A stretch of DNA of 44,977 nt from Ruminococcus sp. (GTDB lineage: Bacteria > Bacillota > Clostridia > Oscillospirales > Ruminococcaceae): NCBI GenBank assembly GCA_020861185.1, contig JAJBSV010000011.1:1-44977 (forward strand), given 5' to 3'. The notes below the pieces were generated by a model that was not told the DNA's origin, made no database searches, and was given only the letters and a program-made list of their open reading frames with translations. Positions 1-44,977 of this stretch are shown here, piece after piece. Made by a program: the position numbers and the translations under genes. Position 1 is the first letter of the stretch; the number at the start of each line of letters is the position of its first letter.

Positions 1-16
1 GAGAACAGCAAGCACA

Positions 17-43
17 GCCGGTATTGCCACAACCGGCGATTTT
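17..43 (+). terminator. possible terminator of an upstream gene
   Basis: A 6-bp stem (GCCGGT at 17-22, ACCGGC at 32-37) is followed by a short T-rich stretch. It would end a transcript entering from outside the window. The rest of 1-162 is AT-rich and shows no convincing gene. Confidence 0.4.
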
Positions 44-162
44 TGATTAAGGAAAACCGTACCCTTAATCCAAACTTTAACCCCCATTTAACCTTAATTT
101 GATTGTTTGTTGCAAACAGTTTATGCTACAATCAAGCTTGAAAATCAGGGATTGAGATATGA

Positions 163-747
163 GTGGTTATTATGTTGCCGAGCAGATACGAAGCGGAAAA
201 GTTACTTTGCGATGGAGAGCTTAAGTCTCACGGGACTTGGGCGTCTCACAGCAGGGTTACGGCGAGGGCGGCTGAGATTATCGCAGTTCACTCCGGCTCG
301 CTTGATTCCGAAAAGGCTTACATATTGGGCTTACTGTACGACATCGGCAGGGGCTTCGGCAAGTCTCAGATGCAACATATCTACGACGGCTACCGCTACA
401 TGCTGAGCCTTGGATATGACGAAGTGGCGAGAGTTTGCCTCACCCATTCTTTCAACTGCCATCGGCTTGATGATTATGTAGGAGCTTGCGACATCACTTC
501 TCAGGAGAAAAAAGAGCTTCTGGAAGCACTTTTAAAGACAGAATTTGACGACTACGACCGGCTGATTCAGCTTTGCGACGGACTGGTGGGAAAGACCGGG
601 GTTATCCGTCTCGAAGAAAGAGCCGAGGACATCTGCTCAAGATACGGGAGCTATCCCGAAGGGAAGCTTGAGAAAAATCTCGAACTCAAGGCATATTTTG
701 AAAAGATGACGGGCGAAGATTTATATAATCTTCTGAATATCAGATAA
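163..747 (+). CDS. HD-domain family protein with altered HD motif
   Basis: A 194-residue protein resembling the HD phosphohydrolase fold. Candidate metal ligands are His29 (ASHSRV), the LLYDIG segment near residues 57-62, His72, the His of LTHSF and a later Asp (LCDG). Classical members have His-Asp where this one has Tyr59-Asp60, so one metal ligand appears to be lost and activity may be altered. The GTG at 163 is the chosen start, with an AGGG about 12 bases upstream; an in-frame ATG at 172 is the alternative. It ends 18 bases before the ABC ATPase and is probably co-transcribed with it. HD proteins occur in some phosphonate-use clusters, but the substrate cannot be read from this sequence. 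Confidence 0.7.
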   Translation: MVIMLPSRYEAEKLLCDGELKSHGTWASHSRVTARAAEIIAVHSGSLDSEKAYILGLLYDIGRGFGKSQMQHIYDGYRYMLSLGYDEVARVCLTHSFNCHRLDDYVGACDITSQEKKELLEALLKTEFDDYDRLIQLCDGLVGKTGVIRLEERAEDICSRYGSYPEGKLEKNLELKAYFEKMTGEDLYNLLNIR

Positions 748-765
748 CCGGGCAGGGGGTTCGAA

Positions 766-1716
766 ATGAAGATTGAACTAAAAGATATTTGCAAGCGGTT
801 CGGGACGAGCTTCGCCATCGAAAAGCTTTGCATGACGATTGAAAGCGGAAAGTTCACAACCCTTCTCGGACCTTCCGGTTGCGGCAAGACGACGATTCTT
901 CGGATGATTGCGGGTCTCGAAACTCCCGACGAGGGCGAAATCTATTATGATGACACCTGTGTCTTTTCTTCGAAAAAGAAAATCAATCTGCCTCCCGAGA
1001 AGAGAAATCTCGGGTTTGTATTTCAGGATTTTGCGCTGTTTCCTCACCTTAAGGTTTACGAGAACGTCGCTTTCCCTCTGAGAGCAAGACACCGCAAAGA
1101 CGGGCTTGACGAAAAAGTCCGCAAGGCTCTGAAAGCGGTCAGGCTCGAGGACTATGCCGACAGGATGCCCGAACAACTTTCGGGCGGACAACAGCAGAGA
1201 GTCGCTTTTGCAAGGGCAATCGTTGCGAGTCCCGAATGTATCCTCTTTGACGAACCGCTTTCGGCACTGGATGCCATTTTGCGCGAAGAGATGCGTATAG
1301 AAATCCGGAATCTTACAGAACAGCTTGGCATCACTTCCATTTTCGTTACCCATGACCAAATTGAAGCGATGAGCATGAGCGACAGCATTGCCGTCATGAA
1401 TCAGGGACGTGTTGAGCAATATGGCAGTCCCGAAGAGATATATCAATCCCCGTCGACCAAGTTCGTTGCGAACTTCATCGGCAAGTCGAACTGGATAGAC
1501 GACAGCTCGATGTTCCGCCCTGAAGCGATGAGCTTTGAGCCGAAGGAGCATTCCGCTTGCTTCGAGGCAAGCGTCGTCAGCCAGCAGTTTGTAGGAAACG
1601 GCTATGAGCTGATTTTAGACCACGATGGGAACCGCTGGGTTGCATTGTCTCCCGTCAGACAGCTTGAAGACAAGGTGTCTGTTTATGTATATAACGAGAG
1701 TATTCAAAAATTCTAA
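766..1716 (+). CDS. ABC transporter ATP-binding protein (ferric/AEP-type importer)
   Basis: A 316-residue cytoplasmic ATPase energising the importer encoded by the next two genes. Visible motifs in order: Walker A GPSGCGKTT (about residues 35-43), Q-loop VFQDF, signature LSGGQQQR, Walker B ILFDEPLSALD and H-loop VTHDQ. A C-terminal region of about 80 residues beyond the core resembles the regulatory TOBE-like region of the FbpC/PotA group. A G-rich Shine-Dalgarno (CAGGGGG) precedes the ATG. The family handles ferric iron, spermidine/putrescine or 2-aminoethylphosphonate; the binding-protein type next door favours iron or aminoethylphosphonate. Confidence 0.9.
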   Translation: MKIELKDICKRFGTSFAIEKLCMTIESGKFTTLLGPSGCGKTTILRMIAGLETPDEGEIYYDDTCVFSSKKKINLPPEKRNLGFVFQDFALFPHLKVYENVAFPLRARHRKDGLDEKVRKALKAVRLEDYADRMPEQLSGGQQQRVAFARAIVASPECILFDEPLSALDAILREEMRIEIRNLTEQLGITSIFVTHDQIEAMSMSDSIAVMNQGRVEQYGSPEEIYQSPSTKFVANFIGKSNWIDDSSMFRPEAMSFEPKEHSACFEASVVSQQFVGNGYELILDHDGNRWVALSPVRQLEDKVSVYVYNESIQKF

Positions 1717-1748
1717 GCTTTCGACGATAAGTCGAGAAAGGAAATGTT

Positions 1749-2828
1749 ATGAAAAGAATATTTAGCCTTATGATCGCAGTTATGCTTGCGTTCAGCTTGG
1801 TTGGATGCGGAAGCTCCTCTACGAGCAGTTCCTCAACCACCACTGCCGCCACCACAAAGGCAACAGAAGCCACAACTGCGGCAACAGAATCCACCGAAGC
1901 AGAAGAGGAAACCACCGAGCTTTCCGGCAAGGTAGTTGTCTATATGCCGAGCCCTTCGGGTCTTAACGAGAAGTACATAGCCGACTTCGAAGAGAAAACC
2001 AGCATCACCGTTGAGCTTTTCGAGGGTACAACCGGTGAAATCCTCGCAAGACTTGAAGCCGAAAAGGACAACCCCGTTGCGGACGTTGTAGTTCTTGCTT
2101 CATGGTCCGACGGTCTTTCCCTCAAGGAGACCGGAGTTCTCATGAGCTATGAGGATGCCGAGAACGCAGACCTTCTCTATGACAGCTGGGTTGACGATGA
2201 TTATATGCTCTTCGGAACCAGCGCTTCCGCAGTAGGCGTTATCTACAACACCACTCTTATCGAGAGCCTCGACGCCGACTGGGACGAGCTTGCCGATGAA
2301 GCTTATACAGACCTTCTTGCAATCGCTGACCCCGAAAAGTCCGGCTCCTGCAAGGACTTCTTAGCAGGTTACATGTACTCTACAAATGAGGACTGGAGCG
2401 CATTCGAAGCTATGGCAGCTATCGGAATGACAGTCCCCGGCGCCAACAAGGCGGCACTCGAAGCTGTCACCACAGGTGAAAAAGCTATCCTCGTTGCCGG
2501 TGTTGACTATAACGCATATTCAAGCATAGCAAAAGGCGAGCCGCTTGCAATTTACTATCCCGAATCGGGAACGGTCATCAATCCGAGACCCGCAATGATT
2601 CTGAGCAGTAGCCAGAACGTCGAGAACGCAAAGGCATTCATCGACTATCTGATGAGCGATGATGCACAGCAGTTGGTTGCCGATGCTTACCTTCTCCCCG
2701 GAAGATCCGACATCACCTGTGACAATAGAACCAACGTTGACGAAATCCCCACCTTCGACCTTGACTGGACATGGATGATGGAGAATGCGGACAGCATTGC
2801 GGCAAAGCTCAACGAACTCTGCGAGTAA
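1749..2828 (+). CDS. ABC transporter substrate-binding lipoprotein (FbpA/AfuA-like)
   Basis: A 359-residue extracellular lipoprotein that captures the substrate for the importer. It has a hydrophobic signal with a lipobox (LVGC, Cys20), then a Ser/Thr/Ala/Glu-rich linker to about residue 60. The mature part starts with KVVVYMPS, the usual first strand of the COG1840 iron-type binding proteins. A tandem tyrosine (IYYPESG) lies where FbpA-type proteins carry their iron-binding tyrosines, but 2-aminoethylphosphonate binders belong to the same superfamily. The gene lies 32 bases after the ATPase gene and has an AAAGGAA Shine-Dalgarno. Confidence 0.88.
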   Translation: MKRIFSLMIAVMLAFSLVGCGSSSTSSSSTTTAATTKATEATTAATESTEAEEETTELSGKVVVYMPSPSGLNEKYIADFEEKTSITVELFEGTTGEILARLEAEKDNPVADVVVLASWSDGLSLKETGVLMSYEDAENADLLYDSWVDDDYMLFGTSASAVGVIYNTTLIESLDADWDELADEAYTDLLAIADPEKSGSCKDFLAGYMYSTNEDWSAFEAMAAIGMTVPGANKAALEAVTTGEKAILVAGVDYNAYSSIAKGEPLAIYYPESGTVINPRPAMILSSSQNVENAKAFIDYLMSDDAQQLVADAYLLPGRSDITCDNRTNVDEIPTFDLDWTWMMENADSIAAKLNELCE

Positions 2829-2856
2829 TCCCTAACTTAAAGTAGTCTATATAAAA

Positions 2857-2895
2857 CGGTCGGCACCTTGTATATACATATCAAGGTGCCGATTG
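2857..2895 (+). promoter_or_regulatory. intercistronic hairpin between binding protein and permease
   Basis: CGGCACCTTG (2861-2870) pairs perfectly with CAAGGTGCCG (2882-2891), and the stem can extend to about 14 bp with G-T pairs around an 11-base loop. No T-tract follows. Such hairpins typically protect the upstream message end and lower downstream expression, which would fit high binding-protein and low permease demand (inference). Confidence 0.6.
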
Positions 2896-2914
2896 TTGAA
2901 AGGAATATGGAAAA

Positions 2915-4573
2915 ATGAAAGAGAAGATAAAATCCAATGCTCTGTATATCGTGATTGCACTGGTGCTGGGGTTTCTGATAGTCGTCCCGATTCTGACGGT
3001 GTTCGCAAGGGCGATAGTGACCGATGAAGGTGCTATTGATTTTGCCGACGCCATCGCCACCATCTGCGACAGTGACAATCTTGAAACGATAGGAAATTCG
3101 TTACTGTTGGGCGTTCTGGTTGTCATAACGTCCACTATAATCGCTACTCCCTTGGCATTTATCCTGACGAGAACAAGTTTTGCTTGCAAGAAGTGGCTCG
3201 ACATCGTCCTGATGATTCCGTTCATGACGCCGCCCTATATTTCCTCCTCCGGCTGGATTCTCTTCATGCAGAAGCGTGGACTTTTTCAACAGCTTTTCCC
3301 GTGGACAGGGAGCGCCTCGGAAGCGTTCTTCTCGCTCGGCGGATTGGTGCTTGCGATGAGCCTTCATGTCTTCCCGTTCCTGACGACGATTCTCAAAAAT
3401 GCTATCCTGAACATAAACGGAAGCCTTGAAGAAAGTGCGGCAATCTATGGCGCAGGGTTCTGGTATCGCTTAAGAAAGGTGACCATGCCTCTCCTCACGG
3501 GAAACTATGCCATCGGAGCGCTTCTCGTCTTTGTCAAGACTCTTTCCGAATACGGCACGCCCTCGACACTCGGCAAGAGAATCGGCTTCTATGTCTTCAC
3601 GACCGACATTCACCGCTACGCCACGACATCACCGATTGATTTTGGCAAGGCTTCAAGCCTCTCGAGCGTCCTCGTCACCATCTGCATGGTTCTCTGGTTT
3701 GTACAGAATTACATCACCTCAAAGCATACATATCACCTTGTCGGCGGCAAGGGTCGCAAAAGCGAAAAGAAATCCAATAAAAAGTGGGTAACCGTTCTGA
3801 GCGCCGTCTATATCTTCATCGTGCTTCTCTTAGCCGTCGGGATTCCGTATTTTTCGGTAATCGCAACTTCGCTCATAAAGCTTCGCGGATACGGCTTGGC
3901 GGCAGGCAACTTCACCCTCGAGCACTACAAAGAGCTCTTCGTTGACAATTCAAAGGGCATACGGGCTATCCTCACAAGCCTCGGACTTGCGGCTTCATCC
4001 GCCACGATTGCGAGCATCATCGGTGTATGCGTGACCGTCTGCATCCAGAAGGCGAAAAAGTGGAAGAACATCATCCAGTCGGAGGCTTTGCTCCCCGAAA
4101 TGATTCCGAATATCGTCTTTGCAATCGGGCTGATGATTTTCTGGAACAAGATTTACAAGGCGATTCCGCTTTATAACACACTCGGTTTCATGGTTCTTGT
4201 CTATGTCGTAATGTTCCTGCCATATGCTATCCAGTATACATCTTCGTCGCTGATGCAGATAGGACCGAACCTCCAGCTTGCCGGAAAGGTCTGCGGCGGA
4301 AGCAGCTTTTATGTCTTCCGCAGAGTCACATTCCCGCTTCTTTTCAAAGGCGTTCTCAGCGGCTGGATGATGATATTCATAATCTCGTTCAGAGAGCTGG
4401 TCGCATCGAGCCTGATTTCCCCGCCGAATGTCCTGACCGTCTCGACCTTCATAGTCCGTGAATTCGAGCAGGGAAGCGTCTCGGTCGGCATGGCGATGGC
4501 GGTAATCTGCGTCCTGCTGACGACCACAGCACTGATTATTCTCAATTACTTTGTGGATAGGGAGAAGGAGTGA
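2915..4573 (+). CDS. ABC transporter permease, fused two-module (FbpB-like)
   Basis: A 552-residue inner-membrane permease with two tandem permease modules, each with about six membrane segments. The join is near residues 280-290, where a basic cytoplasmic stretch (KGRKSEKKSNKK) links the halves. Duplicated modules in one chain are typical of FbpB/ThiP-type (COG1178) and of 2-aminoethylphosphonate permeases. Each half has an EAA-like cytoplasmic loop (EESAAIYGAGFWYRLRKV in the first, QLAGKVCGGSSFYVFRRV in the second) that should dock the ATPase. AAAGG lies 9-13 bases upstream of the ATG. Confidence 0.88.
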   Translation: MKEKIKSNALYIVIALVLGFLIVVPILTVFARAIVTDEGAIDFADAIATICDSDNLETIGNSLLLGVLVVITSTIIATPLAFILTRTSFACKKWLDIVLMIPFMTPPYISSSGWILFMQKRGLFQQLFPWTGSASEAFFSLGGLVLAMSLHVFPFLTTILKNAILNINGSLEESAAIYGAGFWYRLRKVTMPLLTGNYAIGALLVFVKTLSEYGTPSTLGKRIGFYVFTTDIHRYATTSPIDFGKASSLSSVLVTICMVLWFVQNYITSKHTYHLVGGKGRKSEKKSNKKWVTVLSAVYIFIVLLLAVGIPYFSVIATSLIKLRGYGLAAGNFTLEHYKELFVDNSKGIRAILTSLGLAASSATIASIIGVCVTVCIQKAKKWKNIIQSEALLPEMIPNIVFAIGLMIFWNKIYKAIPLYNTLGFMVLVYVVMFLPYAIQYTSSSLMQIGPNLQLAGKVCGGSSFYVFRRVTFPLLFKGVLSGWMMIFIISFRELVASSLISPPNVLTVSTFIVREFEQGSVSVGMAMAVICVLLTTTALIILNYFVDREKE

Positions 4574-4586
4574 GATTGTCAAAAGT

Positions 4587-4751
4587 TCAGGGAGAAGAGA
4601 ACATAAAATTTACAGTCGGAATAAAGGTCGAAAAATGCCACTTTTTTGCGATGTAAGGCGTTTTTAGTTGTGCATACGGTAAACTGCCTTTGCTTCTGCT
4701 GTACTCAAACCTGATGCAAATTTCGAGCAGTTCGTTGGCGTACTGTTTCAT
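4587..4751 (-). other. weak short open frame in the gap after the permease
   Basis: The 4574-4962 gap holds a 54-codon frame on the minus strand that begins MKQYANELLEICIRFEY. It has no Shine-Dalgarno and no recognised family. It may be a gene remnant or chance. Confidence 0.15.
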
Positions 4752-4762
4752 GTCTACAGAAT

Positions 4763-4794
4763 AAGAGGTATGCACTTTGCAGTGCATACCTCTT
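4763..4794. terminator. long perfect hairpin after the importer operon
   Basis: AAGAGGTATGCACT (4763-4776) and AGTGCATACCTCTT (4781-4794) form a 14-bp stem with a TTGC loop. There is no long T-tract on either side. It could terminate or process messages from both sides. Confidence 0.5.
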
Positions 4795-4866
4795 CATTGA
4801 CCGCCCTCGTCAGGCAGATACCCCTTGATATTGATTTCTTTGAAACCTGTCTTATGGGTGGCTGGC

Positions 4867-4966
4867 TCAGGGGAGGCTTTTTTTGTTCTCTCAAAAGTTT
4901 GTGCAGGATACAAAAAGGCTCCCCTACGCTTAGGGGAACTGTCAGCGAAGCTGACTGAGAGGTTAT
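4867..4966 (-). repeat. truncated copy of the DUF559-associated repeat (family 1)
   Basis: It matches the reverse complement of the copy at 22638-22780 from the inner CAGGGGAGGCT to the end GACTGAGAGGTT. The outer arm with the CCCCTCCACCA motif is missing. The inner spacer still reads GTTCTCTCAAAAGTTTGTGC, like the spacer of the copy at 9877-10018. Confidence 0.75.
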
Positions 4967-5505
4967 TCCTCCGACCAAAAATCGCACCCGACCATATACC
5001 ATTGTCCTCCGGTCTTGAGGACGAAGCATTCGAATTCGATGTCGCTTTCCGACAGGGAGCCGGAGAAGTTGGCGTTGACATAGACGCCGTAGACGTTCGA
5101 GGCGCTTATCGACTTGCCGTAGAGCTCCTCATAGCTCTCGGCGAAGAGGTCGATATATTCGCTGTCGGGGCGCTCGGCGTCGCCAAAGGTGAGGGTTATC
5201 GCGACGTCCTCGCCAAACTCGTCAAAGACGTCGTAATAGAGCTCGTCCATGTACTGATAGTCGGAGTACTCAAGGTCGGCTTTTTCCGCTTCGTAATCGG
5301 CGGCAATCTCATCCGGCATGGTGTCGACATAGGCTTCGAAATCCCGCTCCGAAATTGCCGTGAAGTATTGGCTGATGACGCTCTGATACCCCGTTCCCGC
5401 TCCGAAGAGCGAATCCTTAAACACAAACAGAAGCCCAAGAGCAATCACAACTATAATTGCAATCAGGATATAGACTTCTTTTTTGATAGACTTTTTTTCT
5501 GGCAT
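4963..5505 (-). CDS. membrane-anchored extracellular protein of unknown function
   Basis: A 180-residue protein with a short basic N-terminus, one membrane helix (about residues 10-28, VYILIAIIVVIALGLLFVF) and an acidic extracellular domain. The YQSVISQYFTAISERDFEAYVDTMP segment resembles NTF2-like/DUF4878-type domains, but this is only a pattern match. The start is supported by GGAGGTG 6 bases upstream of the ATG. Its 3' end touches a truncated family-1 repeat. It may be co-transcribed behind glyS, with a family-2 repeat in between. Confidence 0.7.
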   Translation of the reverse strand: MPEKKSIKKEVYILIAIIVVIALGLLFVFKDSLFGAGTGYQSVISQYFTAISERDFEAYVDTMPDEIAADYEAEKADLEYSDYQYMDELYYDVFDEFGEDVAITLTFGDAERPDSEYIDLFAESYEELYGKSISASNVYGVYVNANFSGSLSESDIEFECFVLKTGGQWYMVGCDFWSEE

Positions 5506-5525
5506 GAGTACACCTCCGAACTATG

Positions 5526-5641
5526 TGTATGGGTGGAAAAGTTTGGTTTTACCAAACTTCCGAAGTTCGCTTGCGAACTTCTACATCCAGCCCGAAAATC
5601 TCGATTGCCATGCTGGCGGGCGGATAATATCCGCCCCTACA
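5526..5641. repeat. family-2 repeat, nested-hairpin variant
   Basis: One end is the standard GGGCGGATAATATCCGCCCC hairpin plus TACA. The other end has AAGTTTGG/CCAAACTT and AAGTTCGC/GCGAACTT hairpins nested inside the arms. It fills the glyS to 4963-5505 gap. Confidence 0.85.
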
Positions 5642-5642
5642 A

Positions 5643-7025
5643 TCAGAATTCTATCTTACTGCTGATATAGCTCTCCAACTCACTAATCGGCATCCTGACC
5701 TGCTCCATAGAATCACGGTCTCTGACGGTGACGCAGTTGTCCGTCTGGGAGTCGAAGTCATAGGTGATGCACCACGGTGTGCCGATTTCGTCCTCGCGGC
5801 GATAGCACTTGCCGATTGAGCCGGTGTCGTCGAAGTCAATCATCAGCTTCTTCGAGAGCTCTGCATAAACTCTATCGTAAGCCTCTTCCGAAAGCTTCTT
5901 CGAAAGCGGGAGAACAGCCGCCTTGTAGGGGGCGACGACGGGCGAGAGATGCAGGACGGTTCTCACGTCGTTCTTCTCCGCGTCGATGACCTCCTCGTCG
6001 TAGGCCTCGCACAACAGAGCTAAGAACGTTCTGTCGAGACCATAGGTCGACTCGACGATGTAGGGGATGAACTTCTCGTTGGTCTCGGGGTCGAGATACT
6101 CAATCTTTGTGCCCGAGTATTCCTGATGACGGGTCAGGTCGTAGTTGGTACGGTTGTGAGTGCCGTTGATTTCGCCCCAACCGAACGGGAATAGGAACTC
6201 GATGTCGCACGCCGCCTTGGCATAGTGCGCAAGCTTCTCGTGGTCGTGATATCTCAGGTGGTCAGCGGGAATTCCGAGGTCCTCGAAGTACTGCTTGCCG
6301 AAAGCCTTGAAGTATTCGTAAAGCTCGGAGTCCGTGCCTTCCTTGCAGAAGGTCTGGAACTCCATCTGCTCGAACTCAATCGTTCTGAAGATGAAGTTGC
6401 CGGGGGTGATTTCGTTACGGAAAGCCTTGCCAATCTGACCGATTGAGAAGGGGAGCTTTGCACGCATGGTGCGCTGGACGTTCAGGAAGTTGACATACTC
6501 GCCCTGTGCGTTCTCGGGTCTCAAGTAAATAATATTCTTCGCGTCCTCGGTGACTCCTCTGTAGGTCTGGAACATGAGGTTGAATTCACGGATATCGGTG
6601 AAATTGTGCTTGCCGCAATGGGGGCAGGGGATGTGGTGCTCCTTGATATAGTCGAACATCTCCGCCTTGGTCATGCCATCGGCATGGGCGTTCGGGTCGA
6701 AGTCGTCGATGAGGTTGTCGGCACGGAATCGCATCTTGCACTCCTTGCAGTCAAGAAGCGGGTCGGAGAAGGATGCGACGTGACCGCTTGCCTCCCAGAC
6801 TCTCGGGTGCATGAGGATGTCGGCGTCCATTTCATAGCTGTTCTTTCTCTCCTGAATGAAGCGCTTGCGCCAGGTGTCCTTGATATTGTTCTTCATTCTG
6901 GCGCCCAAGGGACCGTAGTCCCAGGTGTTGGCGAGACCACCATAGATGTCGCTTCCCGCAAATACAAACCCTCTGCCCTTGCAGAGAGCCACAATTTTAT
7001 CCATAGACTTCTGAGTATTATCCAT
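5643..7025 (-). CDS. glyS: glycyl-tRNA synthetase
   Basis: A 460-residue single-chain class II synthetase that charges tRNA-Gly in the cytosol. The N-terminus ([19 protein letters not shown]), the [14 protein letters not shown] segment, the paired cysteines CKECKMRF and [16 protein letters not shown] (motif 2 region) and [15 protein letters not shown] (motif 3) fit the alpha2 eukaryote-like GlyRS used by many Firmicutes. The C-terminal anticodon-binding domain includes [13 protein letters not shown]. Length is normal. A strong promoter lies upstream at 7065-7093. No T-box element is visible in the short leader. Confidence 0.97.
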
Positions 7026-7064
7026 ATAAAACGCCCTTTCAATAGGTGATATTTATTCCAGACT

Positions 7065-7093
7065 ATTGTATATCATTTATCCACGATTGTCAA
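7065..7093 (-). promoter_or_regulatory. glyS promoter
   Basis: On the minus strand TTGACA (7088-7093), a 17-base spacer and TACAAT (7065-7070), about 40 bases before the glyS ATG. Confidence 0.7.
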
Positions 7094-7109
7094 GAAGAAA
7101 ACAACGACG

Positions 7110-7138
7110 TTGACAAGCCGTAAGACATGTGTTATAAT
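7110..7138 (+). promoter_or_regulatory. promoter of type I toxin mRNA, locus 1
   Basis: TTGACA (7110-7115), 17-base spacer, TATAAT (7133-7138): a perfect sigma-A promoter. Transcription should start near 7145, at AGCAAGAGGG. Confidence 0.8.
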
Positions 7139-7195
7139 ACAATCAGCAAGAGGGTGACGCTTAGCCTCCGAGCTTCATTGGGAGGGGGTGATAGA

Positions 7196-7285
7196 GTGTC
7201 AGTTATGGAAGTTCTCGAGCTTCTACAGCTCCTTGCCGTTGTTATCTTCGGCATACTCGGTCATTCCGATAAAAAACAGAAATAG
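7196..7285 (+). CDS. small hydrophobic type I toxin, holin-like
   Basis: A 29-residue peptide, MSVMEVLELLQLLAVVIFG followed by ILGHSDKKQK: one membrane helix with a lysine-rich tail. This fits the TxpA/BsrG-like or holin-like toxin peptides of Firmicutes. The GTG at 7196 is preferred because GGAGGGGGTG (7181-7190) sits just upstream; an in-frame ATG at 7205 is the alternative. That Shine-Dalgarno can pair with CCTCC at 7165-7169, so translation is probably blocked in the folded message. A convergent antisense RNA overlaps the 3' end. The tail GILG-(x)n-KK is shared with the peptide at 11265-11369. Confidence 0.75.
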   Translation: MSVMEVLELLQLLAVVIFGILGHSDKKQK

Positions 7286-7378
7286 CCGTTACCTAGGCTA
7301 AAGCAACGACCAATCCGCAATCTTATTAGTTTTTCGAGGTTGAGTTGTTACTGCGGCAACAGTAACGTCCCTCTTGCT
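7268..7378 (-). ncRNA. antisense RNA antitoxin, locus 1 (predicted)
   Basis: It starts near 7374-7378 from a perfect promoter at 7381-7409. It carries a GTTACTG/CAGTAAC hairpin and ends at a TAGCC/GGCTA hairpin followed by T-rich sequence, near 7270. It is therefore about 110 nt and complementary to the end of the toxin frame and the 3' half of its mRNA, as in TxpA/RatA. Confidence 0.7.
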
Positions 7379-7380
7379 AT

Positions 7381-7409
7381 TATTATAACCCCACAAAGCC
7401 GTTTTGTCA
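7381..7409 (-). promoter_or_regulatory. promoter of antisense antitoxin RNA, locus 1
   Basis: On the minus strand TTGACA (7404-7409), 17-base spacer, TATAAT (7381-7386), convergent with the toxin promoter. Confidence 0.8.
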
Positions 7410-7418
7410 ACGGTTTTT
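7394..7418 (+). terminator. terminator of toxin mRNA, locus 1
   Basis: CCGTT (7398-7402) and AACGG (7408-7412), extended by A-T pairs, then six T. It lies beyond the antisense promoter, so the toxin message (about 7145-7418) spans the whole antitoxin gene. Confidence 0.7.
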
Positions 7419-7423
7419 TTATT

Positions 7424-8527
7424 TTATTCAAAACTCGCCAATAGTTCCGCCAAACCCATTCCCACCAATCTCCCCGCATAGATTGCCTCATCAATCGCGT
7501 TGGCGCTTGAGCCGACTTCTATGAGAATGCTTGCGTGGGTCAGCTCCTGATTATAGTTTCGCTCGGTGAAGAGAATCGGGCGCGTCAGACCGGGGTAGTC
7601 GGTCTCGAGCTTACTCTGGAGCTTCGCCGCAAATCTAAGATTATAGCGATAGCTCGGGACGTTCAGGCAACCGACGATTATCATCACCTGTGCCGCCGTC
7701 TCGCCGTCGATTTCGCAAATCGGGGCGTATCTTATCCCGTCCGATTCTATCGCATCTCTGTGCACATCAATCACTATTTTAATAGAGGGGTACTCCTCGA
7801 GATAGGCTTCGATGGCGACGGTGCTTCGGTCATAGGCGCCCGTATACTGGGGATAGTCGTAGAGCTCGGTGTCGTGAATAACGGCGATTCCGGCGGCTTC
7901 CAACGCTTCGGCGATCTCGTTCCCGACGGCAACGACGCTTTTGTCAAGGTCGGTGGTGCGGGAGTTGAAAGTGTCGTCATAGCTTGTTCGGGCGTAGGGT
8001 TCGTAGCTCTCTGTCGTGTGGGTATGTATAATCAAGACCTGCGGCTCAGAGCTGTCTATGTCAATAGTAAAGTCGACGTCTTTCTCTGCCTGCTCAAGAA
8101 GATACTCCGTGTCGATATCTGTCGAATTCCGGAGCATCCCGCCGCCGGGAAGGCTGACGACGGTCGAGGTCTCGGTATATGAATACGTCTTCCGGACGAT
8201 TTCGCCGCCAAGGGTGTTGAAGGTATCGGGATAGGGAAGTGGCGAGGAGAGCTCCTCCGACTCGTCGGCGGGCTCCTCAAGCTCCTCCGGTGCCTCATCA
8301 ATTGCCCACGTCCCCTCGAGCCCAATCAGGTTTTCGACAATGTCCGATAGGTTCGACAAATCTACATTTTCCGTCACTTCTTCCGGTATTGCCACCGCCG
8401 TCGGCTTCTCCTCCCATGCCACCACAACCGCCCCGAAACCTATCCCCGAAAAAATCACGATTCCCAGAACAATCCCCGCAAGAAAATTGGTAAGCCCCGC
8501 TTTGCGGTTGGTGAGATCCGTCTTCAT
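7424..8527 (-). CDS. spoIIP: stage II sporulation protein P
   Basis: A 367-residue membrane-anchored peptidoglycan amidase/endopeptidase that with SpoIID and SpoIIM drives engulfment during sporulation. It has an N-terminal membrane helix (about residues 15-35), an acidic linker and a C-terminal catalytic domain. Family motifs visible: VLIIHTHTTESY, the VIHDTELYDYPQYTGAYDRS stretch, IVIDVHRDAI, MIIVGCLN, NLRFAAKLQ, YNQELTHASILIEVGS. The His and Glu zinc ligands of the family appear intact. AGAGAGGACG precedes the ATG. The gene shows that the organism sporulates or descends from spore-formers. Confidence 0.93.
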   Translation of the reverse strand: MKTDLTNRKAGLTNFLAGIVLGIVIFSGIGFGAVVVAWEEKPTAVAIPEEVTENVDLSNLSDIVENLIGLEGTWAIDEAPEELEEPADESEELSSPLPYPDTFNTLGGEIVRKTYSYTETSTVVSLPGGGMLRNSTDIDTEYLLEQAEKDVDFTIDIDSSEPQVLIIHTHTTESYEPYARTSYDDTFNSRTTDLDKSVVAVGNEIAEALEAAGIAVIHDTELYDYPQYTGAYDRSTVAIEAYLEEYPSIKIVIDVHRDAIESDGIRYAPICEIDGETAAQVMIIVGCLNVPSYRYNLRFAAKLQSKLETDYPGLTRPILFTERNYNQELTHASILIEVGSSANAIDEAIYAGRLVGMGLAELLASFE

Positions 8528-8559
8528 CTATGCACGTCCTCTCTGTATTGCAAATCTCC

Positions 8560-8632
8560 TGTAGGGGCGGATATCATCCGCCCGTTGTAGTGCTGATATC
8601 TTTTTTTCGGGCGGATGATATCCGCCCCTACA
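8560..8632. repeat. family-2 repeat, canonical short form
   Basis: Ends TGTAGGGGCGGATATCATCC and its near-complement are 26 bp each and form inner GGGCGGAT/ATCCGCCC hairpins. A 21-base spacer contains TTGTAGTGC, also seen in the copies at 14826 and 16964. Confidence 0.9.
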
Positions 8633-8704
8633 TTTAGTGTACACCACTCATTCGTCGCAGAGTGTCGAATCGGTTACAATTTCATTAAGATTTAACCTAA
8701 GTTA

Positions 8705-8733
8705 TGGACAAGTGGGCTCGGGCGTGGTATAAT
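8705..8733 (+). promoter_or_regulatory. promoter of the VanY-like peptidase gene
   Basis: TGGACA (8705-8710), 17-base spacer, TATAAT (8728-8733). Confidence 0.6.
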
Positions 8734-8783
8734 GATAGCATAATCTGGAACTTATCACAGTAATATAGAGAGGCATGATTAAC

Positions 8784-9878
8784 ATGAAGAGATTAGTCGC
8801 CGCCACCGTTGCGGCAATGCTTTTGATTTCGCTTGTCGGGTGCTCGAATGAGGCGAACGATGAGGTCGTTTCTGGGGATATCACCACCGAGGCGATTGTT
8901 GCAGAAGAGCCGGTTTCTTCCGAAGAAGAGGTTACCACAGCTCCCGAAGAGACCGAAATCGCAGAAGACACCGGAAGCGTCGAAAACAGTGTCGGTGACA
9001 CGGAAGAAACTTCTGACGAAGAAACCACGAGCGATGCCATGGGCGTTGAGCTCACCGAGGTCGAGCTTACGATGTACGCCACCGACCCGCTGAACGTCCG
9101 CGAGGGTCCCGATGCCGAATATGAAGCCTTGGGACAGCTCATGGTCGGGGACGCCGTGACGGTCACGGGCGAGCTTTCGAACGGCTGGTATCGCATTGAC
9201 TACAACGGCACCGTCGCCTATGTCTACGGCGAGTACTTAAGAGAGGAAGAGGTCATCACGGAGGATGAATATACGGATGTCGAATCGGACGACGAGTACT
9301 ACTTCCAGACGGAAGAGGACTACTTGATTCTCGTCAACAAGACCCATCTCCTTCCGGACGACTATAAAATCGAGACCGATTACGTTCAGGGAAGCTACGA
9401 GATGGAGAAGACCGCCGCATACTATTGCAAGCTGATGATTGAAGCCGCCGCGGCAGACGGAATCAATCTTAAAGTCCTGTCGGCTTACCGCACCGTCGCC
9501 TATCAGCAGAAGCTCTTTGACCGCAATGTTCAATCCCGTATGGACGACGACGGCATGACCTATGAAGAGGCATATGCCGACACGGCGATAAACATAGCGC
9601 CTCCCGGAGGCTCGGAGCACAACGCAGGCTTGGCGGTCGACATCATCACGGAAAACGACTGGGACACCTACACGGGATTTGAAGACACCGAGGAGTTTGC
9701 CTGGCTTCAGGAGCACGCCGCCGAATACGGCTTCATCATGCGCTATGCCTCGGATAAAGTCGACATCACCGGCTTCATCTACGAACCGTGGCACTACCGC
9801 TTTGTAGGCGTCAAATACGCCGCGGATATTCAGGCGTCGGGGCTCTGCCTCGAGGAATACTTGGGGGTAACCGAGTAA
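8784..9878 (+). CDS. lipoprotein with SH3 and D-Ala-D-Ala carboxypeptidase (VanY-like) domains
   Basis: A 364-residue lipoprotein trimming cell-wall peptides at the cell surface. It has a lipobox signal (ISLVGC), a long Glu/Thr/Ser-rich linker, an SH3b domain (LNVREGPDAEYEALGQL to VYGEYL) and a C-terminal VanY/peptidase M15B domain. Zinc ligands are visible in SEHNAGLAVD (SxHxxGxAxD) and EPWHYR. The ATG at 8784 is preferred because GAGAGG (8768-8773) is 10 bases upstream; the ATG at 8775 is only one base from it. The stop overlaps the first bases of a family-1 repeat. Confidence 0.88.
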   Translation: MKRLVAATVAAMLLISLVGCSNEANDEVVSGDITTEAIVAEEPVSSEEEVTTAPEETEIAEDTGSVENSVGDTEETSDEETTSDAMGVELTEVELTMYATDPLNVREGPDAEYEALGQLMVGDAVTVTGELSNGWYRIDYNGTVAYVYGEYLREEEVITEDEYTDVESDDEYYFQTEEDYLILVNKTHLLPDDYKIETDYVQGSYEMEKTAAYYCKLMIEAAAADGINLKVLSAYRTVAYQQKLFDRNVQSRMDDDGMTYEEAYADTAINIAPPGGSEHNAGLAVDIITENDWDTYTGFEDTEEFAWLQEHAAEYGFIMRYASDKVDITGFIYEPWHYRFVGVKYAADIQASGLCLEEYLGVTE

Positions 9879-10018
9879 ACCCCTCAGTCGCGCTTCGCGC
9901 GCCAGCTCCCCTTTCAGGGGAGCCTATAGGTGCCCTGTACAAACTTTTGACAGAACGAAAATAAGCCTCCTCTGAAAGGGGAGGGGGACCGCCGGCAACG
10001 CCGGTGGTGGAGGGGTTT
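9877..10018. repeat. family-1 repeat, short (gene-less) copy
   Basis: A 142-bp element with ends AAACCCCTC and GAGGGGTTT. Inverted arms contain CTCCCCTTTCAGGGGAG-type hairpins, and terminal variable hairpins carry CGCGCTTCGCGCG and CCGGCAACGCCGG. The inner spacer resembles the copies at 4867 and 22638. Its right end supplies GGAGG for the next gene. Confidence 0.88.
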
Positions 10019-10023
10019 CCACC

Positions 10024-10473
10024 ATGAACATAGCATTCTTTCTAACCTTAAAAAAAGACGTCGCCTTTTTGTATGACGACTACTCTATACGCCAGTCGCT
10101 CGAGAAGATGAAGCGGCACGGATATTCATCCATCCCCGTCATATCCCGCGACGGCAAATATGTCTCGACCGTGACGGAAGGGGACTTCCTTTGGTACATG
10201 CTCGACGAGAGTATCGAGGACACCGACGGCGTGTCGATTTACGACGCCGAGGACTTAAGACTCCGGGACATCCTCAAGACCGACCGCTACAACGCCGTCC
10301 GGATTACGGCTTCGATGGAGGAATTAATTGAACTCGCCATGAACCAGAATTTTGTGCCGGTCGTCGACGACATGGGGACGTTCATCGGCATCATAACCCG
10401 AAAAGTCATCATCCAATACTTCGCAATCAAGTCCTTTGATGCGGAATCGGAGCCTCAGCTTCGTCAGCTCTGA
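10024..10473 (+). CDS. CBS-domain pair protein
   Basis: A 149-residue soluble protein made of two CBS motifs (about residues 10-70 and 85-140). Pieces include YSIRQSLEKMKRHGYSSIPV, GKYVSTVTEGDF, FVPVVDDMGTFIGIITRKVI. Such stand-alone pairs bind adenine nucleotides and regulate partner proteins; the partner here is unknown. The only Shine-Dalgarno is GGAGG at 10009-10013 inside the preceding repeat, 10 bases from the ATG. Confidence 0.85.
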   Translation: MNIAFFLTLKKDVAFLYDDYSIRQSLEKMKRHGYSSIPVISRDGKYVSTVTEGDFLWYMLDESIEDTDGVSIYDAEDLRLRDILKTDRYNAVRITASMEELIELAMNQNFVPVVDDMGTFIGIITRKVIIQYFAIKSFDAESEPQLRQL

Positions 10474-10567
10474 CAAATTCCGACCGGTTTTTGGGCAGAT
10501 TGCATAGATTGGAGCGCTGTTTTTGGTGCAAATCGCACAATCTTATTGTTATCTTTTTATTTTGTGG

Positions 10568-10596
10568 TTGACAGGATGATTTTTTCGAGGTATAAT
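10568..10596 (+). promoter_or_regulatory. promoter of the small lipoprotein gene
   Basis: TTGACA (10568-10573), 17-base spacer, TATAAT (10591-10596), leaving a leader of about 65 bases. The rest of the 10474-10667 gap shows nothing else clear. Confidence 0.75.
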
Positions 10597-10667
10597 ATAG
10601 GAGCATAGTTATAGCGGTGTTAAGTCGCCGTATTGACTAAAATAAATTTTATCGGGGGATAAGTTAC

Positions 10668-11024
10668 ATGAAGAAAATAATTTCTGTAGCACTCGTAATG
10701 GTCATGGTTATCTGCTGCTTCACTGCATGCGGCACCATCGTTGAGCCGAACGTCGGCACATATACCGACACTTCAGGAACTTTGGTTGTTGAGGTCGGCG
10801 AGTATGACGGCGAAAGCGGAACAATGAAGATGTACAACACCATGAACGACACCAACTCTTATGAGGGCACCTACGTTCTCGAGCAGAACGAGTCCGGCGT
10901 TTCCAGCATCATCACCTTCACCACCACCGAAGGCAGCACCGTAGAGTTCGTTTATGACTCCACCATGGATGCAATGCAGGGTCTCGACTCCGCAACCGTT
11001 TACTACGGACCGAACGCAGAGTAA
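10668..11024 (+). CDS. small lipoprotein of unknown function
   Basis: A 118-residue protein with a signal peptide and lipobox (CFTAC, Cys about residue 22) and a beta-rich mature domain (GTYTDTSGTLVVEVGEYDG, YEGTYVLEQNESG). It is its own transcription unit: promoter at 10568, GGGGGAT Shine-Dalgarno, and a terminator right after the stop. Family not recognised. Confidence 0.75.
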   Translation: MKKIISVALVMVMVICCFTACGTIVEPNVGTYTDTSGTLVVEVGEYDGESGTMKMYNTMNDTNSYEGTYVLEQNESGVSSIITFTTTEGSTVEFVYDSTMDAMQGLDSATVYYGPNAE

Positions 11025-11046
11025 TCAACAAGACAAAACAAATAAA

Positions 11047-11076
11047 AAATACCGTCCTGTTGGGCGGTATTTTTTT
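11047..11076. terminator. bidirectional terminator
   Basis: ACCGTCC/GGGCGGT stem (one G-T pair) with a TGTT loop, T-run on the plus side and A-run on the other. It ends the lipoprotein message from the left and probably the toxin mRNA of locus 2 from the right. Confidence 0.8.
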
Positions 11077-11095
11077 GGTGCAATATAAAAAACTA

Positions 11096-11124
11096 TTGAC
11101 AAAGCAATTCGTTCGGGGTATAAT
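11096..11124 (+). promoter_or_regulatory. promoter of antisense antitoxin RNA, locus 2
   Basis: TTGACA (11096-11101), 17-base spacer, TATAAT (11119-11124). It is followed by AGCAAGAGAG (11129-11138). Confidence 0.8.
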
Positions 11125-11130
11125 AAATAG

Positions 11131-11275
11131 CAAGAGAGCCGAACTGAGTAGCACTCAGTTCCGGTTCGACCCAATATGTGCTCTTAACTCAACTTGGGAA
11201 GAAGCTGAGGAGTAGCACGAAATTTGAGAATCGACCGTTCCTTTATGTTACTTGGTGGGGGCGGTTATTTCTTTT
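11131..11275 (+). ncRNA. antisense RNA antitoxin, locus 2 (predicted)
   Basis: It has a perfect 9-bp hairpin (GAACTGAGT/ACTCAGTTC, 11141-11161) and a terminator in which ACCGTTCC pairs with GGGGGCGGT before TATTTCTTTTT (ending about 11276). It overlaps the stop and 3' end of the toxin frame on the other strand, the same plan as locus 1. Confidence 0.72.
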
Positions 11276-11369
11276 TATTCCCGGATTTTAAGCCGAGAAT
11301 ACCAAGTACTATGTCCGCCATCAGATTAACGATAGATAAAACCGTCGTAATAACTTCGAAAATCGTCAT
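11265..11369 (-). CDS. small hydrophobic type I toxin, holin-like
   Basis: A 34-residue peptide beginning MTIFEVITTVLSIVNLMAD and ending LGILGLKSGNKKK: one membrane helix and a lysine-rich tail. A textbook AAAGGAGGTGG Shine-Dalgarno lies just upstream of the ATG. It shares the GILG and KK-rich tail with the locus 1 peptide, the 5' AGCAAGAG box, and the convergent antisense gene. The family (TxpA/holin-like type I toxins) is inferred from size, hydrophobicity and layout. Confidence 0.8.
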   Translation of the reverse strand: MTIFEVITTVLSIVNLMADIVLGILGLKSGNKKK

Positions 11370-11451
11370 AGCAGCCACCTCCTTTGGTTTTATCGAAGGT
11401 CAAACCGCAACAACTGCCGCATGCAAGCAATTATCCTCTCTTGCTAAAAGC

Positions 11452-11480
11452 ATTATATCACATAAATTTTGCAGTGTCAA
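11452..11480 (-). promoter_or_regulatory. promoter of type I toxin mRNA, locus 2
   Basis: On the minus strand TTGACA (11475-11480), 17-base spacer, TATAAT (11452-11457). The start should lie near 11445, at AGCAAGAGAG. Confidence 0.8.
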
Positions 11481-11497
11481 CATAATAATTTGATATT

Positions 11498-11526
11498 AAA
11501 AAAGAGCCGGCAGTGCCGACTCTTTC
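11498..11526 (-). terminator. gyrA terminator
   Basis: On the minus strand GAGTCGG, CACTG loop, CCGGCTC, then six T, just after the gyrA stop. Confidence 0.8.
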
Positions 11527-11541
11527 TTTATTTATTCCGTT

Positions 11542-14145
11542 TTACTCTTCGCTTCCGTCTTCCTCAGTTTCCTCGGATTCTTCCTCGGATTCTTCCTTCG
11601 ATTCAGCCTGTGCCTTGAGTTCTTCTTCCTCTTGGGCTTCCTGCTGAGCCTCTTCGGTAGCGAGGGCTAAGAGCTCTTCCTCGGAAAGCTGTTCGACCTC
11701 TTCGGTCTCGGCTTCCTCGTCGTGCTCGGCGGTCGTGAATGCCGCAACATAGCGGTCGGGGGAGTCCTTCGTGCGCATAATCGTGACGCCGGTCGAGTAG
11801 CGACCCATGACGCTGATGTCGGCGGCTCTGACACGGATGATGACGCCGTCGGTGGAAATCAGAATTACGTCTTCGTCTTCACGAACAGACCGAATTCCGC
11901 AGACGTGACCCTTCTCTTCCGTACATTTATAGCCCTTGATGCCGTAGCCGCCACGGTTCTGGATGCGGTAAGCGTCGTTCTTAACGCGTCTGCCGTAGCC
12001 CTTGTCTGTAATAGTGAGGATGTCGCAGTCGTCTCTTACGGTCTGCAAGGATACAACCTCGTCGCCTTCGCGGAGCTTGATTGCCCGGACGCCGTGAGCC
12101 GAGCGGGACATCGCACGGAGCTTCTCCTCGTTAAACCGGATAACCATGCCGTTACGGGTCGCGACCATAAGGTCGTCGTGCCCGTTTGTCATGAGAACGC
12201 CACGGATTTCGTCGCCCTCGTCGAGTCCGATTGCGATAAGCCCGGACTTGCGGACGTTCTGGTATTTCGACAGGTGGGTGCGCTTGATCTTGCCGTTTTT
12301 CGTCACCATTGTGATGTACTTATCGTCGCCGAAGTCCTCGCACTGAAGCATTGCGGCAATCTTGTCTTCGCCCGGGGTGATGGGAAGGATATTGACGATG
12401 TTCGTGCCACGGGAGCTCTTTCCGCCCTCGGCGAGCTCGAAGGTGCGGAGCTTATACATAATGCCCTTGTCGGTGATGAAGAGGATGTTGTCGTGGGTCG
12501 AGCAGACGAGCATCTGGGAGACGAAGTCCTCCTCCCTCTGCTTCATGCCGCTTACGCCTCTTCCGCCGCGCTTTTGGACGTTGTATTCGGATGAGCTTGT
12601 TCTCTTGATATAGCCGCCGGCTGTCAAGGCAACGACGTTCGTGTCCTCGGGGATGAGGTCTTCGATGTCGACCTCGCCGCTGACCATCTGGATTTCGGTG
12701 CGTCTGTCGTCGCCGAACTTCGCGGCGATTTCCTCCGATTCCGAAACGATTATGTCAAGAACTCTCTGGTGGTTCGCAAGGATGTCTTCGAAATCCTTTA
12801 TCTTCGCCTCGATGGCATCGAGCTCGTCGTAAATCTTCTGGCGCTCCATGCCGGTGAGCTGGATAATTCTGAGGTTCGCGATGTATTCCGCCTGAATTTC
12901 GCTCAAGCCAAATCTTTCGATAAGTCTTTGCTTCGCTTCCGCCGCAGTCTGGGACGAGCGGATAATCTTGAGAACTTCGTCGATGAAGTCGAGTGCTATA
13001 ACGAGACCCTGCAATATATGCTCGCGCTCACGGGTCTTTTTCAAATCATACTTGGTTCTGCGGACGATAACCTCGGTCTGGAAGTCGAGGTATTCTTCGA
13101 GAATCTGCTTGAGGGTCAGAACCTTCGGCACGCCGTTGACAAGCGCCAGCATGATGACGCCGACGGTGTCCTGAAGCTGGGTGTAGGTGAACAGCTTGTT
13201 GAGGACTATCTGTGGGTTGGCATCTTTCTTAAGTTCAATGACGATGCGCATGCCGGTGCGGTCGGATTCATCTCTTATGTAGTGAATGCCGTCGACGCGC
13301 TTGTCCTTGACGAGCTGTGCTATATTTTCAATCAGTCGAGCCTTGTTGACCATGTAGGGGATTTCGGTGACGACTATCGCCTGTCTGCCGCCTATTTCCT
13401 CAATCTCGGTCTTGGAGCGGAGGGTTATCTTCGCTCTGCCGGTGGCGTAAGCCGCACGGATTCCGGCTTTGCCCATGATGATGCCGCCGGTCGGGAAGTC
13501 GGGACCCTTGATGACCTCCATCAGCTCGTCGAGGGTGCAGTCGGGATTTTGCGCCACTAATTTAACGCCGTCGATAACTTCGCGAAGATTATGCGGCGGG
13601 ATATTCGTCGCCATACCGACGGCGATACCGACCGAGCCGTTCACCAAAACGTTCGGGAAACGGGAGGGGAGCACAACCGGCTCTTTGAGTCTGTCGTCGA
13701 AGTTCGGCTGCCAGTCGACAGTGTCCTTGTCGATGTCGGTGAGCATGTGGACGGCGATTTTCGCCATTTTCGACTCGGTATAACGGTAAGCCGCAGGCGG
13801 GTCGCCGTCGACTGAACCGAAGTTGCCGTGACCGTCAACGAGTGGATACCTCATCGAAAAGCTCTGCGCCAGTCTGACCATAGCGTCATAGACCGACGAG
13901 TCGCCGTGCGGGTGATATCGACCCAAGCAGTCGCCGACGGTTGTCGCGCACTTGAGGTACTTCTTGTCGGGCGTCAGACCGTCCTCGTACATGGTGTAAA
14001 GAATGCGGCGGTGGACCGGCTTCAACCCGTCCCGGACATCCGGCAACGCACGCTGGATGATAACCGACATCGAATACGCCATAAACGACGACTTCATCTC
14101 ATCGTTAATCTCCGTAAGTATAACCTTTTTATCCTCTGCTAACAT
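11542..14145 (-). CDS. gyrA: DNA gyrase subunit A
   Basis: An 867-residue subunit that cuts and rejoins DNA in the GyrA2B2 complex. It has the winged-helix/tower domain with catalytic Tyr in AAYRYTE and the quinolone region [17 protein letters not shown], with Ser and Asp at the usual resistance positions. A GyrA-box-like [10 protein letters not shown] lies in the six-bladed C-terminal domain. The final 60 or so residues are an unusually long Glu-rich tail. Co-oriented with gyrB but separated by a 202-residue membrane protein gene and a repeat. Confidence 0.97.
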
Positions 14146-14193
14146 GTTTTTTCTCGCTTTCGAATTGATATTTGATTCTCACTTATCTGTATT

Positions 14194-14802
14194 TTAAGCT
14201 CTGGATATCTTTCTTAATCTTTCAATCTGTTCCTCACTCAAATCCGCCTTCGGAATAATACTTTGAGTATATTTCGTATAGACCGCGAACATCTTGTCCG
14301 TTTCGGCGGTCTTGAGGGTCTTGTCCGTGAGGTCAATCACCGTCTCGGGGATTTCGGGGTAGGGCATTAGGTTTCCGGACTCGTCCGGTTCCAAATACTG
14401 AGCGTCATCTTCAGGAATAATTGTACGGACGGTAATTTTTTTGGGATAGATTCTCAGCACATACCGGTCGTTTTCGATGGCAGGAAGGGCACGTTTGACG
14501 TTCTTCCGTTCATAAGCCGGCGCAAGGGCATAGACCAACGCTATCGCCAGGCAGATTGCAAGGCAGGTCCAGCCGACGCCATAGGTCGGGTCAAGGACGA
14601 CCTGCTGAACAAACAGCGCCGCCAGCACGAGAAACAGAACGACAAAAGCAATCGTTCTTCTCCGTCTATACAATTTGTAATACATATCGTACCCCTCAAG
14701 CCAGCTCTCCTCGTCAAAGCCATACTCAATGGTGTCGCAGGAAGAGACATACTCGCCGGGCTCGGTTGGGGTGATTTCGGTTGTTTCGATTTTGTCGGAC
14801 AT
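14194..14802 (-). CDS. two-helix membrane protein, YcxB-like
   Basis: A 202-residue protein: polar N-terminus, two membrane helices (about residues 48-68 and 75-95), then a cytoplasmic domain with VLRIYPKKITVR and a C-terminus SIIPKADLSEEQIERLRK. Hydrophobic pair followed by a domain ending in a lysine/leucine-rich helix matches the YcxB-like pattern, function unknown. It lies between gyrA and gyrB, in the same direction. Confidence 0.65.
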   Translation of the reverse strand: MSDKIETTEITPTEPGEYVSSCDTIEYGFDEESWLEGYDMYYKLYRRRRTIAFVVLFLVLAALFVQQVVLDPTYGVGWTCLAICLAIALVYALAPAYERKNVKRALPAIENDRYVLRIYPKKITVRTIIPEDDAQYLEPDESGNLMPYPEIPETVIDLTDKTLKTAETDKMFAVYTKYTQSIIPKADLSEEQIERLRKISRA

Positions 14803-14825
14803 AATTTCTCCTTCTGGATGATATC

Positions 14826-14897
14826 TGTAGGGGCGGATATCATCCGCCCGTTGTAGTGCCGATGTCTTTATTCGGGCGGATAATATCCGCCCCTACA
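14826..14897. repeat. family-2 repeat, canonical short form
   Basis: Inverted ends TGTAGGGGCGGATATCATCC and complement; spacer includes TTGTAGTGCCGATGTC, close to the copy at 8560. Confidence 0.9.
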
Positions 14898-14910
14898 TAT
14901 AAGCACACAC

Positions 14911-17333
<2,423 letters not shown>

Positions 17334-17334
17334 G

Positions 17335-18435
17335 TCACCCGAGTCTCCCTTGCTTCATCTCCACACTCTTCCCCTTGAGCCGCTCCCCCTCACAGCTCGT
17401 GATGAACGTCTGCGACTGGGTGAATTCGCCGATGACGAACTCACGGCGGTACTTATCCAATTCCGACAGGACATCGTCAAGAAGCACGACCGGGCGGTCG
17501 CCGGTTTCGGAGTGGAGGACTCTTGCCTGACCGAGCTTCATGCAGAGCGCCGCCGAGCGATTCTGACCCTGCGAGCCGAAGTCCTTCACGGGCATGCCGT
17601 CAAGGTATACCCCCATGTCGTCCCGGTGGATTCCCGCCTGAGTGAAGCCGAATCGGATGTCTTCCTCACGAAGGCTCCGAAGTAATTCTTTATACTCTTC
17701 CGCCATTGCGGTCTTATAATCATTCCTGCCACGCAGGTTGTTGAAAACGGTTGAAAGGTACTCGAGTTGAAGCTTCTCGCGGCTTCTCGAAATGCTCTCG
17801 TAGAGCCTCGAAGCGCTTTGATTCAGCACGTCGGTATAGGTGCACCGCATCATCGAGATATAGGCGCAGGGCTTCGCAAGCTGTTCGTCCCAGATGTCGA
17901 GCTCGTCTCTCTGCGAGATGCCCAAGTAAATATTTTTAAGAACCGCATTCCGCTGTGCCAGCACTTTTTCATATCTCGAAACCACTCCCGAATAAAGCGG
18001 CTTTATCTGCGAAATGCAACGGTCAAGGTAGTCTCTTCTGCGCTCGGGCGAGCCCTTCGTCAATTCTAAATCCTCCGGCGTGAACACCACGCAGAGAAGC
18101 TTCCCAAGAAGCTCGGACATCGACCTGAGCTTCACGCCATTCAGGAGAATTCTCTTCTCCCTCGGGTTCTTCGAGAGGGTAATCGAAACGGTCTGCTCCC
18201 ACTCTTTGTCGCGAAAGCTGACTTCAATCTCGGTTTTGTCCGAATCAAATGCAATCAGGTCGCACTCTTTTGCTCCCCGAAAGCTCTTTTCGCCGGTCGC
18301 AATCCAGACGGCTTCCATAAGGTTCGTTTTGCCCTGAGCGTTCTCGCCGAAGATGATGTTGGTCCCTGCCTCCGGGCTGAAATCAATCTCCCGGAGGTTT
18401 CGGAATCCGTCGGCTTTTATGTGAGTAATAATCAT
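17335..18435 (-). CDS. recF: DNA replication and repair protein RecF
   Basis: A 366-residue SMC-like ATPase that loads RecA at single-strand gaps. Visible: ADGFRNL at the N-terminus, Walker [14 protein letters not shown], signature region [16 protein letters not shown], Walker [14 protein letters not shown]. Length is normal. Its ATG overlaps the yaaA stop by ATGA. Confidence 0.95.
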
Positions 18436-18650
18436 TCTATTTCGAGTGTGAGCCCAAGCTCCGGAAGCTCAGCCCTGTCCCCGGGACGAAGCTTCTTGCC
18501 GCGAATTAAGCATACTTCGCCGCCGACCAGAACCTTTCCCATCTGCACAAGCTCCTTAGCCTCCCCGCCCGTGGCGGTGACCCCGGCGAACTTAAGGAGC
18601 GAATCGAGCTTGATGTATTCGCCGGTGATTTTGATTTTTTGGGTTTGCAT
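18432..18650 (-). CDS. yaaA: S4-domain RNA-binding protein YaaA
   Basis: A 72-residue S4-like protein, predicted to bind RNA. Motifs: [39 protein letters not shown]. The ATG at 18650 is chosen because homologues start a few residues before the KITGEYIKL segment; an upstream in-frame extension is atypical. It normally follows dnaN closely; here 619 bases, filled by the DUF559 element, separate them. Confidence 0.9.
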
Positions 18651-18695
18651 TAAAATCACTTCTTTATTTGTAACTGCTGATAATTCTGTGGCAAT

Positions 18696-19266
18696 GCTCT
18701 CCCCTGTGGGGAGCACCCCTCCACCACCGCCTTTGGCGGCGGTCCCCCTCCCCTTTCAGGGGAGGCTATTTGCGTTCTCTTATTACTTTATCAATTTCAT
18801 CACATACGTTTTGAAACGATATTTGATGTCATCGTTTGTGAATCTTATAACTTCGAGTCCATATCTTTCGAGAATCTCGGTTCTCACTTCATCCTGAGTT
18901 TTCCCATCCTCCGTATAGTGTTGATTGCCGTCGATTTCAATAATCAGCTTCGCTTCCGAACAATAAAAGTCAGCAATGAAATAATCAATCGAACGTTGTC
19001 GATAAATTCTTACAGGATAGCTTTTCAGAAAGTCATACCAAAGGTGACTCTCTTCCGGCGTCATTTTCTTTCTGAGTTTTCGTGCCTTTTCTTTCAACCT
19101 TGAATTATATCCGGTAAAGTGTTCATTCCGAGACATGATATCACTCTTCTTTCCTCTAAAACAAAGTTGTGAAGATGTACTTAAAGCCTCACCTGAAAGG
19201 GGAGGGGGACCATGCGTAGCATGGTGGAGGGGTGCTCCCCGCAGGGGAGCGTCGCCGTAAGGCGAC
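18696..19266. mobile_element. DUF559-carrying repeat element (family 1, long form)
   Basis: About 570 bp between dnaN and yaaA. The left end (18696-18780) has an outer hairpin CTCCCCTGTGGGGAG, then CACCCCTCCACCA, a variable hairpin (CCGCCTTTGGCGG), and GGTCCCCCTCCCCTTTCAGG. The right end (19187-19250) is the same set inverted, with outer hairpin GCTCCCCGCAGGGGAGC. Only the DUF559 gene lies between. Inner edges match the spacer of the short copies. A further hairpin GTCGCC-GTAA-GGCGAC (19251-19266) touches the dnaN stop. Confidence 0.75.
18783..19136 (-). CDS. DUF559 endonuclease-like protein
   Basis: A 117-residue protein of the DUF559/COG2852 group, related to very-short-patch-repair endonucleases and the PD-(D/E)XK fold. 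Visible: ARKLRKKMTPEESHLWYDFL, YRQRSIDYFIADFYC, and LIIEIDGNQHY, where the Asp of ADFY and the Glu/Asp of IEIDG are the likely metal ligands. C-terminus: GLEVIRFTNDDI. The ATG at 19136 begins the recognised domain; a longer reading would run through the repeat end. It is the sole gene inside inverted repeat ends, so a role in moving or maintaining those repeats is proposed (inference). Cellular function is unproven. Confidence 0.9.
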   Translation of the reverse strand: MSRNEHFTGYNSRLKEKARKLRKKMTPEESHLWYDFLKSYPVRIYRQRSIDYFIADFYCSEAKLIIEIDGNQHYTEDGKTQDEVRTEILERYGLEVIRFTNDDIKYRFKTYVMKLIK

Positions 19267-19269
19267 AAC

Positions 19270-20379
19270 TTAGTCCGTCTTCAACCTCACCGGCAGCACA
19301 AGATACACATACTTATCCCCGCTAAGCGGCAGAATCTTCATTGGGAGGTTGCCGCCGTTCATAAGAAGTCTTACTTTGTCGTCTTCTATAACTTTCAATG
19401 GGTCGAGGAGATACCGGCAGTTGAAGCCGATTTCAATTCTCGGTCCCGAGGTGTCTGCCTGAATCGTTTCGAAAATCCGACCGAGCTGGGTCTGACAGCT
19501 GAGCTTAAGCTCGCCGTCCTCGAACATGCAACGAACGGGCGCCTTGTTCTTCTCGTTAATAAGAAGCGATGCTCTCTCGAGGCAGTTAATAAGCTCTCTC
19601 TTTTCGATGATGACTTCCGTGACGCTTGTCTTCGGAATCGAGCCTCTGTAATTGTGGAACTCGCCCTCAAGGAGCCTTGAGAAGACGGTGTAGCCGGAGA
19701 AGTCGAAAACGACCTGCTTTTTCGAAATCATGATTGTGCAGCTGTCCTCATCGCTGTCCGAAAGAAGTCTTGAAACCTCATTCAGGGTCTTTGCGGGGAC
19801 GACGAATTTGAAATCTTTCTCGGTTTTGATTGCTTCCGTTCTGACCGCAAGTCTGTAGCCGTCGATTGCGACGACGTTGAGAACTCCGTTCTCTATCTCA
19901 AAGAGCTCGCCCTTGAGTATCGGTCTTGTATCTACCTGCGAAACGGCGAACACCGACTGGTTTACCATAGCTTTGAGCACAGACTGGGGCAGAGTGACCC
20001 TCTGGTCGTCGAAGAACTCGGGGAGCTGGGGATAGTCGACGGCGTTCATCGAAGTGATGTTATATTCGGTCGAGCCGCCGGTAATCTTCATCGCAAGATT
20101 TTCCCCGACGTCAATGGTGATATTGCCCGCAGGCATCTTGCGAATCATCTCGGAGAAGAGCTTCGGGTTGACGACAGCCTCGCCCTCAAACTCGGTCTCG
20201 ACTTGGAGCGATGTCTCGATACCAATCTCCAGATCATAGCCGGTTAGGGAAAGCGTGTTGTCCATAAGCGAGAACTTGATTCCCTCGAGTGAGGGGATGG
20301 TGGATCTCTCCGCCACGGCTCTTGATACGTTTGTCAGAGCTTCGTAGAGCTCCTGCTTCGAGCAGATGAATTTCATCAT
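19270..20379 (-). CDS. dnaN: DNA polymerase III beta subunit (sliding clamp)
   Basis: A 369-residue clamp of three similar domains. Typical pieces: EALTNVSRAVAERSTIPSLEGI, LTGYDLEIGIET, FAVSQVDTRPILKGELFEI, IDGYRLAVRTE, FNCRYLLDPLKV, and the C-terminal YLVLPVRL. AAGGAG lies upstream of the double ATG. It follows dnaA as in most bacteria. Confidence 0.97.
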   Translation of the reverse strand: MMKFICSKQELYEALTNVSRAVAERSTIPSLEGIKFSLMDNTLSLTGYDLEIGIETSLQVETEFEGEAVVNPKLFSEMIRKMPAGNITIDVGENLAMKITGGSTEYNITSMNAVDYPQLPEFFDDQRVTLPQSVLKAMVNQSVFAVSQVDTRPILKGELFEIENGVLNVVAIDGYRLAVRTEAIKTEKDFKFVVPAKTLNEVSRLLSDSDEDSCTIMISKKQVVFDFSGYTVFSRLLEGEFHNYRGSIPKTSVTEVIIEKRELINCLERASLLINEKNKAPVRCMFEDGELKLSCQTQLGRIFETIQADTSGPRIEIGFNCRYLLDPLKVIEDDKVRLLMNGGNLPMKILPLSGDKYVYLVLPVRLKTD

Positions 20380-20460
20380 TGTTGAATACTCCTTCGTTTT
20401 TTGTTCGGATTTCTCCGTTTTTTAAAAATAAAAAGAAAAGATATATTTAGTATTAGTAGT

Positions 20461-20658
20461 AGGGGCTGTTGAAATGTTGAAAGCCCCTTCCGGACCAGTC
20501 CCTGACTTGTCCCGCCGTTCAACATTTCTTTCAACCGCCAGAATCCGATTTGTTGAAACCGAAATCGCCGGTTGAAACCGTTGAAATCGTGATTGTTGAA
20601 TGCTAATAATTCGGTTGAAAAGTTGGAAACCGGTTCAAAACGCCGTTGAAAAGTGGGC
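20461..20658. other. dnaA-dnaN gap with GTTGAAA heptamer cluster; candidate origin element
   Basis: Exact GTTGAAA occurs at 20468, 20476, 20552, 20571, 20580, 20614 and 20645, with TTTCAAC at 20529 and near matches at 20517, 20595 and 20622. The first two sit in the loop of an AGGGGCT/AGCCCCT hairpin (20461-20488). No TTATCCACA-type DnaA box is seen. The part nearest dnaN (20380-20460) is AT-rich, with only the dnaN ribosome site. Confidence 0.55.
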
Positions 20659-22023
20659 TCAGACGGCTCTGAGCCTCTTTTCGATTTCTTCAACAGTCTC
20701 TCTCATGTCCGAATTCTTCGCAATCATTTCCTTGACGTCGGCATAGGAGATTGTCATGGTCGAGTGGTTCCTGCCGAATTCCTTGCCGATTCCGGTGAAG
20801 GACATGCCCTTGAGGTCCTTTATTATGTATACGCTGACCTTACGGGCAAGCGAAATCTGCGCCGAGCGGTTGACAGAACGGATATCCTCGGCGGTAACTC
20901 CGAAGGCGTCCGCAACGTCCTTGATAATCCTGTCGCAGGTGATTTCGGCGGGCTGAGCATCAATCAGGGTTTCTTTTATAACACGCTGAGCCATCTGAAG
21001 CGACGGCACCTCGTTCGAGAACATCGTAAGTCCCTTCATCTTGTTGACTGCGCCCTCAAGCTGACGGATATTCTTCGTGATTCTCTCGGCAATGAGGCGC
21101 GCCACGTTTTCGGGGAGCTTAAGGTCGAGGAGCTCGGCTTTTCTGTTGACAATCGCCATTCTCGTCTCGAAATCCGGCGGCTGAACGTCAGCCTGAACGC
21201 CCAAGGTGCATCTCGTCTTGATTCTGTCCTCGAGTCTCTTGATTCTGTTCGGGGAGACATCCGATGTGAGCACTATCTGCTTTCCTGCATTATAGAGCTC
21301 GTTAAATGTATGGAAGAATTCCTCCTGCGTCATCTCTTTGTCGACCATAAACTGAATGTCATCTACGAGCAAGAAATCGCAGTTGCGATATTTTTCGTGG
21401 AACGCAGTCGTTGTCTGGGTCGAAACCGCCCGGACAAGCTCGTTTGTGAAGTTCTCGGCGGTCGTATAGATGACCTTCATCTGCGGATGGCTGGTCTTGA
21501 CTTCGTTCTCGATAGCCTTGAGGAGATGGGTCTTTCCGAGCCCCGAGTCGCCGTAGATAAGCAGGGGATTGAACATCGAGCGGTTCATCTGCTCGCTCGG
21601 TCTGTTCTTGCCGCTGACGGCGATGCAATAGGCATAGGCGAGCTCGTTCGACTTGCCCTTTATGAAGTTCTCGAACGTGAGCTCGTAGTCGCTACGCTTA
21701 TGGGAATTCATGAGGTCTTCCATTCTGCGCTCGATTTCGTCGAAGCCGTCTTCTTGTTCTTGATTGGGATTAGCCTTGACGGCAAAGGTGATTTCAACCG
21801 GGAAGCCCATGACCTGCTCGAAGGCATGCTCAAACACGGCACCATAGATTTCCTCGGTGGTTCTTCTCATAAAGTCGGAGGAAGCATAGAGCGTTATTTT
21901 CGTCCCTTCCATCTTGCCGGGCTCGATATTCTTTATCCAACGGTTATAGCCGATTTCCGAAACCTTCGGGTCCGCCTGACAAGCCCGTTTTACGTTTTCA
22001 TATACTTCTGCAAATGTTTCCAT
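20659..22023 (-). CDS. dnaA: chromosomal replication initiator DnaA
   Basis: A 454-residue AAA+ initiator that opens the origin. Domain I includes GYNRWIKNIEP; the AAA+ domain has Walker A YGDSGLGKTHLL, Walker B FLLVDDIQF and sensor segments (VLTSDVSPNRI). Domain IV carries the helix-turn-helix with GKEFGRNHSTMTISYADVKE. The family signature is usually RDHTTVxHA; here Asp is Asn, the first Thr is Ser, and the HA is replaced. Those residues contact the DnaA box in E. coli, so box specificity may differ. It is followed by dnaN and has its own promoter at 22118-22146. Confidence 0.97.
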   Translation of the reverse strand: METFAEVYENVKRACQADPKVSEIGYNRWIKNIEPGKMEGTKITLYASSDFMRRTTEEIYGAVFEHAFEQVMGFPVEITFAVKANPNQEQEDGFDEIERRMEDLMNSHKRSDYELTFENFIKGKSNELAYAYCIAVSGKNRPSEQMNRSMFNPLLIYGDSGLGKTHLLKAIENEVKTSHPQMKVIYTTAENFTNELVRAVSTQTTTAFHEKYRNCDFLLVDDIQFMVDKEMTQEEFFHTFNELYNAGKQIVLTSDVSPNRIKRLEDRIKTRCTLGVQADVQPPDFETRMAIVNRKAELLDLKLPENVARLIAERITKNIRQLEGAVNKMKGLTMFSNEVPSLQMAQRVIKETLIDAQPAEITCDRIIKDVADAFGVTAEDIRSVNRSAQISLARKVSVYIIKDLKGMSFTGIGKEFGRNHSTMTISYADVKEMIAKNSDMRETVEEIEKRLRAV

Positions 22024-22117
22024 AAGCCTTACTGCCTTTCGTATAAATTTTGTGTGTTTTCGTTGAGTTTCGTTTGTATATTCTATTTTGAGTTTGAATC
22101 ATACTTTCCTGATTACT

Positions 22118-22146
22118 ATGATACCACATTTCGGCTTCATTTTCAA
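22118..22146 (-). promoter_or_regulatory. dnaA promoter
   Basis: On the minus strand TTGAAA (22141-22146), 17-base spacer, TATCAT (22118-22123), about 95 bases before the ATG. Confidence 0.6.
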
Positions 22147-22215
22147 GTATATATCTTAAAATAGAGCGCAAAATTTGGGGACTTTGAAAGCTGTGAGTTT
22201 GTGCAATGCGACTTC

Positions 22216-22288
22216 TGTAGGGGCGGATATTATCCGCCCGAAAAACAGCACGCCACCAACAAACGGGCGGATGATATCCGCCCCTACA
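22216..22288. repeat. family-2 repeat inside the dnaA-rpmH gap
   Basis: Inverted ends TGTAGGGGCGGATATTATCC and complement with a different spacer (AAAAACAGCACGCC). It ends 9 bases before the rpmH -35 box. Confidence 0.9.
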
Positions 22289-22297
22289 AAAAAGTGC

Positions 22298-22326
22298 TTG
22301 ACAATTTTCCCGATTTCATATATAAT
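22298..22326 (+). promoter_or_regulatory. rpmH promoter
   Basis: TTGACA (22298-22303), 17-base spacer, TATAAT (22321-22326). Confidence 0.8.
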
Positions 22327-22378
22327 ATCATTCTGTACGGTTGTATCATAGGCAAAATGTGCTAATGAGTGATAACCA

Positions 22379-22394
22379 AGTTCCACATGGAACT
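22379..22394. other. parS: parS-like site
   Basis: AGTTCCACATGGAACT, palindromic and sharing the TTCCACATGGAA core with the sites at 29418 and 31066. It lies in the rpmH leader; both outermost bases differ from the other sites. Confidence 0.6.
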
Positions 22395-22438
22395 TGAATC
22401 CGGAAATATAAATTTATCTGAGTAAGGAGGCAACAAGA

Positions 22439-22579
22439 ATGCAGGTAAAAAGACCCTACCAGCCCAAGAAGCTTCACAGAAAGAAGGAGCACGGCTTCTT
22501 CAAGAGAATGTCCACTCGTAACGGCAGAAAGGTTCTGGCGCGCAGACGTGCAAAGGGCAGAGCTAAGCTCACCTACTAA
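22439..22579 (+). CDS. rpmH: 50S ribosomal protein L34
   Basis: A 46-residue basic protein of the large ribosomal subunit: [20 protein letters not shown], then [18 protein letters not shown], the L34 signature. AAGGAGG lies upstream of the ATG. First gene of the rightward origin cluster. Confidence 0.97.
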
Positions 22580-22591
22580 TCCGAAGTGAAC

Positions 22592-22630
22592 GCACCGGTT
22601 GCATGGCATCAGTCTGCGCCGGTGCAAAGA
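22592..22630 (+). terminator. hairpin after rpmH
   Basis: GCACCGG (22592-22598) pairs with CCGGTGC (22619-22625), followed by AAAGATTTT. A weak terminator that would let some transcription continue into rnpA. Confidence 0.5.
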
Positions 22631-22637
22631 TTTTCGG

Positions 22638-22780
22638 AAACCCCTCAGTCTGCCCTTCGGGCATCCAGCTCCCCTTTCAGGGGAGCCTATAAGTGCATCT
22701 GCACAATTTTTCATAGAACTCAGATAGCCTCCCCTGAAAGGGGAGGGGGACCGACGCCAACGGCGTTGGTGGAGGGGTTT
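22638..22780. repeat. family-1 repeat, short copy between rpmH and rnpA
   Basis: 143 bp with ends AAACCCCTCAG and GGAGGGGTTT. Inner segments CTATAAGTGCATCTGCACAA (22687-22706) and AGAACTCAGATAGCC (22715-22729) are close to the inner edges of the DUF559 element. Its last bases abut the rnpA ATG. Confidence 0.9.
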
Positions 22781-23116
22781 ATGCTTTATACAGAACACAT
22801 AAAAGACAACAAGCTTTTCCTCAAGCTCTACCGCAAGGGAAAGTACACAGCTACCGAATATTTTACGGCTTATTATATGCCGAACAAACTGCCTTTTAAT
22901 CGCTTCGGAATCACCGCCGGAAAGAAGATAGGCTCCGCCGTTGTGCGCAACCGGGCGAAGAGGATTCTCAGAGAGGCTTATCGCAAAAACGAACTCTTGA
23001 TGCCGATAGGCTATGATATCGTTTTCGTAGCAAGACCCGGCATTGTCGGTGCAAAGACCGGCGATATTGAGAGAGTATTAGTATCTAAAGTTTTGAAATC
23101 AATGAAATCCCAATGA
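22781..23116 (+). CDS. rnpA: ribonuclease P protein component
   Basis: A 111-residue protein subunit of RNase P, which matures the 5' ends of tRNAs. The RNR motif is visible: KKIGSAVVRNRAKRILREAYR. The ATG at 22781 fits family length; longer readings would translate the repeat. GGAGG (22771-22775) at the edge of the family-1 repeat is the Shine-Dalgarno, 5 bases from the ATG. The stop overlaps yidD by ATGA. Confidence 0.95.
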   Translation: MLYTEHIKDNKLFLKLYRKGKYTATEYFTAYYMPNKLPFNRFGITAGKKIGSAVVRNRAKRILREAYRKNELLMPIGYDIVFVARPGIVGAKTGDIERVLVSKVLKSMKSQ

Positions 23117-23439
23117 AATACATCGTAATGGCTCTGATAAGATTCTATCAGAAGCACCTGTCCAAATTGAAGCCGCCTTGCTGTCGGTATTATCCGACCT
23201 GCTCGCAGTATACTCTTGAGGCGGTCAGACGGTTCGGTGCCGTAAGAGGGCTCATCCTCGGCTTCTGGCGCATACTCCGTTGCAACCCTTACAGCAAGGG
23301 CGGAGTTGACTATGTGCCGGAGAAGTGGCACCTGTATACTTTGAAATCGGAAAATCGCCGGAAGGAGCGCCTGAAGGCACAAGCACAACTACGCAATACA
23401 CGCGGTGCGTCACACAACAAAGGAGAAAAACAACCATGA
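23113..23439 (+). CDS. yidD: membrane protein insertion efficiency factor YidD
   Basis: A 108-residue small protein helping YidC-dependent insertion. Motifs: IRFYQKHLSKLKPPCCRYYP, TCSQYTLEAV, GFWRILRCNPYSKGGVDYVP. The 30 C-terminal residues are basic and variable. It overlaps both rnpA and yidC by four bases, a tightly coupled cluster. Confidence 0.95.
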   Translation: MKYIVMALIRFYQKHLSKLKPPCCRYYPTCSQYTLEAVRRFGAVRGLILGFWRILRCNPYSKGGVDYVPEKWHLYTLKSENRRKERLKAQAQLRNTRGASHNKGEKQP

Positions 23440-24806
23440 GTTTCTGGCAAATATTAGCTTGGCCGTTCGGTAAGATTCTTTACTTTTGCTATCTGCTCGT
23501 AAGAAATTACGGATGGGCGCTGTTCCTGTTTACGGCTATAATCAGACTTATAATGTTCCCGTCGTCATATAATCAGCAGATTTCGACGGAGAAGATGAAC
23601 CGCCTCAATCCAAAGCTTGAGGCATTCAAGAAAAAATACGCGAATAACCAGGACAAGCTCAACGAGGCGACGATGGAGCTCTATAACCAGGAGAACGTCA
23701 ACCCGATGGGAAGCTGTCTGCCGACGCTTATCACGTTTGTACTCCTGTTTGCAATCATCGAGGTTGTTTATGCGCCGCTCTCCTACATAGGAAATGTCGA
23801 CAGCGATTCCCTCGACGCCGCCGAAGAGATGGTAGCGGATGTCTATGCCGTCAGCTCGGTTATCGACGAGCACGAGACCACCGTTTCGGAGCTTCTTGCC
23901 GAGAACACAAATCTTTACGATATACTTCTTGAATACAAGGCTGAGGAAGACTCTGACCTCGCCGATTATTCGGACGAAAGACTCGAAGAGCTTGCAGGCT
24001 ACTTCGAGGAATATAACGACTTTTATGACAACGACGGCGACATGATCGGACTCGATGAGTACTTCCTCGATTCGAACCTCGTCTCGTCAAGACTTGTGGC
24101 TTCCGGCTCGTCAAGAGCACAGCTTCTCGTCATCTCGATTTCTCAGGTCTATCCCGACCTCTTCTCGGACGACGTTGTCGACCTCTGCGCAGATTTTGAT
24201 TATACATTCTTGGGAATAGATTTGGGAGACTACCCGAGCTGGCATTCAATCCTGATTCTCATCCCGATTCTGTCGTTGGGACTTCAGCTCCTTCTTACCT
24301 TCATTTCGCAGTACTACACCAAGAAGAAGGGCGGAACTTCGACAAGCGGCTCTATGAAGGCTATGCTCTATATAATGCCGCTCATCTCCTTCTGGATTGC
24401 ATTCAGCTTCCCGGCAGGTATCGGTATCTACTGGATATTCTCGAGCCTTCTCTCGCTCGTTCAGACTGTCGGACTTAATCTCTACCTGACTCCCGCAAGA
24501 GTCGATAAGATTATAGCGAAAGACAACGAGAAGTCGAAGAAGAAACGCAAGAAGAAATCCTTCTATCAGCAGGCTCTCGAAGCCCAGCAGGCAGAAAACG
24601 CCGGCAGAGCGAGACCCTCAAAATATGAGGATGACGACGAAGACGACGAAAACGCTTCCGAAGAGGTCAAGCTATCCCGTGCCCAGAAGAAGGAAGTCGA
24701 GCGCAACACCCTGAACGAAGCAAGACGCAGATATGCGGAGAAGTACGGCGATTCGCTTGATGTTGACGCGCCGGAGATGGAAGATTCTAAGGCGAAGAAG
24801 AAATAA
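23436..24806 (+). CDS. yidC: membrane insertase YidC/Oxa1
   Basis: A 456-residue membrane insertase. The first hydrophobic stretches include ILYFCYLLVRNYGWALFLFTA, then a charged cytoplasmic hairpin loop (EKMNRLNPKLEAFKKKY). A long acidic extracellular segment of about 140 residues follows, then the C-terminal helices (SILILIPILSLGLQLLLTF, LISFWIAFSFPAGIGIYWIF) and a basic/acidic tail. The ATG at 23436 has AAAGGAG upstream and overlaps the yidD stop. The large extracellular insert is longer than in Bacillus YidC. Confidence 0.93.
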   Translation: MSFWQILAWPFGKILYFCYLLVRNYGWALFLFTAIIRLIMFPSSYNQQISTEKMNRLNPKLEAFKKKYANNQDKLNEATMELYNQENVNPMGSCLPTLITFVLLFAIIEVVYAPLSYIGNVDSDSLDAAEEMVADVYAVSSVIDEHETTVSELLAENTNLYDILLEYKAEEDSDLADYSDERLEELAGYFEEYNDFYDNDGDMIGLDEYFLDSNLVSSRLVASGSSRAQLLVISISQVYPDLFSDDVVDLCADFDYTFLGIDLGDYPSWHSILILIPILSLGLQLLLTFISQYYTKKKGGTSTSGSMKAMLYIMPLISFWIAFSFPAGIGIYWIFSSLLSLVQTVGLNLYLTPARVDKIIAKDNEKSKKKRKKKSFYQQALEAQQAENAGRARPSKYEDDDEDDENASEEVKLSRAQKKEVERNTLNEARRRYAEKYGDSLDVDAPEMEDSKAKKK

Positions 24807-24808
24807 AT

Positions 24809-24922
24809 TGTAGGGGCGGATATTATCCGCCCGAAAGCACATCGCCAACATACGGGCTGGATGAAGAAGTTCACAAGCGAACTTCGGAAGTTTGGCAAAG
24901 CCAAACTTCTCCGCCCACTACA
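24809..24922. repeat. family-2 repeat, nested-hairpin variant
   Basis: It begins TGTAGGGGCGGATATTATCC and ends CTCCGCCCACTACA. The nested AAGTTCGC and AAGTTTGG hairpins are in the right half. It starts three bases after the yidC stop. Confidence 0.88.
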
Positions 24923-25021
24923 GATGTTGCCCGATAGATAGCACATTGCGATCAATTCAGCAAGGCGCCTAACCACCACACACCACCTCCGGTGCTTGCT
25001 GTCTAATAAAGGAGCTTAAAA

Positions 25022-25858
25022 ATGAAGAGTACAGTAACAGCAAAAACAGTCGAAGAGGCAAAGCAGAAGCTTTGCGAGGAGCTCGGAGTTGCCGAGGAGA
25101 AAATCACCTTCACAATTCTTGAGGAGCCCAAGAAGGGAATCTTCGGAATGAAGGGCGAGGCTAAGGTTGAGGGCGAATACACCGAGACCAAGGCTGACAT
25201 CGCCGCAAATTATGTCACCAATATCATGGTCGCTATGGGCTATGAGAAGCCCACCATCACCATCACCGAGACCGAAGAGGGCGCAGTCCTCGATCTTTCC
25301 GGCAAAGGCGTTGACGGCATCATCGGAAGACGCGGAGAGACCATCGACTCACTCCAGTATCTTGCATCCCTCGCCTGCAACAAGCAGGACAAGGAATTCT
25401 ATCGCATCACCCTTGATTGCGACGGCTTCAGAGCAAGAAGAAAGGTTCAGCTTGAAGAGCTTGCCAGAAAGATGGCTGAGAAGGCAAAGAGAACCGGCAG
25501 AACGATGTCCCTCGAGCCGATGAACCCCTATGAGAGAAGAATCATCCATGCGGCAGTCGCAGAGGTTGAGGGTTGCACATCCCGCTCCGTCGGCGAAGAC
25601 CCCTATAGAAAGGTTCTCATCTCCTCCACCGAAAGAAGACCCTACAATGGTGGCGGTAACAGACGTTATAATAACGGCGGAAGAAACGACCGCAGAGACG
25701 GCAACCGTAACGGCGGCTATCGCAAGGGCGGCAGACGCAGAGAGGACTTCAAGGCAAGAAGCCTCGACATCTCCTCGTCGTTTGAGAAGGACTACAAGAA
25801 GCCCAAGCCCGAGGACGACATGGACACCACGGGGCTCTACTCGAAGATTGAATTTTAA
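25022..25858 (+). CDS. jag: RNA-binding protein KhpB/Jag
   Basis: A 278-residue cytoplasmic RNA-binding protein. Domains: Jag_N (TAKTVEEAKQKLCEELG, about 1-50), KH with GIIGRRGETIDSLQYLAS (about 95-120) and R3H (NPYERRIIHAAVAEVEG to GEDPYRKVLIS). A Gly/Arg/Asn-rich low-complexity tail (about 205-245) is longer than usual and could add RNA binding. It is in its usual place after yidC. Confidence 0.93.
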   Translation: MKSTVTAKTVEEAKQKLCEELGVAEEKITFTILEEPKKGIFGMKGEAKVEGEYTETKADIAANYVTNIMVAMGYEKPTITITETEEGAVLDLSGKGVDGIIGRRGETIDSLQYLASLACNKQDKEFYRITLDCDGFRARRKVQLEELARKMAEKAKRTGRTMSLEPMNPYERRIIHAAVAEVEGCTSRSVGEDPYRKVLISSTERRPYNGGGNRRYNNGGRNDRRDGNRNGGYRKGGRRREDFKARSLDISSSFEKDYKKPKPEDDMDTTGLYSKIEF

Positions 25859-25865
25859 AAAGAAC

Positions 25866-25910
25866 GGCTTCTCCGGCGGTTTCGATTTCAGAAGCCGCCG
25901 GGGATTTTTT
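25866..25910 (+). terminator. terminator after jag with alternative stem
   Basis: CCGGCGG (25873-25879) pairs with CCGCCGG (25895-25901), then GGATTTTTT. GGCTTCT (25866-25872) can instead pair with AGAAGCC (25890-25896). The two stems share bases and are mutually exclusive. The mnmE start lies 17 bases downstream. Confidence 0.65.
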
Positions 25911-25926
25911 ATGTGAGGTGAACCCT

Positions 25927-27276
25927 ATGTCAACCATCGCCGCAATATCCACCCCCGTTTATCAGGGAGGCTTGGCTGTTATCCGCATGAGCGGGGAGAA
26001 TTCGCTCCCGATTGCGGACAGTATTTTTGTGGGCAATAAGAAGCCGTCGGAGATGGCGGGCTATACCTGCGGATACGGAAAAATTGTCCGCGAGGGGCGG
26101 ACACTCGATGATGTGATTCTGACGGTCTTCCGTTCGCCCCACAGCTATACCGGCGAGGACACCGTCGAGATCTCCTGCCACGGCGGAGTGTATCTTGCCC
26201 GGGAGGTGCTGAAGCTAATAATCGAGAATGGAGCCGAGCCGGCGCCGGCGGGGGAGTTCACAAAGCGTGCGTTTTTATCCGGCAAGCTGAGCCTCACTCA
26301 GGCTGAGGGTGTACTGGATATCATTTCCGCAAATGGAGAGCGGGAACTGGTAAGTGCAAGGGCGATGCGGGACGGAAATTTAAGTAAGAATATTCACTCG
26401 GTCGCCGAGGAGATGACAAGAATTTCCGGCAACCTTGCGGCGTGGTCGGACTATCCAGATGAGGACATCCCCGACGCCGACACCTCGCACTTGGGCGAGG
26501 ACTTGGAGAATATAGTGCGCCGTCTCGACGAAATCCTCAGCGGCTACGACAAGGGCAGAATCCTCCGGCAGGGAATCGACACCGCCATCGTCGGGCGCCC
26601 GAATGTCGGCAAGTCTACTCTCATGAATCAGCTGCTCGGATATAAGAGAAGCATCGTCACCGAGAACGCCGGAACCACCCGGGACGTCATCGAGGAGTCG
26701 GTGCGCATCGGCGATTTCGTCCTGAAGCTCTCGGACACCGCCGGAATCCGCAACACGACTGACCCCGTCGAGTGTATAGGCGTTGACCTTGCCACCAAAA
26801 AATTGGAAAATGCGGAATTAGTTCTCGCCGTCTTCGATTCCTCCGAGGAATTCACCGAAACGGACAGAGAAATCCTTGTTAAAATCAAAGATAAGCCGCA
26901 TATCGTGCTTTTAAACAAGTCGGATTTGCCGGAAAAATTAGACCAAGAGTATTTTTCTGACGAGAATATACTCTCTGTATCGACTAATTCGGGCGAAGGC
27001 TTGGGAAAACTCCCCGAAATGATAGCGGGTCTCTTCAAACTCGGCGGCAGTTCGGACAACGCCGAAATCTACATCAACGAGCGGCAGAGAAGCCAAGTGT
27101 CGAAGGCGGTCGGGTTCGTCAGACAGGCGCTCGCCGAATACCGCTCCGGCATCACCCTCGACGCCGTCACCGTCTACATGGACGAGGCGCTGAACGCCCT
27201 TCTCGAACTCACCGGTGAGAGGGCAACCGAGGCGGTGGTCAACAATCTTTTCGAAAGATTCTGCGTCGGAAAGTAA
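25927..27276 (+). CDS. mnmE: tRNA modification GTPase MnmE
   Basis: A 449-residue GTPase that with MnmG makes cmnm5U at the tRNA wobble position. Visible: [20 protein letters not shown] (N-terminal domain), [16 protein letters not shown] (G1), DTAGI (G3), NKSDL (G4) and the C-terminal FCVGK with its catalytic-family Cys. The ATG at 25927, with GAGGTGA upstream, is preferred over the in-frame GTG at 25918. Confidence 0.96.
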
Positions 27277-27323
27277 TATTTGATTCTGAATTTACAATTT
27301 GTAATATAAAAGAGGACACCAAA

Positions 27324-29225
27324 ATGGATTCAAGTACCAATTTTATGGGAAAATTTGATATTGTCGTTATCGGGGCAGGGCACGCAGGTATTGAGGCGGC
27401 TCTGGCTCCGGCACGTCTGGGGCTCAAGGTCGGAATCTTCACGATTACGCTCGACGGCATCGCCAACATGCCCTGCAATCCCTCAATCGGCGGCACCGCC
27501 AAGGGCAACCTCGTCCGGGAGATCGACGCCCTCGGCGGCGAGATGGGCAAGGCGGCGGACGCCACCTTCATCCAGTCGCGCATCCTCAACCTCGGCAAGG
27601 GTCCCGCCGTCCACAGCCTTCGAGTTCAGGCGGACAGGGTCAAGTACCATATCTATATGAAGCAGGTACTCGAGCGTGAGCCGAACGTCGAAATCAAGCA
27701 GGCGGAGATTACCGAAATTCTGACCGATGAGACGGGCGCCGTTTCGGGAGTCCGCACCAAGCTCGGCGGGTATTATAATTGCCGTGCTGTTATAATTGCG
27801 ACGGGGACTTACCTCGGCGGCAAGATTCATGTCGGCGAGTCGAATTATGAGAGTGGTCCCGACGCTACTCTTCCCGCAAAAGCACTTACTTCATCACTTA
27901 AACAACTGGGAATTTCCGTCCGAAGATTCAAGACCGGAACCCCGGCAAGAGTCCACAAGAGAAGCATTGATTTTTCCGTCCTCGAACGTCAGGACGGCGA
28001 CGAGCATATCATCCCGTTTTCCTTCGAGACGAAAGGGGAGCTCAGGAACCAAGTCTCCTGCTACATCTCTTACACCAATTCCGAGACCCACAAAATCATC
28101 CTTGACAACCTCGACCGCTCGCCTCTGTACTCGGGGAGGATCGAGGGAGTTGGTCCGAGATACTGTCCGTCCATCGAGGACAAAGTCGTCAGGTTCTCCG
28201 ACAAGCCGAGGCACCAGCTTTTCATCGAGCCAATGGGTCTCGACACCGACGAATACTACCTGCAGGGGATGAGTTCGTCCCTCCCCGAGGACGTCCAGCT
28301 GAAATTCTTGCGAACCATCAAGGGGCTCGAGCACGTCGAAATCATGCGCCCGGCGTATGCCATCGAGTACGACTGTTGCGACCCGACCGAGCTTCTGCCT
28401 ACACTTGAGTTCCGGGAGCACCCGGGGCTCTACGGTGCGGGGCAGTTCAACGGCTCCTCCGGCTATGAGGAGGCGGCGGCGCAGGGATTGGTCGCCGGAA
28501 TCAACGCCGCTCTGAAGCTTCAGGGCAGGGAACCGATGATTTTAGATCGTGCGTCGTGCTATATCGGCACCCTCGTCGACGATCTGGTCACGAAGGGCGT
28601 CACCGACCCTTACAGAATGATGACGTCGCGCAGTGAATACCGGATTCTTCTCCGTGAGGACAACGCCGACGAGCGCCTCACGCCAATCGGGCACGAAATC
28701 GGGCTCATTTCGGACGAGAGATATGAGCGGCTTCTCGAGAAAGAGAGGCTTATCGCCGAAGAAGTCGTCCGCTTGGAGCACACGAACGTCGCCCCGAGCG
28801 CATCCCTCAACGAATATCTTGTGGAGAGCGGCACCGAGCCGATTTCGAACGGCACGACGCTTGCTAAGCTGATTCGAAGACCGCAGGTGAAGTATGATGG
28901 CTTGATTTGCGCCGATAAGAACCGCCCCGAGCTCCCGGATGAAGTCACCGAACAGGCGGAGCTCCGCATCAAATATGAGGGATATATTAACATTCAGCTA
29001 AAACAAGTGGAAGATATGCGGAAACTGGAAGCGAAAAAGCTCTCGCCGGACACCGATTACACGCAAATCTCCGGTTTAAGACTGGAAGCGGCGGAAAAGC
29101 TCCAGAAGAGAAAGCCCCTGAGCGTCGGTCAGGCGTTGCGAATTTCCGGCGTGAACCCGGCGGATATCTCGGTTCTTCTGATATGGCTCGAGAAGAAAAG
29201 GAGGGAAGAGCATGGCGGCGATTGA
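27324..29225 (+). CDS. mnmG: tRNA uridine-5-carboxymethylaminomethyl synthase MnmG
   Basis: A 633-residue FAD enzyme, partner of MnmE. Visible: [21 protein letters not shown] (FAD fold), [62 protein letters not shown] and the C-terminal helical tail. AAGAGGAC precedes the ATG. Its last 14 bases overlap the rsmG start. Confidence 0.97.
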
Positions 29226-29907
29226 TATAAAGCGGCTCGAGACCGTCTTTTCCGGGATAAATATGCCCCTTTCGGGCGAGCAGATTGCGAGATTTGCAAC
29301 ATATGCGGACATGCTTGTCGAGAAAAACAAGGTGATGAACCTGACCGCCGTGACCGACTCGGAGGGTATAATCATGAAGCACTTTGCCGACTCCTGCCTG
29401 CCGCTTGTGATTGAAAATGTTCCACATGGAGCAACCCTCATCGACGTCGGCACCGGCGCGGGCTTCCCCTCGATTCCGATGAAAATCGTGCGTGATGACC
29501 TTCAAATCACGCTTCTTGACAGCCTCAACAAGCGCGTGAACTTCCTTCGGGACGTCTCCAACGCCCTGAACTTGGGCGCCAAGTGCATCCATTCGAGAGC
29601 CGAGGGCGGCGCAAGAACCGACTTGCGTGAAGCTTTCGACATCGCCACCGCCAGAGCCGTCGCAAGGCTGTCTGTTCTGAGTGAGTACTGCCTGCCGTAT
29701 GTGAAACCCGGCGGCAAGTTCTTAGCTCTTAAAGGCTCCGATTGCCGTGAAGAAATCGCGACAGCCGAGCCGATTATCGCAAAATTGGGCGGGCAGATTG
29801 CGAATATTGTCGAGTATAGCTTGCCAAATGGGGACGGGAGGACGTTGGTTGTTATTAATAAGGTAGAGAAGACGCCGGGGGAGTACCCCAGGCGGGTGGT
29901 GAAATAG
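29212..29907 (+). CDS. rsmG: 16S rRNA G527 N7-methyltransferase RsmG
   Basis: A 231-residue SAM methyltransferase. Visible: [19 protein letters not shown] and the SAM-binding segment [17 protein letters not shown]. It follows mnmG with a 14-base overlap. Codons for ENVPHGATL form a parS-like site. Its stop is directly followed by a family-1 repeat that separates it from noc. Confidence 0.95.
29418..29433. other. parS: parS-like site inside rsmG
   Basis: TGTTCCACATGGAGCA: one base from the palindrome TGTTCCACATGGAACA found at 31066. Firmicutes keep parS sites in genes close to the origin. Confidence 0.65.
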
Positions 29908-30050
29908 AAACCCCTCAGTCTGCGCTTCGCGCATCCAGCTCCCCTTTCAGGGGAGCCTTTTTGTGCATCTTTGACAGTTTACATAGAATGCAAATAGCCT
30001 CACCTGAAAGGGGAGGGGGACCGACGCCGAAGGCGTTGGTGGAGGGGTTT
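29908..30050. repeat. family-1 repeat, short copy between rsmG and noc
   Basis: 143 bp, ends AAACCCCTCAG and GGAGGGGTTT. Its inner edge, read on the minus strand, is GGCTATTTGCATTCT, one base different from GGCTATTTGCGTTCT of the DUF559 element. Confidence 0.9.
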
Positions 30051-30148
30051 CCCGTCGAATCTCCCCGATAAATTCCTCTGGAAATTATATCATATCTATG
30101 GTAAAATATGGAGTAAGAACTACACTTATTTTACAAGGACGTGACAAT

Positions 30149-30961
30149 ATGGCAAAAATTTTCATAGTGAAGAAGGAGAAGACGGCGGCGAAGGTGGTCG
30201 AGATTCCTTGCGAGGAGATTTCGCCCTCGCCTTATCAGCCCCGAAAGACCTTCGAGCGGGACGAGCTTATGAACTTAGCGGCGAGCATCAAGGCGGACGG
30301 CATCATTTCGCCGCTTTCTGTGAGGGAAACCTCTCGTGGCTACGAGCTTATAGCAGGGGAGAGGCGGCTTCGGGCGGCGATGATTGCGGGGCTCGAGACC
30401 GTTCCCTGCATCATTATCGAGGCGAGCGACCGAACCTCGGCACTTTTATCCCTCGTTGAGAACCTTCAGCGCGAAGATCTGAGCTTTTTCGAGGAAGCCG
30501 ACGCGATTTCGAAGCTTATCGACCTCTATGGCATGACGCAGGAGGACGCCGCCTATCGCCTCGGCTATGCGCAGTCGACCCTCGCTAATAAGCTTCGGCT
30601 GTTGAAGCTTACGAGCTCGCAACGGCAAATTATCACGGAAAACGGTCTCACCGAGCGGCACGCAAGAGCGCTCCTGAAGCTCCCGACCGACGAAAAGCGT
30701 GATGAAGCCCTGAAAAAGATAGTTCGTGGCAAGCTCAACGTCGAGAAAACCGAGGCATTGGTCGATTCGATGCTCGAGCACGAGAAATACTGCCAGAGAA
30801 TCCGCAAGGGAAGCGCCATTTTCAAGGATTTACGCCTCTTCACGAACACTATAAACAAGGCTGTCGAGACCATGCAGATTGCCGGCGTGGACGTGAATGT
30901 CGACAAAACGCAGACGGATGGGTATGTGGATTATCATATAAGGATACCGTTGAAGAAGTAA
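30149..30961 (+). CDS. noc: nucleoid occlusion protein Noc (ParB paralogue)
   Basis: A 270-residue ParB-family DNA-binding protein. Visible: ISPSPYQPRKTFERDEL, IAGERRLRAAMIAG (the CTP-binding box), LVENLQREDLSFFEEA and a helix-turn-helix (MTQEDAAYRLGYAQSTLANKLRLL). The position directly after rsmG and before parA-parB is that of Bacillus noc, which protects the nucleoid from division. The ATG at 30149 (AAGGACG upstream) is chosen over the 17-codon longer reading. It lacks the lysine-rich amphipathic N-terminal helix typical of Bacillus Noc in clear form, so it may simply be a second ParB. Confidence 0.85.
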   Translation: MAKIFIVKKEKTAAKVVEIPCEEISPSPYQPRKTFERDELMNLAASIKADGIISPLSVRETSRGYELIAGERRLRAAMIAGLETVPCIIIEASDRTSALLSLVENLQREDLSFFEEADAISKLIDLYGMTQEDAAYRLGYAQSTLANKLRLLKLTSSQRQIITENGLTERHARALLKLPTDEKRDEALKKIVRGKLNVEKTEALVDSMLEHEKYCQRIRKGSAIFKDLRLFTNTINKAVETMQIAGVDVNVDKTQTDGYVDYHIRIPLKK

Positions 30962-30964
30962 TTT

Positions 30965-31041
30965 TGTAGGGGCGGAGAAGTTTGGGCTTGCCAAACTTCC
31001 GAAGTTCGCTTGCGAACTTCTACATCCAGCCCGCTGTAGTG
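30965..31041. repeat. family-2 repeat, nested variant, one end only
   Basis: It starts TGTAGGGGCGGAGAAGTTTG, with AAGTTTGG and AAGTTCGC hairpins, then CATCCAGCCCGCTGTAGTGC. The second canonical end is missing; an unrelated hairpin follows. Confidence 0.8.
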
Positions 31042-31067
31042 CAATTACCGCCGTCAGGCGGTAATTG
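31042..31067 (+). terminator. hairpin abutting parS
   Basis: CAATTACCGCC and GGCGGTAATTG form a perfect 11-bp stem with a GTCA loop, directly followed by the parS-like palindrome (they share two bases). There is no long T-tract. Confidence 0.5.
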
Positions 31068-31081
31068 TTCCATGTGGAACA
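31066..31081. other. parS: parS-like site upstream of parA
   Basis: TGTTCCATGTGGAACA; its reverse complement is TGTTCCACATGGAACA. This is the best local match to the Firmicutes parS palindrome and lies between noc and parA. Confidence 0.75.
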
Positions 31082-31119
31082 TTTCACAATCTCCCCAAAA
31101 TAAAATTTGTCGAAAGTAG

Positions 31120-31147
31120 TTGCAAACTCCGAAATTTGTGCTATACT
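31120..31147 (+). promoter_or_regulatory. candidate parA promoter
   Basis: TTGCAA (31120-31125), 16-base spacer, TATACT (31142-31147). Confidence 0.5.
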
Positions 31148-31222
31148 TATAAATAGAGAGACAAGTGATGGCGTATGGATAGAGGTGCCGGCTTGTCTAA
31201 AACTAATGTAAGGGAGCGTATC

Positions 31223-32017
31223 ATGGGGAAAATTATCGCCGTGTCAAATCAGAAAGGCGGAGTTGGGAAGTCAACTACCGTTGTTAATCTCGCCGCCGCC
31301 CTCGGCGGGAAAGGGAAGAAGGTTCTCGTCGTCGACATCGACGCTCAGGGGAACACCACAACCGGCTTGGGAGTGCGTAAACGTGCCATCACGAGCACCG
31401 TTTACGAGGTTCTTATCGGGCAGTGCAGAGCTTCGGAAGCCATTGTCCCGACTGCATTCAAGGGCGTTTCGCTTCTGTCATCGGCGCAGAAGCTTGCCGG
31501 AGCGGAAATCGAGCTCGCAGGGGTCGAAAACCGCCTAATGCGGCTTAAAATGCAGCTTCTTCCGGTCAAAAACGAATTCGATTTTATACTTATAGACTGC
31601 CCGCCGTCGCTGAGCATCATCACTTTGAACGCTCTTGCCGCCTGCGACTCGGTTCTGATACCGATTCAGTGCGAATTCTACTCGCTCGAGGGCTTGGTTC
31701 AGCTGATGGACACGATAAAGCGCATCAAGGACGGCTACAATCCATATATGTACATTGAAGGAATCCTCTTTACGATGTATGTGGGAAGGTATAATCTGAC
31801 GGGACAGGTCGTCGCGGAGGTCAAAAAGTACTTCCCGAACGACATTTACGAGACGGTTATCCCCCGAAATGTCGCACTTTCCGAGGCTCCTTCGCACGGA
31901 AAGCCCATTATGTACTATGACCGCTCGTCAAAGGGCGCAGAGGCATACGAAAGCTTTTGCATCGAGTTCCTGAACCGGTCGAAGAAGAAAAACGGACAAA
32001 CCTACAGTAAGCCCTGA
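31223..32017 (+). CDS. parA: chromosome partitioning ATPase ParA/Soj
   Basis: A 264-residue deviant-Walker ATPase that works with ParB in origin segregation. Visible: KIIAVSNQKGGVGKSTTVVN, VLVVDIDAQGNTTTGLG, FILIDCPPSL. Bacillus Soj also regulates DnaA. The ATG at 31223 with AAGGGAG upstream gives the family N-terminus; the longer reading adds 16 atypical residues. Confidence 0.96.
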   Translation: MGKIIAVSNQKGGVGKSTTVVNLAAALGGKGKKVLVVDIDAQGNTTTGLGVRKRAITSTVYEVLIGQCRASEAIVPTAFKGVSLLSSAQKLAGAEIELAGVENRLMRLKMQLLPVKNEFDFILIDCPPSLSIITLNALAACDSVLIPIQCEFYSLEGLVQLMDTIKRIKDGYNPYMYIEGILFTMYVGRYNLTGQVVAEVKKYFPNDIYETVIPRNVALSEAPSHGKPIMYYDRSSKGAEAYESFCIEFLNRSKKKNGQTYSKP

Positions 32018-32032
32018 GGGTAAGGAGGAAAT

Positions 32033-32884
32033 ATGGCAAAGAATAAGGGTCTCGGAATGGGAATGGAAGCGCTCTTCTCCCAGAATGAAACCGAGGAAAA
32101 GCAGACAAAAACCTTGCGCCTGACCGAAATCTCCCCGAACAGGGCGCAACCGAGAACGGATTTCGACGACGAAGCGCTCAGTAAGCTCGCCGATTCGATA
32201 AAACAGCACGGCGTTTTGCAGCCGCTCCTCGTCCGACCGCTCGAAACCGGCGGATATCAGATAGTAGCGGGGGAGAGACGCTGGCGCGCCGCTCGTATGG
32301 CGGGCTTGGACGAAGTTCCGGTCGTAATAAAAGAGCTTGACGACAAGGGCACAATGGAGCTTGCACTCGTCGAGAACCTACAGCGCGAGAACCTGAACCC
32401 GGTTGAAGAAGCCCTCGGCTACAAAGAGCTGATGGACAAGTACTCATACACCCAGGAGCAGGTGGCGCAGGTCGTGAACAAGTCAAGACCGGCGGTTGCG
32501 AACTCGCTGAGGCTTCTAAGCTTGGACGAAAAGACGCTAAAGATGGTCCGCGAGGGCGAAATCTCCGTTGGACACGCAAAAGTCCTCGCTGGAGTCGAGA
32601 ACGAAGAGCTGAGAGCCGAGCTTGCGTTGCAGGTCAAGCGCGATATGCTGACTGTTCGGAACTTAGAGCAGCTCGTCCGGGCGAAATCAGTCCAGAAAAA
32701 GCCGAAATCGTCGCCCCAGAAGGAGACGTTTCTCCGGGAAATCGAGCTTTCGCTCGCCCAGAACACCGGCAGAAAGGTCACCGTCTCCGGCAAAAACGGC
32801 AAAGGCAAGCTCGAAATCGAGTATTATTCGGAAGAAGACCTCGCGAAAATCGCCCGAATCCTTGAAAACTTAGGGGAAAAATAA
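32033..32884 (+). CDS. parB: chromosome partitioning protein ParB/Spo0J
   Basis: A 283-residue CTPase that loads on parS and spreads. Visible: LGMGMEALFS (ParA-contact N-terminus), NRAQPRTDFDDEAL, IVAGERRWRAARMAGLDEV, LVENLQRENLNPVEEALGY, a helix-turn-helix and a lysine-rich dimerisation domain. It starts 15 bases after parA, with AAGGAGG. Confidence 0.96.
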   Translation: MAKNKGLGMGMEALFSQNETEEKQTKTLRLTEISPNRAQPRTDFDDEALSKLADSIKQHGVLQPLLVRPLETGGYQIVAGERRWRAARMAGLDEVPVVIKELDDKGTMELALVENLQRENLNPVEEALGYKELMDKYSYTQEQVAQVVNKSRPAVANSLRLLSLDEKTLKMVREGEISVGHAKVLAGVENEELRAELALQVKRDMLTVRNLEQLVRAKSVQKKPKSSPQKETFLREIELSLAQNTGRKVTVSGKNGKGKLEIEYYSEEDLAKIARILENLGEK

Positions 32885-32903
32885 ACAACAGGAGAGAACC
32901 AAA

Positions 32904-34184
32904 ATGATAGACATAAAATTAATCCGTGAAAATCCGGAATTGGTAAAAGAGAACATAAAGAAGAAGTATCAGGACGAAAAATTGCCCCTCGTTGACCAGG
33001 CGGCGGAATTGGATAAAGAGTACAGAGCCGCTATCACCGAGGCTGACACCCTTCGTGCACAGAGAAACAAGCTTTCAAAAGAAATCGGCGGCTTGATGGC
33101 GAAGGGCGAGAAGGAGAAGGCAATGGAGGTCAAAGCACAGGTCACCGCACAGGCTGAGCGCCTTGCGGAGCTCGAAAAGCTCGAAGACGAGCTACAGGAG
33201 AAGCTCCACAAGATTATGATGGTCATCCCGAACATCATCGACCCCTGCGTCCCAATCGGCAAGGATGACTCCGAAAACGTAGAGATAGAGCGCTTCGGCG
33301 AGCCGTTTGTGCCCGATTTCGAGGTGCCTTATCACACCGACATCATGGAAAAGCTCCATGGCATCGACCTCGAGAGCGCCAGACGTGTTGCCGGCAACGG
33401 CTTCTACTACCTCATGGGCGACATCGCAAGGCTTCATTCGGCAGTTATTTCATATGCGAGAGACTTTATGATTGACCGTGGCTTCACCTACTGCGTTCCG
33501 CCGTTCATGATTCGTGGAAACGTCGTCGACGGAGTCATGAGCTTCGCCGAGATGGACGCGATGATGTACAAAATCGAGGGCGAGGACCTCTACCTCATCG
33601 GCACCTCCGAGCACTCGATGATTGGCAAGTTCATCGACCAGATTATCCCCGAAGAGCAGTTGCCCCTTACACTCACGAGCTATTCGCCCTGCTTCAGAAA
33701 AGAGAAGGGCGCACACGGAATCGAGGAGAAGGGCGTCTACAGAATCCATCAGTTTGAAAAACAGGAAATGATTGTCGTTTGCAAACCGGAGGAGAGCCCC
33801 TACTGGTTCGATAAGCTCTGGAAGAATACAGTAGATTTGTTCAGAAGTATGGATATTCCCGTCAGAACCCTCGAGTGCTGCTCGGGAGACCTGGCAGACC
33901 TCAAGGTTCGTTCGCTCGACGTTGAAGCGTGGAGCCCGAGACAGAAGAAGTACTTCGAGGTCGGCTCCTGCTCGAACCTCGGAGATGCGCAGGCACGCCG
34001 CCTGAAGATAAGAGTCAACGGCGAAAACGGCAAATACCTCGCCCATACCCTCAACAACACCGTCGTCGCACCCCCGAGAATGCTGATTGCGTTCCTTGAG
34101 AATAACCTGAACGAGGACGGAAGCGTCCGCATCCCCGAGGCGCTGAGACCTTATATGGGTGGGAAGTCGGTTATAACGGGGTGA
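32904..34184 (+). CDS. serS: seryl-tRNA synthetase
   Basis: A 426-residue class II synthetase. Visible: the N-terminal coiled-coil tRNA arm (about residues 25-100, RAQRNKLSKEIGGL), motif 2 region (FRKEKGAHGIEEKGVYRIHQFEKQE with the HQF triad) and motif 3 (NGENGKYLAHTLNNTVVAPPR). Length is normal. It starts 19 bases after parB; no T-box lies between. Confidence 0.97.
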   Translation: MIDIKLIRENPELVKENIKKKYQDEKLPLVDQAAELDKEYRAAITEADTLRAQRNKLSKEIGGLMAKGEKEKAMEVKAQVTAQAERLAELEKLEDELQEKLHKIMMVIPNIIDPCVPIGKDDSENVEIERFGEPFVPDFEVPYHTDIMEKLHGIDLESARRVAGNGFYYLMGDIARLHSAVISYARDFMIDRGFTYCVPPFMIRGNVVDGVMSFAEMDAMMYKIEGEDLYLIGTSEHSMIGKFIDQIIPEEQLPLTLTSYSPCFRKEKGAHGIEEKGVYRIHQFEKQEMIVVCKPEESPYWFDKLWKNTVDLFRSMDIPVRTLECCSGDLADLKVRSLDVEAWSPRQKKYFEVGSCSNLGDAQARRLKIRVNGENGKYLAHTLNNTVVAPPRMLIAFLENNLNEDGSVRIPEALRPYMGGKSVITG

Positions 34185-34195
34185 TTTGACCCCAA

Positions 34196-34226
34196 AAAAG
34201 CTGCTTGCCGCAACTTTTCAAATTTT
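34196..34226 (+). terminator. weak terminator after serS
   Basis: AAAAGCTGC and GCAACTTTT pair with one mismatch around a TTGCC loop, followed by CAAATTTT. Confidence 0.4.
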
Positions 34227-34239
34227 ATTAGAAAAACGC

Positions 34240-34268
34240 TTGACATCATAAGTAAAATCGCATATAAT
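34240..34268 (+). promoter_or_regulatory. promoter of the Abi-associated RNA
   Basis: TTGACA (34240-34245), 17-base spacer, TATAAT (34263-34268): a perfect consensus promoter. Confidence 0.8.
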
Positions 34269-34274
34269 AATGAT

Positions 34275-34331
34275 GACAGGACTCCCCGCACCTCTCACTT
34301 AGTGATGTGACCCAGTGGGAGACGTTTTTTT
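34275..34331 (+). ncRNA. small RNA upstream of the Abi protein (abiF RNA-like)
   Basis: A short RNA from about 34275. CTCTCAC pairs with GTGGGAG (one G-T pair), an inner TCAC/GTGA hairpin is possible, and a run of seven T ends it at 34331. An upstream ACTCCCC could compete for the same GGGAG. Position directly before an AbiD/F gene fits the published abiF RNA motif; I could not align it to that model. Confidence 0.65.
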
Positions 34332-34345
34332 AGGTGGATTTTAGT

Positions 34346-35224
34346 ATGGACATGATTTCTTTACCGATGGTCAAGTCTCCAAAAACTTATGAAGAACAGC
34401 TTGAGATAATCAAGAATAAGGGCTTCATTGTTGAAAATGATAAAAATTGTATTGATTTTCTCCATAGAGCTAACTATTATAGGCTTTCGGCATATTTTTT
34501 ACCGTTCAAAATGGAAGATGGAACCTATCTTGATGATGTAAAATTTGAAAGAATACAACATATATATGATTTTGATGTAAGAATGAGAGCAATTCTCTTC
34601 GGATACATAGAAGAAATCGAGCTGTACTTAAGAACACAGATGGCATATGAGATGGCACATAAGTATGGTGCGCTTGGCTATTTGAATCCAGAAAATTTCT
34701 CTAACGAGCACGATGATGAAAAGTTCAGAGAACATCTGGAAAGGTGTATAGAAGATAACAAGAGATCATTGGTTGTAAAGCACCATAAAGAGAAGTATGG
34801 TGGGCAGTTTCCTATCTGGGTAATTATTGAGTTTTTCTCGATGGGAATGCTGTCATACTACTACGCAGATTTGAAAATGGCAGATCAGAAGCAGCTAGCA
34901 AGAACAATGTATGGGACAAACTCGATTTGTTTAAAGAGCTGGCTAAGATGTATCACAGAACTTCGCAACTTGTGTGCTCATTCTGCTCGGCTATATGCGA
35001 GGACTTTTACTTCTGTCCCAAGGGTTGCAAAAAATGTTAGTTACCAACCTGATAGAAAACTTTTTTCACAGATTATGGTTTTAAAAGAACTGTATCCGAT
35101 GAAAAATCGGTGGAATTCAAATGTTGCGGCTGAAATATCGGCGTTGGTTGATGAGTATTCAGAAGATATTTCATTGAGACATATAGGCTTCCCCGAAAAC
35201 TGGAGAGAGTTATTATTTATCTGA
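34346..35224 (+). CDS. Abi family HEPN protein (AbiD/AbiF type)
   Basis: A 292-residue protein of the Abi_2 family, linked to phage abortive infection. The N-terminus KSPKTYEEQLEIIKNKGF and FLHRANYYRLSAYFLPF are typical, and the C-terminal HEPN RNase motif RxxxxH is visible in ELRNLCAHSARLY. The coding DNA is clearly richer in A+T than the neighbouring genes, consistent with recent transfer. ATG at 34346, with AGGTGG upstream, is preferred to the in-frame GTG at 34334. It lies just after the terminator of the small RNA, so it is expressed by read-through (inference). Confidence 0.9.
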   Translation: MDMISLPMVKSPKTYEEQLEIIKNKGFIVENDKNCIDFLHRANYYRLSAYFLPFKMEDGTYLDDVKFERIQHIYDFDVRMRAILFGYIEEIELYLRTQMAYEMAHKYGALGYLNPENFSNEHDDEKFREHLERCIEDNKRSLVVKHHKEKYGGQFPIWVIIEFFSMGMLSYYYADLKMADQKQLARTMYGTNSICLKSWLRCITELRNLCAHSARLYARTFTSVPRVAKNVSYQPDRKLFSQIMVLKELYPMKNRWNSNVAAEISALVDEYSEDISLRHIGFPENWRELLFI

Positions 35225-35253
35225 CAAAGCTATCTACATAGAAAGGACCTCAC

Positions 35254-36318
35254 ATGCAACCCAAAACCCTAAAACAATCCCTCTCTCCCTACTTCACCGT
35301 CGGGGCGGCGGTGGCGGCGCATTGGCTCGATGAGGCGAGGGACGTTATTGTCGCGAATTTCGACACGGTCACCTGCGAGAACGAGATGAAGTACTTGAGT
35401 ATTCACCCGCATGGCTATGCGGCTCCGCCGGATGTCAACGCTTTCAATCGCGGAGAACTCGACTATCGCCCGGAAATTACGGACCGGGAGAGCCTTGTGC
35501 ACCCGTCGCTCGTCACCGACACGTCGGGTGCCGACAAAATTGCCGAATTTGCCCGGGAAAACGGGCTCAAAATAAGAGGTCACAACCTCGCGTGGCACGC
35601 TTCCTACCCTTGGGGAGTGTTCGAACAGCTGAGCCCGAGCGAGCTCCGTTCGAATCTTGACGAGCATTTCAAGCTGATGGCTGAGAAGTATGGCGACTGC
35701 TACTGCTGGGACGTCGTCAACGAGGCGATGAACGACCGCAGGGAAGGGGACGACCTTCGGCACAACGTCTTTCGCGAGAAGCTCGGCGACGATTATCTCT
35801 TCGAGCTCCACGGGCTGGCGAGGAAGTACTTCCCGAACAGCGAGCTCTGTCTCAACGACTACAGCGAGTTTCGCCCCGACAAGCGCGACAGAATCCTGAG
35901 AACCGCAATGGCTCTGAAGGAGCGGGACCTCGTCGACGTCATCGGGCTTCAGTGCCACACGAACATCAACGTTCTCAAGCACGACTTCGACGGCGTCAGA
36001 AGGTCGCTCGACATGTACGCTAAGACCGGGCTCAAGCTCCACATCACCGAGATGGACGTCAGCTGTGTCGACTGGCACGAGGAACCGAAGGAGATAACCC
36101 CCGAAATGATTTCGGACGTCGCGGAAGTATACGAAGAGTATTTCGACATCTTCAAGGAGTATTCTGAACACATCGAGAACGTGACCCTTTGGGGCGTGTC
36201 GAACAAGCACTCGTGGCTCAACTTCATGGGTCCCGAAAGCGGCAGGGGCAAGAACAAGCCGCTCCTCTTTGACGACAACTATCAGCCTACAGATGCTTTG
36301 ATACGAATAAATTCATAA
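35254..36318 (+). CDS. glycoside hydrolase family 10 endo-beta-1,4-xylanase
   Basis: A 354-residue TIM-barrel hydrolase of xylan or xylo-oligosaccharides. Visible: CENEMKYLS, RGHNLAWH, the acid/base Glu in WDVVNEAM, LCLNDYSEF, IGLQCHTN and the nucleophile Glu in ITEMDVS, then LWGVSNKHSWL. There is no signal peptide and no carbohydrate-binding module, so it is probably cytoplasmic and acts on imported oligosaccharides. AAAGGA lies upstream of the ATG. Confidence 0.93.
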   Translation: MQPKTLKQSLSPYFTVGAAVAAHWLDEARDVIVANFDTVTCENEMKYLSIHPHGYAAPPDVNAFNRGELDYRPEITDRESLVHPSLVTDTSGADKIAEFARENGLKIRGHNLAWHASYPWGVFEQLSPSELRSNLDEHFKLMAEKYGDCYCWDVVNEAMNDRREGDDLRHNVFREKLGDDYLFELHGLARKYFPNSELCLNDYSEFRPDKRDRILRTAMALKERDLVDVIGLQCHTNINVLKHDFDGVRRSLDMYAKTGLKLHITEMDVSCVDWHEEPKEITPEMISDVAEVYEEYFDIFKEYSEHIENVTLWGVSNKHSWLNFMGPESGRGKNKPLLFDDNYQPTDALIRINS

Positions 36319-36351
36319 TAATTTCATAAGCCTTCAGACGGCTTCAAAATC

Positions 36352-36379
36352 GCCTTCCCTTTGCTTGGGAAGGCTTTTT
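36352..36379 (+). terminator. terminator after GH10
   Basis: GCCTTCCC, TTTGCTT, GGGAAGGC, TTTTTG. A classical intrinsic terminator. Confidence 0.85.
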
Positions 36380-36396
36380 GTGTTGTATGGTTGTGC

Positions 36397-36765
36397 TTAC
36401 ATTTTCGACAACACGACTCTGCCGTATGCACCGTTCTTTTTGTCCTCGGGATGCGGCTCCAAGCCGATTATCGTAATTTCCTCGTTATCGGGACCGTAGA
36501 CCCAGTACATCCTCATCGCACCGCTTGTGCGGTTTTCAAGATAAGACTGCCAGACCTTAATGCCGTATCGTTTGCTCAGCGGCTGGATTTCGTGTGTATG
36601 GAGCCCCGGGTAAAGGGGATTTTCCGACAGAATTCGAACCGCCTTGCCCCACTTCTTGTATAACCGCTCGTCGCTTTTGCTTATACTCCCGTCACGATAT
36701 GCCTTTTGCAGTCTGTTCCAAAGCTCCGCCATTTCGGGGACACCCATTCTGATTTTATAATTCAT
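36397..36765 (-). CDS. RelE/ParE-like toxin of a type II TA pair
   Basis: A 122-residue protein. The second half (LYPGLHTHEIQPLSKRYGIK to MRMYWVYGPDNEEITIIGLEPHPE) has the strand pattern and terminal GLEPHP(x)D seen in RelE/ParE-type mRNA interferases. A helical N-terminal extension of about 40 residues is present. It lies 15 bases after the AbrB-like gene in the same direction. The assignment is by pattern and context. Confidence 0.7.
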   Translation of the reverse strand: MNYKIRMGVPEMAELWNRLQKAYRDGSISKSDERLYKKWGKAVRILSENPLYPGLHTHEIQPLSKRYGIKVWQSYLENRTSGAMRMYWVYGPDNEEITIIGLEPHPEDKKNGAYGRVVLSKM

Positions 36766-36780
36766 GTTGATGTCCTCTTC

Positions 36781-38704
<1,924 letters not shown>

Positions 38705-38720
38705 GAGTATAATTCTATAG

Positions 38721-38752
38721 AATATCGCCCGATTGTAATGTCGGGCGATATT
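38721..38752 (+). terminator. hairpin after guaB
   Basis: AATATCGCCCGA and TCGGGCGATATT, a perfect 12-bp stem with an 8-base loop, followed by a short T stretch. Confidence 0.7.
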
Positions 38753-38814
38753 TGAAATCAAGCACAGATAGTAATAACTACTGCAAAATATACAATCAGT
38801 ATTGAGGTGTTACC

Positions 38815-39717
38815 ATGTTAAAGAGACCAAAATGTGGGCTTATTCATATGGATCGTTGTCTGATTTACAGCTACGACGAGGTCACGTCGACCAACGATTT
38901 GCTTATCGAAGCCGGTAAGCAGGGGGCGAAGATGGGGACTGTGGTCGAAGCGAAGAGACAGACTGCGGGAAAAGGCAGTAAAGGTCGAAGCTTTTACAGC
39001 CCGAGGAACGGCTCTTACTTCTCGCTGCTCATCCGCCCGGGCGCGAAGCTCAACGCTTCCATGCTTGAAGACGAGGACCACACACCGCTTTGTCCTTCAC
39101 TCACCCCCGAGCAATGTGCGCTCATCACTCCGGCGGTCGCCTGTGCGGTTGCGCAGGGGATAGAGAGCTACACCGGCAAGCGCATGGAAATCAAATGGGT
39201 GAACGACATATACTACAAAAAGAAGAAGGTTGCCGGAATTCTGGTCGAATCGGCGCTCGACGAAAACATGGATCGCTTCTATGTCATCGGCGTCGGGATT
39301 AATCTCTTTCCTTCAGAGGACGGCTTCCCCGAGGAATTTGCCGAGAACGCGACGACCGTTTTCAAGAAAGAGCCGGAATCTCTGATGGATAAGGTGGACG
39401 GGACGATTATCCGCAACCGTATCTTAGAAAACATCAATGCTGAACTTTATCAACTTTCGAAGAAGGGCTTCCTCCCCGAATACCGCAGGCGCTCGTGCGT
39501 CCTCAGCTATACGGTCGTTGTGACGCCCCTCGACGGAAGCGAGCCCTATCTCGCCGAAGCCGTCGAAATCGACGACAACGCCCGCCTCGTTGTAAAGACC
39601 GCCTCCGGCGAGCTCAAGACCCTCAACTCCGAAGACGTCAAGCTCTCCCTCAAGGAAAACCTTGCGGGAACAAAGGCACTTGAGGTTGATTTATCTGAGA
39701 GAGTGAAGAACTCTTAA
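38815..39717 (+). CDS. birA: biotin--protein ligase
   Basis: A 300-residue enzyme that attaches biotin to carboxylase carrier proteins. Visible: YDEVTSTNDLLIEA, the GKGSKGRSF biotinyl-AMP loop (GRGRRGR-like), EIKWVNDIYYKKKKVAGIL, GVGINLF, and a C-terminal SH3-like domain ending TLNSEDVKLSL. It has no N-terminal DNA-binding domain, so it is a mono-functional ligase. GAGGTG lies upstream of the ATG. The insert around residues 80-95 (EDEDHTPLCPSLTPE) is longer than in many homologues. Confidence 0.95.
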   Translation: MLKRPKCGLIHMDRCLIYSYDEVTSTNDLLIEAGKQGAKMGTVVEAKRQTAGKGSKGRSFYSPRNGSYFSLLIRPGAKLNASMLEDEDHTPLCPSLTPEQCALITPAVACAVAQGIESYTGKRMEIKWVNDIYYKKKKVAGILVESALDENMDRFYVIGVGINLFPSEDGFPEEFAENATTVFKKEPESLMDKVDGTIIRNRILENINAELYQLSKKGFLPEYRRRSCVLSYTVVVTPLDGSEPYLAEAVEIDDNARLVVKTASGELKTLNSEDVKLSLKENLAGTKALEVDLSERVKNS

Positions 39718-39734
39718 CCCACATTTAACACCAT

Positions 39735-39772
39735 TCCCTTCCGAAACGTGCTATAATAGCCATCGGAAGGGA
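39735..39772. promoter_or_regulatory. inverted repeat around a -10 box
   Basis: TCCCTTCCGA (39735-39744) and TCGGAAGGGA (39763-39772) are exact inverted copies on either side of TATAAT (39752-39757). No good -35 box is visible. The right arm also holds the ribosome site of the next gene. Possible operator or activator site. Confidence 0.55.
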
Positions 39773-39780
39773 GTTTTGAT

Positions 39781-40227
39781 ATGAAAACTTTGCAAACGAA
39801 AATCAGAATCTGTGCCGCCGTTATGCTGGCGGTTCTTTTGGTGGGGCTCGGGGTGTACTTCGTCATGCCGCACCGGATTACCGTTCCCGACGGCGAGGAG
39901 ATTCGCGTCGAGTATACGGTCGCGACCCTGTCGGTGGATGAGGGGACTTCAACAACCGGTTGGGAGACATCCGAATATCACTTCTCCCCGGGCGACGAGG
40001 GCTATGACGAATTTGTCGATACGCTTGAGGAAATCACTTATCATAACTGCTTCAGAACCCTGTCGGGCTCGACCGGGATTTCGAATGTCACCTATGTCGT
40101 CAACGTCCGGATCGGCGACGAATGCTATAGCTTTTATGACCGGGGATATCTCATTGCGGACAAAATCTATTACGTTTCGAAAAATAGTGTTGGAAATATA
40201 CGATGCGTAATAGAGACAAATATGTAG
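39781..40227 (+). CDS. small membrane-anchored extracellular protein, unknown function
   Basis: A 148-residue protein with one N-terminal membrane helix (about residues 12-30, AAVMLAVLLVGLGVYFVM) and an extracellular beta-rich domain with two cysteines (HNCFRT and DECYSF). Family not recognised. Its last codons ATG-TAG are formed by the start of a family-2 repeat, so the repeat sets the end of the protein. Confidence 0.7.
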   Translation: MKTLQTKIRICAAVMLAVLLVGLGVYFVMPHRITVPDGEEIRVEYTVATLSVDEGTSTTGWETSEYHFSPGDEGYDEFVDTLEEITYHNCFRTLSGSTGISNVTYVVNVRIGDECYSFYDRGYLIADKIYYVSKNSVGNIRCVIETNM

Positions 40228-40294
40228 GGGCGGATATTATCCGCCCGCTAAATCGTCGCAATCTTGGTTCGGGCGGATAATATCCGCCCCTACA
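40223..40294. repeat. family-2 repeat, canonical short form
   Basis: Inverted ends TGTAGGGGCGGATATTATCC and complement. It fills the gap between two convergent genes and touches both, ending three bases before the CotF-like stop. Confidence 0.9.
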
Positions 40295-40296
40295 AA

Positions 40297-40755
40297 TTAC
40301 TGATAGAACCCATTGGAAGAGAGGAAGCTATAAAGCTGCTCCCCATGCTGTTGCTCCTCTGCCTGAATGTGGTTGAGGACGCGGCGGGCGTTCGGGTCGC
40401 CGAATTCGAAGACCGAGGTGTCATAGAGCGCCGAGACGTGCTTCTCCATCGCAAGCATGTCAGATGCCAGAAACTTGTCGATGTCCGCCGAGCGGGTGTC
40501 CTTGTAGCAGATTTTCTTGCACCAGCCGTTGTTCTCGTCCTTGAGAACTCCCTCGGGAACGGTCGGGACGTTGCCGGAAAGCATGCTGTTCACGGTGTCG
40601 TAGTGGTTGTGCTCCACCTGCGAGATGCTTTGGAAGAGCTGTTTGAGCTCGCACGAGCAGGCTTCGTCCGAGTACTTCACGTACTTCTCCCAGCAGAGCT
40701 TTTCCTGATCCTTCAGGTCCTTCAAGAGCCCGATTTCTTTCTGAGTTAAAGTCAT
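40297..40755 (-). CDS. CotF-like spore coat protein
   Basis: A 152-residue helical protein of the Coat F family: TLTQKEIGLLKDLKDQEKLC, YVKYSDEACSCELKQLFQ, QVEHNHYDTVNSML, and a second ferritin-like helical half (DMLAMEKHVSALYDTSVFE, LNHIQAEEQQHGEQLY). Such proteins occur in spore coats of Bacillus and Clostridium. The ATG at 40755 has AAAGGAG upstream. Confidence 0.88.
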   Translation of the reverse strand: MTLTQKEIGLLKDLKDQEKLCWEKYVKYSDEACSCELKQLFQSISQVEHNHYDTVNSMLSGNVPTVPEGVLKDENNGWCKKICYKDTRSADIDKFLASDMLAMEKHVSALYDTSVFEFGDPNARRVLNHIQAEEQQHGEQLYSFLSSNGFYQ

Positions 40756-40855
40756 GCCATAATCTCCTTTATTTAAAAGTATGGGAGTATTATGGCATGA
40801 TTTTTTGGAAATATACGCCCGGATTCGCAAATCCGTTGTTAGGCTTTTTGGGAAT

Positions 40856-41587
40856 CTACACCCACCCTGAGATTTCTTCCACCGTCATCTCCCACTGTTC
40901 TTCCTGCGGGATTGTGGCGACGCCGTCGCCTGCCTGTTCGCCATAGCTTCCAAAGCCGGCGTGGTTGCCGCCGTCGATGACGATTTCGGTGTAATCGGTG
41001 GAGTAGTTCCGACCGGCTTCGAGACTGTCCATGTTGAGGACGCCATCTTCACTGCCGTAGATTGAGAGGGTGGGGAGGTTGCCTAAATCGCTCGTAGAGT
41101 ATGAGGCGAAAAGAACGAGACCGTCGAGCTCATCAAGATGGTTCGACGCAAACGACGCCGCCATCGCTCCTCCCAAGGAGTGCCCGCCGATATACCAGTT
41201 CTCATAGGAAACGTACTCGGACATGATGCTTTCCGCCTTGTTCATCCCGAAAAATGCAAGGTTGAAGGGCATTTCGACGAGGAAGCAGTCGACGCCGTTC
41301 TCCGCAAGGCTCATCATGATTGGTGCGTACGCCGTGTACTCGACCTTCGCACCGGGATAGAAGATGAGCGCCGTCTCGTTCCCGCCGCTGAACAGAATCC
41401 CGTCGTCAACCTGAATCACCTGAACGGTGTCACTGCTCGAAAGATATGCGTCCACATCGACGGCGTGATAATAGTCATTGACATACCAGACGAAGGCGAC
41501 GGCTATCACGGTAATTAAGACTATGACAACGATGAGGACTATTTTGCCAGTGGATTTCTTTGATTTTTGAGTTATGGTTTTTGGCAT
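40856..41587 (-). CDS. membrane-anchored alpha/beta hydrolase
   Basis: A 243-residue extracellular serine hydrolase. A basic start (KTITQKSKKSTGK) and one membrane helix (VLIVVIVLITVIAVAFVWYV) anchor it. The nucleophile elbow GGHSLGGAMAAS, an acidic residue near IYGSEDGVLN and the His in DGGNHAGFGSYGEQAGDG form a credible triad. The substrate is unknown. It starts 14 bases after the rhuM-like stop, and AGGTGA precedes the ATG. Confidence 0.85.
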   Translation of the reverse strand: MPKTITQKSKKSTGKIVLIVVIVLITVIAVAFVWYVNDYYHAVDVDAYLSSSDTVQVIQVDDGILFSGGNETALIFYPGAKVEYTAYAPIMMSLAENGVDCFLVEMPFNLAFFGMNKAESIMSEYVSYENWYIGGHSLGGAMAASFASNHLDELDGLVLFASYSTSDLGNLPTLSIYGSEDGVLNMDSLEAGRNYSTDYTEIVIDGGNHAGFGSYGEQAGDGVATIPQEEQWEMTVEEISGWV

Positions 41588-41601
41588 GGTGTCACCTGCG
41601 T

Positions 41602-42636
41602 TCATGCTTCCGAATTGTTCTCGATAAACCTGTCAAAATCGCTTTCATACAGCTTATCCTGAACAACTCTGTACTTTTCAAATTCGCTCAATGCGTGTTG
41701 TTTGGCGAGCTCCGCCGAGACTTTTCCGGCATCGTTCAATACTTCTCTGTCCCACATCTTCAGGAAGCCATTGAGACGCTTTTCCCAATCCTCCATAGTC
41801 ATCGGAATGTGCCTGTTTGCCATATCCTCCGCCATGTCGAGATACGCCGACACGATTCGCTCCATCTGTCCAAGCTCATACTCGGAAAGATAATTCTTCG
41901 CAACTACAACGTCATAGGAGTGTATTTTGCTTTTCGGCGCACCGTCCCATGTGGTAAGCCCCATGTTTTCTTTACTGCTGTCGGCTCGGTCATAAATCAC
42001 TTCCGCCGCAGTCTGTCCGTGGACGGCATAGTGAAGCTTGTTCTGGACGGCGGCAAAGAATCGCCTTGTTGCCTTGGCGGACGGGTCGTAATCAAGAGCC
42101 GTGGAGTAAATATCGGTTATCTTCTGATAAAATCTGCGCTCCGACATACGAATTTCACGGATTTTTTCGAGTTGCTTCTCAAAGTATTCTTTGGTGAGAA
42201 CGGTGCCGCTGTTCTTAAGTCGCTCCTCATCCATTACCCAACCCTGAATTGTGTAATCCTTGACGATGGAATTTGCCCATTTGCGGAACTGAACCGCACG
42301 TTCGTTGTTCACTTTGAAGCCGACGGCGATAATCATCTGGAGATTATAGTGGTCCGTATTTCTGGAAACCTTCCTGCCACCTTCATCTTGAACTATTAAG
42401 TATTTCTTAATAGTTGACTCAGGAGCAAGCTCTTGGTCTTCGTAAATTTTTTTGATATGCTGGTTGATGGCGGGAACCGTGACATTATATAGAGCCGCCA
42501 TCATTTTTTGTGTCAGCCAGATATTTTCGTCTTCATACCGCATTTCTATGCTTTCGTCGCTGTCGCCCGTAGAGGCAACGAACGTCAGATATTCCGCCGC
42601 AGAACTGCGGATTGAAACCTCGTTTTTCTTGTCCAC
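41602..42636 (-). CDS. RhuM family protein
   Basis: A 344-residue protein of the RhuM (COG3943) group, found on genomic islands and near restriction or defence genes; molecular role unknown. Visible: IWLTQKMMAALYNVTVPAIN (helix-turn-helix like), HYNLQMIIAVGFKVNNERAV, FRKWANSIVKDYTIQGW, ERRFYQKITDIYSTALDYDP, and GLTTWDGAPK. The start is GTG at 42636 with GGGAGATGA upstream. Co-transcribed with the hydrolase. Confidence 0.9.
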   Translation of the reverse strand: MDKKNEVSIRSSAAEYLTFVASTGDSDESIEMRYEDENIWLTQKMMAALYNVTVPAINQHIKKIYEDQELAPESTIKKYLIVQDEGGRKVSRNTDHYNLQMIIAVGFKVNNERAVQFRKWANSIVKDYTIQGWVMDEERLKNSGTVLTKEYFEKQLEKIREIRMSERRFYQKITDIYSTALDYDPSAKATRRFFAAVQNKLHYAVHGQTAAEVIYDRADSSKENMGLTTWDGAPKSKIHSYDVVVAKNYLSEYELGQMERIVSAYLDMAEDMANRHIPMTMEDWEKRLNGFLKMWDREVLNDAGKVSAELAKQHALSEFEKYRVVQDKLYESDFDRFIENNSEA

Positions 42637-42672
42637 CGAATCATCTCCCGACTTATTCTTACTTACAGTATT

Positions 42673-42701
42673 ATTATATTGTATTACGAGGAGAAAATCA
42701 A
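42673..42701 (-). promoter_or_regulatory. rhuM promoter
   Basis: On the minus strand TTGATT (42696-42701), 17-base spacer, TATAAT (42673-42678). Confidence 0.65.
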
Positions 42702-42715
42702 GTGCCGCTCAACAG

Positions 42716-42748
42716 AAAAAGCCCCCTATCCCCAATAGGAAGCTTTTT
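42716..42748 (-). terminator. terminator after spoVT
   Basis: AAAAAGC-CCCC-TAT region pairs with ATAGGAAGCTTTTT; the CTAT/ATAG inner stem and the A/T outer stem suit a bidirectional terminator. Confidence 0.6.
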
Positions 42749-42761
42749 GATTCTATGGCGT

Positions 42762-43302
42762 TTACGCTTCTAATTGTTTTCCCAAGAACATCGCCGCCGT
42801 CTGCGCCAGTGTGAGTTGCAGCTCCGAGCCCTTTGTCTGGCTCTCGGAATTCAGGAAGCAGACCGCTCCCGCCAGATCGCCCGAGGCGATAATCGGGGAG
42901 ACGGCGAGCGCATTTCGCCCGACGCCCTCGACCGGCAGAATAGCCTTGCCCTCGGTGTCGTAGACCCAGCTCTTGCGGGTCTCGAGGAGCTCTTCGAGTC
43001 CCTGCGAAATCCTCCGCTCAGCGTACTCCTTCTTCTGAACGCCTGCCGTCGCCACGACGTGGTCACGGTCAAAGATGACGACCGGCGCCGAGCCGAGCTT
43101 GTGAATCACGTCCGCCGCCGACTCGGCGCTGTCCTGCATTTCGCCGACCGGCGAATATTTTTTTGAAGACGACCTCGCCCTCACCGCTTGTGTATATTTC
43201 AAGAGGGTCGCCCTCGCGAATCCTCATAGTCCGCCGGATTTCCTTTGGGATGACGACCCGCCCGAGGTCGTCAATCCTCCGAACAATTCCTGTCGCTTTC
43301 AT
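42762..43302 (-). pseudogene. spoVT: stage V sporulation protein T with a frameshift
   Basis: SpoVT is an AbrB-family regulator of late forespore genes. The first frame (43302 to about 43160) gives MKATGIVRRIDDLGRVVIPK, IRRTMRIREGDPLEI, GEVVFKK. The second (about 43160 to 42762) gives KKYSPVGEMQDSAESAADVI and a GAF-like domain (VVIFDRDHVVATAGVQKKEY, AVSPIIASGDLAGAVCF, AAMFLGKQL). Together they equal full-length SpoVT. The break is a run of seven A (T at 43158-43164 on the plus strand); with six A the frame is whole. Sequencing error, a real mutation or transcript slippage are all possible. Confidence 0.9.
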
Positions 43303-43329
43303 GGAATCAGTCCTTTCGATAGTTTTCTG

Positions 43330-43350
43330 ATTGCCACAGGATGTGGCAAT
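43330..43350. promoter_or_regulatory. palindrome between spoVT and tag
   Basis: ATTGCCACA-GGA-TGTGGCAAT, a perfect 9-bp inverted repeat 28 bases upstream of the spoVT start. Candidate operator. Confidence 0.45.
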
Positions 43351-43402
43351 TAGTGCTATTATTTGCCGAAACGGCGGGAATATGCGGGAGTGATTTCAAA
43401 CA

Positions 43403-43431
43403 TTGCTTTTTCAGTTCATCTGCTGTATAAT
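43403..43431 (+). promoter_or_regulatory. candidate tag promoter
   Basis: TTGCTT (43403-43408), 17-base spacer, TATAAT (43426-43431). Confidence 0.55.
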
Positions 43432-43470
43432 GATTATAAATTATTTTTATCTTTTTGGAGGGCATAAGGC

Positions 43471-44040
43471 GTGAAAAATATTGAATACCGCTGCTCTTAT
43501 GTGAACATGAAAAATCCGCTCTACATCAGCTATCACGATACAGAGTGGGGCGTGCCGGAGCATTCCGACCGGAAGCTTTACGAATTTCTTGTTCTTGAGT
43601 TCTTCCAAGCCGGTCTGTCGTGGGAGTGTATCCTGAACAAACGGGAAAATTTCCGCATTGCCTTTGACGGTTTCGACATCGACAGAATCTGCACTTATGA
43701 TGAGGCAAAGTGTGCAGAACTGATGAACAACCCCGGCATCATACGCAACCGGCGGAAGATTACGGCGACAATCAACAACAGCAAAATCTTTAAAGAAATT
43801 CAGCAGGAATTCGGCTCTTTCGATGCGTATATCTGGGGCTTCACCGATGGCAAAACCATCGTGGAGGACTACCACCTCCGCGCCGTTTCTCCGTTCTCCG
43901 ACACTATCTCAGATGATTTGAAAAAGCGCGGCATGACATTCGTCGGCTCCACCACCATTTATTCTTACCTGCAAGCCATCGGAATCCTAAATGCACACGG
44001 TTCGGAATGTGATTTGTGTCCTGGCAAAAGGAGGGCATGA
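43471..44040 (+). CDS. tag: DNA-3-methyladenine glycosylase I
   Basis: A 189-residue base-excision enzyme removing 3-methyladenine. Visible: NPLYISYHDTEWGVPEHSDR, LVLEFFQAGLSWECILNKRENF, the WGFTDGK segment and LKKRGMTFVGSTTIYSYLQAIG, with the zinc-binding Cys/His set (N-terminal RCSY, C-terminal ECDLCPG). The start is GTG at 43471 behind GGAGG. Confidence 0.93.
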   Translation: MKNIEYRCSYVNMKNPLYISYHDTEWGVPEHSDRKLYEFLVLEFFQAGLSWECILNKRENFRIAFDGFDIDRICTYDEAKCAELMNNPGIIRNRRKITATINNSKIFKEIQQEFGSFDAYIWGFTDGKTIVEDYHLRAVSPFSDTISDDLKKRGMTFVGSTTIYSYLQAIGILNAHGSECDLCPGKRRA

Positions 44041-44041
44041 A

Positions 44042-44137
44042 ATGAATAACGAGCTTCTTGGATTTGACGACGGGGAAATCCACAGGTGCCGCTCTGATTT
44101 TCTTGCACATTTATCCCTCCTTGTAACAAATAACTGA
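44042..44137 (+). CDS. 31-codon frame after tag, possible remnant
   Basis: A short frame beginning MNNELLGFDDGEIHRCRSD starts one base after the tag stop, with an AGGAGGGC Shine-Dalgarno inside the tag 3' end. The good ribosome site suggests that a gene once followed tag. The sequence ends abruptly and I do not recognise it. The remainder of 44138-44213 shows no gene. Confidence 0.35.
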   Translation: MNNELLGFDDGEIHRCRSDFLAHLSLLVTNN

Positions 44138-44213
44138 TGCCATTTCTCATTTCCCCACCAGACATCCCGGTTGTTGAAAATTAATATGCCCTTCATCACA
44201 TTCACCAAAACTA

Positions 44214-44242
44214 TTGACATCGGCATCAACAAATGCTATAAT
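44214..44242 (+). promoter_or_regulatory. promoter of the surface protein leader
   Basis: TTGACA (44214-44219), 17-base spacer, TATAAT (44237-44242): perfect consensus. Confidence 0.8.
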
Positions 44243-44248
44243 AAATAT

Positions 44249-44370
44249 GATTGAATTTTACACAGCCCTATAGATTGTAAAATCCGCGTGGGGGGGGGTA
44301 CTGCCTTCGGCAGACCCGTTGTATGACCTCCAGACACAAGTGTGTTTCGGAGGCTTTTGTTTTATTTTCC
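44249..44370 (+). ncRNA. structured leader RNA ending in an intrinsic terminator
   Basis: Three hairpins in order: ATTTTACA/TGTAAAAT (44255-44283); GGGT-CTGCC-TTC-GGCAG-ACCC (44296-44317), preceded by a run of nine G (44290-44298); and CCTCC-ACACA/TGTGT-GGAGG (44327-44353), followed by T-rich sequence. The surface protein start lies about 25 bases after it, so the terminator could control the gene. No known riboswitch class recognised. Confidence 0.6.
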
Positions 44371-44394
44371 CAGTCATTAGTATCGGAGGTTGAA

Positions 44395-44977
44395 ATGAGC
44401 ATGAAGAACACAGTTCTGACTTACATAGACAGATTCAGGCACGACCGCCGTCAGCGGTTAGTGCTTGGGTCTGTTTTGCTTATTTTAGCGACTATAGTGT
44501 CCCTTACTGTCTATTGGCAGATGAGATTAAGCGGCATCGCCATGACGAATGAAACCTATTGCGGCTATGATGAGCACATCCACACCGAGGAGTGCTACGA
44601 AAGCGTTCTGATTTGCAGTCTTGAGGAAAGCGAAGGACACGTTCACGACGAGACCTGTTACGACGAAGAAGGCAATCTTATTTGTGAGTTGGAAGAGTCC
44701 GAAGGGCATACCCATAGCGAAGATTGCTATGAAACAACGCTGATTTGTGAGCTTGAGGAGCACGTCCACACAGTCGAGTGCCTTGTTGACCTCGAAGCCG
44801 ATGTTGAAACTGCCGTTGATTGGGAAGCAACTCTTCCCATTCTCACCGGCGACCTCAGAACTGACATTGTCAATATCGCATATTCGCAGATTGGATATAC
44901 TGAGTCGACGGCAAACTATACTCTCGCCGAGGACGGCATTACTCATATGGGCTATACCCGCTATGGTGCATGGTACG
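44395..44977 (+). CDS. large surface protein, N-terminal part (cut by window end)
   Basis: The first 194 residues of a membrane-anchored or secreted protein. It has a basic start (FRHDRRQR), one membrane helix (about residues 22-42, LVLGSVLLILATIVSLTVYW) and four repeats of the type H-x-H-x-x-x-C-(Y) (HIHTEECY, HVHDETCY, HTHSEDCY, HVHTVEC). Then comes the start of a CHAP/amidase-like domain (DIVNIAYSQIGYTES, MGYTRYGAWY). Such proteins are found in gut Clostridia with LPXTG-like walls. GGAGG lies upstream of the ATG. The frame runs out of the window. Confidence 0.8.
   Translation, partial: MSMKNTVLTYIDRFRHDRRQRLVLGSVLLILATIVSLTVYWQMRLSGIAMTNETYCGYDEHIHTEECYESVLICSLEESEGHVHDETCYDEEGNLICELEESEGHTHSEDCYETTLICELEEHVHTVECLVDLEADVETAVDWEATLPILTGDLRTDIVNIAYSQIGYTESTANYTLAEDGITHMGYTRYGAWY

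Follow-up and report, generated by a model that had tools for sequence, protein, structure and literature searches.

A DUF559 gene between inverted BoxC-like ends is probably a single-gene mobile element with REPIN-like gene-less derivatives

The window, i.e. the whole stretch of 44,977 nucleotides of Ruminococcus sp. DNA that was analysed (contig JAJBSV010000011.1), carries a DUF559 gene on the minus strand, which is inserted between dnaN and an S4-domain gene that we take to be yaaA; recF, a RemA-like gene, gyrB and dnaA are located in the vicinity (Table 1). As the original prediction had it, DUF559 is the sole gene between two inverted copies of one end sequence, nothing else lies between the two arms, and the inner-edge strings that had been quoted are indeed found in place. 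Both ends belong to one type, designated B (B-B), and small outer hairpins extend the arms on either side. The motif CCCTCCACC occurs five times, compared with 0.21 expected occurrences, a count reached in 0/100 shuffles. The inverted-flank score, in which the 450 bp upstream of a gene are compared with the reverse complement of the 450 bp downstream, amounted to 78 at this locus and was reached by 0/164 sliding control pairs (95th percentile, 26). The gene starts with the ATG at 19136, and a longer frame begins with a TTG at 19268. The inner edge of the end on the 3' side contains GAACGCAAATAG (minus strand), which in relatives provides the last codons and the stop. The end of the frame in the window (18783-18800) is unlike that of the relatives: its last ~9 codons are changed by a T run that has one base less, and therefore the copy in the window may be ageing. 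The 1.97-Mb genome contains no further DUF559 match, and no Rfam family matched the window at gathering score.

Table 1. Features of the DUF559 locus and of dispersed repeats in the window.
Feature	Position	Strand	Basis and remarks
Truncated copy	4867..4964	-	sequence search
Gene-less short A-B copy	9877..10018	+	fold -41.8 kcal/mol, z -6.6
yaaA-like S4-domain gene, neighbour of the insertion	18432..18716	-	Pfam S4_2; frame as listed, start uncertain
Left outer hairpin	18696..18714	.	sequence; short copy of G157 at the same site has a similar outer flank
B-type end, 3' side of the DUF559 gene	18715..18778	-	92% over 64 nt to the B end of 22637-22780
DUF559 gene, predicted Vsr-like PD-(D/E)XK nuclease	18783..19136	-	PF04480; PDB profile matches 3hrl, 3r3p; alignment
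5' inner edge, leader preceding the ATG; recurs in short-copy spacers	19149..19184	-	spacer alignment
B-type end, 5' side of the DUF559 gene	19185..19233	+	83% to the B end of 22637-22780
Right outer hairpin (GCTCCCCGCAGGGGAGC)	19234..19250	.	sequence; identical in G157
dnaN, neighbour of the insertion	19270..20379	-	Pfam DNA_pol3_beta
Short A-B copy	22637..22780	+	z -7.5; in G158, missing from G159, G153, G155
Short A-B copy	29907..30050	+	z -7.0
Second repeat family	8560-8631, 14826-14896, 24807-24950, 40223-40293; also 5530-5594, 16968-17033, 30970-31033		

The protein matched PF04480 with E = 4.8e-25 and 88 bits (curated cut-off, 20.6). At E <= 0.001 the only families found were PF04480, DUF2726 and MTES_1575, with no match to PF01797, the Y1 tyrosine transposases. 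A profile made from 16 sequences retrieved 3hrl (5e-28), 3r3p, a 'Mobile intron protein' (6e-5), and PvuRts1I (0.002). PF04480 and the profile matches to 3hrl and 3r3p corroborate the kinship of DUF559 with Vsr/PD-(D/E)XK-like nucleases, which had been predicted from the sequence of the window. Residues D60, E71, D73, H77, D86 and R89, which are presumably catalytic, were invariant in 16/16 aligned sequences from several phyla. A role of DUF559 in defence was rejected, as PADLOC matches were weak and partial only. Excerpts from the literature treat DUF559 proteins in various contexts: YcjD-like proteins were predicted to be PD-(D/E)XK enzymes with a link to Vsr (PMC1189080), a text on inteins (PMC9403480) classes one DUF559 gene among the EDxHD homing nucleases, and a Caulobacter DUF559 protein is reported to be a Vsr-like nuclease that underlies SOS induction in a methylase mutant, with mobility not being its described role (PMC12907096). 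In Faecalibacterium prausnitzii A2-165, a DUF559 gene was reported as upstream neighbour of mam, according to a passage of PMC8836110.

When the copy at 22637-22780 was used as query, 81 matches were obtained in the genome, of which 30 loci were fetched and the weaker matches left out. The fetched loci comprise 28 dispersed ones, three of them in the window, as well as L017, which is an arm belonging to the DUF559 element, and L030, a reverse-strand duplicate; dispersed gene-less loci with ends of the DUF559 type number at least 28 in the 1.97-Mb genome. Sixteen of these are near-complete (~133-147 bp), and the other 12 are partial or interrupted copies or solo ends. Near-complete copies consist of an A end (AAACCCCTCAGTC-hairpin-CCAGCTCCCCTTTCAGGGGAGCC), an AT-rich spacer of 38-42 nt and an inverted B end (AAACCCCTCCACC-hairpin-GGTCCCCCTCCCCTTTCAGGGGAGGC). 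The original prediction had assigned the arms of the DUF559 element to the short copies. This holds for their B end (ACCCCTCCACC-hairpin-GGTCCCCCTCCCC), which equals the end of the element, but not for their A end (ACCCCTCAGTC-hairpin-CCAGCTCCCC), which has the inner hairpin in common with B and a different outer half, rendering the copies asymmetric (A-B).

Folded as single-stranded DNA, the three full copies of the window adopt a structure in which the termini are paired and two lateral hairpins protrude (about -42 kcal/mol). Z-scores ranged from -6.6 to -7.5, and 0/200 shuffles were equally stable. Both lateral hairpins are intact in 16/16 near-complete copies, even though their stems represent nine (A) and 11 (B) different sequences; therefore it is the structure that has been kept and not the letters. 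Matches to the arms are often found at contig ends (G124, G039; G and L numbers denote genomes and loci), so the repeats probably break metagenome assemblies, and their copy numbers are underestimates. The window also harbours dispersed GGGGCGGATATCATCCGCCC doublets, often accompanied by AAGTTTGG hairpins, which form a second repeat family unrelated to the first; its repeat at 24807 is missing in G159.

The short copies had been predicted to be internal deletions of the long element. Spacers from 17 copies, i.e. the 16 near-complete ones and L020, were aligned with the interior of the DUF559 element (420 nt). In 14/17 copies, the 5' part of the spacer begins at the leader-side inner edge, compared with a mean of 0.66 and a maximum of four in 100 shuffles, while its 3' part maps to the opposite inner edge in 9/17 copies (100 shuffles: mean 0.17, maximum one). 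Recurrence of both inner edges supports the prediction. Even after trimming the first three spacer nucleotides, which possibly belong to the arm, 9/17 spacers still started at the inner edge versus 0.96 expected from shuffles. At its 3' edge the element carries GAACGCAAATAGCC, corresponding to the last codons and the stop of the frame in relatives, and the short copies read GAACTCAGATAGCC, GAATGCAAATAGCC and similar at this edge. The gene-less copies of ~140 bp would accordingly be read as non-autonomous units made of two ends and a spacer that resembles the 5' leader edge followed by the 3' gene edge. The same plan recurs in G045, a genome of another lineage, where gene-less inverted arms are spaced about 15-55 bp apart and the genome's own DUF559 element (L117, C126) bears the arms of these copies. 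Among seven such copies (L219-L225), six carry an identical hairpin in both arms, and the hairpins vary between copies. One arm thus seems to have served as template for the other, perhaps through fold-back copying or through conversion between arms.

If the element moves, its positions should differ between relatives, and this is what the closest relatives show, most of which were compared in pieces of 86-94% identity: sites are empty, filled by a short copy or filled by DUF559. At the dnaN/yaaA junction, the DUF559 element of the window (genome G000) is replaced by an empty site in G159 and G155 and by a gene-less short copy in G157, whose outer flanks resemble those of the window; in the remaining 7/10 genomes compared, other stretches of 0.2-3.7 kb occupy the junction. 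Conversely, the recF/RemA-like junction houses a DUF559 element in G158 and G159, is tight in the window as well as in G154, G156 and G161, and contains another stretch of 0.7-0.8 kb in G153, G155 and G157. Both junctions (L138-L146) are insertion hot spots with varied extra stretches. Several further sites hold or lack short copies depending on the genome, and a BLAST comparison of the window with 10 other genomes of the genus yielded many empty sites. In these empty/filled pairs no constant target-site duplication was found; several filled sites differ from the empty ones in nearby sequence too, and some of the differences could be deletions.

Beyond the genus, a DUF559 element whose 52-bp ends differ by one mismatch separates paaD from paaZ in Deinococcus psychrotolerans, filling exactly the space between them, and in Deinococcus sp. 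QL22 paaD-paaZ is without it. In a further genus, a DUF559 block of ~695 bp present in G003 is missing from G044, with flanks of 93-95% identity. This block sits in a repeat array and G044 keeps the repeats without it, so the difference could be a deletion between repeats. For ycjD, the DUF559 gene of E. coli, 3333/5375 matching E. coli genomes have a single place that spans 80% or more of the fabI-ycjD-sapF stretch (L050, L153, L154); ycjD was discarded as empty/filled test, as the two other genomes inspected carry a TetR-RND operon beside fabI and are no clean empty sites. For Sinorhizobium no empty site was found: 80% or more of the stretch is present in four records and the other matches listed are repeat pieces. 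Homology of the Enterobacter locus to E. coli starts just past its BoxC pair, and no place spans both flanks.

Whether every DUF559 gene has such ends was another point raised by the original prediction. Within the genus this is the case: matching inverted flanks were detected at 12/12 strong stand-alone loci, with scores of 52-227 compared with at most 22 in 20 control pairs, when four weak partial-domain matches are set aside. Beyond the genus, bracketing is frequent but not universal. In the order, 44/147 genomes gave a DUF559 match and 63 matches were strong (E < 1e-20), 57 of which were used (56 regions and the window; the six omitted lay mostly at contig ends). Fifty-one of the 57 regions were usable, one being too short and five offering fewer than eight controls. 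Set against 2204 sliding control pairs in all, DUF559 outscored every control of its region in 36/51 of them and ranked among the highest 5% in 39. A score of at least 34 was obtained for 34/56 DUF559 genes, but among 191 other ORFs (90-250 aa) of these regions for one (Fisher p about 1e-25, the regions not being independent). The 22/56 loci below 34 in the inverted test have in part direct copies instead and in part nothing. UPF0102, a control family of similar size, gave 0/28 in comparison to 16/23 for DUF559 (cut-flank loci dropped: two and seven, respectively).

Pyrimidine-arm hairpins on both flanks were observed at 33/56 DUF559 genes of the order versus 21/1408 controls, at 7/16 versus 4/277 in a set of named genomes and at 7/18 versus 2/372 in a plasmid collection. 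The 18 plasmid-collection loci were chosen from 43 records before the flanks were inspected, one per organism except for two from Synechocystis B12. DUF559 scored above all controls in 10 of them, L155 and L158 were beaten by two controls and one control, respectively, and the inverted-flank signal was absent at L159, L163, L164, L166, L167 and L170. In the named-genome collection DUF559 was above all controls in 7/16 loci; here two cut-flank loci were dropped, the near-identical L049 was unscored, some loci overlap those of the genus, and the scores of L032, L033 and L035 are too low, the match having extended into the left arm. Bracketed DUF559 loci also occur in some Deinococcus, cyanobacterial, alphaproteobacterial, Bacteroidota and Patescibacteria genomes. 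Alignments of the ends extend over 91 bp in Pseudanabaena and 114 bp in Sinorhizobium.

Arms of 34 elements had 21.9 matches per Mb in their own genomes (17.5 without the window) compared with 2.8 per Mb in other genomes, densities that refer to fetched DNA and, for the own genome, to its other fetched DNA; 10/34 arms had an own-genome match. Three arms were additionally searched in 12 whole genomes, with the elements' own arms included in the counts. The arm of L117 gave 55 matches in its own genome, 41 in the congener G027 and two in G042, had no match in the remaining nine, and is nearly restricted to one genus, whereas the arm of L135 is widely common and not genome-specific (39 in its own genome; 45 in G006, 27 in G056 and 20 in G027), several of its matches elsewhere adjoining other DUF559 genes. 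The arm of L126 was found seven times in its own genome and in weaker form in G000 (11), G039 (10) and G027 (2). Therefore, some ends are lineage-specific and some widely shared. By eye, the genus of the window contains two end families (ACC[CT]CTC and GGACCCTCTC), each adjoining its own DUF559 genes. A second type of DUF559 in the genus (L184 in G152 and L185 in G156) has the end family GGACCCTCTCAGTC with similar units adjacent.

Occurrence of the repeats follows that of the gene. Stand-alone DUF559 is present in nine of 31 genus genomes, and short copies were found in 9/9 of these; among the genomes lacking it, 20/22 were also without short copies at E <= 1e-8, G154 and G160 having orphan repeats and no DUF559. 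The 11 repeat-carrying genomes look like one clade by flank identity, so the co-occurrence does not represent 11 independent events. Y1 transposases were strong in six genus genomes and in none of the 11 with repeats; one weak match in G000 (1.8e-4) is just over the cut-off. As Y1 transposases do not track the repeats, a RAYT or an IS200-type mover was rejected for this clade.

In several phyla, a BoxC-like core, CCTCACCC-(TAA or CGG)-CCCTCTCC-loop-GGAGAGGG, is located next to DUF559 genes. This design was found in Enterobacter, Lelliottia, Sinorhizobium, Synechocystis, Azospirillum and Sphingomonas and at one Patescibacteria locus. Outside Oscillospirales, 9/23 DUF559 loci have the pattern, which was written after seeing these loci; its density within 400 bp of the 23 genes was 0.70 per kb versus 0.033 per kb farther off at the same loci. 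Places resembling arms number 26 in one Sinorhizobium record and eight on a Pseudanabaena plasmid. In Enterobacter cloacae (L047, 6346-6425), a BoxC motif (CCCTCACCCTAACCC) contains the DUF559 stop codon, with an inverted BoxC pair coming immediately after it. At ycjD of E. coli, a clear BoxC (CCCCTCACCCTAACCCTCTCCCCAGAGGGGCGAGGGG) is present on one side only, and the ends in the window, as judged by eye, are a diverged version of the motif. According to excerpts of Holder et al. (2015; PMC4666352), K-12 contains 23 TM_ECO/BoxC elements, the five close inverted pairs of E. coli always combine a type A with a type B unit, and no mobility-providing activity was found at its BoxC sites.

Conserved bracketing, dispersal, an internal-deletion anatomy and positional polymorphism come together at these elements, whose ends are best explained as inverted palindromic units of BoxC-like, potentially triplex-forming design. 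None of the three conditions that the original prediction named as refuting it was encountered. We are confident that the DUF559 unit moves and gave rise to the short copies. That the DUF559 nuclease drives this movement is probable, its enzymatic step being deduced from kinship, and the locus thus most plausibly represents a single-gene mobile element, in which a putative PD-(D/E)XK nuclease of Vsr/EDxHD type spreads REPIN-like derivatives. In such a process, the single-stranded or extruded element would fold with its termini paired and its lateral hairpins out, as computed for the short copies and presumed for the cell. The DUF559 protein may then recognise the hairpins of its own ends and nick or cut there, for which its family offers two models, nicking at a mismatch by Vsr and cutting of a target by EDxHD homing nucleases. 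Repair or replication could subsequently copy the unit to another intergenic site or convert a resident copy, and short copies with intact ends might be carried in trans, as proposed for REPINs mobilised by RAYTs.

The gene could instead be a passenger: another enzyme would spread the palindromes, and DUF559, once caught between two of them, would move by homologous recombination between repeats. By eye, flanking units at L165, L174, L175, L184 and L185 at least look like whole short copies and not like single ends that face each other, and the G003 block in its repeat array, with the repeats remaining in G044, likewise fits such recombination. However, bracketing affects this one gene family across several phyla, and the ends are often lineage-specific. 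A strict signature search of 1.5 kb each way at the 12 partial-copy loci detected no facing ends far enough apart to house another gene, and Y1 transposases, the sole transposase family checked, do not track the repeats. We consider a passenger role unlikely.

Even less probable is a host function, whereby DUF559 would be a repair or structure nuclease that handles cruciforms or triplexes of the repeats, its flanks being regulatory or terminator copies. The Vsr kinship, the role reported for Caulobacter VsrA (PMC12907096), and the terminator-like hairpins after the gene are in line with this explanation, but it does not account for positions that differ between near relatives, for patchy presence (any match in 44/147 genomes of the order), for derivatives that keep the inner edges or for 28 UPF0102 loci without such bracketing. 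A free-standing homing endonuclease that cuts element-less alleles and is copied by repair, with the palindromes as target or by-product and the short copies as dead remnants, would agree with the profile match to the mobile-intron nuclease 3r3p, the naming of a DUF559 gene in the intein section of PMC9403480 and the missing target duplication in empty/filled pairs, but is very improbable given copies at many unrelated intergenic sites instead of one homing site and hairpins that, unlike those of dead remnants, stay intact while their sequences change.

Returning to the single-gene mobile element, its implications reach beyond the clade of the window. DUF559 elements may constitute an unnamed mobile class that spans phyla, in which a lone Vsr-like PD-(D/E)XK nuclease acts on triplex- or hairpin-forming ends and from which, as autonomous parent, BoxC/PIT/TM repeats and numerous further C-rich palindromic repeats would descend; we regard this extension as evenly balanced. 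Our inference that BoxC as a whole is progeny of DUF559 elements is likewise about as probable as not. If these ideas are true, BoxC/PIT/TM and many other C-rich palindromic repeats gain an origin and a mechanism, and a large family of 'unknown function' gains a function. Since a cognate nuclease gene is bracketed by such repeats in several phyla, their origin becomes testable. A literature search, mostly of journals accessible without subscription, found no statement of a link between DUF559 and these repeats.

Among known systems, MITEs of IS elements are short, internally deleted derivatives that keep the terminal inverted repeats of their parent. The copies described here are likewise internally deleted and framed by terminal inverted repeats, but DUF559 stands alone between the ends, with no known transposase and no constant target duplication. 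EDxHD/Vsr-like homing endonucleases, represented by 3r3p and by DUF559 in inteins, are related by profile; in contrast to them, no intron, intein or fixed target was seen here, but many unrelated sites and cognate palindromic ends. BoxC/PIT/TM_ECO repeats, which are of the intrastrand-triplex kind, share the asymmetry of their inverted pairs in E. coli, A plus B, with the A-B plan of the short copies. They differ in having been described without an associated mobility gene, and the ends in the window diverge from their motif.

The closest parallel in arrangement is REP/REPIN-RAYT. By criteria taken from excerpts of PMC2817692 and PMC3116915, in both systems a lone gene is enclosed by a pair of inverted palindromes, inverted doublets that fold into one hairpin are dispersed, and the repeats track the gene. 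The parallel to RAYTs drawn in the original prediction therefore fits at the level of logic, i.e. inverted cognate palindromes, dispersed non-autonomous doublets and co-occurrence. The enzymes, however, are different, a predicted Vsr-like PD-(D/E)XK protein here and a tyrosine transposase in the case of RAYT, and the ends are BoxC-like with lateral hairpins, forming doublets of ~140 bp in which an A end and a B end are combined asymmetrically. Because the defining tyrosine transposase is absent, the element is not a member of the REP/RAYT family. If our reading is true, the REP/RAYT arrangement would have arisen a second time with an unrelated enzyme, and a Vsr-like nuclease would be a possible lone mobility protein.
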